DNA from: Crossiella sp. SN42
Lineage (GTDB): Bacteria > Actinomycetota > Actinomycetes > Mycobacteriales > Pseudonocardiaceae
NCBI RefSeq assembly: GCF_023897065.1
Contig: NZ_JAMHIV010000040.1
Coordinates: 1 to 64,000, forward strand
Length of the DNA: 64,000 nt
Direction of reading: 5' to 3'
The notes under the pieces are model-generated. The model worked only from the letters and a program-made list of their open reading frames with translations. It was not told the DNA's origin and did not search any database. Shown piece after piece: positions 1 through 64,000 of the stretch. Every line of letters begins with the position of its first letter. Positions within the stretch are counted from its first letter, which is position 1. The translations under genes were made by a program, and so were the position numbers.

Positions 1-20
1 GCCCCACTCCCAGCCCCGCT

Positions 21-50
21 CCCGGCCCCGGCCCCGGCCCCGGCCCCGGC
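21..50. repeat. Short G+C tandem repeat, 6-bp unit x5
   Basis: Five back-to-back copies of a 6-bp unit of the form CCGGCC (phase arbitrary). Such tracts are prone to slippage. It lies in noncoding sequence, and nothing else about it is recognisable. Confidence 0.8.
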
Positions 51-288
51 AAGGTTCCAGCCCCACCGCCAGTCCCAACTTGAGCCTGCGCTCATCCCAG
101 CTCCGCCAGCGACATCGCTAGCACCGCCCACTGCCACCCGGCCGGCCTCAGGCGCACACGCCAGCCCATGCGCCAGCACCGCCTACGCGCCGCCCGCCCA
201 CTCCCACCGCCGGGCCGCCCACGTCGCCGAGCCGCCACGCCGCCGGGCCGTGCGTCTGTCCCAGCCGCAGCCCGGCCTGCGGCGCACC

Positions 289-344
289 GGCTGGCGGCTG
301 GCGGCTGGCGGCTGGCGGCTGGCGGCTGGCGGCTGGCGGCTGGC
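289..344. repeat. Tandem repeat, 7-bp unit x8
   Basis: Eight perfect head-to-tail copies of the 7-mer GGCTGGC fill 56 bp. A 7-bp period would shift the reading frame at each copy, so the tract is not compatible with a conserved protein repeat. It looks like a simple variable-number tandem repeat in the spacer after jag. Confidence 0.9.
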
Positions 345-427
345 GGGGGAGTGTCGCCGCCCCACGCCGCGCGCGCCAGGGGGCGACGCGTCAGTGCGCA
401 CGCGCCAGGGGCTGGGTGCAAAGCGAA

Positions 428-458
428 ACGCCCGGCCGGGGGAGTCCCGGCCGGGCGT
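428..458 (-). terminator. Intrinsic terminator after jag
   Basis: A perfect 13-bp stem (428-440 pairs with 446-458) closes a 5-nt loop. Read on the minus strand it begins 19 nt after the jag stop codon and is followed by TTTCGCTTT, a weak U tract typical of high-GC terminators. It should end the rpmH-rnpA-yidD-yidC-jag transcript. Confidence 0.85.
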
Positions 459-476
459 CTGTGGTTCTTGCTGGGG

Positions 477-1022
477 TCAGCTGGTGGGGAAGACCACCAC
501 GCGGCGGTGGGGTTCTTCGCCTTCGCTTTCGCTGTGCACGCCCGCGACGGCGGCGACCGCGTCGTGCACGACCTTGCGCTCAAACGGGGTCATGGTGCGC
601 AGGCGCTTGGGCTTCTCCGTCGCCAGGACTTCCTCGGCGGTGGACTTGCCCAGCTCGCTCAGTTCGGCCCGGCGGTCGGCGCGCCACTGGGCGACGTCGA
701 GCATCAGGCGGCTGCGGCTACCGGTGGACTGCTGGACCGCGAGGCGGGTCAGCTCCTGGAGGGATTCCAGGACCTCACCGCGGCGACCGACGAGCTTCTC
801 CAGGTCTTCGCCACCATCGATGCTCACGATCGCGCGGCCCGCCTCGACGTCCAGGTCGATGTCGCCGTCGTAGTCGAGCAGGTCGAGCAGCTTTTCCAGG
901 TAGTCGCCCGCGATGTCCCCTTCGCGCACCAACAGGCTCTCGTCGTTACCGGCGTCCGGAGTAGCGGCGTCCGTTCCTTGTTCGGTCGCCTGCAAGGTCT
1001 CCGACACGGTGTCTCCTTCCAT
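477..1022 (-). CDS. jag: Jag/KhpB-like KH-R3H RNA-binding protein
   Basis: Encodes 181 residues of the SpoIIIJ-associated (Jag/KhpB/EloR) family, cytoplasmic single-stranded nucleic-acid binders linked to cell elongation. An acidic N-terminal tail (1-40) precedes a KH-type fold (about 75-115; GGEDLEKLVGRRGEVLESLQ) and a C-terminal R3H domain (about 120-181) containing the R-x3-H signature FERKVVHDAV. The typical N-terminal Jag domain is reduced, as is usual in actinomycetes. It is the last gene of the rpmH-rnpA-yidD-yidC-jag series, 12 nt after yidC, and is closed by a terminator. Family assignment is secure; the RNA target is not known from sequence. Confidence 0.93.
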   Translation of the reverse strand: MEGDTVSETLQATEQGTDAATPDAGNDESLLVREGDIAGDYLEKLLDLLDYDGDIDLDVEAGRAIVSIDGGEDLEKLVGRRGEVLESLQELTRLAVQQSTGSRSRLMLDVAQWRADRRAELSELGKSTAEEVLATEKPKRLRTMTPFERKVVHDAVAAVAGVHSESEGEEPHRRVVVFPTS

Positions 1023-1034
1023 GTAGCAGCCGAC

Positions 1035-2141
1035 TCAGCGGCGCTTGCGGGTCTGCTTCTTGCCCGTCGACCGGCTCTGGATGATCCCGGGGACCTCACC
1101 GGGCTTCGCGGCGGCGGAGTCCGTGGACTTGGCCGCGTCCGAACCGTTGCGCGGGGCATTGCTCTTCTCCGACCCGGTCGAGGCGGAGGTGTCCTTGTTC
1201 TTGTCGGCCGAGGAGGTGGTGGGGGAGGCGGCCTGCGGAGCGGCGTTGGCCGGGCGCTTGCGCACCGGCTTCTGGCCGGGCGCGGGCTTCTGACCCGGCT
1301 GCGGCTTCTGACCGGGCTTGGGGCCGAGGTTCTGCCGCTTCTCGATGGCCGCGGCCTTCTTCTCCTCTTCCTCCCGGTCGATGCGGTGGTACACCACGTA
1401 CTGCTGACCAAGGGTCCAGGTGTTGTTGCTCAGCCAGTACAGCAGCATCGCCACCGGGAAGAACGGACCACCGACGAGCACCGCGAGCGGGAACAAGTAC
1501 AGCATCAGCTTGTTCATCATCGCCGACTGCGGGTTGGCCGCCGCGGTCGCGGACTGGCGGGCCACCGAGTGCCGCGCGGTCAGGTGGGTCAGCACCGAGG
1601 CCAGCACCATCAGCGGGATGGCCAGCAGCAGCAGGGCGGTGCGGTCGGTGCCGATGACGGCCAGGTCCGCGCCGCTCATCCGGATCGCCGCGGACAGGTT
1701 CACGCCGAACAGCTTCGAGGCGAGGAAGGAGCTCACCTCGGGCTGGCCGAAGATGTAGTTGCTCGTGGCGCCCGGCTTGAAGCCCTGCAGCACGTTGAGC
1801 AGACCGAGGAACACCGGCATCTGGACCAGCATCGGCAGGCAGCCGCCCAGCGGGTTGAACCCGCCCTCGGCCTGGAGCTTCTGCATCTCCTGGGCCATGC
1901 GCTGCTTGTCGTTGCCGTACTTCTCCCGCAGCTTGGCCAGCTGCGGCTGGAACTCCGCCATCTTGCGCATCGAGCGCACCTGCTTGACGAACGGCTTGAA
2001 CAGCAGCGCGCGCAGGGTGAACACGAGGAGCATCACCGACAGGGCCCAGTTCACCCCGCTGGTCTCCGGGATGACGTAGCTGAGCACCTTGTGCCAGAAC
2101 CACATGATGGCTGACACGGGGTAGTTGATGAAGTCGAGCAC
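1035..2141 (-). CDS. yidC: Membrane protein insertase YidC
   Basis: Oxa1/YidC/Alb3 insertase, 368 residues, which moves membrane proteins into the lipid bilayer alone or with SecYEG. The short N-terminus without a periplasmic domain is the Gram-positive form. Arg44, in TLRALLFKP, is the conserved hydrophilic-groove arginine. Five hydrophobic segments are apparent (about 5-22, 30-50, 105-125, 165-190, 215-245), with the cytoplasmic loop C1 (about 50-100) rich in charged residues. The C-terminal 100 residues are a Lys/Pro/Gln-rich tail ending in KKQTRKRR, suited to ribosome contact. It lies 3 nt after yidD, so the two are probably co-transcribed. Confidence 0.97.
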   Translation of the reverse strand: MLDFINYPVSAIMWFWHKVLSYVIPETSGVNWALSVMLLVFTLRALLFKPFVKQVRSMRKMAEFQPQLAKLREKYGNDKQRMAQEMQKLQAEGGFNPLGGCLPMLVQMPVFLGLLNVLQGFKPGATSNYIFGQPEVSSFLASKLFGVNLSAAIRMSGADLAVIGTDRTALLLLAIPLMVLASVLTHLTARHSVARQSATAAANPQSAMMNKLMLYLFPLAVLVGGPFFPVAMLLYWLSNNTWTLGQQYVVYHRIDREEEEKKAAAIEKRQNLGPKPGQKPQPGQKPAPGQKPVRKRPANAAPQAASPTTSSADKNKDTSASTGSEKSNAPRNGSDAAKSTDSAAAKPGEVPGIIQSRSTGKKQTRKRR

Positions 2142-2144
2142 GAA

Positions 2145-2429
2145 CTACTCCTCAGCGGATTTGCATGAAGCCCGCTCCGAAGCACGGTCGCGGGGCGGCG
2201 GAACGGGGTCCAGGCCTCCAGGGTGCCAGGGTCCGCAGCGCAACAGCCTGCGCACGGTGAGCCACGACCCGCGGAAGGCGCCATGAGTGGTCAGCGCCTC
2301 GACCGCGTAGTGACTGCAGCTCGGGTAGAAGCGGCACGTCGGGGGAAGAGCGGGAGAGATGAACCGGCGGTAGAACCGGATCGGCCACAGCAGCACGGTG
2401 GCCAGCGGCCCGGCCCGCCCGGCGCTCAC
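2145..2429 (-). CDS. yidD: Membrane protein insertion efficiency factor YidD
   Basis: A 94-residue YidD protein, a small peripheral membrane protein that assists YidC-dependent insertion. The family signature is complete: [15 protein letters not shown] (33-47) and [13 protein letters not shown] (65-77), preceded by an amphipathic N-terminal segment. The start is GTG, whose GTGA overlaps the rnpA stop codon, giving translational coupling. The order rpmH-rnpA-yidD-yidC is the classical arrangement. Confidence 0.97.
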
Positions 2430-2797
2430 CCCGCACCACCTGGTGCGGGCAGGCCGAGCTTGCGGAGGGCCGAGTCGAGATCGCCGCCCAGCTGGGCGCT
2501 GGTGGCCTCCGCCGAGGCGGGCAGGGCGCGCACCACCAGGGCGCTGCCCGGCGGCAACCGGTCGATCCGGTCGCGCACGAGGTGCCGGAGCCGGCGGGAG
2601 ACCCGGTGCCGGACCACGGAGTTGCCCACTGCCTTACTCACGACGAAACCCACCCTCGGCGAGAAGGACTCGCCAGGGGTGGGCGGGTTCGACAGGTGCG
2701 CGTGCACCACCAGCCGGGGTCGCCCAACGCGGCGGCCCCGGCGTACCACCAGGCCGAAGTCCTGGCTACGGGTGAGCCGGGCAGCCGCGGGGAGCAC
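2426..2797 (-). CDS. rnpA: Ribonuclease P protein component
   Basis: Protein subunit of RNase P (123 residues), which helps the RNA subunit cut 5' leaders from pre-tRNAs. I chose the GTG at 2797, which gives the standard beginning ([13 protein letters not shown]) 13 nt after rpmH; a longer frame would add 25 atypical residues and overlap rpmH. The basic RNR-type motif is present as [17 protein letters not shown] (about 55-71), with His where Asn is usual in the RN pair. The C-terminus overlaps yidD by 4 nt. Confidence 0.93.
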
Positions 2798-2810
2798 GGC
2801 GGCGGGTGTC

Positions 2811-2948
2811 TCAGGCGGACAGCTCGGCGCGGCCCTTGCGGCGGCGAGCAGCCAGGATCGCGCGGCCGGCACGGGTACGCATCCGCAGCCGGAAGCCGTG
2901 GGTCTTCGCGCGACGACGGTTGTTGGGCTGGAAGGTGCGCTTGCTCAC
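2811..2948 (-). CDS. rpmH: 50S ribosomal protein L34
   Basis: A 45-residue ribosomal protein beginning [19 protein letters not shown], highly basic throughout and ending AELSA, the full length expected of L34. The start is GTG, with GGGAGAA about 7 nt upstream on the minus strand. It is the first gene of the minus-strand cluster and faces dnaA across a 358-nt divergent spacer, the standard actinomycete and general bacterial arrangement. Confidence 0.98.
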
Positions 2949-3147
2949 GGTCGGTTCTCCCGGTACATGGGTGAAGCAGGTCTAGGGTTGTCTCCGTCGC
3001 GATCACCATGATCAGACGACCATGACAGGCACGGCAAACGCACCCGTCGGTACGCGGGAGACCATCCGAGGGTACTTATCACCCGCCGTCATCTCAAATC
3101 CGCCCCCCGTTCCGCCACATCGGGCGGGGTGAGTGACCGGGCAGACC

Positions 3148-3176
3148 TTGTGGGTGCCGTCGACGGTTGCTAGTTT
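3148..3176 (+). promoter_or_regulatory. Candidate dnaA promoter
   Basis: TTGTGG (3148-3153) and TAGTTT (3171-3176) are separated by 17 nt, a plausible housekeeping-sigma promoter. It would start RNA near 3183 and leave a 5' leader of roughly 125 nt carrying the DnaA boxes at 3235-3255. Apart from these, the 2949-3306 divergent spacer shows nothing I can name. Inferred from spacing only. Confidence 0.4.
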
Positions 3177-3234
3177 GCCCCTTCCGCGTTTACGGGGGGG
3201 TCCGTGTGCGGGCCATCCCGCCTTCGTGCACAGT

Positions 3235-3255
3235 TGTGGACAACTCTGTGGACAT
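3235..3255 (-). promoter_or_regulatory. DnaA boxes in the dnaA leader
   Basis: TGTGGACAA at 3235-3243 is an exact reverse complement of the actinomycete DnaA box TTGTCCACA. TGTGGACAT at 3247-3255 differs at one base. The 12-nt centre-to-centre spacing puts them about one helical turn apart. Their position between the candidate promoter and the dnaA start suggests DnaA autoregulation. Confidence 0.75.
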
Positions 3256-3306
3256 CTCACGTTTGGTGTTCGCGCGGCGCTGACACGAGGGGAGGGAGCG
3301 GAGCAA

Positions 3307-4926
3307 GTGTCCGACACCCACGCCGAGCTGGGACTCGTTTGGGAACGCGTAGTGCAGGAGCTGTCCTCCGGCACCCTTTCCCCCCAACAACGAGCCTGGA
3401 TGCGGGTGACCCGCCCGATCGGCCTGCTCGACGGCACGGCCCTGCTGGCCGCGCCGAGTGACTTCGCCAAGGACGCCATCGAACGCGCGCTGCGCGAACC
3501 GATCACCGCCGCGCTCTCCCGTCACCTCGGCCGGGACGTCTCGCTCGCGGTGAAGGTGGACAGCGCCCCGCTGAGCCCCGCCCCGCCCAAACCGGTCGCG
3601 CCGCCCCCGGTGAGCGCGCCCTCGCACGCGGGCCCGTCGCTGGAACAGCCGACGATGCCCGCGATCCCGCTGCCGCTGGCCCCGCTGCCGAACGGGATGG
3701 CCACCACGCCGGTCCCGGCCACCGGGTTGCCGCAGGTCGGCCCGCTGCCCACGGTCGCGGTGCAGGCCGAGGGCGGGGACACCGAGGACGAGGTGGACGA
3801 GGAGCGCGAGGCGCTCGCCGCGGTGCACGAGATATGGCCCAAGTACTCCGGCAACTCCGCTGGTCAGCCGGCCCGCTCGCCGAGCAACCCGCAGACCAGG
3901 CTGAACGAGAAGTACACCTTCGACACCTTCGTCATCGGCGCGTCCAACCGGTTCGCGCACGCCGCGGCGGTGGCCGTGGCCGAGGCGCCGGCCAGGGCGT
4001 ACAACCCACTGTTCATCTGGGGCGAGTCCGGTCTCGGCAAGACCCACCTGCTGCACGCGGTCGGGCACTACGCACAGCGGCTCTTCCAGGGCATGCGGGT
4101 GCGGTACGTCTCGACCGAGGAGTTCACCAACGACTTCATCAACTCACTGCGTGACGACCGCAAGGTCGCCTTCCAGCGCCGCTACCGGGACGTCGACGTG
4201 CTCCTGGTCGACGACATCCAGTTCCTGGAGGGCAAGGAAGGCACGCAGGAGGAGTTCTTCCACACCTTCAACACCCTGCACAACGCGAACAAGCAGATCG
4301 TGGTGTCCTCGGACCGGCCGCCCAAGCGGCTGGAGACCCTGGAGGACCGGCTGCGCACGCGGTTCGAGTGGGGCCTGATCACCGACATCCAGCCGCCCGA
4401 GCTGGAGACCCGGATCGCGATCCTGCGCAAGAAGGCGGCGCAGGACCGGCTGGCCGCGCCCGCCGAGGTGCTGGAGTTCATCGCCGCCCGGATCGAGCGC
4501 AACATCCGCGAGCTGGAGGGCGCGCTGATCAGGGTCACCGCGTTCGCCTCGCTGAACCGGCAGCCGGTGGACGTGCCGCTGGCCGAGATCGTGCTGCGCG
4601 ACCTGATCCCGGACTCGCAGGCGCCGGAGATCACCGCGCCCACGATCATGGCGGTCACCGCGGAGTTCTTCGCGGTGAGCATCGACGACCTGTGCGGGCC
4701 CGGCAAGACCAAGGCGCTGGCCCAGGCCAGGCAGATCGCCATGTACCTGTGCCGCGAGCTGACCGACCTGTCCCTGCCGAAGATCGGGCAGACCTTCGGC
4801 GGCCGCGACCACACCACCGTCATGTACGCGGACAAGAAGATCCGCAAGGAGATGGCCGAGCGCCGCCGCATCTACGACCAGGTCCAGGAGCTGACCTCCC
4901 GGATCAAGCAGCGGGCCCGCGCCTGA
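3307..4926 (+). CDS. dnaA: Chromosomal replication initiator DnaA
   Basis: DnaA (539 residues) binds DnaA boxes at oriC, melts the origin and loads the helicase. Domain I is about 1-90; a long Pro/Ala-rich domain II linker spans about 90-200. The AAA+ domain III follows, with Walker [10 protein letters not shown] (239-247) and Walker B LLVDDIQF (299-306). Domain IV carries the DNA-binding signature [10 protein letters not shown] (499-508). The GTG at 3307 is chosen because GGAGGGAG (3291-3298) sits 8 nt upstream; the frame remains open further 5' but without DnaA-like sequence. Two DnaA boxes lie just upstream, consistent with autoregulation, and a terminator follows. Confidence 0.98.
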
Positions 4927-4941
4927 CCCCCAGCACGCCGT

Positions 4942-4976
4942 AGACGCCCGTCGGAGAGTCCCTCCGGCGGGCGTCT
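4942..4976 (+). terminator. Terminator after dnaA
   Basis: A 14-bp stem with one mismatch (4942-4955 with 4963-4976) closes a 7-nt loop and is followed by TCTCTTGGG. It starts 15 nt after the dnaA stop and separates dnaA transcription from the origin. Confidence 0.75.
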
Positions 4977-5705
4977 TCTCTTGGGTGCCCCGCTCCGGCC
5001 GCCGATGACTACGGGGATGCCAGGGCATGGCCGCCGCACGCCGAACTTTCTGGTTCGGCGGTGCCCCGCCGCGCACCCCACAAGCTGAGAAAAGTCGGGC
5101 CGCCCGTGGCAGGTCCCCGCCGAACCTGGCCACGCCCGCTGGAACTTTTCTGACGGTGTGGAGCGCCCGATCGGACCAACTCTGGAGAAAGTTTCGGCGA
5201 GTTGTCCCCCATCCAGGGAGACCCGGACCACCCTCAGCCTGTGGAGGGCCTGGGCATGAACGCACCAACAGCTGGGGACAACCTTGTGGACAGCTCGCAG
5301 ATCATGTGGATGCTCTTTGCCAACTGCGGAGTTGTCCACCGGTCCTCCCGGTTTCTCACCAGTTGCACACACCCACAGTCCACAGCCCTAGAAACCACCT
5401 GAGCTGCGCAGACTCACGCTGTCCACACAACTCACAACCCTTACTACTGCTGCTGTCTTGATCTTTCGAAGAAGTAAAAATCAAAAGATGAACAGGCGGC
5501 GTGAAGTTGGGGATGGACGGCTCGCGGTCGGGGACGGGTCGAGGTGACGAGCAGGCCCGGAAGCCTCTACGGTGGAGCCCGCCTCGCTCGGACCTCGATG
5601 CGTCGCTGCGCCAACCCTGGGCCGTCGTGGCCCACGACCCGACGGCGAACGACCTGCCCAGCCCGAGCCCGTGACGGTCGCGTCGATTCTCCGAAAGGAC
5701 CTGCC
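4977..5705. other. Probable oriC (dnaA-dnaN spacer)
   Basis: The 0.73-kb gap between dnaA and dnaN is where mycobacterial and Streptomyces origins lie. Boxes with one mismatch to TTGTCCACA are at 5273-5281 (minus), 5285-5293 (minus), 5332-5340 (plus) and 5419-5427 (plus). Weaker ones are at 5202-5210, 5305-5313, 5363-5371 and 5376-5384. Immediately after the last box, 5456-5490 is about 70% A+T by my count in an otherwise G+C-rich region, a candidate unwinding element. It carries a near-perfect 9-bp inverted repeat (ATCTTTCGA / TCAAAAGAT). Sequence 4977-5200 shows no feature I can name. Function is inferred from position and motifs. Confidence 0.8.
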
Positions 5706-6845
5706 ATGAAGATCCGCGTCGAGCGGGACGGCCTTGCCGACGCCGTCGCCTGGGTCGCCCGCAGCCTGCCCTCCCGGCCTCCGGTGCCGGTGCTCGGTGG
5801 AGTGCTGCTGGACGCGGGCGGAGCCGACGGCGACAACGGGGAGACGTTGACCGTCTCCGGTTTCGACTACGAGGTCTCCGCCCAGATCGGCGTGCCGGCC
5901 ACCATCTCCGCGGCCGGTCGCACCCTGGTCTCCGGCAAGCTGCTGGCCGACATCACCAGGTCGCTGCCCAACCACCCGGTGGAGATCGCGGTCGACGGCG
6001 CCAGGGTGACCATCACCTGCGGCAGCGCCAAGTTCAGCCTGCCCACCATGCCGGTGGAGGACTACCCGCAGCTGCCCGCCATGCCGCAGCTGGCCGGTCA
6101 CCTGCCCTCGGAAAGCTTCGGCCCCGCCGTCGCCCAGGTCGCCATCGCGGCGGGCAAGGACGACACGCTGCCGATGCTGACCGGTGTGCGGATGGAGATC
6201 GAGGACGAGAAGGTCACCCTGGTGGCCACCGACCGCTTCCGGCTCGCCCTGCGCGAGTTCACCTGGGAGCCCAGCGGCGAGGTCGGCTCGACCGCGCTGC
6301 TGGTCCCGGCCAAGACCCTGGCCGACGCGGCGAAGACCCTCGGCGGCTCCGGCTCCAAGATCGAGCTCTCCCTCGGTGACTCCGACGGCCTGCTCGGCCT
6401 CTCCGGCTCCGGCCGCCGCACCACCACCCGGCTGCTGGACGCCGAGTTCCCCAAGTACCGCCAGCTGCTGCCCAGCGAGCACGCCGCGGCCGCGGTGATC
6501 GAGGTGGCCCCGCTGGTCGAGGCGATCAAGCGCGTCTCCCTGGTCGCCGAGCGCGGCACCCAGGTCCGGCTGGAGTTCACCGAGGCCTCGCTGCGCCTGT
6601 CCGCGGGCGGCGACGACGAGGGCAGCGCGGAGGAGGAGCTCCCGGTCGAGCTCACCGGCGATCCGCTGACCATCGCGTTCAACCCGGGCTACCTGCTCGA
6701 CGGCCTCGGCGCGATGCACACCGGCAAGGCGCAGCTGACCTTCACCACGCCCAGCCGTCCCGCGCTGATCAAGCCGGTGGACGCCGAGGGCGAGGTCGAG
6801 CCCGGCTACATCTACCTGCTGATGCCGGTCCGCCTGCCCGGCTGA
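5706..6845 (+). CDS. dnaN: DNA polymerase III beta sliding clamp
   Basis: DnaN (379 residues) forms the ring-shaped dimeric clamp that tethers DNA polymerase III and recruits repair enzymes. Three clamp domains of about 125 residues run the length of the protein, from [19 protein letters not shown] to the standard C-terminus [12 protein letters not shown]. The ATG at 5706 is preceded by AAAGGA (5694-5699). It follows oriC and begins the plus-strand dnaN-gnd-recF-dciA series. Confidence 0.97.
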
Positions 6846-6890
6846 CCGGTCCGGAACCCGAACACTTCGTAGTCAGGAAAGGTCGTAACT

Positions 6891-7805
6891 GTGGTGCAGC
6901 TCGGACTCGTCGGCCTGGGCAAGATGGGCTTCAACATGCGCGAGCGGTTGCGCCGCGCGGGCCACGAGGTGATCGGGTACGACCGCAACCAGGAGGTCAG
7001 CGACAGCGAGTCGCTGGCCGACCTGGTCTCGCGGCTGGCCGCTCCCCGGATCGTCTGGATCATGGTGCCGGCCGGTGCCCCGACCCAGGCGACCGTGGAG
7101 GAGCTCAACGACCTGCTGTCCGAGGGTGACCTGATCATCGAGGGCGGCAACTCCCGGTTCACCGACGACCAGAAGCACGCCGCGCTGCTGGAGAAGAACG
7201 GCATCGGCTACCTGGACTGCGGTGTCTCCGGCGGGGTCTGGGGCCTGGAGAACGGCTACGGCCTGATGGTCGGCGGCGAGCCGGAGTTCGTCGAGCGGGC
7301 GCTGCCGATCTTCGACGCGCTGCGGCCGGAGGGCCCGCGCGAGGAGAGCTTCGCGCACGCGGGCAAGGTCGGCGCCGGGCACTTCGCCAAGATGGTGCAC
7401 AACGGCATCGAGTACGGCCTGATGCAGGCCTACGCCGAGGGCTTCGAGCTGCTGGACGCCTCCGAGGTGGTCGCGGACACCCCCGCGGTGATCAAGGCAT
7501 GGCAGCGCGGCACCGTCGTCCGGTCCTGGCTGCTCGACCTGCTGGTCAGGGCGCTGGACTCGGACCCGGAGCTGGACGACCTGCGCGGCTACGTCGAGGA
7601 CTCCGGCGAGGGCCGGTGGACGGTGGAGGAGGCGATCAACCACGCGGTGCCCGCGCCGGTGATCTCCGCCGCGCTGTTCGCCCGGTTCGCCTCGCGGCAG
7701 GAGGACTCGCCCGCGATGCGCGCGGTGGCCGCGCTGCGCAACCAGTTCGGCGGGCACGCGGTGCACCAGGCCGGTCCCAGCTCCGGCGCTGGATCGACCA
7801 AGTAA
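6891..7805 (+). CDS. gnd: 6-phosphogluconate dehydrogenase, decarboxylating (short form)
   Basis: Oxidises 6-phosphogluconate to ribulose 5-phosphate and CO2 in the pentose phosphate pathway. At 304 residues it belongs to the short class, which lacks the long C-terminal all-helical extension. The Rossmann fingerprint is GLVGLGKMG (5-13). GGNSRF and the substrate-binding [20 protein letters not shown] follow, with the catalytic Lys167 in [13 protein letters not shown] at 6891 sits 8 nt after AGGAAAGG; GTG at 6894 is an alternative. Its placement between dnaN and recF is conserved in actinomycetes; no replication role is implied. Confidence 0.94.
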
Positions 7806-7809
7806 GGCG

Positions 7810-8964
7810 TTGTACGTCCGAGCGTTGCAGGTCGCCGACTTCCGGTCCTGGGAGTCCGCCGACCTGGTCTTCGAGCCTGGGCCGAGTGTGCTGGTCGGCC
7901 AGAACGGCCAGGGCAAGACCAACCTGGTCGAGGCCATCGGCTACGTGGCCACCCTGTCCTCGCACCGGGTGGCCACGGACGCGCCGCTGGTCCGGCAGGG
8001 CGCGCCGCGGTCGGTGGTGCGCACCGCGGTGGTGCACCACGGCCGGGAGCTGCTGGTCGAGCTGGAGATCACCCCGGGCAAGGCGAACCGGGCCAGGGTC
8101 AACCGGGCTCCGGTGCCCAAGCCGAGGGAGGTGCTCGGCATCCTGCGCACCGTGCTGTTCGCGCCGGAGGACCTGGCGCTGGTCAGGGGCGATCCCGGCG
8201 AGCGGCGGCGGTTCCTGGACGACCTGCTGGTGCTGCGCGCGCCGCGCTTCGCCGGTGTGCGCGCGGATTATGAACGAGTGCTCAAGCAGCGCGGCGCCCT
8301 GTTGAAAACCGCAGGTTCGGCGCGCCGGGCGGGCAGCAGCGGTGATATTCGCACCCTGGACGTGTGGGACGGGCACCTGGCCAGGCACGGCGCGGTGCTG
8401 CTGGCCGCGCGGCTGGACCTGGTGGCCGCGCTGCAGCCGCTGGTCTCCGCCGCCTACGCCGGGGTGGCGCCGGAGTCGCGACCCGCCGAGGTGAAGTACC
8501 GCAGTTGCCTGGGTGCGGCCCTGCCGGAGGGTTACGGTGTGGCAGGCGGTCCGCCCGCGGACATCGCGACCTTGGAAGCGGTGCTGCTGGCCGAGGTCGC
8601 CAAGGTGCGGACCCAGGAGATCGACCGAGGGGTCAGTCTCATCGGCCCGCACCGGGACGAGCTGGAGCTGATCCTCGGCAGCACGCCCGCCAAGGGATAT
8701 GCCAGCCACGGCGAGTCCTGGTCCTTCGCGCTCGCGCTGCGACTGGCGGCCTTCGAGCTGCTGCGCGCGGAGGACGTCGAGCCGGTGCTGATCCTCGACG
8801 ACGTGTTCGCCGAGCTGGACCGGCGGCGACGGCAGCGGCTGGCCGAGGTGGCCACCGCCGCGGAGCAGGTCCTGGTCACCGCCGCGGTGGCCGAGGACGT
8901 CCCGGCCGAACTTGCGGGCGCCCGCTACGAGGTGGGTGAAGGGAAGGTCCAGCGTGTCCGGTGA
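7810..8964 (+). CDS. recF: DNA replication and repair protein RecF
   Basis: RecF (384 residues), an SMC-like ATPase that acts with RecO and RecR to load RecA at single-strand gaps. It begins [14 protein letters not shown], the canonical start, from a TTG codon at 7810 just 4 nt after gnd. Walker A is GQNGQGKT (30-37). The C-terminal part holds the signature and Walker B region around [12 protein letters not shown]. It overlaps dciA by 4 nt (GTGA). Confidence 0.97.
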
Positions 8965-9632
8965 CCAGCCGTCAACCGGGTGTGACGCGTCGCACTCCTG
9001 GGGACAACCCTGTGGATAATGTGGATAACTCCGTCACGCGTGGGGATGTGCCGCCACCTGACCCGGGCACTGATCGACCCTCTGTCACCTCTCCAGGTGG
9101 TTTCGCTGCGGAGGGTGAACACGGTCTGCGAGGGGTCGACTTGGCCAAGATGGCCCTGGCCGAGGCCCGCGCCGCCAACAAGCTGAAGCGGGACGCGGCC
9201 AAGGCCGCCCAGGCGCCGCGCGCGGGCGGGGCCAACGCGCAGCGCCGCCGCCGGTGGTCGGGACCGGGGGTGGATCACCGGGACCCGCAGCCGCTGGGCG
9301 CGCTGGCCGCGCGGATCGCCAGCGAGCGTGGCTGGACCGACAAGCTCTCCGGTGGCACCGTGTTCGGCAGCTGGGCCAAGCTGGTCGGGGCCGAGGTGGC
9401 CGAGCACGCCACCCCGCTCGCGCTCAAGGATGGTGAGCTGACCGTGCAGGCCAGCTCCACCGCATGGGCGACCCAGCTCAAGCTGCTCCAGCGCCAGCTG
9501 CTCAGTCAGATCCGCGCCGGCGTGGGCAAAGACGTGGTCAAACGCCTGCGGGTGCAGGGGCCGGCGGCGCCGAGCTGGCGGTACGGACCACGCCACGTGC
9601 CCGGCCGCGGCCCGCGAGACACCTATGGGTGA
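8961..9632 (+). CDS. dciA: DciA-type DUF721 helicase-loading factor
   Basis: A 223-residue DUF721 protein. Members of this family (DciA) act with the replicative helicase DnaB in bacteria without DnaC-type loaders. The low-complexity N-terminus (1-95) is basic and proline-rich. The conserved KH-like domain lies around 110-200, with [20 protein letters not shown] and [18 protein letters not shown]. The GTG start overlaps the recF stop, indicating coupled translation. Unusually, the first 25 codons contain three DnaA-box-like 9-mers (8999-9028), so the N-terminal peptide DNPVDNVDN is a by-product of, or shares sequence with, a DnaA-binding cluster. The DciA assignment rests on the domain and the recF-gyrB context. 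Confidence 0.85.
8999..9028 (-). promoter_or_regulatory. DnaA-box cluster within the start of dciA
   Basis: TGTGGATAA occurs twice (9011-9019, 9020-9028), each an exact reverse complement of TTATCCACA. TGGGGACAA (8999-9007) is the reverse complement of TTGTCCCCA, one base from the actinomycete consensus. All three share orientation and are packed into 30 bp about 3.7 kb from oriC. They could titrate DnaA or regulate the downstream gyrase genes. Confidence 0.7.
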
Positions 9633-9672
9633 CGTGGCGCGGCTGATTTTCTCCCAGGCCTCTTGACACTGA

Positions 9673-11802
<2,130 letters not shown>

Positions 11803-11853
11803 CCTCGGCGTGCACCACACCACCTGCTCGCCGTTTAGAAGGGACTTCTCGTC

Positions 11854-14421
11854 GTGACCGACATCCTCCCGCCGACGGGCGACCGCGTCGAACCGGTCGA
11901 TCTCCAGCAGGAGATGCAGCGCTCCTACGTCGACTACGCGATGAGCGTCATCGTCGGCCGGGCGCTGCCCGACGTGCGCGATGGCCTCAAGCCGGTGCAC
12001 CGCCGGGTGCTCTACTCGATGTTCGACACCGGCCTGCGCCCCGACCGCAGCTACGTCAAGTGCTCGCGCGTGGTCGGCGACGTCATGGGCAACTACCACC
12101 CGCACGGTGACTCCTCGATCTACGACGCGCTGGTCCGCCTGGCGCAGCCGTGGTCGATGCGCAACCCGCTGGTGGACGGTCAGGGCAACTTCGGCTCCTC
12201 CGGCAACGACCCGGCCGCGGCCATGCGGTACACCGAGGCCCGGCTGACCCACCTGGCCATGCACATGCTGGCCGACATCGAAGAAGACACCGTCGACTTC
12301 GCCGACAACTACGACGGCAAGACCAAGGAACCTCGGGTCCTGCCCGCGCGCATCCCCAACCTGCTGGTCAACGGCAGCCAGGGGATCGCGGTCGGCATGG
12401 CCACCAACATCCCCACGCACAACCTGCGTGAGGTGGCCGAGGGCGTGGTCTGGGCGCTGGAGAACTACGAGGCCAGCGACGAAGAGACGCTGGCCGCGAT
12501 GATGATGCGGATCAAGGGTCCCGACTTCCCGACCAAGGGCCTGATCCTGGGCACCCAGGGCATCGAGGACGCCTACCGCACCGGCCGCGGCTCGGTCCGG
12601 ATGCGCTCGGTGGTCGAGGTGGAGGAGGACGCCAAGGGGCGCACCATCCTCGTGGTCACCGAGCTGCCGTTCCAGGTCAACCCGGACAACCTGGTGGAGA
12701 ACATCGCCACCCTGGTCAGGGACGGCAAGCTCACCGGGATCGCGGACATCGCGGATGAGTCCAACAGCCGCAGCGGCATGCGGATCGTGGTCGCGCTCAA
12801 GCGGGACGCCGTGGCCAAGGTGGTGCTGAACAACCTCTACAAGCACACCCAGCTGCAGACCTCCTTCGGCGTGAACATGCTGGCCCTGGTCGACGGCGTG
12901 CCGCGCACGCTGCGGCTGGACCAGATGATCCGCTACTACGTGAAGCACCAGATCGAGGTCATCGTCCGCCGGACCAAGTACCGGCTGCGCAAGGCCGAGG
13001 AACGCGCCCACATCCTGCGCGGCCTGGTCAAGGCGCTGGACCTGCTCGACCAGGTGATCGCGCTGATCCGCTCCTCGGCCACGGTGGACATCGCCCGCAC
13101 CGGGCTGATCGAGCTGCTCGAAGTGGACGAGATCCAGGCCAACGCGATCCTGGAGATGCAGCTGCGCCGGCTGGCCGCCCTGGAGCGGCAGAAGATCGTC
13201 GATGAGCTGGCCGAGATCGAGGTCACCATCGCCGACCTCGAGGACATCCTGGCCAAGCCCGAGCGGCAGCGGCAGATCATCCGCGACGAGCTGATGGCCA
13301 TCGTGGAGAAGTACGGCGACGACCGGCGCACCCGGATCATCCCGTTCGACGGCGACATGTCCCTGGAGGACCTGATCGCGGTCGAGGACGTGGTGGTCAC
13401 GATCACCCGCACCGGCTACGCCAAGCGCACCAAGACCGACCTGTACCGGGCGCAGAAGCGCGGTGGCAAGGGCGTGCAGGGCGCGGCGCTCAAGCAGGAC
13501 GACATCGTGGCGCACTTCTTCGTGTGCTCCACCCACGACTGGATCCTGTTCTTCACCAACCAGGGCCGGGTCTACCGGGCCAAGGCCTTCGAGCTGCCCG
13601 AGGCCAACCGCAACGCGCGCGGGCAGCACGTGGCCAACCTGCTGGCCTTCCAGCCGGACGAGCACATCGCCCAGGCCATCCAGATCAAGGACTACCAGGT
13701 CGCGCCGTACCTGGTGCTGGCGACCAAGAACGGCCTGGTCAAGAAGAGCCGCCTGGCCGACTTCGACTCCAACCGCAGCGGTGGCCTGATCGGCATCAAC
13801 CTGCGCGAGGACGACGAGCTGGTCGGCGCGGTGCTGTGCTCGGCCGAGCAGGACCTGCTGCTGGTCTCCGCCGGTGGTCAGTCCATCCGGTTCCACGCCA
13901 CCGACGAGGCGCTGCGGCCGATGGGCCGGGCCACCTCCGGCGTGCTGGGCATGCGGTTCAACTCCGGTGACGAGCTGCTGGCCATGGCCGTGGTCGAGGA
14001 AGACCGGTTCGTGCTGATCGCCACCGACGGCGGCTACGCCAAGCGGACCCCGATCGAGGACTACCCGGTGCAGGGCCGCGGCGGCAAGGGCGTGCTCACC
14101 ATCCAGCACGACTCCCGGCGCGGGCGACTTGTCGGCGCGTTGGTGGTAGAGCTGGAAGACGAGATCTTCGCCATCACCTCAACGGGTGGTGTGATCCGGA
14201 CCACTGCGGCTGAGATCCGTAAAGCGGGTAGGCAGACCAAGGGTGTTCGGCTGATGAACCTCGGTGAGGGGACAACGCTGCTGGCGGTGGCCCGGAGTGC
14301 CGAGCAGGAGGCTGAGCCGGAGAATGATCTCGAGCCGGTGGATGGCTCGGTGCTGGAGGACGGCGCCGAGGCGGAAAACGGCTCGCCCGAGGAGAACGAC
14401 ACCGAGCAGAGCAACGAATAG
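11854..14421 (+). CDS. gyrA: DNA gyrase subunit A
   Basis: GyrA (855 residues) cuts and rejoins DNA in the gyrase A2B2 complex. The catalytic Tyr126 lies in AMRYTEARL. The quinolone-determining segment reads [12 protein letters not shown] (Ser87, Ser88, Asp91), without the Ala seen at the first serine in M. tuberculosis. The C-terminal beta-pinwheel contains the GyrA box as QKRGGKG. The last 45 residues are a strongly acidic tail. The start GTG is preceded by AGAAGGG (11837-11843). Confidence 0.98.
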
Positions 14422-14471
14422 TCGCCTGAACGCGTCTCTTCGACGGACACCACCGTCGGTTAGGACTGCTG

Positions 14472-15302
14472 ATGACTTCACCGAACCAACCGGACAACCC
14501 CGCACAGCAGGCTGACAAGCCTGCTGACGAGGCCACCGTGATCACCGAGAAACCGGACGGTGCCGTGGCGGCGGGGCAATCCGGCGAGCCCGCGCCCGCG
14601 GCGCCGCCGGCCGAGGAGTTCGCGCAGGCATCGGCCGCCCCGCCGCCGTGGCAACGGGTGACCGTCGCCAACCAGCAGAGCGCACCGCCTGTTCCCGAAC
14701 CGCAGCGGGAGAGCTCGATCGACCAGCCGACGGCCGCGTTCCGGCCTGCGGCTCCGGTCGAGCACTCCCCGCCGCCGCAGCCCGATCTCGACGCCCCCAC
14801 GGTGTTCGGGACCGCGGCGGCCGCGCCCCAGCCGGACAACGGGCTGGGCGCGCTGGGCCGGGAGACGGTCAACTTCTCCGCAGCGGCGACCACGCCGCGA
14901 CCCGCGGTGGCCGCACCCAGCGCCCGCCGCACCGGCAGGGGCCCGCGCCGGGCCGCCCTCCAGGTCAAGCGGGTGGATCCGTGGTCGGTGCTCAAGCTCG
15001 CGCTGGTGCTGTCGGTCGCGCTGTTCTTCGTGTGGCTGGTCGCGGTCGGTGTGCTGTACGGCGTGCTCCAGGGCATGGGTGTCTGGGACTCGCTGAACAA
15101 CACCTACAAGGACCTGGTGACCAACGCGGACGGTGGCGCTGAGCCGCTGATCAGCGCGGGCAGGGTGTTCGGCGTCGCCGCTGTGGTGGGCGTGGTCAAC
15201 ATCGTGCTGTTCACCGCGCTGGCCACGGTCAGCGCGTTCGTCTACAACGTCTCGGCCGACCTGGCAGGCGGCGTTGAGGTCACTCTCTCCGAGCGCGAGT
15301 AG
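14472..15302 (+). CDS. DUF3566 transmembrane protein
   Basis: A 276-residue membrane protein of the DUF3566 family, regularly found directly after gyrA in actinomycetes. Residues 1-165 are a Pro/Ala-rich, probably disordered cytoplasmic region. Two transmembrane helices follow (about 175-200, ALVLSVALFFVWLVAVGVLY; and about 235-260, FGVAAVVGVVNIVLFTALAT), with VWDSLNNTYKDLVTNADGG between them. The biochemical role is unknown. It lies 50 nt after gyrA and is followed by a strong terminator, so it probably ends the gyrase transcript. Confidence 0.9.
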   Translation: MTSPNQPDNPAQQADKPADEATVITEKPDGAVAAGQSGEPAPAAPPAEEFAQASAAPPPWQRVTVANQQSAPPVPEPQRESSIDQPTAAFRPAAPVEHSPPPQPDLDAPTVFGTAAAAPQPDNGLGALGRETVNFSAAATTPRPAVAAPSARRTGRGPRRAALQVKRVDPWSVLKLALVLSVALFFVWLVAVGVLYGVLQGMGVWDSLNNTYKDLVTNADGGAEPLISAGRVFGVAAVVGVVNIVLFTALATVSAFVYNVSADLAGGVEVTLSERE

Positions 15303-15307
15303 AACTG

Positions 15308-15352
15308 CCGGACGGGGTGCCCCCCGATTTGGGCGGAGGGCACCCCGTCCGG
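15308..15352 (+). terminator. Terminator after the gyrase operon
   Basis: A perfect 15-bp stem (15308-15322 with 15338-15352) closes a 15-nt loop, starting 5 nt after the DUF3566 stop. No T-run follows, as is common in this genome. It separates the gyrase operon from tRNA-Ile. Confidence 0.8.
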
Positions 15353-15372
15353 TAATGTTCACCTCGGTTCAC

Positions 15373-15446
15373 GGGCCTGTAGCTCAGGTGGTTAGAGCGC
15401 TTCACTGATAATGAAGAGGTCGGAGGTTCAAGTCCTCCCAGGCCCA
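15373..15446 (+). tRNA. tRNA-Ile(GAT)
   Basis: A complete 74-nt cloverleaf. The acceptor stem pairs GGGCCTG with CAGGCCC, with A as discriminator. The anticodon stem TTCA/TGAA encloses a 7-nt loop CTGATAA, giving anticodon GAT. The T arm is GGAGG-TTCAAGT-CCTCC. CCA is not encoded. Ile and Ala tRNA genes near gyrA are typical of actinomycetes. Confidence 0.97.
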
Positions 15447-15517
15447 CTGCCCGCTGCTCCTTGGGGGGGCACCCGTATCGGGCACCAACCGCGTGCCGCT
15501 TTGGGAGGCGAACGTAC

Positions 15518-15640
15518 GTGAAGAAGCTTCTGGCACTTGCCGCAGTTGCCGGCGTCGTGCTCTTCTTTGTCAAGCGCAACCGTTCGGCGAAGGCCGAGGC
15601 GGACCTGTGGCGTGAGGCCACCGCTCCGACCGAGGGCTGA
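15518..15640 (+). CDS. DLW-39 family small membrane protein
   Basis: A 40-residue protein read directly from the sequence: a hydrophobic N-terminal segment (4-18) followed by a short charged tail ending ADLWREATAPTEG. The ADLW motif and length of about 39 identify the DLW-39 family, conserved between the Ile and Ala tRNA genes of actinomycetes and of unknown function. The GTG start follows GGGAGG (15503-15508) at 9 nt. A single membrane anchor with a short basic, then acidic, cytoplasmic tail is the likely topology. Confidence 0.9.
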   Translation: MKKLLALAAVAGVVLFFVKRNRSAKAEADLWREATAPTEG

Positions 15641-15700
15641 GTCGAACCGAAGGGCAAGGCGTGGCCGTCCAGGTACCGGCGGCCTCGCCAGTTGTCCTAC

Positions 15701-15773
15701 GGGGACGTAGCTCAATTGGCAGAGCACTGCCTTTGCAAGGCAGGGGTTAGGGGTTCGATTCCCCTCGTCTCCA
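15701..15773 (+). tRNA. tRNA-Ala(TGC)
   Basis: A complete 73-nt cloverleaf. The acceptor GGGGACG pairs with CGTCTCC (one G-U), with A as discriminator. The anticodon stem CTGCC/GGCAG encloses TTTGCAA, giving anticodon TGC. The T arm is GGGG-TTCGATT-CCCC. CCA is not encoded. Confidence 0.97.
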
Positions 15774-15832
15774 CTCGACGATGGGGGCTCCCTGCTCGCG
15801 GAGAGCGCTCGCCGGGTCGTCTCGTCATCACA

Positions 15833-15877
15833 CTGGGGGTGCAACCCCCAGACCCCGCCCGGGGGCGCTGCCCCCGG
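15833..15877. repeat. Double-hairpin G/C block
   Basis: Two adjacent perfect 8-bp hairpins with 3-nt loops: 15833-15840 with 15844-15851 (loop GCA), and 15859-15866 with 15870-15877 (loop GCT). They are joined by ACCCCGC and followed by GACCCCC. This paired design resembles intergenic palindromic blocks known from high-GC actinomycete genomes. It could be a terminator for tRNA-Ala or a dispersed repeat; only one copy is in this window. Confidence 0.75.
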
Positions 15878-15962
15878 ACCCCCGCTCGCGTTGTTAGGCG
15901 GCACCGAACTCTTGGTGTCGCCTTCTTTGCGTCTTAGGGCTTTGGGTTCGCCTGTGGGGAGT

Positions 15963-15986
15963 CGCTTGGGTGGTCGCTTGGGTGGT
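15963..15986. repeat. 12-bp direct repeat x2
   Basis: CGCTTGGGTGGT is repeated twice in tandem, with a 4-nt partial third copy. It lies in a T- and G-enriched noncoding stretch (about 15890-16110) before the AMIN-like gene; nothing else in that stretch is identifiable. Confidence 0.8.
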
Positions 15987-16111
15987 CGCTCCGGTAGTGG
16001 CGCTTATTCCTTCGTTGTTTGTGTTCCACCGTTTGCTTGGCAACCTGGTGGGTTGGTTTTGCGTCTGGGAGTCGTCAGGGATCGACGATCTTCGCAGGGG
16101 TGTGTTTAGCG

Positions 16112-16591
16112 ATGTCTGTTTTCCGCCGGTTGGCGGTCGTTGTCGTTTCGTTGTTCGCGGTGGTGGGGGTGATGGCTCCGGCGGCTTCGGCCGCGGTGGC
16201 GGGGCCGCCGCAGGTGAAGTTCCGGGCGGGTAGCCACGACGGGTATGACCGGGTGGTCTTTGAGTTCGTGGGGGCCAAGGCTCCGGGGTCTGTGCTGTTC
16301 CAACAGTTGGATGGGGAGCGGCCTTACTGGGGGCAGAGCGATCTTCGGGTTACCCAGCTGTGGGGGAAGCGGTTTCTCAAGCTGGCCTTGCCTTCGCCTG
16401 CTGGGGCTGAGCCCTATGTTGAGGTGATCGGGGAGAGAGTGGTCAACCACTCACTGCCGTTGGTGCGTGGGGCTGTGGTGAACGATCCTGGGCACGGGGG
16501 CAGCATGGAGGTTTCGGTGGGGCTGGTTCGGGACGCGGCCTACACGGTTCGGCACCAGGGACACCTGGTGATCATCGACTTCAAGCGCTGA
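16112..16591 (+). CDS. Secreted AMIN-like domain protein
   Basis: A 159-residue exported protein. The signal peptide (about 1-27) has a basic start (MSVFRRL), a hydrophobic core and an ASA cleavage motif. The mature part resembles the actinomycete AMIN-like fold: VKFRAGSHDGYDRVVFEF, then a beta-rich stretch ending HLVIIDFKR. AMIN domains bind cell-wall components or target proteins to the envelope. The ATG at 16112 is favoured because it begins the signal peptide; the upstream frame is not convincing. Third codon positions use many GGG, GTT and CTT codons, unlike the neighbouring genes. The domain call is moderate. Confidence 0.7.
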   Translation: MSVFRRLAVVVVSLFAVVGVMAPAASAAVAGPPQVKFRAGSHDGYDRVVFEFVGAKAPGSVLFQQLDGERPYWGQSDLRVTQLWGKRFLKLALPSPAGAEPYVEVIGERVVNHSLPLVRGAVVNDPGHGGSMEVSVGLVRDAAYTVRHQGHLVIIDFKR

Positions 16592-16627
16592 CGCGGTGGC
16601 GCGGGGGGCTCTAGGGTGGGCCGCGTT

Positions 16628-17173
16628 ATGAGACGACCACTGCTGCTCGTGCTGCCCGCGCTCTTGGCGCTCTCCGCTTGTGGGGGCGCTCCGCAGGATT
16701 CGGCTCCGCCCCAGACCTCGGCGCCGCCTGCTCAGGAGACCACCTCGGCCGGGCCCGCCCAGCCACCCGCGGTGCCGGTGCCCGCCACCGACGGTCCCTG
16801 TCCCTACCTGGACAAGGAGGAGGTGCGGGCGGCCAACGGGCAAGGGGTCGGCAAGGTCCGGATCTCCGAGGGGAAACCGAACCCGGCCTGCTTCTTCTAT
16901 CGGGCCGACAACAAGACGGTGCAGGCCATGGTGTGGATCTACAGCGGATCCGCCGAAGGGGCCAAGGCGGTGGTGGACGCCCAGGCGCCGGTCGCCGGGT
17001 CCTCGCCTGCCGACCTGCCCGGTGGCTGGAAGGGCGGGTCGAAGAAGACCGACAGCGGCGCGGTGTTCGCGGTGGCCAAGGGCGAGTACGCGCTCGTGGT
17101 GACCACGAACCAGGACCGCACCATCGCGGCCAAGCGGATCGCCACCGTGGCGGCGGGCAACCTGAAGCTGTGA
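16628..17173 (+). CDS. Putative lipoprotein, DUF2020-like
   Basis: A 181-residue predicted lipoprotein with a lipobox at the end of the signal peptide (ALLALSAC-GG, Cys about residue 18) and a Pro/Thr/Ser-rich linker. A compact domain (about 55-181) begins CPYLDKEEVRAANGQGVGKV and contains a second Cys in NPACFFYRAD, which could form a disulfide. It resembles the actinobacterial DUF2020/DUF3558 lipoprotein group by layout; I am not sure which. It is exported and probably membrane-anchored on the outer face. A terminator follows. Confidence 0.6.
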   Translation: MRRPLLLVLPALLALSACGGAPQDSAPPQTSAPPAQETTSAGPAQPPAVPVPATDGPCPYLDKEEVRAANGQGVGKVRISEGKPNPACFFYRADNKTVQAMVWIYSGSAEGAKAVVDAQAPVAGSSPADLPGGWKGGSKKTDSGAVFAVAKGEYALVVTTNQDRTIAAKRIATVAAGNLKL

Positions 17174-17180
17174 ACGGCGA

Positions 17181-17206
17181 GAGGGGCCGGGCGAACCCGG
17201 CCCCTC
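17181..17206. terminator. Bidirectional terminator
   Basis: A perfect 11-bp stem (17181-17191 with 17196-17206) closes the tetraloop CGAA. It lies between two convergent genes (16628-17173 plus, 17219-17758 minus) and probably serves both. Confidence 0.8.
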
Positions 17207-17218
17207 CTCGCGTCCGGC

Positions 17219-17758
17219 TCACTTCTGGCGCGCGGTCTCCGGGCGGTGCCCGTTGTCCGAGGGGCTGCCCACCGGGCGCTCCTCGCGGTCGCGCTCCTCT
17301 TCCTCGACCACCGGCTTGACCTCCTGCGGTCGCCGGGCGAGCACCACCGCGGCCACCGCACCGGCAGCGCCGAGCAACAGCACCGCGAACGGCCACTTGC
17401 GGCGCTTCGGCTTCGGGTCCAGCCGGGCGGCCAGGCGCTTCTTGGCCTTGCGGCCACGACGGCCGAGGTCCTTCTGCGCCTGCTTGGTCGCCTTGGCCAG
17501 CTCCTTGCGAGCCTTGCGGCCACGCTTGCCGAGCTCCTGGCTGAACTCCTCGGCCGTGCCGGCGACGCTGTGCGCCAGCTGCTGCGGCGTGAGCCCGCGC
17601 TTGGCCAGCTTCTTCTCCGCGCGCCGGCTCGCCCGCTTGGTGGCCTTGAGCCCTTCCGCGCCTGCCTGTTCGGCTCGCTTGCGCACCACGTGGATGCCGG
17701 TGCCCAACGCGCGCCCGACTTGCTCTCCGGCTCTGGCCAGGGTCCTTACCTCGTCCAT
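17219..17758 (-). CDS. Lys/Arg-rich single-pass membrane protein, unknown
   Basis: A 179-residue protein I cannot assign. Residues 1-118 are very basic, with many Lys-Arg pairs ([36 protein letters not shown]) of a histone-H1-like flavour. A transmembrane helix follows (about 121-141, [20 protein letters not shown]), then a short acidic tail (EEEERDREE). The basic region would lie in the cytoplasm if the positive-inside rule holds, and could contact DNA, RNA or phospholipid heads. It is convergent with the lipoprotein gene and divergent from ppiA. Confidence 0.7.
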
Positions 17759-17851
17759 GCCTGCCTCCCGAGCGTGACGACGGCCTCGTCAACGCGTTAC
17801 CCCATCCTGCCCCTTCTCACACGATCCCGCCGTGGATGGCACCATGGGTCG

Positions 17852-18403
17852 GTGGCTGACAGCACTGAATCGCTCGTTGGGGCGACCGTGACCGCGACCC
17901 TGCACACCTCCGAAGGCGAGGTCAGGATCAAGCTGTTCCCGGACTACGCGCCCAAGACGGTGAAGAACTTCGTCGGGCTTGCCGAGGGCAGCAAGCCTTA
18001 CACCACCGAGAACGCCGCCGGGGAGCGCTCCGGCCCGTTCTACGACGGTTCGGTGTTCCACCGGGTCATCGCCGGGTTCATGATCCAGGGCGGCGACCCG
18101 ACCGGCACCGGCCGCGGCGGCCCCGGCTACACCTTCGCCGACGAGTTCAACTCCGAGTTGCGCTTCGACCGGCCGTACCTGCTGGCCATGGCCAACGCGG
18201 GTCCCGGCACCAACGGCTCCCAGTTCTTCATCACCATGGGCCCGACCCCGCACCTGAACATGAAGCACACCATCTTCGGCGAGGTCGCCGACCAGGCCTC
18301 CCGCGCCGTGGTGGACACCATCGGGCAGGCCGAGACCGACCGGATGGACCGGCCGATCAAGGAGGTCGTCATCGAGCGCGTGACGGTCTCGGTCGAGCGC
18401 TGA
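17852..18403 (+). CDS. ppiA: Peptidyl-prolyl cis-trans isomerase, cyclophilin type
   Basis: A 183-residue cyclophilin that catalyses cis-trans isomerisation of X-Pro bonds during folding. The active-site stretch [19 protein letters not shown] and the [10 protein letters not shown] motif are intact. There is no signal peptide, so it is cytoplasmic, like M. tuberculosis PpiA (Rv0009), whose position it matches. I chose GTG 17852 ([18 protein letters not shown]); a GTG at 17888 would give a shorter form. No strong ribosome-binding site is visible. Confidence 0.92.
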
Positions 18404-18413
18404 GCCGGCGGCG

Positions 18414-19307
18414 ATGACCCCTCCGCACACGCTGCCCAGATGCACGCGGCACCAGGACGAGGAGACCGGGCTCAGCTGCACCCGCTGCGGCAAGCCCTAC
18501 TGCTACCGGTGCCTCAGCGACGCGCCGGTCGGCAAGCAGTGCGTGGACTGCGTGGCCGAGGGCAAGCGGACCCAGCGCCGGGGCACCAACCTGGTCGGCA
18601 ACGAGGACGAGCAGATTCGCCCGATCGTGACCCCGGTGCTGATCGTGCTGAACGTCGCGCTCTTCGTGCTCACCGCGGTGCAGGCCGGCGGGGTGAACGA
18701 CCTGCGGGAGTCCTGGGTCTACGACAACGGCTCGATGTGGCAGGTCGCGGTCGCCGGGGACCAGTGGTGGCGGCTGCTGACCAGCGAGTTCCTGCACGTG
18801 GCGCCGTGGCACCTCGCGGTCAACATGTTCTCGCTGTGGATGCTCGGCCAGGAGTTGGAGCCGCTGTTCGGGCGGATCCGGTTCGCGGTGCTCTACCTGC
18901 TGTCCGGGATCGGCGCCTCGGTGGCGATCTTCCTGTTCTCCGACAGCGCGGTCGGCGCCTCCGGCGCGATCTTCGGCCTGCTCGGCGCGGTGGTGATCGT
19001 GTTCATCCGGCGGCGGCAGAGCCTGCAGCCGCTGGCCATGGTGTTCGGGCTGAACGTGGTGTTCGGCCTGTTCATCGGCAACGTGTCCTGGGTCGGCCAC
19101 GGCGGCGGCCTGGTCACCGGCGCGCTGATCGCGGCCGGGCTGATCTACGTGCCGGTGGCCACCAGGAAGCTGTGGCAGACCATCAACGTGGTGGCGATCA
19201 CGCTGGCCCTGGCCGGGCTGGCGATCTTCCAGTACTACGAGCTGCCCAGGTTCGAGTGCAGCCCGCCCGGCGAGCGCACCACCTGCGTGCTGGCCGAGCG
19301 AAACTAG
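18414..19307 (+). CDS. Rhomboid family intramembrane serine protease
   Basis: A 297-residue rhomboid protease. The catalytic dyad is Ser183 in VGASGAIFGLLG (GxSG) and His229 in WVGHGGGLVTG. The HxxxN motif is present as HLAVNMFSLWMLGQELEP. The N-terminal cytoplasmic segment (1-60) holds a B-box-like zinc-binding cluster (CTRHQDEETGLSCTRCGKP, CYRCL, CVDC), common in actinomycete rhomboids. About six transmembrane helices follow. It starts 10 nt after ppiA and is probably co-transcribed. Substrates are unknown. Confidence 0.93.
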   Translation: MTPPHTLPRCTRHQDEETGLSCTRCGKPYCYRCLSDAPVGKQCVDCVAEGKRTQRRGTNLVGNEDEQIRPIVTPVLIVLNVALFVLTAVQAGGVNDLRESWVYDNGSMWQVAVAGDQWWRLLTSEFLHVAPWHLAVNMFSLWMLGQELEPLFGRIRFAVLYLLSGIGASVAIFLFSDSAVGASGAIFGLLGAVVIVFIRRRQSLQPLAMVFGLNVVFGLFIGNVSWVGHGGGLVTGALIAAGLIYVPVATRKLWQTINVVAITLALAGLAIFQYYELPRFECSPPGERTTCVLAERN

Positions 19308-19757
19308 TCAGGCGAGGCCGCGCAGTTCCGTGAGCTGCGCGGCCACCTCCTCGGGGTCCGTGCCCAGGTCGAGCCTGCCGAGCACGAACAGGCGCTCCGC
19401 CTCGCCCTGGGTGATCTCGATCTCCAGTACCGCGACCCTGCGGCCCAGCCGCTGGGTGTGCACGAGCCTGGTGCCGACCTCGGCCCACGGCCACTGCTGG
19501 GTCCGGAACAGGCCACGCAGGGTCAACCCCATCGGGCCGGCGACCAGCCTCGGCCGGGCGACGGTGCCGAACAGCGCGGCGAAGCCCAGGACCAGGGCGG
19601 TGACCGCGGCGATCACCCGGCCTGCCGGATCGGTGGTGACGGTCAGCCAGACCGCGGCGAGCGCGGCGAAGGTCCAGCCGACGGCCACCAGGGCGGGGTT
19701 CGCTGACCAGGCAATTTGCCGACTCTGGCCCGTTGACCAGGGCATCTGCTCGTTCAC
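19308..19757 (-). CDS. PH-domain membrane protein (Rv0010c-like)
   Basis: A 149-residue protein with two N-terminal transmembrane helices (about 22-60, LVAVGWTFAALAAVWLTV and VIAAVTALVLGFAALFG). A bacterial PH-like beta domain follows (65-149; RPRLVAGPMGLTLRGLFRTQQWPWAEV). The family is of unknown biochemical function and sits beside crgA in actinomycetes, as here. The start is GTG at 19757. It is directly convergent with the rhomboid gene, with no bases between the two stop codons. Confidence 0.82.
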   Translation of the reverse strand: MNEQMPWSTGQSRQIAWSANPALVAVGWTFAALAAVWLTVTTDPAGRVIAAVTALVLGFAALFGTVARPRLVAGPMGLTLRGLFRTQQWPWAEVGTRLVHTQRLGRRVAVLEIEITQGEAERLFVLGRLDLGTDPEEVAAQLTELRGLA

Positions 19758-19862
19758 CCGTCCAGCTTGCCCGGTTGAGGGCGTTCCGTCTGCCCCGTTG
19801 CGCCCAGCGGTACAACCACATCATGTTGTGTGCCCCCGGCACTGGGGACCGGCTATGGGGTG

Positions 19863-19897
19863 CCTGTGGAAAAAGTTATCCACAGGAGTTGTCCCCA
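19863..19897. promoter_or_regulatory. DnaA-box dyad between crgA and the PH-domain gene
   Basis: TTATCCACA at 19876-19884 is a perfect box. CCTGTGGA (19863-19870) and TCCACAGG (19879-19886) form an 8-bp inverted repeat 8 nt apart. TTGTCCCCA at 19889-19897 is one base from TTGTCCACA. The cluster lies about 105 bp upstream of the PH-domain gene start and downstream of crgA, so it could be a DnaA-responsive operator or a titration site. Confidence 0.6.
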
Positions 19898-20013
19898 CTG
19901 GGGATGACTTACATCCGTGTGGTTCAGTGACCCTCCGCCAAACGGGGGGTGAACACGGCACGGCCCGGACGTGTGGTTCGTCCGGGCCGCGATACGTACC
20001 GTGTTTGCGCTGG

Positions 20014-20280
20014 TCAGCGCCAGCGCATGGTCATCAGCAGACCAGTGATCATCAGCGCGAAGCCGACCGCGAAGTTCCACGAGCCGAGGTCGGCCATGAA
20101 CTGGATGTCCTGGCCCGCGAGGTAGTACACGACCAGCCAGGCCAGCCCGAGCAGCATCACCAGCAGCATCACCGTGATGTAGATCGGGTGTGAGGGCCCC
20201 TTGGCCTTCAGCTTGACCGGCGTGCGCCGATCCGGCGGCGGCGTGTAGACGTCCTTCTTGCGGACCTTGGACTTCGGCAT
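20014..20280 (-). CDS. crgA: Cell division protein CrgA
   Basis: CrgA (88 residues), a small divisome protein that recruits and interacts with FtsZ, FtsI and PBPs in actinomycetes and affects septation. It begins [17 protein letters not shown], a conserved cytoplasmic N-terminus. Two transmembrane helices follow (about 34-53, [20 protein letters not shown]; about 66-86, [20 protein letters not shown]) with a short external loop. The ATG at 20280 has GAGGAC just upstream; a longer frame exists but lacks CrgA-like sequence. Confidence 0.96.
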
Positions 20281-20451
20281 TCTGTCCTCGCCTGACGTTG
20301 GATCCGATGGCTGTGTCTGTTCGCGGAGCGCGTTCGGCACAGCGAAAACGAAACTCCGGCCCGACGAACACGTTAACGTAGCCGAAGAGAGCAGAGGAGA
20401 GGCAACTTGCCCCTGCTTACCCCACCTTTGGCGTAGGAGAGGATTTCAGGC

Positions 20452-21186
20452 GTGCGGAGGCTCAACGGCTGGCGGGTGGCCGCGCCGGTGATGTGCCTGG
20501 TCGCGGGCCTGATCTTCGCGGTCAGCCACAACGTGGCCGACGGCCACGACCTGCGCGGCGGCCGCAACACCGAGCTGCACGGCCTGGTCCGCGACGCCGA
20601 GGGCCGGGTGCACGAGGCTGAAGCGGCTCTCGGCCGCCTGCGCACCGACCTGGAGGCGCTGGAACGCGGCGCGGCAGGCTCCGACCAGCGGGTGGAGAAG
20701 GTCCGCGGCACCGCGGCCAGCCTGGCCGGCCCGGCGGGCCTGAACCCGCTGCGCGGCCCCGGCCTGGTGGTGACCATCAGCGACGCGCCGAGGGGCCCGG
20801 ACGGCCGGTACCCGGCGGATGTCCCGGTGGACGCGCTCGTGGTGCACCAGAAGGACCTGCAGAGCCTGCTGAACGCGTTGTGGGCCGGTGGCGCGGAGGC
20901 GGTGGCGGTGGCGGACCAGCGACTGGTCAGCACCTCGGCGGTCCGCTGCATCGGCAACACCCTGTTGCTGCACGGCCGCACCTACTCCCCGCCGTATGTG
21001 ATCAGCGCCATCGGCGACCCAGACAAGCTGAACTCCGCTTTGGACGCCGCCGACGGCGTGCGAATCTTCCGGCAGTACGCCCAGAGCTACGGACTCGGTT
21101 ACCGGGTCCAGCGGCCCGACGTGGTGCGCGTGCCGGGCTACGGCGGCGCGTTACGACTGGACAAGGCACAGGAGGTGCCCCGATGA
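20452..21186 (+). CDS. DUF881 membrane-anchored protein
   Basis: A 244-residue protein matching the Rv0012 position. A transmembrane anchor (about 9-25) is followed by a coiled-coil-prone segment (about 42-80) and the DUF881 domain: GLNPLRGPGLVVTISDAP, LLNALWAGGAEAVAVADQRL, NTLLLHGRTYSPPYVISAIG. The domain faces outside. Its function is unknown, but the family sits with division and envelope genes. GTG at 20452 follows a strong AGGAGAGG (20435-20442). Its stop overlaps the next start (ATGA). Confidence 0.88.
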   Translation: MRRLNGWRVAAPVMCLVAGLIFAVSHNVADGHDLRGGRNTELHGLVRDAEGRVHEAEAALGRLRTDLEALERGAAGSDQRVEKVRGTAASLAGPAGLNPLRGPGLVVTISDAPRGPDGRYPADVPVDALVVHQKDLQSLLNALWAGGAEAVAVADQRLVSTSAVRCIGNTLLLHGRTYSPPYVISAIGDPDKLNSALDAADGVRIFRQYAQSYGLGYRVQRPDVVRVPGYGGALRLDKAQEVPR

Positions 21187-22943
21187 CCGACCCCCGCACT
21201 CCGCAGCCGGAGGACGGCACCGAGGCCACCCAGGAGATCCACCAGCGGCAGGCCAGGGCGCAGCAGCCCCCGCCGCCGCAGGAGCAGTGGTGGTCCGAGC
21301 CCGGCGCCGAGCAGCACCCCGCGCCGCCGAGGCCGGCGCCCCGCCGCCTGGACCCGTCTCAGGTGTGGACCCCGCCGGACGAGGCCCCGCCCCGGCCCGA
21401 GCCACGCCCGGAGGCACAGCGCCCGGACTTCCCGCACGACGCGCGCCCGCAGGGGCAGCCGCACCACGACATCCGCCCACCGCACGTGCCGGGCGAGCCG
21501 CCGTTCGACCCCCGTCCGCCCCGGGCCCATGGCGAGGCTCCGTACGAGCCAGAGCCGCTCCGCGACCCTCGCGCCCAGGGCGAGCCGCCGTTCGCTCCGC
21601 CGCCCGGCGATCCGCGTGCGCTGGCCGAGCCGCCGTTCGAGCCGCAGCCGCCGTTCGAGGCCAGGCCGCCGCGCGATCCGCGCGCGCAGGGCGACCTGCC
21701 CCCGCGTCCGCCGGTGGATCCGCGCGGCCCGGTCGAGCCGCCGCGCCGTCCTGAGCCGCCGCGGGAGCAGTGGGCCGCCGGTGACGCCCCGGTGGAGCCG
21801 CCCCGGCCGCCGATGCCGCCGCGCGGCCAGCGTCCGGCCGTGCCGCCGGGCCCGCCGCCTGCCGACACCGAGCAGACGCAGCTGATCCCGCCGGTCCGGT
21901 CCGACGCGCCGCCCACTCCGCCGAGGGCCGTGCCGCCGCTCGCGCCGGAGGAGCTCACCGTGCCGATTCCGCGCATTCCCGCGCGGCCGCGGCTGGACGA
22001 GCAGGAGACCGAGCTCATTCCGCGGATCGACGAGTACGACCAGTACCAGGACCTCGACGAGCCGGAGCCCGAGCCTGAACCGGAGACGCCGGCCGGGGCG
22101 GTCGAGGTGCCGGAGCCGCGGCGGGAGACCGGGCGGGTGGTGGTGCGGACCTTCGGTGAGTTGCTGATCACCGCGGGGCTGGTGGTGCTGCTGTTCGTGG
22201 TCTACGAGGTCTACGTGACCGACTGGCTCTCCGCGGGCAAGCAGGCCAACGCGACCTCCGCGATGGACGACCGGTGGAAGAACCCCAGCGTGGTCAACAA
22301 CAACGAGCCGCAGCGGACCAACCAGTTCGAGGTCGGCGACGGCGAAGGCTTCGCCAAGGTCTACATCCCGGCGTTCGGGCCGGACTACGTCTACACCGTG
22401 CTGGAAGGCACCACCGACCAGATCCTCGAGGTCGGGCCCGGGCACTACAAGGGCACCGCTTACCCCGGGCAGCCGGGCAACTTCGCGGTCGCCGGGCACC
22501 GGGTGGGCAAGGGCGCGCCGTTCAACGACATCGACCTGCTGGAGTCCTGCGACGCGATCCTGGTGGAGACCCAGACCGACTGGTTCGTCTACCGGATGCT
22601 GCCCAAGGCCGACGAGGTCAAGGACTGGGCCAAGGGCAAGGGCGCGGACGGCAAGTGCAAGGGGGTCGCGCCGCAGGGCAAGGGCGGCAAGGACGACCCG
22701 TACGCCAAGACCGTCGGCCAGGAGATCGTGCGGCCGGAGCAGGGCGAGGTCATCGCGCCGGTGCCGTGGCGGGCGAACAACGCCGTGCCCAAGGACAAGC
22801 AGGCCAAGCTGATCACGCTCACCACCTGCCACCCCCGGTTCTCCGCGCGGCAGCGGCTCATCGTGCACGGCGTCCTGGTCCGCACCCAGCCGAAGGACCC
22901 GAAGGATCCCAAGGCCGTGCCAGCCGAGTTCCAGACCGGCTGA
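21183..22943 (+). CDS. Class E sortase with long Pro-rich N-terminus
   Basis: A 586-residue sortase. Catalytic residues are His439 (VAGHRVGKGAPF), Cys549 (LITLTTCHP) and an Arg at 558 (SARQRLIVHG). Class E enzymes in high-GC Gram-positives cleave LAxTG-type sorting signals and anchor proteins to the wall. The N-terminal 320 residues are a Pro/Arg/Glu-rich disordered region with loose repeats of PPRDPRAQGD type, much longer than the usual sortase cytoplasmic tail. One transmembrane helix lies at about 325-345. No sorted substrate is visible in this window. ATG 21183 overlaps the DUF881 stop. Confidence 0.93.
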   Translation: MTDPRTPQPEDGTEATQEIHQRQARAQQPPPPQEQWWSEPGAEQHPAPPRPAPRRLDPSQVWTPPDEAPPRPEPRPEAQRPDFPHDARPQGQPHHDIRPPHVPGEPPFDPRPPRAHGEAPYEPEPLRDPRAQGEPPFAPPPGDPRALAEPPFEPQPPFEARPPRDPRAQGDLPPRPPVDPRGPVEPPRRPEPPREQWAAGDAPVEPPRPPMPPRGQRPAVPPGPPPADTEQTQLIPPVRSDAPPTPPRAVPPLAPEELTVPIPRIPARPRLDEQETELIPRIDEYDQYQDLDEPEPEPEPETPAGAVEVPEPRRETGRVVVRTFGELLITAGLVVLLFVVYEVYVTDWLSAGKQANATSAMDDRWKNPSVVNNNEPQRTNQFEVGDGEGFAKVYIPAFGPDYVYTVLEGTTDQILEVGPGHYKGTAYPGQPGNFAVAGHRVGKGAPFNDIDLLESCDAILVETQTDWFVYRMLPKADEVKDWAKGKGADGKCKGVAPQGKGGKDDPYAKTVGQEIVRPEQGEVIAPVPWRANNAVPKDKQAKLITLTTCHPRFSARQRLIVHGVLVRTQPKDPKDPKAVPAEFQTG

Positions 22944-22959
22944 AAGGTACGGTTGGCTC

Positions 22960-23118
22960 GTGTACAGCTGGATCTGGCGGCACCTGCCAGGGCCGTTGCC
23001 GCTGCGGATGCTGCTGGCGGCGGTCCTGATCCTCGGCGTGGTCGCACTGCTGCTGTTCGTGGTGTTCCCGTGGATCGAGCCGATGCTGCCGTTCAACCAG
23101 GTCACCACCGGTCAGTGA
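22960..23118 (+). CDS. Small single-pass membrane protein (52 aa)
   Basis: A short frame starting GTG at 22960 and ending TGA at 23118. It begins VYSWIWRHLPGPLPLRMLL, then has a hydrophobic helix (about 18-37) and ends in FVVFPWIEPMLPFNQ and a short polar tail. It lies 16 nt after the sortase gene, and AAAGG (22943-22947) is 12 nt upstream. Similar small proteins with a PWIEP motif occur at this place in other actinomycetes as far as I recall. Function unknown; likely translated with the sortase. Confidence 0.7.
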   Translation: MYSWIWRHLPGPLPLRMLLAAVLILGVVALLLFVVFPWIEPMLPFNQVTTGQ

Positions 23119-23150
23119 TTCGTCCTCGACACGCGTCGTAAGCTGGCCGG

Positions 23151-23789
23151 GTGCGGGTACTCGTGGTCGACAACTACGACAGCTTCGTCTACAACCTGGT
23201 CCAGTACCTGGCCCAGCTGGGGGCCGAGTGCGTCGTGCGACGCAACGACTCGGTCGAGCTGGCCGAGGTGGACTCGGTGGACGGCGTGCTGCTCAGTCCA
23301 GGACCGGGCACCCCTGAGCGGGCCGGTCGCACCATCGAGGTCATCCGGCGCTGCGCCGAGCTGGCCAAGCCCGCGCTCGGCGTGTGCCTCGGCCACCAGG
23401 CCATGGGCGTGGCCTGGGGCGCGACCGTGGACCGGGCGCCGGAGCTGCTGCACGGCAAGACCAGCCAGGTGCACCACAACGGCACCGGCGTGCTCGCCGG
23501 GCTGCCCGACCCGTTCACCGCGACCCGCTACCACTCGCTGACCGTGCTGGCCGAGACCGTGCCCGCCGAGTTCGAGGTCACCGGGCGCACCGAGTCCGGC
23601 GTGGTGATGGCCATGCGGCACCGCGAGCTGCCCATCCACGGCGTGCAGTTCCACCCCGAGTCGGTGCTCACCGACGGCGGCCACCGGATGCTGGCCAACT
23701 GGCTGGCCATCGCCGGGCACCCGGTGCCGGAGCCCACCGTCGCCGCCCTGGAGAAGGGCATGCGCGAGCTGGCCGCCGCGGCCCGCTGA
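23151..23789 (+). CDS. trpG: Glutamine amidotransferase component of aminodeoxychorismate/anthranilate synthase
   Basis: A 212-residue class I glutaminase subunit that supplies ammonia for 4-amino-4-deoxychorismate (folate) or anthranilate (tryptophan) synthesis. The catalytic triad is visible: Cys79 in LGVCLGHQA, with His168 and Glu170 in VQFHPES. The N-terminus VLVVDNYDSFVYNL is standard. No synthase partner is adjacent, as for Rv0013 (annotated trpG) in M. tuberculosis; pabA is an equally valid name. GTG start. Confidence 0.93.
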   Translation: MRVLVVDNYDSFVYNLVQYLAQLGAECVVRRNDSVELAEVDSVDGVLLSPGPGTPERAGRTIEVIRRCAELAKPALGVCLGHQAMGVAWGATVDRAPELLHGKTSQVHHNGTGVLAGLPDPFTATRYHSLTVLAETVPAEFEVTGRTESGVVMAMRHRELPIHGVQFHPESVLTDGGHRMLANWLAIAGHPVPEPTVAALEKGMRELAAAAR

Positions 23790-23806
23790 ACCCCGGCTGA
23801 CGCAAA

Positions 23807-23842
23807 GAAGGCCCGGCTCCCGCGAAGGGGAGCCGGGCCTTC
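23807..23842. terminator. Bidirectional terminator between trpG and pknB
   Basis: A perfect 15-bp stem (23807-23821 with 23828-23842) and a 6-nt loop GCGAAG lie in the 66-nt gap between convergent genes. It is flanked by AAA on the left and TCTCG on the right, so it can act on both strands. Confidence 0.9.
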
Positions 23843-23855
23843 TCGCTGGTACCGC

Positions 23856-25823
23856 TCAGCCGCCGGTCTTGGGTGTGGTGCTGGTCGGCGGGGTGCCACC
23901 GCCGCCGATCCGGGTGACCACCTGGATCTGGATCGTCTGGGTCTTGGTCACCGGGTCGCCTGCCACCGGCTTGGAGTCGGTGATCTTGCCGAACTCGCTC
24001 AGGCTGCCGCTCACCTCGGCCTTGCTGAAGGTGCCGGTCCAGCCGAACTCCTGCAGCTTCGAGCGGGCCTCGGTCTCGGTCATGCCCTCGATGTTGGGCA
24101 TGGTGAACTGGTCGTTCTTGGAGATGGTCAGCGTCACCGTGGTGCCGGGCCGCACCGAGGCGCCGCCGCTGGGGGTCTGCGCGACCACCTCGTCCTTCGG
24201 CTTGGCCGAGCTGATCTCCTTGGTCTCCACCTTCAGGCCGAGGCTCTCCAGGTTGTTGCGCGCGGCGTTCACCGACTGGCCGATCACGTTGAGCACGCTG
24301 ACCTTGTCCTGCGCCCTGCCGACCGTGATGGTGACCAGCGAGTCCTTGGCCACCTTGGTGTTGGCCGAGGGGTTCTGCGACTGGACCTTGCCGACCTGCT
24401 TGTTGTCGTCGACCGGTTCCTCGTTCTTGTTCGCGCTGAGCTTGAGCCCGGCCTGGGTGAGCAGCCGTTCGGCCTCGTCGGCGGTCTTGCCCTTGAGGTC
24501 GGGGACGGTGACCTCCTCCGGGCCCGAGCCGATGGTCAGCGTGATCTCCGCGTCCTTCGCTGCCTGCTGGCCCTCGCCGGGCGACACCGAGATCACCTTG
24601 TCCAGCTGGTCCGGTGTGGAGGTGACCCGCTTGGCACTGGGCACCTTGCTGAACCCGGCGTTGGCGATGTCCTGCCTGGCCACCTCGGCGGTCTTGCCGA
24701 CCACCCTCGGGATGCTCAGCGTGTCGCCGGTCCCGTTGGAGTTGGTGCCGAAGAGGTTGCCCAGCAGGAAGGCGAGCAGGATCAGCAGCGCCACGCCGAG
24801 CGCGACCGCGACCGCGATGAACGCGGTGCGCCGCCGCTTGGCCTTGCGCTCCTCCTCTTCCTCGTCATCGTCGTCGGTCAGCGCCTCGGGCCGGTGCTTG
24901 CCCTGCATCACCTGGGTGGCGCCGCCGGAACCGACGATCTGGGTGCGCTCGTCCTCCGACATCACCATCGGCGCCAGCGGCCGCTGCCCGGAGAGCACCC
25001 GCACCAGGTCGCCGCGCATCTCGCCGGCGGACTGGTAGCGGTTGGCCGGGTTCTTGCTCATCGCCTTGAGCACGATGGCGTCCAGCACCGCGGGCACCTG
25101 CGGGTTGACCTGCGACGGCGGCCTCGGGTCCTCGCGCACGTGCTGGTAGGCCACCGCGACCGGGGAGTCACCGGTGAACGGCGGCTCGCCGGTCATCAGC
25201 TCGAAGAGCACGCAGCCGGTGGCGTAGACGTCGCTGCGCGCGTCCACCGCCTCGCCGCGGGCCTGCTCCGGTGAGAGGTACTGGGCGGTTCCTATCACCG
25301 CGGCGGTCTGGGTGACCGCGGCCTGGCCGTCGTGCACGGCGCGGGCGATGCCGAAGTCCATCACCTTCACGGCGCCGGACTTGGTGATCATCACGTTGGC
25401 CGGCTTGACGTCCCGGTGCACGATGCCGTGCCGGTGGCTGAAGTCCAGCGCCGCGCAGACGTCGGCCATGACCTCCATGGCGCGCCGGGCGGGCAGCGGT
25501 CCCTCGGTCTTGACGATGTCGCGCAGGGTCTTGCCGTCGACGAACTCCATCACGATGTACGGCAGCGGGCCGTACTCGGTCTGCGTCTCGCCGGTGTCGT
25601 ACACGGCGACGATCGCGGGATGGTTCAGGGAGGCGGCGTTCTGCGCTTCCCGGCGGAAGCGCAGCTGGAACTGCGGGTCGCGGGCGAGATCGGCGCGCAG
25701 CACCTTGACCGCCACGTCGCGACCCAGACGAACGTCCCGGCCCTTGTGGACCTCGGACATACCGCCATAGCCGAGCGTCTCGCCCAGCTCGTAGCGGTTG
25801 GAGAGCAGTCGCGGAGTGCTCAT
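23856..25823 (-). CDS. pknB: Ser/Thr protein kinase PknB with four PASTA domains
   Basis: A 655-residue receptor kinase regulating peptidoglycan synthesis and division. The kinase domain (11-275) has Lys40 (VAVKVL), the catalytic Asp138 (HRDVKPAN), DFG 156-158, and activation-loop Thr171 and Thr173, matching M. tuberculosis PknB positions. An acidic/basic juxtamembrane stretch (DDDDEEEEERKAKRRR) leads to one transmembrane helix (about 333-355). Four extracellular PASTA repeats (about 375-645) bind muropeptides or lipid II. The C-terminus is Gly/Thr/Pro-rich. It is the last gene of the operon, 66 nt after pknA, and ends at a terminator. Confidence 0.98.
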   Translation of the reverse strand: MSTPRLLSNRYELGETLGYGGMSEVHKGRDVRLGRDVAVKVLRADLARDPQFQLRFRREAQNAASLNHPAIVAVYDTGETQTEYGPLPYIVMEFVDGKTLRDIVKTEGPLPARRAMEVMADVCAALDFSHRHGIVHRDVKPANVMITKSGAVKVMDFGIARAVHDGQAAVTQTAAVIGTAQYLSPEQARGEAVDARSDVYATGCVLFELMTGEPPFTGDSPVAVAYQHVREDPRPPSQVNPQVPAVLDAIVLKAMSKNPANRYQSAGEMRGDLVRVLSGQRPLAPMVMSEDERTQIVGSGGATQVMQGKHRPEALTDDDDEEEEERKAKRRRTAFIAVAVALGVALLILLAFLLGNLFGTNSNGTGDTLSIPRVVGKTAEVARQDIANAGFSKVPSAKRVTSTPDQLDKVISVSPGEGQQAAKDAEITLTIGSGPEEVTVPDLKGKTADEAERLLTQAGLKLSANKNEEPVDDNKQVGKVQSQNPSANTKVAKDSLVTITVGRAQDKVSVLNVIGQSVNAARNNLESLGLKVETKEISSAKPKDEVVAQTPSGGASVRPGTTVTLTISKNDQFTMPNIEGMTETEARSKLQEFGWTGTFSKAEVSGSLSEFGKITDSKPVAGDPVTKTQTIQIQVVTRIGGGGTPPTSTTPKTGG

Positions 25824-25889
25824 CGGTGCCTTGTCCCGCTCCTCGTCGACGGTGGTCTGTTCTTGTCTCTCAGGTGCCGTGTCCGCACG

Positions 25890-27254
25890 TCAACCGTCCT
25901 CGTGCGGCGCGCAGCGCAGGGTCACGCTCGACCCCGCGGACAGCTCCCCGGCCGGGGTCACCTCGGTGACCTCGCACCGCGCCAGGTCGGCTGGCCGGTG
26001 GCCGTCCTGCGTCTGCACATCGGTGTGCAGGCCGGATTTCGTGAGCCGGTCGGCCGCCTCCGAAGCCGCCCGCCCCACGTACTCCATCGGATCCACGCGC
26101 ACCGTCGACGCCGGGGTGGTCTTCTGCGTGCCACCGGTCCGGTCACCGCCATCGGCGCGCATGAGCACGCTGAGTCCCCATGCTCCCAAAACAAGTGCCG
26201 TCACGACGAATATGACGACCACCACCCACAACGCGGTTCGACGCGGTCGCACATTCACCGGGTGGCGCCCCAGCATGGGCGGGGCGAACTGCCCGGTCCC
26301 GTGGCCCAGCGCGGGAATCCCCGGCGAGGACATCGGTGTGATGGGCCCGCCAGGACCCATTGGCGGCGGGCCCACCGGCGGCGGTGCCATGGCCAGGCCG
26401 GAGGGCATCGGCAGCGGTCGCCCTGACCGCACCGCGGCCACCGCGACCGCGAACTCGCCGCCGCTGCGGTACCGCTGCCTCGGGTCCTTGACCAGGGTCG
26501 CCTCGATCAGCGCGCGCGGGCCGGGTGGCACGTCCGGCGGCAGCGGCGGGGGCAGGTCCCTGATGTGCATCATGGCCACGGTGACCGAGTTGTCCGACAG
26601 GAACGGCCGGTGCCCGGCCAGGCACTCGTAGCCGACCACGGCCAGCGAGTAGACGTCGCTGGCCGGTTCCGCCTCCGCGCCCAGCGCCTGTTCCGGCGCG
26701 ATGTAGTGCGCGGTGCCCATCACCATGCCGGAGCGGGTGACCGGTGCGGCGTGCGCGGCCTTGGCGATGCCGAAGTCGGTGAGCTTCACCTTGCCGTGCG
26801 GGGTGACCAGGATGTTGCCGGGCTTGACGTCCCGGTGCACCAGCCCGCGCTCGTGCGCGGCCTGCAACGCGTGTCCCGCCTGCTCCAGCACGTCCATGGT
26901 GCGCTCGGCGTTGATCCGGCCCTGCCCGGCGATGATCGCGGCCAGCGGCTCGCCCTCGACCAGCTCCATCACCAGGTAAGCGGTGTCCTGCGGGCCATCG
27001 GGCACCGCGGCCGTCTCGCCGTAGTCGTGCACCGCGGCGATGTTCGGGTGGTTCAGCGAGGCGGTCATCCTGGCCTCGGTGCGGAACCGGTGCAGGAACT
27101 CCGCGTCCCCGGTCAGCTCCGGCTTGAGCACCTTGATCGCCACCCGCCGGTCCAGCCTGGTGTCGGCGGCCTCCCACACCTCGCCCATGCCGCCCACCGC
27201 GATCCGCCTGGCCAGGCGGTAGCGGTCGGCGAGCAGCTGGCCGGAGGTGAGCAT
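25890..27254 (-). CDS. pknA: Ser/Thr protein kinase PknA with a single PASTA-like ectodomain
   Basis: A 454-residue kinase partner of PknB. The N-terminal kinase domain has VAIKVL (Lys41), HRDVKPGN (Asp142) and DFG. A Pro/Gly-rich linker (about 280-335) precedes one transmembrane helix (about 340-365). The external 89 residues contain one domain ([17 protein letters not shown] and [16 protein letters not shown]) with PASTA-like layout. The two Cys in RCEV and LRCAP could pair. M. tuberculosis PknA lacks PASTA, so this is noteworthy. ATG 27254 follows the pbpA stop by 2 nt. PknA identity rests on operon position and kinase similarity. Confidence 0.93.
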
Positions 27255-27256
27255 GC

Positions 27257-28723
27257 TCAGCCACCCCCCAGGAAGGCGCCGATGACGCCCCGCCCGATCG
27301 GCGCGGCCACGGTGCCGCCGGTGGCGTCCAGGCCCCGGTCGCCGCCGCTCTCCACGATCACCGCGACCGCGATCTTCGGGTCCTCGGCCGGCGCGAACGC
27401 GGTGTACCAGGCGTGCGGGTTGTTCTCCTTGGGGTTCTTGCCGTGCTCGGCGGTGCCGGTCTTGGAGGCGATGGTGACGCCGGAGATCTTCCCGCCACCG
27501 GCGGTGTTCTGCTCCGACTTGATCATCATTTCCTTGAGCGTGGCCGCGGTCGCCGCGGACATCGCGGTGCCCGCGCGCACCGGGTCGTTCTCCTGCAGCA
27601 CGGTGACATCGCGCAGGATCTGGCTCACCAGCTGCGGTTCCATCCGCACCCCGCCGTTGGCCACGGTCGCGGTGACCACCGCGTCCTGCAACGGGGTCAG
27701 CCGGACGTCGCGCTGGCCGATGCCGCTCTGGCCGAGCGCCGCCTTGTCCGGGATGTCGCCGAGGGAGGAGGCGGCCACGTTGATCGGCACCTTCTGCCCC
27801 TGCTCGCCGATGCCGAACTTCTCCGCCTGCTGGCGCAGCTTGGTCTCGCCGAGCTGGATCGCCAGGTCCACGAACGCGGTGTTGCAGGAGCGGGCCAGCG
27901 CCTCGATCAGCGGCGCGGTCTCCCCGCCGCCGCAGCGGTTGCCGTTGAAGTTCTCCAGCTGGTTCGTGGTGCCGGGCAGGGTGATGGTGGGCGCCGCGGT
28001 CAGCGGGCTGTCCTTGGTGAACCCGTTCTCCAGCGCGGCCGCGGTGGTGACCAGCTTGAAGGTCGAGCCGGGCGGGTAGGTCTCGGCCACGGCCCGGTTC
28101 AGCGCGGGCTTCTTCGGGTCCTTGTTCAGCTCGCCCCAGGCCTTCTGCTGCGCCTCGGTGTCGTGCGCGGAGAGCTGGTTCGGGTCGAAGGACGGGGTGG
28201 AGACCATGGCCAGGATCCGGCCGGTCTTCGGGTCCAGCGCCACCACGGCGCCGGTGAACTTCTTGTCCGTCATCGCCTTGTAGGCGTACTGCTGGACCTT
28301 GGGCACGATCGAGGTCTGCACGCTGCCGCCGCGCGGGTCCCGGCCGGTGATCAGGTCGGAGAGCCTGCGGCCGAACAGCAGCGGGTCCTCGCCGTTGAGC
28401 ACCGTGTCCTGCGCCTTCTCCAGCCCGGTCGCGCCGTAGCTGGAGGAGTAGTAGCCGGTGACCGGCGCGTACAGCGGGCCCTCGGTGTACTTGCGCAGGT
28501 ACTTCAGCCGCCCGTTGGTGGTCTCCACGGTGGCCATCAGCTGACCGCCGGCCGCGCTGATCTGGCCGCGCTGCCGGGAGTACTCCTCCAGCAGCACCCT
28601 GCTGTTGCGCGGGTCCCTGCGGTAGGTGTCGGCCTTGATCACCTGGATGTAGGTGCCGTTGGCCAGCAGCAGCAGGACCATCACCATGACGGCGAGCGCC
28701 ACCCGGCGCAGTGGTGCGTTCAT
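27257..28723 (-). CDS. pbpA: Penicillin-binding protein 2-type transpeptidase PbpA
   Basis: A 488-residue class B PBP that crosslinks peptidoglycan. A short cytoplasmic start and one transmembrane helix (9-28) are followed by the PBP dimerisation domain (about 30-140) and the transpeptidase domain. The active-site motifs are Ser220-x-x-Lys223 (PPGSTFKLV), SxN (SCN) and Lys421-Thr-Gly ([10 protein letters not shown]). It overlaps rodA by 4 nt, the coupled SEDS-PBP pair, and precedes the PASTA kinases. A role in septum or elongation synthesis follows from M. tuberculosis PbpA. Confidence 0.97.
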
Positions 28724-30180
28724 GAGGGCCGCTCCACGAGCACGGTGTGCGCCTCCGCGATCGGCGCCTGCGGCACCACCGGTTTGCTCTGCACAGCGGG
28801 TCTGCGCGCGCCGTCGGAAATCCGCAGCAGCAGCGCGACCAGCGCGTAGTTGGCCACCAGTGACGATCCGCCAAGGGACAGGAAGGGTGCGGTCAGACCG
28901 GTCAGCGGGATCAGCTTGGTGACGCCGCCGACCACGATGAACACCTGCAGCCCGACCGCGAAGGACAGGCCGCCGGCCAGCAGCTTGCCGAAGGTGTCGC
29001 GCACCGCCAGCGCGCTGCGCATGCCGCGCATCACCAGCAGCGTGTAGAGCATCAGCAGGGCGGCCAGGCCGACGAAGCCGAGCTCCTCGCCGATCGCGGC
29101 GACGATGAAGTCGCTCTTGGCCAGCGGCACCAGCTCCGGCCGTCCGGCGCCAAGACCGGTGCCGCCGATACCGCCGGTGCCCAGCCCGAACAGCGCCTGG
29201 CCGAGCTGGCGGCCCTTGTTGAAGAAGTCGGCGAACGGGTCCAGCCAGGTGGTCACCCGGACCTGGACGTGGTCGAAGATCTGGTAGGCGATCAGGCAGC
29301 CGCCGATGAAGAAGGTCATGCCCAGCACCAGCCAGGCGACCCGCTCGGTGGCCACGTAGAGCATCACCAGCACGATGCCGAAGAACAGCAGCGAGGTGCC
29401 GAGGTCCTTCTCCAGCACCAGCACGCCGAGCGAGGCGAACCAGGCGAACAGCATCGGCATCAGGTCGCGGGCGCGGGGCAGCTCCATGCCGAGCACCTTG
29501 CGGCCGGCCGCCATGAACAGGTCCCGCTTGGAGACCAGGAACGCGGCGAAGAACACCATCAGCAGGATCTTGGCGAACTCACCGGGCTGGATGGAGAACA
29601 CACCGGGGATGCGCAGCCAGATCTTCGCGCCGTTGATCTCCGGCGCGATGATGTTCGGCAGGATGCCCGGCAGCGCCAGCGCGACCAGGCCGACCAGGCC
29701 CGCGGTGTAGCCGTACTTGGACAGCGTGCGGTGGTCCTTGATCAGCACCAGCACCGCGACGAAGAGCGCCAGCGCGATCGTGGTCCACATGATCTGCTTG
29801 GGCACGTCCGCGGTGAACACCTTGCCCAGCAGCTCGGCCCGCTCGGCTTCGGCCAGGTCGATCCGGTGGATCATGACCAGGCCCAGGCCGTTGAGCAGCG
29901 CCACGCACGGCAGGATCAGCGGATCGGCGTAGGGCGCCCAGATCCGCACCGCCACGTGCGCCACTCCGAACAGGCCGAGGTAGGCCGCGCCGTAGTAGAA
30001 CAGGGCGTTGGTCAGCTCCTGCTCCTGGTTGATCTCCACCAGCACCAGCGCGCCGGTGACCAGCAGCGCGGCGAAGGCGAGCAGCATCAACTCGGTGCCG
30101 CGCCTGGTCGGCGTCGGTGGCGGCTGAGCTGGCGGCCCCCCGGGCAGCGGTCCGGTGGTCGTCGCGGCCGACTCAGCCAT
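28720..30180 (-). CDS. rodA: SEDS peptidoglycan glycosyltransferase RodA/FtsW type
   Basis: A 486-residue polytopic membrane protein (about 12 helices) that polymerises lipid II into glycan strands. SEDS signatures include [33 protein letters not shown] and [19 protein letters not shown]. It works with the adjacent class B PBP. The start is ATG at 30180, overlapping the pstP stop by one base (TGATG); a TTG one codon upstream is possible. The gene corresponds to Rv0017c. Confidence 0.96.
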
Positions 30181-31577
30181 CAACGCACCGTCCGGCAGTC
30201 CACCCCGGGCTTGGGCGTCGGCGAGTTCAGCGACGTCGCATCCGTGGTCGAGGGCACGTTCGGGTCGGTGGTCGCCGGTGCGCTGCTGGTGGTGGTCGGC
30301 TGACCGCCCGCGCCGGGCGTGCCCGGTGGCGGCGACGGGCAGGGCGGCAGCACCTGGGCGGTGCGCAGCCTGCGGATCGCGTTGCGCGCGCCCTCAAGCC
30401 CGTCCAGCCCGGTGATCCCGTTGGTGACCAGGTCCTTGCCCGACTGGCTCAGGTCCGAGACCAGGATCGGGTCCAGGTCGCAGCTGACGTTCGGGGGACA
30501 GGAGCCCTCGACCTTCCGCTGGAGCTTGATGCCGAGCACGCTGCCCTGCACCCCTTGGAAGATCACCACCTGGCGGTCGTCGTCCAGGCCCACGTAGTAC
30601 TGCTGGAGCACCCAGTACCTGGTGAAGAAACCGGCCGCGCCGAGCACCACCAGCACCAGCAACACCAGCAACATGCTGCGCAGCCAGCGCCTGCCCCGTG
30701 GCGGGTCCGGCGGTGGCGTGGTCGGGTCGGGTCGCTGCGGCTGCTGTTGCTGCCAGCCGGGGTTCAGCGCGCCCGCGCGGGAAGCAGGGGAGTCCGGCGG
30801 TGGCGGATCGGCGCTGCCATCGCCCGCGGCGCCGCCAACGATCGGGGCGTTCTCCCCGAAGTCGACGTCCACCACATCGGCGACGATCACCGTCACGTTG
30901 TCCGGGCCGCCGCCCTTGAGCGCCAGCTCGATCAGCCGGTCGGCGCAGGTGCGTGGATCGGGGATGGCCAGGGCCTCGGCCAGCGTCTCCGCCGACACCA
31001 CCCCGGAGAGCCCGTCCGAGCACAGCATGTACCGGTCGCCGTTGCGGGCTTCCCTGATCGCCAGGCTCGGCTCCACCTCGTGCCCGGTCAGCGCCTTGAG
31101 CAGCAGCGACCGTTGCGGGTGGGTGAGCGCCTCGTCCGGAGTGATCCGGCCCTCGTCGATCAGGGACTGCACGAACGTGTCGTCATGGGTGATCTGGGAC
31201 AGGTTGCCGTCCCGCACCAGGTAGGCGCGCGAGTCGCCGATGTGCACCAGGCCCAGCCGGTGGCCGGCGAAGAGCACCGCGGTCAGCGTGGTGCCCATGC
31301 CTTCCAGGTCGGGGTCGCTGGCGACCAGTTCCGCGATCGCCGAGTTGCCCGAGAGCATGGACTCGCGCAGGTCGCTGAGCAGGTCCTCCCCGGGCTCGTC
31401 GTCGTCGAGGGGGGCTAGTGCGGCGATGACGACCTTGCTGGCGACCTCACCGGCGGCATGGCCGCCCATGCCGTCGGCGAGTGCGAGCAGGCGTGGGCCG
31501 GCGTACACGGAGTCCTGGTTGTTGGAACGCACCAGGCCCCGGTCGCTGCGGGCCGCATAACGAAGGACGAGGGTCAT
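30180..31577 (-). CDS. pstP: PP2C-type Ser/Thr phosphatase PstP
   Basis: A 465-residue PPM-family phosphatase that reverses PknA/PknB phosphorylation. Metal-binding and catalytic motifs are all present: RSNNQD, ADGMGGHAAGE, IGDSRAYLVRDG, CSDGLSG and GGPDNVTVIV. A Pro-rich linker precedes one transmembrane helix (about 303-325). The external domain (about 330-465) has a conserved GITGLDGLEGARNAIRRL element and ends in a Thr/Pro-rich tail. It overlaps fhaB by 4 nt (ATGA), consistent with tight co-translation. Confidence 0.97.
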   Translation of the reverse strand: MTLVLRYAARSDRGLVRSNNQDSVYAGPRLLALADGMGGHAAGEVASKVVIAALAPLDDDEPGEDLLSDLRESMLSGNSAIAELVASDPDLEGMGTTLTAVLFAGHRLGLVHIGDSRAYLVRDGNLSQITHDDTFVQSLIDEGRITPDEALTHPQRSLLLKALTGHEVEPSLAIREARNGDRYMLCSDGLSGVVSAETLAEALAIPDPRTCADRLIELALKGGGPDNVTVIVADVVDVDFGENAPIVGGAAGDGSADPPPPDSPASRAGALNPGWQQQQPQRPDPTTPPPDPPRGRRWLRSMLLVLLVLVVLGAAGFFTRYWVLQQYYVGLDDDRQVVIFQGVQGSVLGIKLQRKVEGSCPPNVSCDLDPILVSDLSQSGKDLVTNGITGLDGLEGARNAIRRLRTAQVLPPCPSPPPGTPGAGGQPTTTSSAPATTDPNVPSTTDATSLNSPTPKPGVDCRTVR

Positions 31578-32035
31578 GAGCGCAGCTCGATCACCGTCTT
31601 ACCGATACGGATCGGAACGCCGAGCGGGACCCGGGTGGGTGCCGTGACCTTCGCCCGGTCTAGATAACTGCCGTTGGTGGAGCCTAGGTCCTCCACGTAC
31701 CAGTCCGTTCCTCGAAGCGAGAGTCTGGCGTGCCTCGTCGACGCGTAGTCGTCGTCGAGCACGAGGGTGGAGTCGTCGGCACGGCCGATGAGAATAGGGC
31801 GGCCGTCCAGCGCGATGCGGGTACCCGCAAGCGCGCCGTGGGTCACCACGAGTTGCCGGGCGGCCTTGTTGCCCCGCAACTGCCGCCCGCTGGTCCGTCG
31901 GGAACCTGGTAGGGCGACCCGCAGCCCGGAGGCCGCGTAGAGATCAGAGCGAACGACACGGAGCGCAGCCAGCACGAACAACCAGAGCAGGGCGAGAAAC
32001 CCTGCTCTGGTCAGCTGCATCACAAGTTCTGGCAC
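31574..32035 (-). CDS. fhaB: FHA-domain membrane protein FhaB (FipA)
   Basis: A 153-residue phosphothreonine reader. An N-terminal transmembrane helix (about 8-25, LTRAGFLALLWLFVLAALRV) anchors a C-terminal FHA domain (about 70-150) with IGRADDSTL, STRHARL and DLGSTNGSYL. M. tuberculosis FhaB/FipA links FtsZ and FtsQ in division. I chose GTG 32035, giving the family start VPELVMQLTRAGF. It lies 37 nt after fhaA. Confidence 0.95.
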   Translation of the reverse strand: MPELVMQLTRAGFLALLWLFVLAALRVVRSDLYAASGLRVALPGSRRTSGRQLRGNKAARQLVVTHGALAGTRIALDGRPILIGRADDSTLVLDDDYASTRHARLSLRGTDWYVEDLGSTNGSYLDRAKVTAPTRVPLGVPIRIGKTVIELRS

Positions 32036-32072
32036 CTGCTGTGACCGCTCCCGCCTTGCGATGTCGTCCTGG

Positions 32073-33287
32073 TCAGCCCTGGGACCGGAACACCAACGTC
32101 GAGTGCCCGATCCTGATCGCGTCGCCGTCGGCGAGCTGCCAGGCCTGGGCCGGGTTGGAGTTGACCGTAGTGCCGTTGGTCGAGCCCAGGTCGGCCAGCA
32201 TCGCGTTCTGGCCGTCCCAGGTGATCTCCAGGTGCCGGCGGGAAACCCCGGTGTCCGGCAGACGGAAATCGGCGTCCTGGCCACGGCCTATGACGTTGCT
32301 GCCCTGCTTGAGGCTATAGGTCCGGTTGGAGCCGTCGTCCAGCTGTAGCGTCGCGGTCAGCGTGCGCGGGCCGGTCTGCACAGCGGGCGGAGCGTATCCC
32401 TGCTGATTGGGGTCGGCGTAGCCGCCCTGCTGCGGGTAGCCCTGCTGGGCGTAACCCTGGTCGTAGCCCTGCTGGCCATAACCCGGCTGCTGCTGGGCGT
32501 AACCCTGGTCGTAACCGGGCTGCTGGGCATAGCCCTGGTCGTAACCCGGCTGCTGGGCATAGCCCGGTTGCTGCTGGCCGTAGCCCTGTTCGTAACCGGG
32601 CTGCTGGGCGTAACCCTGGTCATAGCCCTGCTGACCGTAGCCCTGCTGCTGGCCGTAACCCTGCTCGTAACCGGGCTGCGGCTGCTGGCCGTAGGCCTGG
32701 TCATAGCCCTGCTGCTGCCCGTACCCGCCCTGCTGCTGACCGTAGTTCGGGTCGTAGCCCTGCTGGCCGTAGCCGCCTTGCTGCTGCTGGTCGTAGCCGT
32801 ACTGCCCCTGCTGCTGCTGGGCGTAGCGGTCTCCCTCGGGGTACTGGCCGGGTGGCTGGCTCATGGGTCGGTCTCCTGCGGTGCGAGGTGGTGCCGGCCG
32901 TCGGCGCGGCGATGCGTCTGGGTCGACTGACGAGCTCGTGTGGAACTGTCCGGTGTGCAGCGTCTCAGAGCGCTCCAAGGAGACTACGACGTCACCGTAT
33001 GTGTCCCACCCGTGCTCGGTCAGATGCTCTCCGACACAGTCGGCGAGCAGATCGGTGATCCGCTGCTCGTCGCCGGCTAGCCGGTCGTGGTCGGCTGGGC
33101 CGAGTGTCACGGTGTAGTGGTTGGGTGCCAGAAGGCGGCCGCCGGCAAGCTCCTTGACCTTGCGTTCGGCCTCCCTTTGCAGGGCCTGAGCCACCTCCTG
33201 GGGTACTACGTTGCCGCCGAAAACACGCGCGAAAGTGTTGCCGACAAGGCCTTCGAGCTTGCGCTCGAAGCGCTGCACGAGGCTCAT
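32073..33287 (-). CDS. fhaA: FHA-domain protein FhaA with prion-like linker
   Basis: A 404-residue cytoplasmic regulator. The N-terminal DUF3662 domain (1-115; [20 protein letters not shown]) is followed by a basic Pro-rich hinge. A Gln/Gly/Tyr-rich segment (about 143-305) is built from loose 10-residue units such as [12 protein letters not shown]-terminal FHA domain (310-404) contains [18 protein letters not shown] and [10 protein letters not shown]. In mycobacteria FhaA binds phosphorylated MviN/MurJ and affects wall synthesis at poles and septa. It is the first gene of the seven-gene operon. The Q/G/Y segment is of prion-like composition, hinting at self-association (inference). Confidence 0.97.
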
Positions 33288-33487
33288 GTCCCACCTTCCC
33301 GCATCCGGTTCCAGTCCAGCGAGCGCCGGGCACCGAACGTGGTCGTGCGGTGCTGCGGTGTCGGCTCCGTGTCCGGTCGCTCACCCCGATCGTATCCGGG
33401 TCTGGGGGTGAGGGAGGGGGCGAGTTGTAATGCAGTCCCCTGACCGTGCTAGGCTCTCGCCGCACCCCAAAAGGGAGCCCCCGAAAG

Positions 33488-33570
33488 GGGCGAGTGGCGG
33501 AATGGCAGACGCGCACGGTTCAGGTCCGTGTGTCCGAAAGGACGTGAGGGTTCAACTCCCTCCTCGCCCA
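33488..33570 (+). tRNA. tRNA-Leu(CAG)
   Basis: An 83-nt class II tRNA. The acceptor GGGCGAG pairs with CTCGCCC, with A as discriminator. The anticodon stem CACGG/CCGTG encloses TTCAGGT, giving anticodon CAG. A long variable arm (TGTCCGAAAGGACG) and T arm (GAGGG-TTCAACT-CCCTC) are clear. A strong terminator follows 3 nt later. Confidence 0.97.
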
Positions 33571-33573
33571 CCC

Positions 33574-33610
33574 GACGAAGGCCCAGGCATGCTACGCCTG
33601 GGCCTTCGTC
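33574..33610 (+). terminator. Terminator after tRNA-Leu
   Basis: A perfect 15-bp stem (33574-33588 with 33596-33610) closes a 7-nt loop and is followed by ATTGTATTTT, an unusually good U-rich tail for this genome. Confidence 0.93.
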
Positions 33611-33622
33611 ATTGTATTTTCA

Positions 33623-33643
33623 CCGGGGGATCGAATCCCCCGG
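33623..33643 (+). other. T-arm-like hairpin after tRNA-Leu
   Basis: A 7-bp stem CCGGGGG/CCCCCGG encloses ATCGAAT. The inner 5 bp plus 7-nt loop mimic a tRNA T arm (consensus loop TTCRANY; here the first T is A). It is followed by ACCCCCT. No D arm, anticodon arm or 5' acceptor strand precedes it, so it is not a functional tRNA; it may be the 3' fragment of a lost tRNA or chance. Confidence 0.4.
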
Positions 33644-34151
33644 ACCCCCTACGGTGCGGGCGGTTCTGAACCAGCGTGGTTGGGAAGGCTTTTCGTGCCT
33701 CTTCCTCTCGCTCTTCGCCTCTCCGCCCTCCCTCTTCGCCTTCGCCTCCCCCTGGCCTCCCCTCCTTCTCTCCTGTTCTCCCTGTCTGCCCTTGCTGGGC
33801 CTTCGCCGCGCGTCTGCCTGGTGTTCTCTTGGCGGGCTTCGGCTCCTTCCCTCCTTCCTTCTCTTCTCTCTCGTCCCTCTTTGGGGGCGGTTGGCGGGGT
33901 TTGGGGTGCGGTGAGCGGTGAGCGTGTGGGTCTCACACGAACGGCCGCACTGCCGGGCTGAAGTGCTTGACCGTGCATCGACCGGTTACCGACTGGGTTC
34001 GGCCGCCGGTCGCAATCGGTGGTTTGCCTTCCCTGCGGTAGGGCGCTGACCTGGTAAATCAGTTAAGGCGTCAGCGAACGAACCAGCTTCGGAACGCCTA
34101 GAACGCCGGTGTGGGTGACCGCACTGGTGAAGCCGCAGGGAGGCGAAGATC
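33644..34151. other. Pyrimidine-rich noncoding spacer
   Basis: No gene is supported in this 0.5-kb gap. From about 33690 to 33885 the plus strand is strongly C+T biased; 33843-33882 has one G and no A in 40 nt. Predicted frames across it are low-complexity Arg/Glu or Ser/Pro. The remainder (33886-34151) has ordinary composition and must hold the promoter of the 34152 gene, but I see no clear -35/-10 pair. Confidence 0.7.
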
Positions 34152-34775
34152 GTGAGCCGCACCACGGGCCAGCCGACAGTTCAGGGTGGACTGCCTGTCA
34201 TTCCGGCCCGATCAGTCGCCCCGGTTGAGTTACCAGCGCCGCCGGAGCACCTGGCCGCCAAGGTCGCCGAACTGCTGGGCTGGGGTGGCGTGATGTTGCC
34301 GCCGATGACGTTGCTCGGGCGGCGGGTGGTGATGGTCGCCGAGCTGATCACCGACGCGCACGCCGAGCGGTTGGCGCTGGGGTGTCCGCCGGTCACCGAC
34401 CGGACCACGGTGTCCACCTGGGTGTGGCCTGAGCTGGCCGGCATGGTGCCCGCTCCCGCGGTGCGGCTGATCGGCGCGATCGCGCTCTCCCGGCACTGGC
34501 GGACCGCGCTGACCTCGGTCGTCCCGTTCTCCCGGTTCACCAACACGGCCGTAGTGGTGCCGGCGGCGGTGGCCGAGGGCGATGACTTCCTGGCCAACTG
34601 CCTGATGCGGGCCGGGCACTACGGTGTGTCGGTCGCCACAGCGCAGGACGCGGGTCCGGTGGAGCTGACCCTGCGCGGGCGGCCGCCGCAGGACTTCCCG
34701 GTTGAGCAGGAAGTCACCGTGCGGTGGCTGCGTGAGGTGGTTTACGACCGGATTCTGGCCACCACGGTCAGCTAG
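34152..34775 (+). CDS. Orphan protein of unknown function (207 aa)
   Basis: I do not recognise this protein. It is 207 residues, begins at GTG 34152 (preceded by GGGAGGCGAAG), and has no signal peptide or transmembrane helix that I can see. An Ala/Pro-rich N-terminus (1-35) leads to a mixed alpha/beta body with LLGRRVVMVAELITDAHAE, TVSTWVWPELAGMVPAP and a C-terminal VRWLREVVYDRILATTVS. Codon use is normal for the genome, so it looks like a real coding gene. Its stop codon overlaps that of the convergent lactone oxidase within one CTAG. Confidence 0.7.
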   Translation: MSRTTGQPTVQGGLPVIPARSVAPVELPAPPEHLAAKVAELLGWGGVMLPPMTLLGRRVVMVAELITDAHAERLALGCPPVTDRTTVSTWVWPELAGMVPAPAVRLIGAIALSRHWRTALTSVVPFSRFTNTAVVVPAAVAEGDDFLANCLMRAGHYGVSVATAQDAGPVELTLRGRPPQDFPVEQEVTVRWLREVVYDRILATTVS

Positions 34776-36094
34776 TTCCCGAGTACCCGGTCCAGATAGC
34801 TGTTGCGGAAGCGGCCGTGCGGGTCAAGGGCAGCGCGCACGGCCTTGAAGTCGGCGAAATGCGGATAGCGGTCGCGGAGGGTCTCCGCTGACTGGTTGTG
34901 CATCTTTCCCCAGTGCGGGCGGCCACCCGCCGCATAGGCGATTTGCTCGAAAGTGGCGAACCAGTGCCGGTAGGGCATGCCGATGAACTGGTGGATGGCT
35001 AGGTAAGCGGTCGGCCGGCCGGTCGCGGTGGACAGCCAGATGTCGTCAGGGGCGGCCACCCGCACCTCGACCGGGATGTTCACCGGGTGCTCGAGGCGCT
35101 CGGAGGCGGCCCGCAGTTCGGCCAGGACCTCGCGCAGGTGCTCGCGCGGGATGGCGTACTCGGTCTCGGTGAAGCGGACCCGGCGCGGGGTGGTGAACAC
35201 CCGGTGCGAGGCGTCGCTGTAGGTGCGCTCGCCGAGGACCTTCGCGCACAGCCGGTTCAGCGGGCGGACCAGGCCCGGGATGGCGCGGCCGGTGTGGCAG
35301 ACCGCGGCCAGCGCGGCGTTCTCCAGCACCTCGTACTCGAAGAAGCGGCGCAGCGGGTGCTGCGGCTGCCGGGGCGCGTCCTGGGGCAGGCGGTTGTTCC
35401 GCTTCACCATGACCCGGTCGGTGTGCACGAACCAGTGGAACTCGGCGTGGTCGTTGGTCTCGGTGAGCTCGTCGAAGCACTCCATGGTCTCGTCGAGACC
35501 CGCTGGGTACTCGGCGGCCTGGAGGGCGTAGGCGGGCTCGCACTGGAGGGTGATGGTGCTGAGCACGCCCAGCGCGCCGAGGCCGACCCGCGCGGCGTTG
35601 AACTCGGCCGGGTTCTCCGTCGCGGAGCAGCGCAGGAGGGAGCCGTCGGCCAGCACCAGTTCCAGCGCCTTGACCTGGGTGGCCAGGCCGCCGAAGGCCG
35701 CGCCGGTGCCGTGGGTGCCGGTGGAGATCGCGCCTGCCAGGGTCTGGCGGTCGATGTCGCCGAGGTTGGTCATGGCCAGGCCGAGCTGGTCCAGCTCGTG
35801 GTTGAGCTGGTGCAGCGGGGTGCCGGAGCGGACCGTGACCAGGCCGGTCTGGTGGTCGGCCGCGATCACCCCGCGCCAGTCGGACAGGTCGAGGGCCAGG
35901 CCACCTTCGGGCGAACCGACCGCGCTGAACGAGTGGCCGCTGCCCAGTGCGCGCACCGTGAGCTCGTCCCTGGCCGCGGCCTTCACCGCGGTGGCGATCT
36001 CCTCGACGTCCCGGGGGCGGATGGTGCGGGCCGGCCGCGCGGTGGCGGTGCGGGCCCAGTTGGTCCAGGCGCCGGTGGCACTCTGTCGCGACAA
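34772..36094 (-). CDS. D-arabinono-1,4-lactone oxidase / sugar-lactone dehydrogenase family
   Basis: A 440-residue VAO-type flavoprotein of the aldonolactone oxidase family (like Rv1771). The FAD-binding domain holds ALGSGHSFSAVG and SGTPLHQLNHELDQLGLAM, and TGTHGTGAAFGGL lies near the flavin. The C-terminal D-arabinono-lactone oxidase domain has the substrate motif GGRPHWGKMHN. It would oxidise a sugar 1,4-lactone at the membrane or in the cytosol; the substrate is uncertain. The TTG at 36094 is chosen because GGAGGG lies 5 nt upstream; an upstream TTG at 36109 would overlap that site. It is divergent from the aldolase gene. Confidence 0.9.
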   Translation of the reverse strand: MSRQSATGAWTNWARTATARPARTIRPRDVEEIATAVKAAARDELTVRALGSGHSFSAVGSPEGGLALDLSDWRGVIAADHQTGLVTVRSGTPLHQLNHELDQLGLAMTNLGDIDRQTLAGAISTGTHGTGAAFGGLATQVKALELVLADGSLLRCSATENPAEFNAARVGLGALGVLSTITLQCEPAYALQAAEYPAGLDETMECFDELTETNDHAEFHWFVHTDRVMVKRNNRLPQDAPRQPQHPLRRFFEYEVLENAALAAVCHTGRAIPGLVRPLNRLCAKVLGERTYSDASHRVFTTPRRVRFTETEYAIPREHLREVLAELRAASERLEHPVNIPVEVRVAAPDDIWLSTATGRPTAYLAIHQFIGMPYRHWFATFEQIAYAAGGRPHWGKMHNQSAETLRDRYPHFADFKAVRAALDPHGRFRNSYLDRVLGN

Positions 36095-36137
36095 GGCAAC
36101 CCTCCGCAATCATCGGGGCGGATGTTGGTGAACGTAC

Positions 36138-36176
36138 GTGAAGAGGTTTCACCTTTCAAGGTTTTCGGCTTACCGT
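36138..36176 (+). promoter_or_regulatory. Candidate leaderless promoter with operator-like dyad
   Basis: TTCACC (36148-36153) and TACCGT (36171-36176) are 17 nt apart, and the GTG start of the next gene is 6 nt after the -10, which suggests a leaderless mRNA. GTGAA...TTCAC (36138-36142 and 36148-36152) forms an inverted repeat overlapping the -35. Similar GTGAA/TTCAC halves occur upstream of the nearby TetR and bgl genes (38066-38070, 38099-38103), so TetR control is possible but unproven. Confidence 0.4.
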
Positions 36177-36182
36177 TGCGGT

Positions 36183-37382
36183 GTGCTAGCCACGCAGACC
36201 AGGTCCCGCTTCGACGCCGCGACCGCGCATCTCGACCCGCCACTGGCCGCGGTCGACCTCGCGGCGTTCCACAGCAACGCCCTTGAGCTGGTCCGCCGTG
36301 CGCACGGCAGGCCGATCCGGCTGGCCAGCAAGTCGGTCCGGGTACGTGAGCTGCTCAAGCTCGCGCTGGACCATCCGGGTTTCGCCGGTCTCATGTGCTA
36401 CTCCCTCAACGAGGCACTGTGGCTACACGGTGCGGGGGTCAGTGACGACCTGCTGATCGGCTACCCAACCGTGGACCGGGCCGCGCTGCAGAAGCTGGCC
36501 GCCGACGACGGCGCGCGGGCCGCGATCACGCTGATGATCGACGATGCCGCACACCTGGACCTGATCACCGAGGTGCTCGGGCCTGGCCACCCGGAGATCC
36601 GGATCTGCCTGGAGCTGGACGCCTCCTGGCGGCCGCTGTCCGGGCTGGTGCACGTCGGGGTCCGGCGCTCGCCGGTGCACACCCCGGCGCAGGCCCGCTC
36701 GCTGGCCGTGGAGGTGGTCCGCCGGCCGGGGTTCACGCTGGTCGGGGTGATGTCCTATGAGGCGCAGGTGGCCGGGCTCGGCGACAAGCCGGCCGGCAAG
36801 CCGGTGCGCGGGGCCGCGGTGCGCTGGATGCAGAAGCGTTCGCTGGTGGAACTGGCCGAGCGGCGGGCGGTGGCGGTGGCCGCGGTGCGTTCGGTGGCCG
36901 AGCTGGAGTTCGTCAACGGTGGCGGCACCGGCAGCCTGGAGCGGACCGCGGCCGAGGACGCGGTCACCGAGCTGACCGCGGGCTCCGGCCTGCTCGCGCC
37001 GACCCTGTTCGACAACTACCAGCACCTGCACCTGCGCCCGGCCGCGCTGTTCGCGCTGCCCGTGGTGCGTAGGCCGGCCAGGGGCACCGCCACCGTCTTC
37101 GCCGGCGGCTACCTCGCCTCCGGACCGGTGGGGCCGGACCGGGTGCCGGTGCCGTACCTGCCGAGGGGGCTCAAGCTGGTGCCGACCGAGGGCGCCGGCG
37201 AGGTGCAGACGCCGCTGACCGGCAAGGCCGCGGACGGCCTGGCCATCGGCGACCGGGTCTGGTTCCGGCACGCCAAGGCCGGTGAGCTGGCCGAGCGCTT
37301 CACCGAGTTCCACTTCATCGACGGCGACCAGGTCAGCCTGAGCGCGCCGACCTACCGCGGCGAGGGCCGGGTCTTCGGCTAG
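36183..37382 (+). CDS. PLP-dependent amino acid aldolase/deaminase (alanine racemase fold)
   Basis: A 399-residue fold-type III PLP enzyme of the D-threonine aldolase / D-serine dehydratase-like group. The alanine-racemase-type N-terminal barrel carries the likely PLP lysine in RLASKSVRVRE. The barrel continues through LELDASWRPLSG and VGVMSYEAQVAG. The C-terminal domain starts about residue 275 (TLFDNYQHLHLRPAA) and resembles the metal-binding D-TA C-terminus. The GTG at 36183 gives the sensible start LATQTRSRFDAATAHL; no ribosome-binding site is visible, fitting a leaderless mRNA. Substrate not predictable. Next to the divergent lactone oxidase, as in other actinomycetes. Confidence 0.85.
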   Translation: MLATQTRSRFDAATAHLDPPLAAVDLAAFHSNALELVRRAHGRPIRLASKSVRVRELLKLALDHPGFAGLMCYSLNEALWLHGAGVSDDLLIGYPTVDRAALQKLAADDGARAAITLMIDDAAHLDLITEVLGPGHPEIRICLELDASWRPLSGLVHVGVRRSPVHTPAQARSLAVEVVRRPGFTLVGVMSYEAQVAGLGDKPAGKPVRGAAVRWMQKRSLVELAERRAVAVAAVRSVAELEFVNGGGTGSLERTAAEDAVTELTAGSGLLAPTLFDNYQHLHLRPAALFALPVVRRPARGTATVFAGGYLASGPVGPDRVPVPYLPRGLKLVPTEGAGEVQTPLTGKAADGLAIGDRVWFRHAKAGELAERFTEFHFIDGDQVSLSAPTYRGEGRVFG

Positions 37383-37993
37383 CGGATCCGGCTGCCCAGG
37401 TAGTCCCTGACCAGGGCCTTGGCCTCGGCGACCACCTTCGGGTCGCCGTCGGGGTCGTGCCGGAAGGCCAGGTGCAGCACCGCGTCGGCGGCCTCGATGG
37501 CCACCGCCATGGGCAGCTGGACCTCGGTCAGCGGCAGCCCGAACCGCTCGGCGATCAGCTGCGCCAGGCGGTCGGCGATCACCGTGTTGTTGTCCTTGCC
37601 GTCGTCGAGCAGCCGCACGTCCACCGCGTCGCCGAAGTGCACCTTGCGGAAGCCGGGCACCTCGCGGTGCATGGCGATGTAGACGTCGAAGGCCCGGTCC
37701 ACCACGTCCCACCAGTGCGCCAGCTCCACCTCGGCCAGCCGCTCCAGCACCTGGCTGAGGAAGCGGTCCAGGTTGCGCATGGTCAGCGCCTGCACCACCG
37801 CGCGCTTGTCCGGGAAGAACTGGTAGAGCGAGCCGACCGCGACACCGGCCCGTTCCGCGATGAGCGTGGTGGTGACGCCGTCGTAGCCCAGCTCGGCGAC
37901 CAGTTCGGCACACGCGTCCAGCATCCGTTCGACCCGCTGCGCGCTGCGCTGCTGGACCGGTCGGCGCCGGAGGGGGGTGAGATCAGCTGACAC
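37379..37993 (-). CDS. TetR family transcriptional regulator
   Basis: A 204-residue TetR-type repressor. The N-terminal helix-turn-helix (about 18-65) reads RVERMLDACAELVAELGYDGVTTTLIAERAGVAVGSLYQFFPDK, typical of the family (shown here by its parts AERAGVAVGSLYQFF). The C-terminal ligand domain is all-helical. GTG 37993 is preferred because AGGGAGCC sits just upstream; a longer frame reaches 38074. It is divergent from the beta-glucosidase gene and convergent with the aldolase gene, sharing a CTAG stop overlap. Regulation of bgl and the MFS genes is the simplest guess. Confidence 0.9.
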   Translation of the reverse strand: MSADLTPLRRRPVQQRSAQRVERMLDACAELVAELGYDGVTTTLIAERAGVAVGSLYQFFPDKRAVVQALTMRNLDRFLSQVLERLAEVELAHWWDVVDRAFDVYIAMHREVPGFRKVHFGDAVDVRLLDDGKDNNTVIADRLAQLIAERFGLPLTEVQLPMAVAIEAADAVLHLAFRHDPDGDPKVVAEAKALVRDYLGSRIR

Positions 37994-38123
37994 GGGCGGC
38001 TCCCTGGAGCTTGCGGCGGCGGACAGGCGTCCATTCTGGCGTGATCGACTAAGAAGCTCTTTCGTGTGAACCACGACACGCCTAAGATGCGAATCAGTTT
38101 CACATTACTGGGCGGAGGCAACG

Positions 38124-39422
38124 GTGACCGACTTCGTGTGGGGGGTGGCCACCTCCGCGTACCAGATCGAGGGTGCCGTAACCGCGGGCGGCCGGGGGAG
38201 GTCCACGTGGGACACCTTCAGCGCCACGCCGGGAAAGACCCGTTCAGGTGAGACCGGCGCGCAGGCCTGCGACCACTACCACCGCTATCCGGAGGACGTC
38301 GAGCTCATGCGCGAGCTCGGCGTGGACAGCTACCGGTTCTCCGTGGCCTGGCCGCGGATCCAGCCGGACGGCCGCACGCTCAACCGGGCGGGCCTCGGCT
38401 TCTACGACCGGCTGATCGACACCCTGTGCGCGGCCGGCATCGCGCCGATGGTCACGCTCTACCACTGGGACACCCCGCAGGCGGTGGAGGACGAGGGCGG
38501 CTGGCTCAACCGGGACACCGCGGCCTGCTTCGCCGACTACGCCGCCGTGCTGGCCGAGGCCTTCGCCGACCGGGTGGCGATGTGGGTGCCGCTCAACGAG
38601 CCCGCGATGATCACCCTGCTCGGCTACGGCCTCGGCCAGCACGCGCCGGGCCAGGCCCTGCTCTTCGACGCGCTGCCCACCGCGCACCACCAGCTGCTCG
38701 CGCACGGCCTCGCGGTCCGGGCGCTGCGGGCAGGCGGCGCTGGGCTCATCGGCACCGCCAACAACCACACCCCGGTCTGGGCCGCCGACGACCGGCCGGA
38801 GACGCTGGCCGCGGCCGCCGCCTACGACGCGCTGCACAACCGGCTCTTCGCCGACCCGATCCTGCTCGGCAAGTCGCCGGAACACCTGCCCGGCTTCGAG
38901 ATCCCGGCCGAGGACCTGCGGATCATCAGCGAGCCGATCGACTTCTACGGGGTCAACTACTACAACCCGACCCGGATCGGCGCGCCCGCCGAGGGCAGCC
39001 CGCTGCCGTTCGAGCTCGGTGAGATCGCCGAGCACCCGGCCACGCTGATGAACTCGCCGATCGTGCCGGACGGGCTGCGCGAGCTGCTCGTGCAGCTGCG
39101 GGAGAACTACGGCGCGACCCTGCCACCGGTGTACATCACCGAGAACGGGGCCAGCTTCGCCGAGGACCTCATCGACGGCAGGGTCCATGACCAGCCGCGG
39201 ATCGACTTCCTCTCCGCGCACCTGGACGCGCTGCGGTCGGCGATCGGGGCCGGGGTGGACGTGCGCGGTTATTACGTGTGGAGCCTGCTGGACAACTTCG
39301 AGTGGGCCGAGGGCTACGGCCAGCCGTTCGGGCTGGTGCACGTGGACTTCGCCACCCAGCGGCGCACGCCGAAGGACTCCTTCCACTGGCTGCGGGAGCA
39401 CATCGCGAAGCAGCGCGGATGA
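38124..39422 (+). CDS. GH1 beta-glucosidase
   Basis: A 432-residue glycoside hydrolase family 1 enzyme cleaving beta-linked glucosides or related sugars in the cytoplasm (no signal peptide). The acid/base is Glu159 in PLNEPAM and the nucleophile Glu340 in YITENGASF. The start FVWGVATSAYQIEGAV and the C-terminal GYYVWSLLDNFEWAEGYGQ are standard. GGAGG (38114-38118) precedes the GTG. It overlaps the first MFS gene by 4 nt, implying that the transporter delivers its substrate. Confidence 0.97.
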   Translation: MTDFVWGVATSAYQIEGAVTAGGRGRSTWDTFSATPGKTRSGETGAQACDHYHRYPEDVELMRELGVDSYRFSVAWPRIQPDGRTLNRAGLGFYDRLIDTLCAAGIAPMVTLYHWDTPQAVEDEGGWLNRDTAACFADYAAVLAEAFADRVAMWVPLNEPAMITLLGYGLGQHAPGQALLFDALPTAHHQLLAHGLAVRALRAGGAGLIGTANNHTPVWAADDRPETLAAAAAYDALHNRLFADPILLGKSPEHLPGFEIPAEDLRIISEPIDFYGVNYYNPTRIGAPAEGSPLPFELGEIAEHPATLMNSPIVPDGLRELLVQLRENYGATLPPVYITENGASFAEDLIDGRVHDQPRIDFLSAHLDALRSAIGAGVDVRGYYVWSLLDNFEWAEGYGQPFGLVHVDFATQRRTPKDSFHWLREHIAKQRG

Positions 39423-40636
39423 CCGCGGTGACGCCCCGGCAGCGGGTCGGCGGCGGCTGGATTGGCCTGCTCACGCTGGCCAACCTCGGGGTGTGGGCGG
39501 CCTTCTTCGGACCGCTCAACCTGCTGCTCGGCCAGCAGGCGGCGGCCTTCGCGCCCGGTCAGAAGGAAGCCGTGCTCGCGCTGGTCACCGGCCTCGGCGC
39601 GGCGGTGTCGGTGGTGGCCAACCCACTGGCCGGGGCCCTGTCCGACCGCACCAGGGGGCGGTTCGGGCGGCGGCACCCGTGGACCGTGGGCGGCGCGCTG
39701 CTCGGCGCCGCCGCGCTGCTCCTGCTCGCCGCCGCGCCGAACGTGCTGGTCATGGCGATCGGCTGGTGCCTGGTGCAGGCCGCGGTGAACGCGGCGCTGG
39801 CCGCGCTGACCGCCGAGGTGCCCGACCACGTGCCGGTGCGCCAGCGCGGGGTGGTCGGCGGCTGGGTCGGGCTGGCCCAGATGGTCGGCGTGCTCGGTGG
39901 CACCGCGCTGGCCACCGCGCTGGGCGGAATCCAGTGGGGTTACCTCGGATGTGCGACGTTGCTCGTCGCCGGTGTGCTGCCGTTCGTCGTACGCAGCCGG
40001 GACGAGGTGCTGCTCGCCAAGCCGCCAGTTCAGCCGGGCCGAACTCTGGCCAGGTTCTGGATCTCGCCCCGGCGGCACCCGGACTTCGGCTGGGCCTGGC
40101 TGACCCGGTTCCTGCTCAACCTCGGCAACGCCTTCGGCACCCTCTACCTGCTGTTCTTCCTCACCGACGGAGTTCGGCACGCCGATCCCGGCACCGGCGT
40201 GCTGGTCCTGACCTCGGTCTACGCGGTGAGCATGCTGGCCACCACGGTGCTGGCCGGCCGGTGGTCGGACCGGGTGGGGCGACGAAAGGTCTTCGTCACC
40301 TGGGCCTCGGTGGTGATGGCGGCCGCGCTGGCGGTGCTGGCGCTCTGGCCGGTGTGGCCCGCGGTGCTGGCGGCCACCGTGGTGCTCGGGCTCGGCTTCG
40401 GCGTCTACACCTCGGTGGACTTCGCGCTGCTCACCGAGGTGCTGCCGACCGAACAGGACCGGGCGAAGGATCTGGGCGTGATCAACATCGCCTCGGCGCT
40501 GCCCCAGGTGCTGGCCCCCGCGGTGGCCGCGCCGGTGCTGGCCTACCTCGGCGGCTACCCCGCCCTCTACGCGCTGGCCGCCGGGGTCACCCTGCTCGGC
40601 GGCGTGCTGGTCAGCCGGATCCGCGGAGTCGCGTGA
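39419..40636 (+). CDS. MFS sugar-type transporter (paralog 1)
   Basis: A 405-residue, 12-helix major facilitator. The loop 2-3 motif is present as GALSDRTRGRFGRRHPW, the form seen in sugar/cation symporters such as sucrose or GPH-type carriers. A matching motif lies in the second half (GRWSDRVGRRKVF). It also shares ISPRRHPDFGWAW and LTEVLPTEQDRAKDLGVINIA with the next two genes, showing they are paralogs. The ATG overlaps the bgl stop, so it is likely a beta-glucoside importer. Confidence 0.88.
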   Translation: MTAVTPRQRVGGGWIGLLTLANLGVWAAFFGPLNLLLGQQAAAFAPGQKEAVLALVTGLGAAVSVVANPLAGALSDRTRGRFGRRHPWTVGGALLGAAALLLLAAAPNVLVMAIGWCLVQAAVNAALAALTAEVPDHVPVRQRGVVGGWVGLAQMVGVLGGTALATALGGIQWGYLGCATLLVAGVLPFVVRSRDEVLLAKPPVQPGRTLARFWISPRRHPDFGWAWLTRFLLNLGNAFGTLYLLFFLTDGVRHADPGTGVLVLTSVYAVSMLATTVLAGRWSDRVGRRKVFVTWASVVMAAALAVLALWPVWPAVLAATVVLGLGFGVYTSVDFALLTEVLPTEQDRAKDLGVINIASALPQVLAPAVAAPVLAYLGGYPALYALAAGVTLLGGVLVSRIRGVA

Positions 40637-40750
40637 CAGCCAGGTAACCGTTCTGCCAATCGCACTACAGATTCCTTGTTCTGCCTGTTCACAGGCCCCT
40701 CGTCTTCCTAGTGTGCAGCGGTCGGCGCAGTTGCAACTGGGGGGCCACCC

Positions 40751-41980
40751 ATGACAACGATCGCACCGGAGTCCTTGGTCGAACCCGAGCGCAAGGTCGG
40801 ACCGGCCTGGATCGGCGCGCTCACCGCGGCCACGCTCGGGGTCTGGATCGTCTACTTCGGACCGACCGTGCTGTTGCTGCCGATGCAGGCCGCGCACGCC
40901 GCGCCGGAGGACAAGGAGAACAGCCTCGGGCTGATCACCGGCGTCGGCTCGCTGGTGCTGATGGCCGCGCACATCTGCTTCGGGCTGCTCTCCGACCGGA
41001 CCACCTCCAGGTTCGGCCCGCGCAAGCCGTGGATCGTGACCGGGGTGGCCATCTCGGCGGCCAGCATGCTGCTGCTCAGCCAGCAGGACACGGTCACCGG
41101 CCTGCTGCTGGGCTGGTGCCTGGTGCAGCTGGGCTCGGCCGCGGCCTTCGCCGGACTGCTCGCCGCGCTGCCCGACCACGTGCCCACCACCCAGCGCGGC
41201 ATGATGAGCGGGCTGATCGGCCTGGCCCAGGCGGGCGGCTCGCTGGTGGGCAACCTGGTGATCGTCTCCACCCCGGACCCGCTCAGCGGCTACGGCCTGT
41301 GCGCGCTGCTGCTGATCCTGCTGGTGCTGCCGTTCCTGCTGATCAACCGGGATCCGGTGCTGCCGCCGGGACGCCGCCCGGTGCTGCGCTCGCTGTGGAT
41401 CTCCCCGCGCAGGCACAGCGACTTCCTGTGGGCGATCGCCAGCCAGTCCCTGATCACCATCAGCTACGTGCTGGGCAGCCTGTACACGCTGTTCTTCCTG
41501 GCCGACGTGCTCAAGCACGAGGACCCGGAGGGCGGCACCGCGCTGGCCTCGACCATCACCACGGTGGGCGTGGTGCTCGCCGCGGCGTTCTTCGGCCACC
41601 TCTCCGACCGGCTGGGCAGGCGCAAGCTGTTCGCGGTGCTGGCAGGCGTGCTGATGGCGGCGTCCTCGGCGATCCTGGTGGTCAACCCGACCTGGGAGCT
41701 GTTCGTGCTCAGCTCGGTGCTGCTGGGCGCCGGTCTCGGCGTGGCCAACTCGGTGGACCTGGCCATCACCAGCGAGGTGCTGCCCAGCCCGAACGACCGG
41801 GCCAAGGACCTGGGCGTGAACAACATCAGCAAGTCGTTGCCGCAGTTCATCGCGCCCGTGCTGGCCGCTCCGCTGCTCTCCGGCGCGGACGGCTCCGGCT
41901 ACTCGATGATCTTCCTGCTGTCCGCGGTCACCGCGCTGGCCGGTGGTCTGCTCGCGCTCAAGATCCGCGGGGTCCGGTGA
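40751..41980 (+). CDS. MFS sugar-type transporter (paralog 2)
   Basis: A 409-residue 12-helix MFS carrier, paralogous to its neighbours, with GLLSDRTTSRFGPRKPW, ISPRRHSDFLWAI and LPSPNDRAKDLGVNNISKSLPQ. It starts at ATG after GGGGGG. A 114-nt gap separates it from paralog 1; a TAGTGT at 40709-40714 might be a -10 but has no good -35. It overlaps paralog 3 by 4 nt. Substrate unknown. Confidence 0.87.
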   Translation: MTTIAPESLVEPERKVGPAWIGALTAATLGVWIVYFGPTVLLLPMQAAHAAPEDKENSLGLITGVGSLVLMAAHICFGLLSDRTTSRFGPRKPWIVTGVAISAASMLLLSQQDTVTGLLLGWCLVQLGSAAAFAGLLAALPDHVPTTQRGMMSGLIGLAQAGGSLVGNLVIVSTPDPLSGYGLCALLLILLVLPFLLINRDPVLPPGRRPVLRSLWISPRRHSDFLWAIASQSLITISYVLGSLYTLFFLADVLKHEDPEGGTALASTITTVGVVLAAAFFGHLSDRLGRRKLFAVLAGVLMAASSAILVVNPTWELFVLSSVLLGAGLGVANSVDLAITSEVLPSPNDRAKDLGVNNISKSLPQFIAPVLAAPLLSGADGSGYSMIFLLSAVTALAGGLLALKIRGVR

Positions 41981-43218
41981 CCTCGACGATCCCGGACGCG
42001 CTCGCCGAGCCGGTCCAGCGGGTCCGCGCGGGCTGGATCACCGCGCTCGCCGTGGGCATGGCCGGGGTGTGGGCGGTGCACTCCGGGCCGGTGCAGGTGC
42101 TGCTGCTGGTCCAGGCCGAGCAGTTCGCGCCCGCGCACAAGGAGGGCCTGTTCGGGCTGACCACCGCGGTCGGCGGCCTGTTCGGCATGGTCGCCACCAT
42201 CCTGGTCGGCTTCGCCTCCGACCGGACCACCTCCCGGTTCGGCAGGCGGCGGCCGTGGGTGCTGGCCTCGGCGGTGCTCGGCGCGCTCAGCCTGCTGGCG
42301 CTGGCCGGTGCGGGCAGCGCGGCGGTGATGATCCTGGCCTGGTGCGGGGTGCAGACCGCCTTCGGCGGCATGCTGGCCGCGCTGCTGGCCGCGATCCCGG
42401 ACCGGGTGCCGGTGGCCCAGCGCGGGCTGGTCGGCGGCTGGGTCGGGCTCGGCCAGACCGTCGGCGCGCTGGTCGGCGCGCTGGTGGCCACCACGGTCAA
42501 GCCCGCCTTCAGCGGCTACCTCGTGCTCGCCGTGCTGCTGCTGGCCTGCGCGCTGCCGTTCACCCTGCGCACCGCCGAGCCGGTGCTGCGGCCGGACCAG
42601 CGGCCGCCCGGCGGGCTGGCCGAGGTGCTGCGCGGGTTCGCCATCTCGCCGCGGCGGCACCCGGACTTCGCCTGGGCGCTGCTGAACCGGCTGCTGGTCA
42701 CCCTCGGCTTCGTGCTGGGCACCCTCTACACGCTCTTCCTGCTACAGGACGTGCTGCACCGGGTGGACCCGCACGCCGACCTGCTGCTGCTCAACCTGCT
42801 CAACGCGGCGATCATGGTGCCGGCCTCGGTGCTCGCGGGCGGCCTGTCCGACCGGGCGGGCAAGCGGCGGGTCTTCATCTTCGTGGCCGCGCTGATGGTC
42901 ACGCTGTCCTCGGCCATGCTGGTGGTGACCATCAGCTGGCCGGTGCTGGTGATCAGCGCGGCGGTGCTGGCCGCTTCCTACGGCGCGTTCGTCGCGGTGG
43001 ACACCGCCCTGCTCACCGAAGTGCTGCCCGCTGCCGAGCACCGGGCGAAGGACCTGGGCATCGTCAACCTGGCGCACGGCCTGCCACAGGTGATCGCCCC
43101 GCTGCTGGCCACGCCGATCCTGGCCGGTTTCGGCGGTTACCCAGGTTTGTTCGCGGTGTCCGCGGCACTGTCACTCATCGGCGCATTCGTGATCTTCAAA
43201 ATCCGCCGGGTGCCCTGA
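41977..43218 (+). CDS. MFS sugar-type transporter (paralog 3)
   Basis: A 413-residue MFS carrier with GFASDRTTSRFGRRRPW, ISPRRHPDFAWALL and LPAAEHRAKDLGIVNLAHGLPQ. The GTG start overlaps the paralog 2 stop (GTGA). Three paralogs in a row behind one beta-glucosidase suggest import of several related glycosides or division of import and export. A strong terminator follows. Confidence 0.87.
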   Translation: MTSTIPDALAEPVQRVRAGWITALAVGMAGVWAVHSGPVQVLLLVQAEQFAPAHKEGLFGLTTAVGGLFGMVATILVGFASDRTTSRFGRRRPWVLASAVLGALSLLALAGAGSAAVMILAWCGVQTAFGGMLAALLAAIPDRVPVAQRGLVGGWVGLGQTVGALVGALVATTVKPAFSGYLVLAVLLLACALPFTLRTAEPVLRPDQRPPGGLAEVLRGFAISPRRHPDFAWALLNRLLVTLGFVLGTLYTLFLLQDVLHRVDPHADLLLLNLLNAAIMVPASVLAGGLSDRAGKRRVFIFVAALMVTLSSAMLVVTISWPVLVISAAVLAASYGAFVAVDTALLTEVLPAAEHRAKDLGIVNLAHGLPQVIAPLLATPILAGFGGYPGLFAVSAALSLIGAFVIFKIRRVP

Positions 43219-43258
43219 GGAATTTCACTCTGACGAGTGGCGGACCGGAAATTCGAAA

Positions 43259-43301
43259 CCCCTCGAGTGGTCTGCGCGGGAGGGGCAGACCACCCGAGGG
43301 G
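43259..43301 (+). terminator. Terminator after the MFS genes
   Basis: A 17-bp stem with one mismatch (43259-43275 with 43285-43301) closes a 9-nt loop. It starts 40 nt after the last MFS stop. The remaining gap to 43527 (between convergent units) shows only a T-rich patch near 43372-43390 and no gene. Confidence 0.85.
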
Positions 43302-43527
43302 TGGCTTGGGAATCCGCGGACCGGTGCCGGTCGGGGGGAGGGGAGTGCATCAGCACCGGCCCGCGGAAGTCGCTATTTTGTTTTGCTTTTCAACCAGAAC
43401 TGGCACGGCGGTCCGGCCCGGAGCGGTCGGGGGTTCGCCCGGCCCGGACCACCGGCCACATGACGGCTGCCGCGGCTGACCCGGTTCGGGGAAGAGCCCG
43501 AGGGCCGCGAGAGACGTCAGTCCCTGG

Positions 43528-43845
43528 TCAGGACACCTTCGCTGAGCGGAGGTGCCGGGCAGGACGTGGGGCGAGGCCGCCGGCCACGAGGTGCTCGTAC
43601 GCCGCGCGCCACACCGAACACGGTGCCTTCTGCTGGCGCCAGCGGGTCGAGCACTCGGGGCAGTTGCCGCGGTCATCGGGTTCGTGAGCAGCGAGCATCG
43701 CGCGCCAGCCCTCAGTGAGCCTGGGCAGCTCGGAACGCGCGACGGACAGCAGGGACGGGGCGTCAGCGCGGTTGGCCAGCTCGGTAAGCATGTCGAGCCG
43801 TTCCCAGACCGCGTTGCGCAGCACCTGACCCAGAATCTCGTCCAC
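43528..43845 (-). CDS. Small Cys-containing protein, unknown (105 aa)
   Basis: A 105-residue protein I cannot assign. The helical N-terminus (MDEILGQVLRNAVWERLDML) is followed by CPECSTRWRQQKAPCSVWRA (62-81), a CxxC plus later Cys that may bind zinc. It starts at GTG 43845, 12 nt after the 91-residue gene upstream, so the two are an operon. The pair is divergent from the NsdA-like regulator, and this arrangement appears typical of regulator-linked small genes in actinomycetes. Confidence 0.65.
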   Translation of the reverse strand: MDEILGQVLRNAVWERLDMLTELANRADAPSLLSVARSELPRLTEGWRAMLAAHEPDDRGNCPECSTRWRQQKAPCSVWRAAYEHLVAGGLAPRPARHLRSAKVS

Positions 43846-43857
43846 CTGACGTCACCG

Positions 43858-44133
43858 TCACCTTCCCGCCTGGTCGGCGGCCTCGCGCAGAGCTGTCTTG
43901 AGCTGGCCAACCTGTCCAGCCGACAGCACTGCGGTCTCGCCGGGAGGCCCGACGAGGAGAACCCTGTCTCGGTCAACGAGCACGGTCAGGAATCGACGCC
44001 GGTTGACCGAGTCGCGGCAACTCACCCGCCACCAGCGCCGCCGGCCGCCCGCGCTCTGCCACAGCGCCGGGAGCTGACCCAGGGGGCCCGCTCCGTCGCC
44101 TGAGGCAACGCTTGGTGACTCGGTCAACGCCAC
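43858..44133 (-). CDS. Small protein, unknown (91 aa)
   Basis: A 91-residue protein without a recognised domain. The second half reads as a small beta-rich unit (WWRVSCRDSVNRRRFLTVLV, DRVLLVGPPGETAVLS) followed by a helix (GQVGQLKTALREAA). GTG 44133 is preferred over a longer frame because GGAGGGAAG lies about 9 nt upstream. It leads the two-gene minus-strand unit divergent from the 44350 regulator, 216 nt away. Confidence 0.6.
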   Translation of the reverse strand: MALTESPSVASGDGAGPLGQLPALWQSAGGRRRWWRVSCRDSVNRRRFLTVLVDRDRVLLVGPPGETAVLSAGQVGQLKTALREAADQAGR

Positions 44134-44349
44134 GGTTCCGACTTCCCTCCGTGCTCGATCCCTTACCGAAACTAAGATTGGGCCGAGTCGAACCAGAACG
44201 GGGAGTTTCAGCGCCGATCGGTGTGAGTGACACGGTGAGCGGTAGGCCAAGTTCAGTCGGGCCGATCAGCCTCACCGATCGGGACTTCACCACCGCCGCG
44301 AACTGCCCTTACTCTGCGCTTGACGCCCAGCGGACCGTAAGGGGGCGCA

Positions 44350-45750
44350 ATGGACACCATCGGATCCCAGCCACCGCTCGTTACCCCAGACACCTGGGAG
44401 CAACGGGAGATGCGGGACGCCTTGGCCGCCCGGGACATCAGCACGGTGTACCGGCTACTTCGGCGTGTGGGGGTGTCACAGCGCCAGATCGCGGCCAGCA
44501 CCGGGCAGTCACAGTCCGAGGTGTCGGAGATCCTCAAGGGTCGCCAGGTCATGGCGTATGACGTGCTGGCCCGGATCGCCGACGGGCTCCAGGTACCGCG
44601 CGGCTACATGGGTCTCGCCTACGACGGAGCCACCCAAGTCCGGGTGGTCGGCGTCGCCGATGACCCCCTGTCCGAGGAGGATGAGTCGGTGAAGCGGAGG
44701 AGGTTCCTTCAGCACGCCGCTTCCGTGACCATGGGTGTGGTGACCATGCCGGGCGACCCCGGCCAGTGGATCACTTCCGTGGCCCAGACCCCGGCCAGGG
44801 AGAAGATCGGCAAGACCGACGTCATGCAGGTCGAGGCCGCGACCAAGGCCCTGCGCGCGCTGGACTACCAGTACGGCGGCGGCACCTGCCGGGACGCGGT
44901 GATCGCCCAGCTGTCCTGGGCCGAGCAGCTGCTGCGGGCCGACGCGATCGACCCGGTGCGCAGGCGACTGCGGCTGGCCCTGGCCGACCTGCACAGCCTG
45001 GCCGGCTGGACCTCGTTCGACACCGGCATGCTGGACCCGGCGCGCAACCACTTCGGCAAGGCGCTGGAGTACGCCAAGCAGTGCGAGAAGAACGACCTGG
45101 TGGCCAACATCCTGTACCGGATGGGCCGGGTCTACCTGCACTACGACGAGCCCAACGACGCGCTGAAGCTGTTCCAGCTGGGCCAGCTGGCCGCGCAGGA
45201 CTCCGGTTCCGCGCTGACCGTGGCCGTGCTGTGCGCGAACGAGGCCTGGGCCTACGCGATGATGGGCATGCGCGAGCAGGCGATGAAGATGGTCGGCCGG
45301 ACCAAGGACGAGTTCGCCCGCGCCGACTTCGAGCACGCGCCGGAGTGGGTGCGCTTCTTCACCGTCAACGACCTGCACGGGATGATCGGCTCGGTGCACC
45401 ACTCGCTGGCCGCCAACGACGACTTCCGCGCCAAGCACGCGCCGCTGGCCGTGGCCGAGCTGGTCAAGTGCACCCAGGGCTACGAGTCGGACATGAAGCG
45501 CACGCACGTGTTCGGGCTGAGCATGCTGGCGGCCAACCACATCCGCTCCGGCGACGTGAGCGAGGGGCTGCGGGTCGGCCGGGTCGCCTACTCCATGGGC
45601 GAGGGCGTCAACTCGGTCCGGGTGGCCGACCGCATGATCGACATCCAGGAGGAGTCGGAGCGGTACAAGCACATCGCCGAGGCCAAGGACCTCGCCGAGG
45701 AGGTCCGCCAGTTTCGGATTCGCACCGGATCCCCGCAGAAACGACCATGA
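44350..45750 (+). CDS. NsdA-like helix-turn-helix / TPR regulator
   Basis: A 466-residue regulator. An Xre-type helix-turn-helix occupies about 25-80 (VGVSQRQIAASTGQSQSEVSEILKG). A short linker with KRRRFLQ precedes a long helical repeat region (about 140-450) of TPR type: RNHFGKALEYAKQCEKND, ANILYRMGRVYLHYDEPNDA, KLFQLGQLAAQDSG. Layout and motifs match Streptomyces NsdA, a negative regulator of sporulation and antibiotic production. It is followed 1 nt later by an APH-type kinase gene, so the two are translationally linked. Confidence 0.82.
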   Translation: MDTIGSQPPLVTPDTWEQREMRDALAARDISTVYRLLRRVGVSQRQIAASTGQSQSEVSEILKGRQVMAYDVLARIADGLQVPRGYMGLAYDGATQVRVVGVADDPLSEEDESVKRRRFLQHAASVTMGVVTMPGDPGQWITSVAQTPAREKIGKTDVMQVEAATKALRALDYQYGGGTCRDAVIAQLSWAEQLLRADAIDPVRRRLRLALADLHSLAGWTSFDTGMLDPARNHFGKALEYAKQCEKNDLVANILYRMGRVYLHYDEPNDALKLFQLGQLAAQDSGSALTVAVLCANEAWAYAMMGMREQAMKMVGRTKDEFARADFEHAPEWVRFFTVNDLHGMIGSVHHSLAANDDFRAKHAPLAVAELVKCTQGYESDMKRTHVFGLSMLAANHIRSGDVSEGLRVGRVAYSMGEGVNSVRVADRMIDIQEESERYKHIAEAKDLAEEVRQFRIRTGSPQKRP

Positions 45751-45751
45751 C

Positions 45752-46663
45752 GTGAACGTTCGGGTTCGCCCCGACGCGGACGGGCGGTACAGCCGTGCCA
45801 AGCTCCGGACCGCCCTCGGGGAGATCTGTGACGCCGCCGGGCTGGACCCGGGCGGCGCGCGGCTGATCCGTTTTGTCAACAACGCGGTGTTCCAGCTGCT
45901 GGCGCATCCGGTGGTGGTGCGCATCGTGCTCTCGCCCTCGCTGCGCTACCGGGCGGACAACGTGGTGCGGGCGGCGAACTGGCTGGCCGAGCACGAGGTG
46001 CCGGCGGTCCGGTTACTGCCGGGCCTGCCGCAGCCGCTGCACGTCAACGGGCACGTGGCCACGCTCTGGCAGGCGGTGCCCGAGGTGGGACAGGCCACCG
46101 GCTTGGAGCTTGCTCAGCTGCTCAAACGATTGCACGCGCTGCCCGCGCCGCCGGGGGAGCTGCCGCGCTGGGACCCGCTGGCCGACGTGCGGCGCAGGCT
46201 GGCCGACGCCGAGGAGCTGGACGCAGGCGACCGGGAGTTCCTGGAGACCCGGTGCGCGGAGCTCGAGGCCGAACTGGCCGCGATGGAGTACCACCTGCCG
46301 CAGGGCGTGATCCACGGCGACGCGCACGTGGGCAACGTGATCAGCACGCCGATCGGCCCGCTGCTGTGCGACCTGGACTCGGTCTGCCTCGGCCCGCGCG
46401 AGTGGGACCTGACCCCGCTGGCCGTCGGCAAACTGCGCTTCCGGCACACCGGTGACCGGTATCGGCAACTCTCCAGGGCCTACGGCTTCGATGTCACGAA
46501 GTGGCCAGGTTTCCCGGTGCTGCGCCAGGTGCGCGAGCTGAAGCTGACCACCGGCGTGCTGTCGATCTTGCGCAGTAACCCGGATGTACGAACCGAGTTG
46601 GCCAAACGGATGCAGTCCTTCCGTTCGGGTGACACCCGGGCCCGCTGGACTCCGCACCGTTAA
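45752..46663 (+). CDS. APH-family phosphotransferase
   Basis: A 303-residue kinase-like protein of the aminoglycoside/choline phosphotransferase superfamily. The catalytic loop is VIHGDAHVGNVI, and LLCDLDSVCLGPREWDL supplies the metal-binding Asp. The N-terminal lobe is short and lacks an obvious P-loop lysine motif, as is common in this group. The substrate may be a small molecule rather than an antibiotic. GTG start 1 nt after the NsdA-like gene; co-transcribed. Confidence 0.85.
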   Translation: MNVRVRPDADGRYSRAKLRTALGEICDAAGLDPGGARLIRFVNNAVFQLLAHPVVVRIVLSPSLRYRADNVVRAANWLAEHEVPAVRLLPGLPQPLHVNGHVATLWQAVPEVGQATGLELAQLLKRLHALPAPPGELPRWDPLADVRRRLADAEELDAGDREFLETRCAELEAELAAMEYHLPQGVIHGDAHVGNVISTPIGPLLCDLDSVCLGPREWDLTPLAVGKLRFRHTGDRYRQLSRAYGFDVTKWPGFPVLRQVRELKLTTGVLSILRSNPDVRTELAKRMQSFRSGDTRARWTPHR

Positions 46664-46731
46664 CCCGTACGGCGGCCGAACCTGGCCCCCGCTGGCGTAT
46701 ACAGCAGACCCGTATCCTCCTTCAGAATGAG

Positions 46732-46761
46732 TTGATCGGTAACGCAATCCTTCTCTAGGAC
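46732..46761 (+). promoter_or_regulatory. Candidate promoter of the 46873 gene
   Basis: TTGATC (46732-46737) and TAGGAC (46756-46761) are spaced 18 nt in a relatively A+T-rich spacer. RNA would start near 46768 and leave a leader of about 105 nt containing ACGTCAAC/ACGTCAAG direct repeats (46773-46789). Inferred from motif match only. Confidence 0.4.
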
Positions 46762-46872
46762 GACAAAGAGACGTCAACGGAACGTCAAGACTCTCAGTGT
46801 GGTCACTCTGGGTGGCAGCGATGTTCGTGTAGCGAACTTCTTGCTGGGTGCGAGCGCGAAGGGCGGAGAAAC

Positions 46873-47175
46873 GTGTTGAGCTTCTCCACAAAGGGCAAGG
46901 CACGGCTGCGCGGGCGTAAGGCGCTGCGAGCCGCGGAGATGTTGGACGAGGTCGTCGACAACCAGCTTCCGTTGGTGACCGAGCTTTCCGAGACCAGCCG
47001 TCGGCGCTCGGCCGACTACCTGTCCGAGCTGGTGATGCTCGCGCAGGACTACCGCCACTACGCGGCGGGCTGGATCGACCACGAGGAGCTCCAGCGCCGG
47101 GGCAACGCCGCGGTGGCCAGGCTGGAGCAGCTGAGCCAGGAGCGCAGGGCCGCCGCGCTCACCGAGCTGGAATGA
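46873..47175 (+). CDS. Short helical protein, unknown (100 aa)
   Basis: A 100-residue, highly helical and charged protein. Likely coiled-coil stretches are LRAAEMLDEVVDNQLPLVTE and the C-terminal AVARLEQLSQERRAAALTE. There is no signal peptide, Cys or known domain. GTG at 46873 or the adjacent TTG is the start; GGAG is upstream. It is convergent with copD, 4 nt apart. Confidence 0.65.
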   Translation: MLSFSTKGKARLRGRKALRAAEMLDEVVDNQLPLVTELSETSRRRSADYLSELVMLAQDYRHYAAGWIDHEELQRRGNAAVARLEQLSQERRAAALTELE

Positions 47176-47179
47176 CTTC

Positions 47180-48190
47180 TTAGCTGAGCGAGGCCCTGGC
47201 CAAGGCCGCGGCCAGGCCGATCGCCAGCGCCATCACCAGCAGTTCCAACGAGATCCACAGGGTCACCGGAGTCGTTCGGTGCCGAACGATCGCGGGCATC
47301 AACCGGAACCGCAGCCAGCCGCCGAGGCCGGCCAGCACCAGCAGCGCGGCCGTCTTGGTCAGCACCACCCAGCCGTAACCGGTGCCGAACAAGGCGGCCG
47401 CCCAGCTCAGCCCGGGGCGGCCGGTCAGCTGCACCACGGCGTTGACCACGCCGCTGACCGCCACCGCGGCCAGGCACACCGTGCCCACCGCGGCGAACCG
47501 GGGCAGCGCCTCGGCCAGCAGGCCGCGGTGCGGGGTGATGAGGAACAGCATCGCGCCGAGGCCGCCGACCCAGCCCGCGGCGGCCATCACGTGCACGCTC
47601 ATCGACAGCAGAGCCAGCTCGTGGTTGGCCGCGGCCGCGGAGTGCCCGGTGAGTGCGAGCGGGATCTGGCCGAGCATGGCCACCAGCACCGGCAACTCGG
47701 CCGGTGGGCGGGCGCCGGCGCGCAGGCCGAGGCCGTGCAGCACCGCGTAGCCCAGCGCGCAGGCCGCCGCGACCAGCAGCGCCCGGCCCGCGCCGACGGT
47801 GGCCGCGTAGTCAGCCAGCGTGCCCATGTCCAGGCCGAGTCCGGCCGGGGCCAGCTCGGCGGCCTGCCACCACAGCAGCAGCACCGCGGCCAGCGCCCAG
47901 CCCGCGCCGAGCACCAGGCCGATCCGGTGCGCGGTGACCAGCAGCGGCCTGGTCCTGGCCGGGCGGCTGGTGCGCAGCAGCAGCGGCAGCATGGCCAGGC
48001 CGACCGCGGCCACCGCGCCGATGTCCACGGCCAGCCGCAACGCGGGCACGCCCAGCCGGACCACCACTCCCGGTTCCGGCAGCCCCGGCGCGGGGGCGGC
48101 CGCGGTGAGCACGGAACCGAGAGTGGTTCCGGCCGCCGCGGTCGCCACCAGCCCGAGCAGCAGGGGGAAGGTGGTCCGGCTTGTGGTCAT
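47180..48190 (-). CDS. copD: Copper resistance protein CopD
   Basis: A 336-residue polytopic protein (about 8-9 helices) of the CopD family, thought to take copper across the inner membrane from CopC. Typical elements are the first helices, the His-containing HSAAAANHELALLSMSVHVMAAAGWVGGLGA, and TGYGWVVLTKTAALLVLAGL near the C-terminus (quoted in parts: LSMSVHVMAAAGWVGG). The ATG at 48190 overlaps the copC stop (ATGA). The operon order is membrane protein, ycnI, copC, copD. Confidence 0.9.
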   Translation of the reverse strand: MTTSRTTFPLLLGLVATAAAGTTLGSVLTAAAPAPGLPEPGVVVRLGVPALRLAVDIGAVAAVGLAMLPLLLRTSRPARTRPLLVTAHRIGLVLGAGWALAAVLLLWWQAAELAPAGLGLDMGTLADYAATVGAGRALLVAAACALGYAVLHGLGLRAGARPPAELPVLVAMLGQIPLALTGHSAAAANHELALLSMSVHVMAAAGWVGGLGAMLFLITPHRGLLAEALPRFAAVGTVCLAAVAVSGVVNAVVQLTGRPGLSWAAALFGTGYGWVVLTKTAALLVLAGLGGWLRFRLMPAIVRHRTTPVTLWISLELLVMALAIGLAAALARASLS

Positions 48191-48726
48191 GCCTTCTTCG
48201 ACGGTTTTGCCAGCACCAGGGCCACCGCGACCCCGGCGATGAGCAGCACGGCCGCGCCGATGATCCACAGCCATACCGGCGTGCCCGAGGAGCCCTCGGA
48301 CTGCGCGCTGGTGGTGCCCTCGGCCGAGGGGCTGAGGGTGTTCGTGGTCGGGGTGCCGGTGCCTGCCTTGGTCAGGGTGAACGGGACCGCGCCGGTCACC
48401 GGGTGCCCGTCCGCGGACAGGATCCGGTAGCCGATCGTGTACTCCCCGGCCGGGCCCAGCGGCAGCAGCGGCGCGGTGACCACGGCTCCGTCGACCTTGG
48501 GCGTGCCGCCCTCCCAGCGGGTGCCGTTCGGCCCGGTCACGGTGACGGTGTTGAAGCCGTCCTGGACCTCCTGGTCGAACTTCAGCATCACCTCCGCCGG
48601 ACCGGCCTCCACCTCGGACTTGGCCTTGGGGTTGCTGTCGGAGAGCACGTTGTGCGCGAACGCGGGCGCGGCGGAGCCGAGCAGGGCGGCCCCGGCGATG
48701 ACCAGGGTGGCGAGCAGTCGCCTCAT
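48187..48726 (-). CDS. copC: Copper-binding protein CopC
   Basis: A 179-residue exported CopC. The signal peptide ends PAFA, leaving His25 as the mature N-terminus (HNVL). With Asp106 and His108 (SADGHPVTG) it would form the Cu(II) histidine-brace site. A Ser/Thr-rich linker leads to a C-terminal transmembrane helix (about 150-172), so the protein is membrane-anchored. It overlaps ycnI and copD by 4 nt each. Confidence 0.94.
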   Translation of the reverse strand: MRRLLATLVIAGAALLGSAAPAFAHNVLSDSNPKAKSEVEAGPAEVMLKFDQEVQDGFNTVTVTGPNGTRWEGGTPKVDGAVVTAPLLPLGPAGEYTIGYRILSADGHPVTGAVPFTLTKAGTGTPTTNTLSPSAEGTTSAQSEGSSGTPVWLWIIGAAVLLIAGVAVALVLAKPSKKA

Positions 48727-49442
48727 GCCGCCGACCGCCTGCCCCGCAGGATCGCGCCGACCCCGAAGCCGAGGCCGAGCGCGCCCACGGCCAGGCCCGC
48801 GCCGCCGAGCCAGCGGGCCGAGGTGTCGGTGCCGGCGGCGGCCGCGTCCTTGTGCCCGTCGGTCTTGGCCGCGGCGTTGGCCGTGGTGGCCGCGCCGTGC
48901 CCGTGGCCGTCACCGGCCGCCGCGGTCAGCTTCAGCACCGGGGCCGGGTGCTCCGGCTCCTCGCCGTTGGCCGCGGGCGGGGCGTCCCACTTGACGACCT
49001 TGCCGTCGTCGTAGGTCTGGGTCGCGGGCAGCACCAACTGGTCGGTGGTCGTGGGCAGCTTGCCGAGGGAGACCTCGAACTCGGCGAACTCGTCCGGGTT
49101 GATCCGCACGCCGGGGTCGGCCTGCCAGGTGATCGCGCTGACCACCTCCTTCTCGGCGCTCTTGACCTTGGTCACCGAGGCTTTCCAGCCGGGGACGGCC
49201 TTGGTCCGCACCGAGGTCAGCGGGTAGTCCTTGGGCAGGGTGACCTCGACCTTCACCGTGCCCGCGGTGGAGGACTCGTTGGGCACCCGGAAGGCGACCT
49301 TGGTGTAGCTGCCCTTGGCCGCCTCGCCGGGCTGGACGGTGACGTGCGCGGAAGCCAGGCCCGCGGTGAACAGGGCCGCGGCGGAGGTCATGGTCACGAT
49401 GGCGCCTGCGCGCAGCAGAGCGCGGTGTCGAGAAGTCGACAT
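48723..49442 (-). CDS. ycnI: YcnI-type copper-binding protein (DUF1775)
   Basis: A 239-residue exported protein. Cleavage after LASA puts His33 at the mature N-terminus (HVTVQPGEAAKGSYTKVAF), the copper-binding residue of YcnI. The DUF1775 domain spans about 33-165. A His-rich segment (GDGHGHGAATTANAAAKTDGH) precedes a C-terminal transmembrane helix with a basic end (LRGRRSAA). ATG 49442 follows AGGAGAT closely. It is coupled to copC. Confidence 0.92.
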   Translation of the reverse strand: MSTSRHRALLRAGAIVTMTSAAALFTAGLASAHVTVQPGEAAKGSYTKVAFRVPNESSTAGTVKVEVTLPKDYPLTSVRTKAVPGWKASVTKVKSAEKEVVSAITWQADPGVRINPDEFAEFEVSLGKLPTTTDQLVLPATQTYDDGKVVKWDAPPAANGEEPEHPAPVLKLTAAAGDGHGHGAATTANAAAKTDGHKDAAAAGTDTSARWLGGAGLAVGALGLGFGVGAILRGRRSAA

Positions 49443-49483
49443 ATCTCCTGATTTCTTTCCTGCTGTGGGGAGGGTGGGCTGCC

Positions 49484-50023
49484 TTAACTGGAGAACGCGG
49501 GCGGTCCACGCCGGGTTCGGAGGCGGCTCAGCAGCAGGTCGAGCAGGAGGGGGGCCGGTCCGACCAGCACGGCGAGCCGGGGCGTGACCGGAACCGGCCG
49601 CGAGACCGGGCGGCGGCGCGGGCGCAGGCCGAGCGCGGCGAACAGGGCGAACAGTGCGGACTCGGCGTTGACCAGCAAGAACGCCGTGCCGATGGCGGCA
49701 AGGGTGTGCGCCAGGACCATCAGCGCCGGGTCGATCAAGCCGCCCGCGAGGTGTCCGTGGTCGGCCAGGTCGAAGAGCAGGTGCTGCACGCACTGGGCCA
49801 GGCCGAGCACGAGCAGGATGCCGGTCAGCCCACGGCGGCGACCGGCCAGCGCGGTGCCCGCGGCGGCGATGAGCAGGGTGAGCAGCACGGTCAGCACGCC
49901 GTCGTCCACCTGGCCACCGGCCAGGGCGTGCGCGGCTCCGCTGAGCGCCGAACTGCAGAGTGCGAGCACACTACCTCGGAGAACGCGGAGTGTTCCGCGT
50001 GCTGGGTCCAGGGTTGTGCGCAC
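49484..50023 (-). CDS. Polytopic membrane protein, unknown (179 aa)
   Basis: A 179-residue hydrophobic protein with about five predicted helices (SVLALCSSALSGAAHALAGG, LTVLLTLLIAAAGTALAG, GILLVLGLAQCVQHLLF, LMVLAHTLAAIGTAFLLV, LAVLVGPAPLLLDLLL). Conserved-looking His residues in HALAGG, VQHLLF, ADHGHLAGG and AHTLA could bind metal. It starts at GTG 50023 and is 41 nt upstream of ycnI, so it likely leads the copper operon. No family recognised. Confidence 0.7.
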   Translation of the reverse strand: MRTTLDPARGTLRVLRGSVLALCSSALSGAAHALAGGQVDDGVLTVLLTLLIAAAGTALAGRRRGLTGILLVLGLAQCVQHLLFDLADHGHLAGGLIDPALMVLAHTLAAIGTAFLLVNAESALFALFAALGLRPRRRPVSRPVPVTPRLAVLVGPAPLLLDLLLSRLRTRRGPPAFSS

Positions 50024-50144
50024 GGGGAGAGCGTACGGCGCAGCGCAATGTCACTAGTTCGCTACAGAACGCAGGCCAGGTTTACCGCGTTACTCCGAAC
50101 GGGTAACGGTGAAAAGCAAGAATCGGTAGCCGAGCCCGTTCGTG

Positions 50145-50168
50145 AAGGAGGAGGCGCCCCAGGGCGCC
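50145..50168 (+). promoter_or_regulatory. Distant Shine-Dalgarno with bridging hairpin before the BCCT gene
   Basis: AAGGAGGAGG (50145-50154) is an excellent ribosome-binding site but ends over 20 nt before the GTG at 50176. A 6-bp hairpin GGCGCC-CCAG-GGCGCC (50153-50168) lies between them. Folding it would leave about 8 nt between AGGAGG and the start codon, an optimal distance. This could be a structure-dependent initiation site; it is inference from spacing. Confidence 0.5.
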
Positions 50169-50175
50169 GAACACC

Positions 50176-51932
<1,757 letters not shown>

Positions 51933-51936
<4 letters not shown>

Positions 51937-52580
51937 ACCTGTGGGAGTTCATCGGATCGCGCTGGCAGCAGCTGCTGCTGGACTCCTCGCTGCACGCGAG
52001 CGCGGTGGTGCAGTGCACGCTGATCGCCACCGCGCTCGGCGTGCTGCTCGGCGTGGCGGTGTACCGCAGCTCGCTGGGCTCGGCCATCGCCACCGCGCTG
52101 ACCAGCGCGATCCTCACCATCCCGTCCTTCGCGCTGCTGGGCCTGCTGATCCCGGTGCTCGGTCTCGGGGTGGCGCCGACGGTGACCGCGCTGGTGCTGT
52201 ACGCGCTGCTGCCGATCGTGCGCAACACCATCGTCGGCCTCTCCGGCGTGGACCCGGCGGTGGTGGACGCGGCCCGCGGCATCGGCATGGCCAGGTGGCG
52301 GGTGCTCACCTCGGTGGAGCTGCGGCTGGCCTGGCCGACCATCCTCACCGGCATGCGGGTCAGCGCCCAGCTGCTGATGGGCATCGCCGCGATCGCCGCC
52401 TACGCCAAGGGCCCTGGCCTGGGCAACCTCATCTTCAGCGGGCTGTCCAGGGTGGGCAGCGCGAACGCGGTCAACTCGGCGCTGGCCGGCACGCTCGGCG
52501 TCATCGTGCTGGCGCTGCTGCTGGACGCCGTGTTCCTGATCATCGGCAGGATGACCACTTCCAGGGGGATCCGTGTCTGA
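51933..52580 (+). CDS. Glycine betaine/carnitine/choline ABC transporter permease (OpuCB/OpuCD type)
   Basis: A 215-residue permease of the OpuC (quaternary amine) family. Five to six helices surround the EAA-type loop [20 protein letters not shown]. Other motifs are [11 protein letters not shown] and [13 protein letters not shown]. It starts at GTG overlapping the BCCT stop and overlaps the ATPase gene by 8 nt. It pairs with the permease at 53721. Confidence 0.93.
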
Positions 52581-53724
52581 GCACAGCCAGGTCAGCGGTG
52601 TGCAGATCGAGCTGACCGAAGTGACCAAGCGCTACCCCGGGCAGAAGACAGCCGCGGTGGAGTCGGTCTCGATGACCATCCCGGCAGGGGAGACGGTGGT
52701 CTTCGTCGGGCCCTCCGGCTGCGGCAAGACCACCACCATGAAGATGATCAACCGGCTGATCGAGCCGACCAGCGGGCGGATCACCATCGGCGGTCAGGAC
52801 GCGCTCGGGCTGGACCCGGACGAGCTGCGGCGGGGGATCGGCTACGCCATCCAGCAGGCCGGGCTGTTCCCGCACCTGACCGTGGCGCAGAACGTCGGCA
52901 TGGTGCCCGGCCTGCTGAAGTGGGACAAGAAGCGGGTCGCGGACCGGGTCGAGGAGATGCTGGACCTGGTCGGGCTGGACCCCGGTGAGTTCGCCGGGCG
53001 CTACCCGCGCCAGCTCTCCGGCGGGCAGCAGCAGCGGGTCGGGGTGGCCAGGGCGCTGGCCGCGGACCCGCCGGTGCTGCTGATGGACGAGCCCTTCGGC
53101 GCGGTGGACCCGATCACCAGGGGCAACCTGCAGGACGAGCTGCTGCGGCTACAGGCGGAGCTGGGCAAGACGATCGTGTTCGTCACGCACGACTTCGACG
53201 AGGCGGTCAAGCTCGGCGACCGGATCGCGGTGCTCGGCGAGCAGTCCCGGATCCTGCAGTACGACACCCCGGAGGCGATCCTGGCCAACCCGGCCGACGA
53301 CACGGTGGCCGGGTTCGTCGGCGCGGGAGCCTCGCTCAAGCAGCTGACCCTGCGCCGGGTGCGCGAGGTCGAGCTGTCCGAGGTGCCCACGGCCGGCGTC
53401 GGCGACTCCGTGGCCGAGCTGGCCGAACGGCTCGGGCGGCGGCGCGGGGCGGTCGGCCTGGTGCTGGACACCCGGCGGCGGCCGCTGCGCTGGGTGACCC
53501 CGCCGGACCTGACCACCGGGGTCAGCCTGGACCGGGCCGGGCGGGCGGTGGAGGACACGGTGGCGATGGCCTCCACCCTGCACGACGCGCTGGAGGCGGT
53601 GCTCACCGACGACGACGGCCTGGCCGTGGTCACCGGCGGGCGCGGCGAGTACGTCGGCGTGGTCAGCATGGACACGCTGATGGCCGCGGTGCGGGCCATG
53701 CGCGAAGAGCTGGAGACGGCGTGA
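52573..53724 (+). CDS. Glycine betaine ABC transporter ATP-binding protein (OpuCA type)
   Basis: A 383-residue ATPase driving betaine import. Walker A GPSGCGKT (46-53), signature LSGGQQQR (148-155), Walker [10 protein letters not shown] and the H-loop THD are intact. The C-terminal part (about 270-380) forms a degenerate CBS-like pair ([26 protein letters not shown]), the ionic-strength sensor region in OpuCA proteins. GTG start; overlaps both neighbours. Confidence 0.94.
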
Positions 53725-54461
53725 GCGCCTCGCGGGCGGACCGCCTGCGGCTGTTCGCCGAGCCGGTCGTGGTGCTGCTCATCGTGGGCGCGGTGCTGGT
53801 CTGGGCGTTCACCGGCGAGCTCGACTCGATCGAGCAGCGCAACATCACCTTCGCCAACATCCTCAGCCTGACCTGGGAACACCTCCAGCTGACCGTGGCC
53901 ATCTCGGCCATCGTGCTGGCCGCGGGGGTGCCGCTGGGCGTGCTGGTCAGCCGCCGCTGGGCCCGGCCGATCGCGCCGGTGGTGCTCGGCCTGGCCACCA
54001 TCGGCCAGGCTGCCCCGGCGGTCGGCGTGCTGGTGCTGTTCTTCCTGCTCACCGGCCAGACCGGGTTCTGGATCGCGGTGCTGCCGATGGCGATCTACGC
54101 CCTGCTGCCGGTGCTGCGCAACACCCTGGTCGGCCTGCAACAGGTGGACCGGACCCTGGTGGAGGCCGGCCGGGGCATCGGCATGTCCTCCTTCACGGTG
54201 CTGCGCCGGATCGAGTTCCCGCTGGCCATCCCGCACGTGCTGGCCGGCATGCGGACCGCGCTGGTGCTCGCGGTGGGCGTGGCCACGCTGGCCACCTTCG
54301 TCAACGGCGGCGGCCTCGGCTCGATGATCGACACCGGCTACAAGCTGCGCCGCACCTCGATCCTGGTGGTCGGCGCGGTGCTCTCCGCCGCGCTGGCGCT
54401 GCTGGTGGACTGGCTCGGCGGCATCGCCGAACGCAAGCTCGGCCCGAAGGGACTCCGGTGA
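53721..54461 (+). CDS. Glycine betaine ABC transporter permease, second subunit
   Basis: A 246-residue permease with about six helices and an EAA loop EAGRGIGMSSFTVLRRIEFPLA. The LPVLRNTLVGLQQV motif matches the partner permease. The first 30 residues include an additional helix (LFAEPVVVLLIVGAVLVWAF). GTG start overlapping the ATPase stop; overlaps the binding-protein gene by 4 nt. Confidence 0.93.
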   Translation: MSASRADRLRLFAEPVVVLLIVGAVLVWAFTGELDSIEQRNITFANILSLTWEHLQLTVAISAIVLAAGVPLGVLVSRRWARPIAPVVLGLATIGQAAPAVGVLVLFFLLTGQTGFWIAVLPMAIYALLPVLRNTLVGLQQVDRTLVEAGRGIGMSSFTVLRRIEFPLAIPHVLAGMRTALVLAVGVATLATFVNGGGLGSMIDTGYKLRRTSILVVGAVLSAALALLVDWLGGIAERKLGPKGLR

Positions 54462-55435
54462 ACAAGCGTCCACTGTGGACAGTCGCATTGTTACTGACTG
54501 GTAGCTTGCTGGCGGGGTGCGGGCTTTCCGCCGGGGGTTCGACGCCGCTTCACGTGAAACCAGGATCGATTCAGCCGGTGCCGGAGCTGGTCGATGTCGA
54601 GCTGACCGTCGGGTCCAAGGACTTCAGCGAGCAGCTGGTGCTGGCCTACCTGGCCGAGTTCGCGCTGAGCGCGGCCGGGGCCAAGGTGCGGGACCTGTCC
54701 AACATCGCCGGGTCCAACAGCGGCCGGGACGCGCTGCTCACCGGCCAGATCGACCTGATGTGGGAGTACACCGGCACCGGGTGGATCAGCTACCTCGGGC
54801 ACGAGGACCCGATCCCGGACGACGCCGGGCAGTTCGAGGCGGTGCGCAAGGAGGACCTGGCGCGCAACCGGGTGGTGTGGAGCCTGATGGCGCCGCTGAA
54901 CAACACCTACGCGTTCGCGATGAACCGGAAGAACGCCGAGCGGCTCGGCGTGCGCACCATGTCCGACATGGCGAAGGTGACCAGGGAGCGGCCGCAGGAG
55001 GGCACCTTCTGCATCGAGAACGAGTTCGCCAGCCGCAACGACGGCATGCCGGGGGTGCAGAAGACCTACGGGTTCGAGCCCGCGCCCGGCAACACCAAGC
55101 TGCTGGCCAACGGGCCGATCTACCAGGCCGTGGCCAACGGCGGCACCTGCAACTTCGGCGAGATCTTCACCACCGACGGCCGGGTGCTGGCGCTGGACCT
55201 GGTGCTGCTGACCGACGACCGGAACTTCTTCCCGCGCTACAACGCCTCGGTGACCATGCGCGAGGAGACCGCCTCCACGCACCCGCAGATCACCGAGGTG
55301 CTCCGGCCGGTGGCGGCGAAGCTGACCAACGAGGTCATGCTCAAGCTCAACGCCGAGGTCGACGTGGAAGGCAAGGACCCGGCCGAGGTGGCGCGGAACT
55401 GGCTGGTCCGCGAGGGTTTTGTGCGGATGCCCTGA
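54458..55435 (+). CDS. Quaternary-amine ABC transporter substrate-binding lipoprotein
   Basis: A 325-residue binding lipoprotein (lipobox LLAGC, Cys about 21) of the OpuCC/OsmF type. It carries TVGSKDFSEQLVLAYLAEF, DLMWEYTGTGWISYLG and GAKVRDLSNIAGSNSGRDAL, the two-lobe fold that grips trimethylammonium groups with aromatic residues. Its gene contains a parS-like 14-mer near the 5' end. It is the last gene of the five-gene coupled operon. Confidence 0.93.
   Translation: MNKRPLWTVALLLTGSLLAGCGLSAGGSTPLHVKPGSIQPVPELVDVELTVGSKDFSEQLVLAYLAEFALSAAGAKVRDLSNIAGSNSGRDALLTGQIDLMWEYTGTGWISYLGHEDPIPDDAGQFEAVRKEDLARNRVVWSLMAPLNNTYAFAMNRKNAERLGVRTMSDMAKVTRERPQEGTFCIENEFASRNDGMPGVQKTYGFEPAPGNTKLLANGPIYQAVANGGTCNFGEIFTTDGRVLALDLVLLTDDRNFFPRYNASVTMREETASTHPQITEVLRPVAAKLTNEVMLKLNAEVDVEGKDPAEVARNWLVREGFVRMP
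54547..54560. promoter_or_regulatory. parS-like site inside the binding-protein gene
   Basis: GCTTCACGTGAAAC differs from the ParB site GTTTCACGTGAAAC at one base and keeps the central 10-bp palindrome TTCACGTGAA. It lies about 49 kb from oriC, where actinomycete parS clusters occur, and within codons for TPLHVKP. No other CACGTG in the window has the flanking bases. Confidence 0.6.
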
Positions 55436-55544
55436 GTAGTTCTACGGCAGCTGACTTCAGGGTCGACTCGGGGGTTTGCCCCATGGCCGCGGTCGGTGCG
55501 GCCAGCCAGGATGGGTCGTGACGATCTTTCCGGGAGGGGATGTC

Positions 55545-55910
55545 ATGCGCGGCTTGGACTCGGTTCGGTATGTGTTGCTCGGTCACACCGTGGTGGCCTG
55601 GCTGACCGCCGGTGTGCTGTGGGCGCGTAGCGCCTTCGAGTTCCCGTTCGCCATGGCCACGATCATGACCGGCGCGATCGGGCTGGTGCTGGCCCTGCTG
55701 CTGCCCGCCTACTCCCAGCAGCTGCGCACCAGCGCGCTTTGGTTCACCGGGATCCTGATCCCGCTGAACCTGGCGCTGGCCGCGCTGTCCGCGTCCTCGA
55801 TCGCCGGGGCGGTGCTGGCCGCGGTCGCCTTCGCGCTGCTGCTGCGCCCGCTGCCGCTGCCCTTTCGCGGCTACCCGCGATCAGACGCCCAAGTGATGCA
55901 GCAGGTGTGA
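55545..55910 (+). CDS. Small four-helix membrane protein, unknown
   Basis: A 121-residue hydrophobic protein with four likely helices (VLLGHTVVAWLTAGVLW, ATIMTGAIGLVLALLLP, ALWFTGILIPLNLALAAL, AGAVLAAVAFALLLRPLP). No family recognised. ATG 55545 follows GGGAGGGG (55532-55539) at a good distance. Its 3' 30 nt overlap the convergent DUF6474 gene. Confidence 0.75.
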   Translation: MRGLDSVRYVLLGHTVVAWLTAGVLWARSAFEFPFAMATIMTGAIGLVLALLLPAYSQQLRTSALWFTGILIPLNLALAALSASSIAGAVLAAVAFALLLRPLPLPFRGYPRSDAQVMQQV

Positions 55911-56318
55911 CTCGATCCGGTCCAGCTCGGTGGCGACCGAGCGGTGCGCCGTCTTGCGCCGCGGCGCGGGCATCCGCTCCGCGGCCCGCACCACCGCGGC
56001 CAGCTCGACCAGCCTGGCCTCACTGTCCTTGGCGAAGGCCGTGACCTCGTCATTGGCGTTGACCCGCAGCTCGGCCACCGCGTTGGCGAGCCCGGCGATC
56101 CGCGCGTGCAGCGCGCCGCCACGACCGCTGTAGGTGGCCAGGTGCTCGACCGGCACGCCCAGCTTGCGGGCGCGCATCCGGTCGTAGCCGTCCCTGGCCG
56201 CGGCGGCGGCCTTGATCGCGAACGGGGCGAGCAGGGGGAGCACCACCTTGCCGATGCCGAGCAGGTGCTTGGCACGGGCCGGGGTCAGCTTGGGCACTCC
56301 TCGCCGGATGCGGGCCAT
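55881..56318 (-). CDS. DUF6474 family protein
   Basis: A 145-residue protein beginning MARIRRGVPKLTPARAKHLL, with a hydrophobic stretch (about 20-40, GKVVLPLLAPFAIKAAAAA) and a helical C-terminus ending ATELDRIESHLLHHLGV. This fits the actinobacterial DUF6474 family, of unknown function. ATG 56318 is chosen over a longer frame with atypical sequence. It overlaps the convergent membrane gene by 30 nt. Confidence 0.78.
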   Translation of the reverse strand: MARIRRGVPKLTPARAKHLLGIGKVVLPLLAPFAIKAAAAARDGYDRMRARKLGVPVEHLATYSGRGGALHARIAGLANAVAELRVNANDEVTAFAKDSEARLVELAAVVRAAERMPAPRRKTAHRSVATELDRIESHLLHHLGV

Positions 56319-56427
56319 GCCCTCAGAGTAGGCCGCTCGGGGGTTTTCTGGCCCTTCCGGCGCGCTAGAAGCCGAGATCAACCGGGTTGCCGACACGGAG
56401 CCCGGTCCGGCCACCTACCCTGCATGA

Positions 56428-58068
56428 GTGACGTCTGCGGTGCTACTTGATGCCGGGGTGGTGACCCGGTGCCGGCGCCGCGTGCACCTCGAACACGATC
56501 CGACCATGGCGGACGCGCCCAAGGCGCCGCCGGACCCGGCTGCCGAGCAGCGGATGAGCGACGCGGCGGCGCACCGGCGCGTGGTGGCGGACCGGCTGGC
56601 CCGGCAGCTGGGCGCGGAGTGGACCGAGGTGCCCGCTGGCGAGGCGGCTGCCGACCGGGAACGGATCACCACCGCGGTGCTCGGCGCGGGTGCGCGGTTC
56701 GTCTGGGGCGGGTTGCTGCCCTCGGACCGCACCGGCGGCCGCCGCGGCGGCATCGACCTGTTGGTGCGCGACTCCAGCGGCGGGTACCTGCCGGTGCTGG
56801 TGGTCCGGCACAAGATCACCGACCCTGGCACCGGCGCGCGCACCACCCCGTTCGGCCAGCTCTACCCGGGTAGCGCCAGGGTGGACCCGATCCGCAAGGT
56901 GCGGCCGCAGCCACGGGACCAGCTGCGGCTGGCGCACGCCTACCGGCTGTTGCAGGCCGCCGGCCTGACCGTGCCCGGCCGGGCGATGGGTGGCGTGATC
57001 GGGCTGGACGCCGACGTGGTGCTCTGGCATGACCTGGAGGCGCCGACCTGGCCGAACGGCCGGACCGCGCTCAAGGAGTACGACGCCCGCTTCGCCGACC
57101 GGCTCGCGGTGGCCGCGGCCGCGCTCAACCAGCGCGACGCGCTGGCCAGGCCGTCCCGGATCCTGGAGTGCCGCAGCTGCCCGTGGTGGCCGACCTGCGA
57201 GGCCACCCTGATCGAGCGGCGGGACGTCAGCCTGGTGGTGCGCGGTGAGGACGCGGTGTCCCTGCGCGCCATCGGAGTGTCCACTGTGGACCAGCTGGCC
57301 GCCCAGCCGGTCACCGTGGACCCACCGGCGCCGATGGTGGGCATGCCCTTCGGCGACGCGGTGCTGCTGGCCAAGGCCTGGCTGCGCGGGGCCTCGCTGG
57401 TGCGCCGCGAGGAACGGGTGCACGTGCCGCGCGCGGACGTGGAGCTGGACGTGGACATGGAGAGCTTCGGCGACGCCGGGGCCTACATGTGGGGCGTGCA
57501 CCTCTCCGGCGCGGACATCGGCGTGCCCCAGGGCTACCGGGCCTTCGTCACCTGGGACCCGCTGCCCTGCCAGGACGAGGCCCGCTCCTTCGGCGAGTTC
57601 TGGTCCTACCTCACGCACGTGCGGCTGCGGGCCAGCGCGCGCGGGCTGAGCTTCCGCGCCTACTGCTACAACGAGCTGGCGGAGAACCGGTGGATGCTGG
57701 GCTCGGCCGAGCGTTTCGCCGGGAAGCCGGACATCCCGACCATCCAGACCGTGCAGGACTTCATCGGCTCGCCGCAGTGGGTGGACCTGTTCGGCATCGT
57801 GCGCGACCAGTTCCTCTGCGCCAAGGGCAAGGGGCTGAAGATGATCGCCCCCGCGGCCGGTTTCACCTGGCGGGACCCGGAGGCCGGTGGCGAGAACTCG
57901 ATGCGCTGGTACCGGGACGCGGTCGGCATGGACGGCGGCGAACCCCAGCCGGACCAGCGGGAACGGCTGCTGGAGTACAACGAGGACGACGTGCGGGCGA
58001 CCTGGACGCTGCGCCGCTGGATGGACTCCGAGGCGGTCTACGAGCTGCCCTACGCCGGGGAGCTGTGA
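56428..58068 (+). CDS. TM0106-type RecB-like nuclease with DEDD domain
   Basis: A 546-residue predicted nuclease. The N-terminal Cas4/RecB-like module has GIDLLVRDSSGGYLPVLVV followed by RHK, where an acidic residue is expected in (D/E)xK. Four cysteines, Cys15 and Cys248-x2-Cys251-x5-Cys257 (CRSCPWWPTC), match the AddB/Cas4-type 4Fe-4S pattern. The C-terminal part is an RNase H-like domain with ELDVDMES (DxE) and EYNEDDVRATW. It probably acts in DNA repair or nucleic-acid turnover. GTG start; it stands alone. Confidence 0.85.
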   Translation: MTSAVLLDAGVVTRCRRRVHLEHDPTMADAPKAPPDPAAEQRMSDAAAHRRVVADRLARQLGAEWTEVPAGEAAADRERITTAVLGAGARFVWGGLLPSDRTGGRRGGIDLLVRDSSGGYLPVLVVRHKITDPGTGARTTPFGQLYPGSARVDPIRKVRPQPRDQLRLAHAYRLLQAAGLTVPGRAMGGVIGLDADVVLWHDLEAPTWPNGRTALKEYDARFADRLAVAAAALNQRDALARPSRILECRSCPWWPTCEATLIERRDVSLVVRGEDAVSLRAIGVSTVDQLAAQPVTVDPPAPMVGMPFGDAVLLAKAWLRGASLVRREERVHVPRADVELDVDMESFGDAGAYMWGVHLSGADIGVPQGYRAFVTWDPLPCQDEARSFGEFWSYLTHVRLRASARGLSFRAYCYNELAENRWMLGSAERFAGKPDIPTIQTVQDFIGSPQWVDLFGIVRDQFLCAKGKGLKMIAPAAGFTWRDPEAGGENSMRWYRDAVGMDGGEPQPDQRERLLEYNEDDVRATWTLRRWMDSEAVYELPYAGEL

Positions 58069-58093
58069 CGGTGCGGCCGCGCGGCCGCACCGT
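58068..58093. terminator. 26-bp perfect palindrome terminator
   Basis: ACGGTGCGGCCGC followed directly by its reverse complement (58068-58080, 58081-58093). The first base is the last base of the nuclease stop codon. The convergent SDR gene ends 10 nt further on, so it serves as a bidirectional terminator. It contains two abutting NotI sites. Confidence 0.8.
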
Positions 58094-58102
58094 CCGCCAG
58101 AC

Positions 58103-58858
58103 CTAACGCGGCGCCATCCGCAGCGCGCCGTCCATCCGGATGACCTCGCCGTTGAGGTAGTCGTGCTCGACGATCATGACCGCGAGCTGCGCGTACTCGG
58201 CGGGCGTGCCCAGGCGCTTGGGGAAGGGCACCCCGGCGGAGAGGGCCGCGCGGAACTCCTCGGTGACCCCGGCCAGCATCGGGGTGTCGATGATGCCGGG
58301 CGCGATGGTCATCACCCGGATGCCGAAGGTGGCCAGGTCCCTGGCCGAGGACAGGGTCAGGCCGACCACGCCGCCCTTGGACGCGGCGTAGGCCACCTGG
58401 CCGATCTGCCCGTCGAAGGCGGCCACCGACGCGGTGTTGATCACCACGCCGCGCTGGCCGTCCACCGCCTCGGTCTTGGCCATCGCGGCCGCGGCCAGGC
58501 GCAGCACGTTGAAGCTGCCGATCAGGTTGATCTCCACGACCTTGCGGAACAGGTCGTAGTCGTGCGGCTCGCCCTGCTTGTTCACGATCCGGCCAGCCCA
58601 GCCGACCCCGGCGCAGTTGACCACGGTGCGCAGCGGCGCGCCCGCGGCTGCCTGCTCGACGGCGGCCTTGACCTGCTCGGCGTCGGTGACGTCGGCGGCC
58701 ACGTAGGTGATGCCGTCGACCTGCTCGGCCTTCTCGATGGCCTGCGGCAGGTCCAGGGCGAAGACGCGGGCGCCCTTGGCGACCAGGGCACGGCTGGTGG
58801 CCCCACCCAGGCCGGACGCGCCACCGGTGACGATGGCAGCGGTGTCGGTGATCTGCAT
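58103..58858 (-). CDS. Short-chain dehydrogenase, 3-hydroxyacyl-CoA dehydrogenase type II-like
   Basis: A 251-residue classical SDR. The cofactor motif is [13 protein letters not shown] and the acidic Asp36 region ALDLP favours NAD. The catalytic residues are Ser144, Tyr157 and Lys161 ([15 protein letters not shown]). The sequence resembles HSD17B10-type 3-hydroxyacyl-CoA dehydrogenases, which act in beta-oxidation and branched-chain degradation, with [12 protein letters not shown] and [11 protein letters not shown]. It follows the aldo/keto reductase by 20 nt on the same strand. Confidence 0.9.
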
Positions 58859-58878
58859 GCCGGAGAGGTTAGCCGTCG

Positions 58879-59841
58879 TTAACGTCGGCCCGGCGGACAG
58901 ATGGCGTCGATCTCAGTGAGGTCCGCCGCAGTGGGCGCCCACTCCGCGGCCGAGGCGTTCTGGGTGACCTGCTCCGCGCTGGTCGCGCCCGCGATCACCG
59001 AGGCCACTGCGGGCTGCGCGGCCAGCCAGCCGATGGCCAGCTCCACCATGCTCAGGTCCCGCTCCTCGGCGAAGCGGCGCAGCCGGTCGATCCGGTCCCA
59101 CGGCGCGTCCGCGAGCAACCGTTCCCTTCCGGCCAGGCGACTGCCCTCCGGCGGCTTGGTGTCCCGGTCGTACTTGCCCGTGAGCAGGCCGTTGGCCAGC
59201 GGGAAGTAGGGCAGCAGGCCCAGGCCGAAGCGCAGGCAGGCCGGGATGATCTCGCGCTCGGACTCGCGTTCCAGCAGCGAGTAGTGGTTCTCCGCGGACA
59301 CCGGCGCGGTCAGGTTCGCGGCGCTCGCGCTCCAGCTCGCGTCCGCGATCTGCCAGCCGGCCAGGTTGCAGTGCCCGACGTAGCGGATCTTGCCCTCGTG
59401 CACCAGGTCGTCCAGCACGGACAGCGTCTCCTCCAGCGGAGTCAGCGGGTCCGGCCGGTGCAGCTGGTAGACGTCGATCCAGTCGGTGCCCAGCCGCCGC
59501 AGCGAGGACTCCACCGCGCGCCGGACGTAGCGGCGGGAACCGCGGGCGCCGAAGTCGGGGCCGTTGGTGCCCTGCATGTCCATGCCGAACTTGGTCGCGA
59601 TCACCGCGTGCTCGCGCCGCCCGGAGAGGGCCTGGCCGAGCAGCTCCTCGCTGCGCCCGCGCGGGGCGCCGTAGACGTCGGCGACGTCGAAGAAGGTGAT
59701 GCCGGCCTCCAGCGCGGCATCGACAACCGACCTGGCGCCCGCCAGCGTCTCGGTCGCGGTCCCCGGCCGCCCGAGGTTGTTGCAGCCGAGCCCGACCGCG
59801 CTGACCACCAGCCCAGAATCACCCAACCGTCGTTGGTCCAC
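58879..59841 (-). CDS. Aldo/keto reductase
   Basis: A 320-residue TIM-barrel NADPH oxidoreductase. The tetrad is visible as Asp52 and Tyr57 (FFDVADVYGAP), Lys84 (IATKFG) and His in YQLHRPD. The GLGCNNLGRPG start and the C-terminal AGATSAEQVTQNASAAEW cofactor loop are standard. Substrate unknown. GTG start. The 332-nt spacer upstream carries the large palindrome, so an RNA initiated beyond it would include that structure in its leader. Confidence 0.92.
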   Translation of the reverse strand: MDQRRLGDSGLVVSAVGLGCNNLGRPGTATETLAGARSVVDAALEAGITFFDVADVYGAPRGRSEELLGQALSGRREHAVIATKFGMDMQGTNGPDFGARGSRRYVRRAVESSLRRLGTDWIDVYQLHRPDPLTPLEETLSVLDDLVHEGKIRYVGHCNLAGWQIADASWSASAANLTAPVSAENHYSLLERESEREIIPACLRFGLGLLPYFPLANGLLTGKYDRDTKPPEGSRLAGRERLLADAPWDRIDRLRRFAEERDLSMVELAIGWLAAQPAVASVIAGATSAEQVTQNASAAEWAPTAADLTEIDAICPPGRR

Positions 59842-59963
59842 GAGCGTGCACCCTACGTGTCGAGTGACATTCCAGTCACTCCCCGTTCACAGTCGTGACC
59901 GGAGCCACCGAACGGTTGGCTGGCCATCCCCGTGCTGCGGTGTCAGGATGCGCCCGAACGGGT

Positions 59964-60130
59964 CAGGTCCTCCTCCCGTGGATCTTGCACGCGATCGTCG
60001 GAGTCCAGTCCGTCCCCGGCGGCACCGCCGGAACGACCAAGTACGCCCAGTACGAGGCCGCTCCGGCGGCACCGCCGGGAACGGACTGGACTCCGACGCT
60101 CACGTACAAGATCCACGGGAGGAGGACCTG
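59964..60130 (-). repeat. 167-bp near-perfect palindrome (long hairpin)
   Basis: Arms 59964-60046 and 60048-60130 are reverse complements around 60047. The outer 24 bp match perfectly (CAGGTCCTCCTCCCGTGGAT begins the left arm). I count 10 mismatched pairs in the 78 bp outside the central loop. Seven are C/A pairs on the plus strand, so they become G-U in a minus-strand RNA; the other three pair on neither strand. It lies 122 nt upstream of the aldo/keto reductase start and 41 nt upstream of ugd. It could be an RNA element, a MITE-like insertion or a palindromic terminator. Confidence 0.9.
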
Positions 60131-60171
60131 TTCGCCCGAGGACCAGAACCAACCCAACGCGGGGGTGGAGT

Positions 60172-61470
60172 GTGTTCGCACGGCGAATCGTCGTCGTCGG
60201 ATCCGGATACGTCGGCCTGACCACCGGCGCCTGTCTCGCCTCACTGGGGCACAAGGTCATCTGCGCCGATGTGGACGCGGCCAAGGTGGCCCGGCTCAAG
60301 GCCGGTGAGGTGACCATCCTGGAGCCGGGGCTGGCCGAGCTGGTGCAGTCCGGGCTGGCCGCGGGGCGGCTGGAGTTCGTCCTCGGCGCGCGGCACGCGG
60401 TGGAGGGCGCCGAGGTGGTGTTCCTGTGCGTGCCCACGCCGATGGGCGAGGGTGGCGCGGCGGACCTGGCCGCGGTGGAGTCGGTGATCGCCGAGGTGCG
60501 CGAGCTGCTGCCCAGCGGGTGTGTGGTGGTCAACAAGTCGACCGTGCCGGTGGGCACCGCGGCCAGGGTGCACGAGCTGCTGGACCGGCCCGACGTGGCC
60601 GTGGTCAGCAATCCGGAGTTCCTGCGCGAGGGCACCGCGGTGCACGACTTCCTCAACCCGGACCGGATCGTGGTCGGCTCCAGCGCCCAGGACGCGGCCG
60701 AGCGGGTGGCCGCGCTCTACGCCAAGCTCGGCGCGCCCACCGTGTTCACCGACGCGCCCAGCGCGGAGATGGTCAAGTACGCGGCCAACTGCTTCCTGGC
60801 CATGAAGCTGTCCTACGTCAACGCGATGGCCGAGCTGTGCGAGCGGCTGGGCGCGGACGTCGGCGACGTCACCGAGGGCATGGGCTACGACCGCCGGATC
60901 GGCCAGTCCTTCCTGCAGCCCGGCCCCGGCTGGGGCGGCTCCTGCCTGCCCAAGGACACGCACGCGCTGGTGCAGGTGGCCGAGGCGGTGGACTTCGACT
61001 TCATGCTGCTGCGCGCCTCCATCGACACCAACACCCGGCAGCGGGACCGGATGGTGGACAAGATCCGCGCCGCGGTCGGCGGTGAGCTGAGCGGCGTGCG
61101 GCTGGCCGTGCTGGGCCTGGCGTTCAAGGCGGGCACCAACGACCTGCGGGACTCGCCCGCGCTGGCGGTGGCGGAGAAGCTGCGCGCCGAGGGCGCCGAG
61201 CTGGTCGCCTTCGACCCGGGCATCCCGGCCGCGGTGCCCGGCGTGACCGACGCGGTGCGCGTGGTCAGCGATCCGTACCAGGCGGCGGACGGCGCGGTGG
61301 GCCTGGTGCTGCTCACCGAGTGGCCGGAGTTCCGCACCCTGGACTGGCCGAGGCTGGCCGGTCTGCTGGCCGGGAAAGCCGTGGTGGACACCAGGAACCT
61401 GCTCGACGCCGACGTGTTGCGGCGGGCCGGGCTGGCCTGGCACGGGGTGGGGCGTAGCCCGGTGGCGTGA
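60172..61470 (+). CDS. ugd: UDP-glucose 6-dehydrogenase
   Basis: A 432-residue enzyme oxidising UDP-glucose to UDP-glucuronate in two NAD+-dependent steps, for capsule and glycan precursors. The Rossmann start RIVVVGSGYVGLTTGACLA is clear. The catalytic Cys258 lies in GGSCLPKDTHA and Lys202 in EMVKYAANCFLAMK. The C-terminal domain contains LGLAFKAGTNDLRDSPA. GTG 60172 is preceded by GGGGGTGGAG. No other glycan gene is adjacent. Confidence 0.95.
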   Translation: MFARRIVVVGSGYVGLTTGACLASLGHKVICADVDAAKVARLKAGEVTILEPGLAELVQSGLAAGRLEFVLGARHAVEGAEVVFLCVPTPMGEGGAADLAAVESVIAEVRELLPSGCVVVNKSTVPVGTAARVHELLDRPDVAVVSNPEFLREGTAVHDFLNPDRIVVGSSAQDAAERVAALYAKLGAPTVFTDAPSAEMVKYAANCFLAMKLSYVNAMAELCERLGADVGDVTEGMGYDRRIGQSFLQPGPGWGGSCLPKDTHALVQVAEAVDFDFMLLRASIDTNTRQRDRMVDKIRAAVGGELSGVRLAVLGLAFKAGTNDLRDSPALAVAEKLRAEGAELVAFDPGIPAAVPGVTDAVRVVSDPYQAADGAVGLVLLTEWPEFRTLDWPRLAGLLAGKAVVDTRNLLDADVLRRAGLAWHGVGRSPVA

Positions 61471-61503
61471 CACGAGTCACGCCCGTGTGCAGCCTTCCGG
61501 CGC

Positions 61504-61522
61504 GCAGGTTAGCCTTACCTAT
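61504..61522. promoter_or_regulatory. Candidate iron box (IdeR/DmdR type) over the start codon
   Basis: GCAGGTTAGCCTTACCTAT matches the iron-box consensus TTAGGTTAGSCTAACCTAA at 15 of 19 positions, with both conserved halves AGGTTAG and TACCTA. It overlaps the ATG at 61521 and a TAGCCT (61510-61515) that could be the -10 of a leaderless mRNA. Binding of Fe-IdeR here would block transcription of the siderophore-interacting gene. Confidence 0.7.
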
Positions 61523-62306
61523 GCTCGCAGAGGAGAAGGAGCGACCCGCCCTGTTGGCGGAGGTCTCCCAGGTGCGTCGCCCCAGCCCAGGGCTGGCCCG
61601 GGTGACGCTCGCCGCGCCGGAACTGGACCGCTTCGGCTACGAGGGTCCCGATCACCTGGTGCGCACCTTCTTCCCCGCCTCCGGCCAGGACGCCCCGGTG
61701 CTGCCCAGCAGCCCGGACTGGTGGACCGAGGTGCAGAGCATGCCCGAGGAGATCCGGCCGGTGGTGCGCAACTACACCGTGCGCCGCTACGACCCGGAAC
61801 GCCGCGAGCTGGACATCGACTTCGTGTTGCACGGCGAGACCGGACCGGCCGCACGCTGGGCGAACCGGGCCGAGCCCGGTCAGCGGATCGGCCTGCGCAG
61901 CGAGCGGGCCGGGTACCGGCCGACGCCCGGCGCGGACTGGCAGCTGATCATCGGCGACGAGACCGCGCTGCCCGCGATCGGCTCCATCGTGGAGTCCATG
62001 CCGGCCGGCACCAAGGCGAAGGTCTTCGTGGAGATCGCCAACGACGCCGAGGAGCAGCGCTTCGACAGCGCGGCCGACCTGGAACTGACCTGGCTGCACC
62101 GGGCCGGTCAGCACGCCGGGACCAGCGACATCGTGGCCCGCACGTTGCGCGCGGCCGAACTGCCCGGCGGCGAGGTCTACGCCTGGGTGGCCGGTGAGTC
62201 CGGCATGGTCACCGCGGTCCGGCGGCACCTGGTGCGCGATCGCGGCGTGCCCAAGGAGTCGATCTACTTCTGCGGCTACTGGAAGCACTCGGCTCCCACT
62301 TACTAG
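61521..62306 (+). CDS. Siderophore-interacting protein (ferric reductase-like)
   Basis: A 261-residue flavoprotein of the SIP family, which reduces ferric siderophores to release iron. The FAD-binding motif is RNYTVRRYD, preceded by VRTFFPASGQDAP. The C-terminal NAD(P)H-binding part holds WQLIIGDETALPAIGSIVE and the terminal YFCGYWKHSAPTY. ATG 61521 is chosen because a candidate iron box and -10 lie directly before it, consistent with iron-repressed leaderless expression; the frame is open 18 codons further upstream without SIP-like sequence. Confidence 0.93.
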   Translation: MLAEEKERPALLAEVSQVRRPSPGLARVTLAAPELDRFGYEGPDHLVRTFFPASGQDAPVLPSSPDWWTEVQSMPEEIRPVVRNYTVRRYDPERRELDIDFVLHGETGPAARWANRAEPGQRIGLRSERAGYRPTPGADWQLIIGDETALPAIGSIVESMPAGTKAKVFVEIANDAEEQRFDSAADLELTWLHRAGQHAGTSDIVARTLRAAELPGGEVYAWVAGESGMVTAVRRHLVRDRGVPKESIYFCGYWKHSAPTY

Positions 62307-62316
62307 GTTCAACAGC

Positions 62317-64000
62317 GTGTTCACCACGCGGCCGGAGCTCCTCGGCACCCACGGCATGGTCGCTTCCACGCACTGGCTGGCCTCGGCCGCCGGGATGGCG
62401 GTGCTGGAGGACGGCGGCAACGCCTTCGACGCGGCGGTGGCCGCCGGGTTCACCCTCCAGGTGGTGGAACCGCACCTGAACGGGCCCGGTGGCGAGGTTC
62501 CGGCGATCTTCGCCGCGGCCGGGCAGGCGCCGCGGGTGCTGTGCGGACAAGGGGTCGCGCCTGCCGGAGCGACGCTGGCGCACTACCGCGATCTCGGGCT
62601 GGAACTGGTGCCCGGCACCGGGTTGCTGGCCGCGACCATCCCCGGCGCGTGGGACGGCTGGCTGCTGTTGCTGCGGGATCATGGCACCCGCACGTTGCGG
62701 CAGGTGCTGGACTACGCGATCGGCTACGCGCGCAACGGTTTCCCGGTGGTGGAGCGGATCACCGCGACCATCGAGGTGGTCGAGCAGCTCTTCCGCGAGC
62801 ACTGGCCGACCTCGGCCGCGCAGTGGCTGCCCGCCGCCCAGCCCGGCACCCGGCTGCGCAATCCCGCGCTGGCGGACACCCTGGAGCGCCTGCTCGCCGA
62901 GGCGGAGGCGGCAGGGGCGGACCGCGAGGCGCAGATCGAGGCGGCGCGCCGGGCCTGGTACCAGGGCTTTGTCGCGGAGGAGATCGACCGGTTCGCGCGC
63001 CAGGAGTTCCGCGACGACTCGGGCCGCAGGCACGCCGGTGTGCTCACCGCGGCGGATATGGCGGGGTGGTCGGCGAGCTACGACACCCCGGTCAGCGTGG
63101 ACCTGGCCGGCGGCTGGACGTTGCACAAGCTCGGGCGGTGGAGCCAGGGACCGGTGCTGGCGCAACAGCTCCGGCTGCTCGACGGGCTGGATCTGTCCTA
63201 TGTGGACGGTGTGGCGAGCGCGGACACCGTGCACCTGGCCACCGAGGCGGCCAAGCTGGCCTTCGCCGACCGGGAGGCCTGGTACGGCGACAGCCCGGAG
63301 GTGCCGCTGGACCGGCTGGTCTCGGCGGAGTACGCGGCGCGGCGGCGGGAGCTGCTGGGCGCGACCGCCTCGCTGGAGCTGCGGCCAGGCCTGGACGGCA
63401 GGCTGCCCGCCTTCGTCGCGGAAGGACGCGGGGTCGGGAACACCGCGGGCGAGATGGACACCGCGATGGGGGTGGGCGAGCCCACGGTCTCCCGCACCGG
63501 GGCGACCAGGGGCGACACCGTGCACGTGGACGTGGTGGACCGGTGGGGCAACCTGGTCTCGGCCACCCCTTCCGGCGGCTGGCTCCAGTCCTCGCCGCAC
63601 ATCCCGGCGCTGGGCTTCAACCTGGGCACCAGGGCGCAGATGTTCTGGCTGGAGGAGGGGCACCCGAACGTACTGGCTCCCGGCAAGCGGCCGCGCATCA
63701 CGCTCTCGCCCTCGCTGGCCAGCCGCGGTGGCGAGGCGGTGCTGGCCTTCGGCACGCCCGGCGGGGACCAGCAGGACCAGTGGCAGCTGTGCTTCTGGCT
63801 GGCGCACACCCGCGCCGGGCTGAACCTGCAAGCGGCCATCGACGCCCCGGCCTGGCACTCCACCGCGTTCCCGTCCTCGTTCTACCCGCGCAGCTGGCAG
63901 CCGGGCGAGCTGGTCGCGGAGTCCCGGCTGGGCGCGGAGACCTTCGCCGAGCTGGCCCGGCGCGGGCACTCGGTGCTCGACGCCGGGCCGTGGGCGCTCG
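62317..64000 (+). CDS. Gamma-glutamyltransferase family protein (3' truncated)
   Basis: Partial gene running off the window; at least 561 residues. It begins at GTG 62317, 10 nt after the SIP stop (MFTTRPELLGTHGMVASTHW), then reads EDGGNAFDAAVAAGFTLQVV, PGAWDGW and NTAGEMDTAMGVGEPT. The predicted nucleophile is Thr401 at GDTVHVDVVD, where the precursor would self-cleave into large and small subunits. Downstream are SATPSGGWLQSSPHIPALGF and FGTPGGDQQDQW. No signal peptide is seen. Likely roles are glutathione- or amide-type hydrolysis; some relatives are acylases. Complete on the left, cut on the right. Confidence 0.85.
   Translation, partial: MFTTRPELLGTHGMVASTHWLASAAGMAVLEDGGNAFDAAVAAGFTLQVVEPHLNGPGGEVPAIFAAAGQAPRVLCGQGVAPAGATLAHYRDLGLELVPGTGLLAATIPGAWDGWLLLLRDHGTRTLRQVLDYAIGYARNGFPVVERITATIEVVEQLFREHWPTSAAQWLPAAQPGTRLRNPALADTLERLLAEAEAAGADREAQIEAARRAWYQGFVAEEIDRFARQEFRDDSGRRHAGVLTAADMAGWSASYDTPVSVDLAGGWTLHKLGRWSQGPVLAQQLRLLDGLDLSYVDGVASADTVHLATEAAKLAFADREAWYGDSPEVPLDRLVSAEYAARRRELLGATASLELRPGLDGRLPAFVAEGRGVGNTAGEMDTAMGVGEPTVSRTGATRGDTVHVDVVDRWGNLVSATPSGGWLQSSPHIPALGFNLGTRAQMFWLEEGHPNVLAPGKRPRITLSPSLASRGGEAVLAFGTPGGDQQDQWQLCFWLAHTRAGLNLQAAIDAPAWHSTAFPSSFYPRSWQPGELVAESRLGAETFAELARRGHSVLDAGPWAL

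Follow-up and report, generated by a model that had tools for sequence, protein, structure and literature searches.

Introduction

Hairpin-forming MITEs are already known from several bacteria. RUP of Streptococcus pneumoniae, as described in the passages cited here, is 107 bp long, has IS630-Spn1 as its proposed mover and yields transcripts that are predicted to fold (PMC2229807, PMC3049150). The same passages describe ERIC/IRU and Correia/NEMIS as TA-ended MITEs of 100-200 bp that form long RNA stem-loops and exert orientation-dependent effects on cotranscribed genes (PMC2229807, PMC3049150). REPs are given as 20-40 bp in the cited part of a further source (PMC3733652).

In the current study, we analyse a palindrome at positions 59964..60130 of a 64,000-nt stretch of DNA from Crossiella sp. 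SN42 (the whole stretch is called the window below). It belongs to a small mobile DNA element with copies in many soil actinobacteria. Two traits by which IS630-type MITEs are recognised are found in its family, namely many short, dispersed copies and a duplicated TA (clean in six of 13 comparisons), whereas identity with a REP element was considered and rejected on size, about 165 bp against 20-40 bp. An earlier, sequence-only reading of the window had held that the fold is kept as a minus-strand RNA, belonging to a gene leader or attenuator, an independent small RNA or a mobile palindromic element.

Geometry and fold of the hairpin

When position 59964+d is paired symmetrically with 60130-d, 71 of the 83 pairs are Watson-Crick and 12 are mismatches, two of which lie in the 5-nt loop. 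A recount reproduced exactly what the sequence-only reading had described, that is, 83-nt arms around 60047 with 24 perfect outer pairs and ten mismatches outside the loop, of which seven are C/A on the plus strand and none is G/T. The seven C/A mismatches, which are G-U pairs on the minus strand, are at 59988/60106, 59992/60102, 60014/60080, 60023/60071, 60024/60070, 60033/60061 and 60036/60058; the remaining three are, on the plus strand, T/C (59995/60099), A/A (60039/60055) and A/G (60040/60054). The runner-up palindrome centre of the 64-kb window pairs at 45 of 83 positions, and the mean over all centres is 24.2 (sd 4.9). Repeat detection returned the same palindrome with 81-nt arms, 88% complementarity and a 5-nt spacer. 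The features are as follows.

59964..60130, minus strand: whole hairpin element, 167 bp; both the apical motif and the G-U pairs are on the minus strand (repeat detection, folding, comparison of copies).
59964..59987, no strand: outer arm with 24 perfect pairs to 60107-60130; putative terminal inverted repeat by its position (matching transposon end not found for this subtype).
60107..60130, no strand: opposite outer arm; the terminal TA of other copies is CA (left) and TG (right) in the window copy.
59988..60106, minus strand: hairpin core; of its ten non-loop mismatches, seven are G-U on the minus strand (symmetric pairing).
59995..60099, minus strand: span of the one A/G mismatch, between 59995 and 60099; subfamilies A, B and C recurrently have a purine mismatch close to this point.
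60023..60071, minus strand: span of the tandem wobble (60023/60071 and 60024/60070), 5'-UG-3'/3'-GU-5' on the minus strand.
60037..60057, minus strand: apical motif CC-UC-GUAC-UGGGC-GUAC-UU-GG, written on the minus strand (folding, comparison of copies).

Folded as RNA, the minus strand reaches -173.4 kcal/mol and the plus strand -147.9 kcal/mol, against shuffle means of -75.3 and -66.3 kcal/mol, respectively; none of 200 shuffles was as stable on either strand. Folded as DNA, the minus strand is again ahead (-98 vs -86.2 kcal/mol), and by this DNA folding G-T outranks A-C in DNA hairpins also.

Copies in the same genome

The search for further copies that had been suggested from the sequence yielded many, both here and across related genomes. 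The element and its apical motif were used as queries against the 9.72 Mb and 82 contigs of the own genome (G000), and the matches were then folded. Twenty-one full copies were extracted in this way, comprising 12 of subfamily A (to which the window copy belongs), eight of subfamily B and one of type C. An end-sequence search with CTAGG[T/C]CGTGTC added subfamily D, with 17 full or near-full copies of 88-100% identity plus fragments, which brings the total to at least 38 copies, each about 165 bp long, in four subfamilies. Ten contig ends (C2, C4, C10, C22, C23, C27, C29, C45, C60 and C67) lie inside D copies or within 10 bases of one; such palindromes seem to interrupt the assembly, which makes the copy number a lower bound. 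All folded copies (the 21 of A, B and C, and seven of D) share one architecture: a near-complete palindrome of 160-170 nt, topped by the apical motif CC-UC-GUAC-YGGGY-GUAC-NN-GG or a variant, with the motif strand as the better folder. Shortened forms are also present. L013 is a deletion form of the element, L021 (around 1501) is an approximately 50-bp form of subfamily A, and L415 (around 674) is an approximately 30-bp palindrome with little beyond both ends.

Across the 21 own copies, standard pairing reaches 97.0% over 52 consensus pairs, compared to 83.6% for 500 shuffles and no more than 48.6% for slid controls, and two-sided changes occur at 30 consensus pairs. Covariation on the minus strand, proposed earlier as a check, is 0.455 vs 0.213 in shuffles. 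The tandem wobble 5'-UG-3'/3'-GU-5', a type that is stable in RNA, is found in 82 of 110 copies, including the window copy, and a tandem A-C in none of the 110. One middle-stem position is U-G in 95 of 109 copies, the window copy being an exception with U-A. An apical loop and wobble motifs are found again and again, from the family to which the window belongs as far as Streptomyces.

Distribution in other genomes

A covariance model, R1, was built from the 21 own copies (A, B and C). Own genome included, it matched 70 of the 200 family genomes, spread over 23 of 46 genera (E<=0.001), and 21 of the 394 class genomes, from 5 of 138 genera (E<=1e-6), counts that are lower bounds because only 13 or six candidates were scored per genome. 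A loop-only pattern found at least 116 stretches in the named genomes, and the genera among the matches listed include Amycolatopsis, Prauserella, Actinophytocola, Actinocrispum, Streptomyces, Kitasatospora, Streptacidiphilus and Actinocrinis. Phages gave no match to the element, and three actinomycete plasmids gave partial matches. The 2.35-Mb plasmid record of Streptomyces sp. NBC_01450 (NZ_CP109481.1) holds seven partial likenesses, the best of which coincides with no annotated feature. Against Rfam 15, the eight matches of the window stretch (seven miRNA families and one Pseudomonas sRNA) were all below the gathering score, and no Rfam family reached its gathering cut-off at 16 loci with copies.

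Empty sites and TA duplication

The site of the window copy is uninterrupted in two genomes of the same genus (G001 and G002) and in G073, which is labelled as the same species; a further genome, G003, was not alignable there. Among 17 sites compared in G073, nine are empty, two hold the same element (L003 and L010), two hold other sequence (L005 and L038) and four were left without assignment (L018, L019, L020 and L042). At the L005 site, G073 has repeated CGTGTTGGCC / GGCCAACACGG stretches where G000 has the hairpin (G073:C1:5422546-5422694, L228/L229), possibly another palindromic insertion.

Filled and empty sites could be compared in 13 cases. Six of these (L006, L011, L017, L035, L038 and L057) are clean, with a single TA at the empty site and TA on both sides when filled, although the right flank of L057 differs past the TA. 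The other seven, among them the window copy, are one-sided, decayed or ambiguous (L001, L003, L004, L008, L010, L014 and L019). In place of TA/TA, L008 has GA/TC and the window copy CA/TG, mirror changes that suggest arm-to-arm correction after insertion. Such correction could produce two-sided changes with no RNA involved.

Transposon ends and IS630-type partners

The sole match to PF13358 (IS630-type) in the own genome is L088, whose inverted ends are CTAGTGTCCTGAGTCGTTAGTTCG. The start of subfamily B, CTAGTGTCCTGAGTCGGAAGTTCG, matches these ends. The same element as L088 is present in G073 (L256) with a 375-aa frame; the reported open frame of L088 itself (G000:C14:79135-79389) is 238 aa, vs 375 in this near-identical element. 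By eye, the ends of L257 (CTAGTGTCCTGCGCCGGAAATTCG) match hairpins L152, L161 and L243 of other genomes, and those of L272 (CTAGTGCTCTGTCCATGAACGTTGG) match hairpins L157, L200 and L202, again of other genomes. Three end types thus match distinct IS630 elements, indicating that the outer arms vary with the transposon and one core is common to all. In the four genomes searched, no autonomous partner was found for the end type of the window copy, and five of 12 hairpin-bearing genomes (G001, G002, G140, G103 and G124) had no PF13358 match.

To see whether the autonomous IS630 itself contains the core, R1 was run against 31 PF13358 loci; one strong match was obtained, L258 (54 bits), which is a short hairpin with the apical motif. 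Weak matches were L257, L263, L273, L269, L255 and L252. The presence of the hairpin core in L257 and L263 was rejected, as these matches are a different hairpin lacking the apical motif. This other strong hairpin (GCACGCGGGGCGCTTTCGTGCGCG...) lies beside or inside IS630-type elements of G139 (L257:1188-1238 and L263:758-808).

One strand keeps its fold

In 110 copies retrieved with the structure model, the loop strand carries 1024 G-T mismatches vs 93 A-C; G-T is in excess in 109 copies and A-C in one (L156). This set comprises the 21 own copies and 89 from relatives, 109 of them distinct, with orthologous G073 copies retained; L119 (a duplicate of L009) and L248 (no hairpin at the guessed centre) were left out. 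Its strand was picked by folding energy, and on inspection the picked strand bears the apical motif in the listed 110. Because the set came via a model of the loop strand and may favour G-U pairs, a second set was collected by the loop pattern alone; in it the motif defines the strand, and the palindrome was required to have at least 40 pairs, as it did at 96 of 109 usable sites. Here the loop strand has 743 G-T vs 183 A-C, with G-T exceeding A-C in 91 of the 96 copies, and is the better folder in all 96. The skew is lower than in the model set (4 to 1 vs 11 to 1). The 13 sites with fewer than 40 pairs stand outside these totals, and in at least two of them (L303 and L388) the loop strand is not the better folder. 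Among 18 distant copies from the class search, G-T is more frequent in 17 and tied in one, and seven subfamily D copies have 55 G-T vs 1 A-C, both of which are weaker evidence since the strand was picked by energy. The sequence-only reading had put the chance of its seven one-way mismatches at 1 in 128, a figure that is weak by itself (one copy, with a pre-stated strand); the strand argument behind it holds on the family-wide counts. An even balance of C/A and G/T in copies from other genomes, which it had named as contrary evidence, is seen in neither the 110 nor the 96 copies.

To assess the influence of mutation bias, 109 copies were aligned and linked in a minimum spanning tree, and their pairing was derived by plain self-alignment of the DNA. 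One-sided changes between close copies pass through G-U and stay clear of A-C in both directions. On edges that differ by at most 15% (39 of 108), C/T changes lie opposite G in 54 cases and opposite A in none, while A/G changes lie opposite T in 46 and opposite C in four; Fisher p is 2e-7 for the C/T contrast and 4e-22 for the A/G contrast, values that are only indicative since the copies are related. The corresponding counts are 27/0 and 27/3 on the 24 edges of at most 10%, and 256/6 and 170/24 on the 94 edges of at most 25%. C-to-T damage explains the C/T contrast but not the A/G contrast, and damage alone is thus insufficient. The mismatch data are most simply read as selection acting on the loop strand in its folded form. 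The conservation of the fold across copies suggests, on statistical grounds, that the folded molecule itself matters.

Neighbouring genes

The element lies between a divergent aldo/keto reductase gene, 123 bp upstream of its start, and a nucleotide-sugar dehydrogenase gene, 41 bp upstream of the likely start. Flanking genes were called with a simple codon-composition rule and expressed relative to the folding strand. For the 110 copies, the pairs are (-,+) 33, (-,-) 33, (+,-) 25 and (+,+) 16, with three uncalled; in the second set (n=83), they are (+,-) 38, (-,-) 19, (+,+) 15 and (-,+) 4, with seven uncalled. An antisense orientation bias, apparent in the first set (33 to 16, p 0.02), was dropped in view of the second (19 to 15, p 0.61). 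No promoter-like site and no terminator-like site (stem plus T run) was found in 59800-60300.

Interpretation and rival explanations

We consider it probable that the palindrome is an IS630-moved MITE in which one strand of the core is selected to fold, likely as RNA, in the service of the element itself. The window copy would be a non-autonomous MITE of approximately 165 bp that IS630-type transposases mobilise; the outer arms would act as terminal inverted repeats, and insertion would have taken place at TA, often within CTAG, as is shown for some of the other copies. In the conserved core, the counts above point to selection of one strand for a near-unbroken hairpin with a recurrent apical loop and wobbles; the folded strand would most likely be RNA, made by read-through or antisense transcription. 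What that RNA might do is more tentative. The apical loop and wobbles may form a docking or processing site that aids the element's own persistence and spread rather than the neighbouring genes, a proposal that we regard as possible, if less than even. Rather unlikely, in our estimation, is the broader idea that the core is a folded RNA module parasitising several IS630-type elements, its ends changed to suit each, across Pseudonocardiaceae-like genera and Streptomycetaceae; such a module would persist through the binding of its RNA to a host or transposase protein and would be the bacterial equivalent of RNA-cored short interspersed elements.

The same mobile element could instead be selected as single-stranded DNA that folds during transposition, replication or DNA uptake and is recognised by a protein, comparable to IS200/IS605 and REP. 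That the minus strand is the better folder as DNA too speaks for this, as does the lack of a consistent sense orientation to neighbouring genes, which makes it hard to see when the strand would be transcribed; yet a duplicated TA and ends like those of IS630 are signs of a double-strand DDE mechanism, and the recurrent tandem wobble is of the RNA-stable type, so we judge single-stranded DNA unlikely as the selected molecule. Two further accounts dispense with selection for a folded molecule. Arm-to-arm correction by template switching, combined with an element-linked, strand-biased mutation that leaves G-T and not A-C, would fit the mirror end changes of L008 and the window copy and the frequent C/T changes opposite G, but a C-to-T bias does not predict the 46-to-4 preference of A/G changes for T over C. 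Moreover, insertions occur in both orientations, so that a bias of the genome strand cannot track the element strand, and apical loop and wobble positions recur across genera; we hold this account to be very improbable. Less likely still is the notion that wobbles keep the DNA palindrome imperfect and thereby protect it from palindrome nucleases or deletion. The analysed copies do have several mismatches as DNA, but a spacing that would break up a cruciform is not supported (the longest perfect run has a mean of 17.8 vs 14.7 under random placement, and is shorter in 32 of 109), and the direction of the mismatches is left unexplained, which makes protection of this kind highly improbable.

The role that the sequence-only reading had named first, a leader or attenuator of the aldo/keto reductase, fared worst, whether extended to a terminator or to the other adjacent gene. 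The distances to the two flanking starts would suit it; however, G001, G002 and G073 lack the element at this site, each of the four gene orientations occurs next to other copies, and the absence of both a consistent sense bias and a promoter- or terminator-like site makes such a role unlikely, to the point that we give it almost no credence. Of its other two suggestions, an independent small RNA would be possible, and a mobile palindromic element is borne out by dispersed copies, empty sites, TA duplication and, for three subtypes, IS630-like ends, and its claim that the minus-strand fold is kept agrees with both copy sets.

Comparison with known systems

No description of the element was recognised in the literature searched, which excluded most subscription papers and all preprints. 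We would call new the combination of a common core under different ends with a strand-specific constraint on the fold. The two differently retrieved copy sets provide quantitative evidence of selection for the fold of one given strand, and if the folded molecule is RNA, it would represent a widespread structured RNA, absent from Rfam 15, in genera including Amycolatopsis and Streptomyces.

The element resembles RUP, as far as the cited text describes the latter, in being small and non-autonomous, with TA ends and with ends similar to those of an IS630-type element (PMC2229807, PMC3049150). Unlike RUP, from which it is set apart by description rather than by sequence comparison, the actinobacterial element is approximately 165 bp long and almost fully palindromic, has one core with several end types, and shows a strand-specific fold statistically. 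ERIC/IRU and Correia/NEMIS, in the passages cited, are likewise TA-ended hairpin MITEs of similar size; those passages name no partner transposon end, whereas three subtypes of the actinobacterial element match IS630 ends, and the hosts differ, a comparison that is again one of descriptions and not of sequences. With the REP, BIME and REPIN sequences, which go with RAYT transposases, the element shares dispersed palindromes and imperfect pairing, but REPs are 20-40 bp long and depend on single-strand transposases, while the actinobacterial element has approximately 165 bp and a TA duplication.
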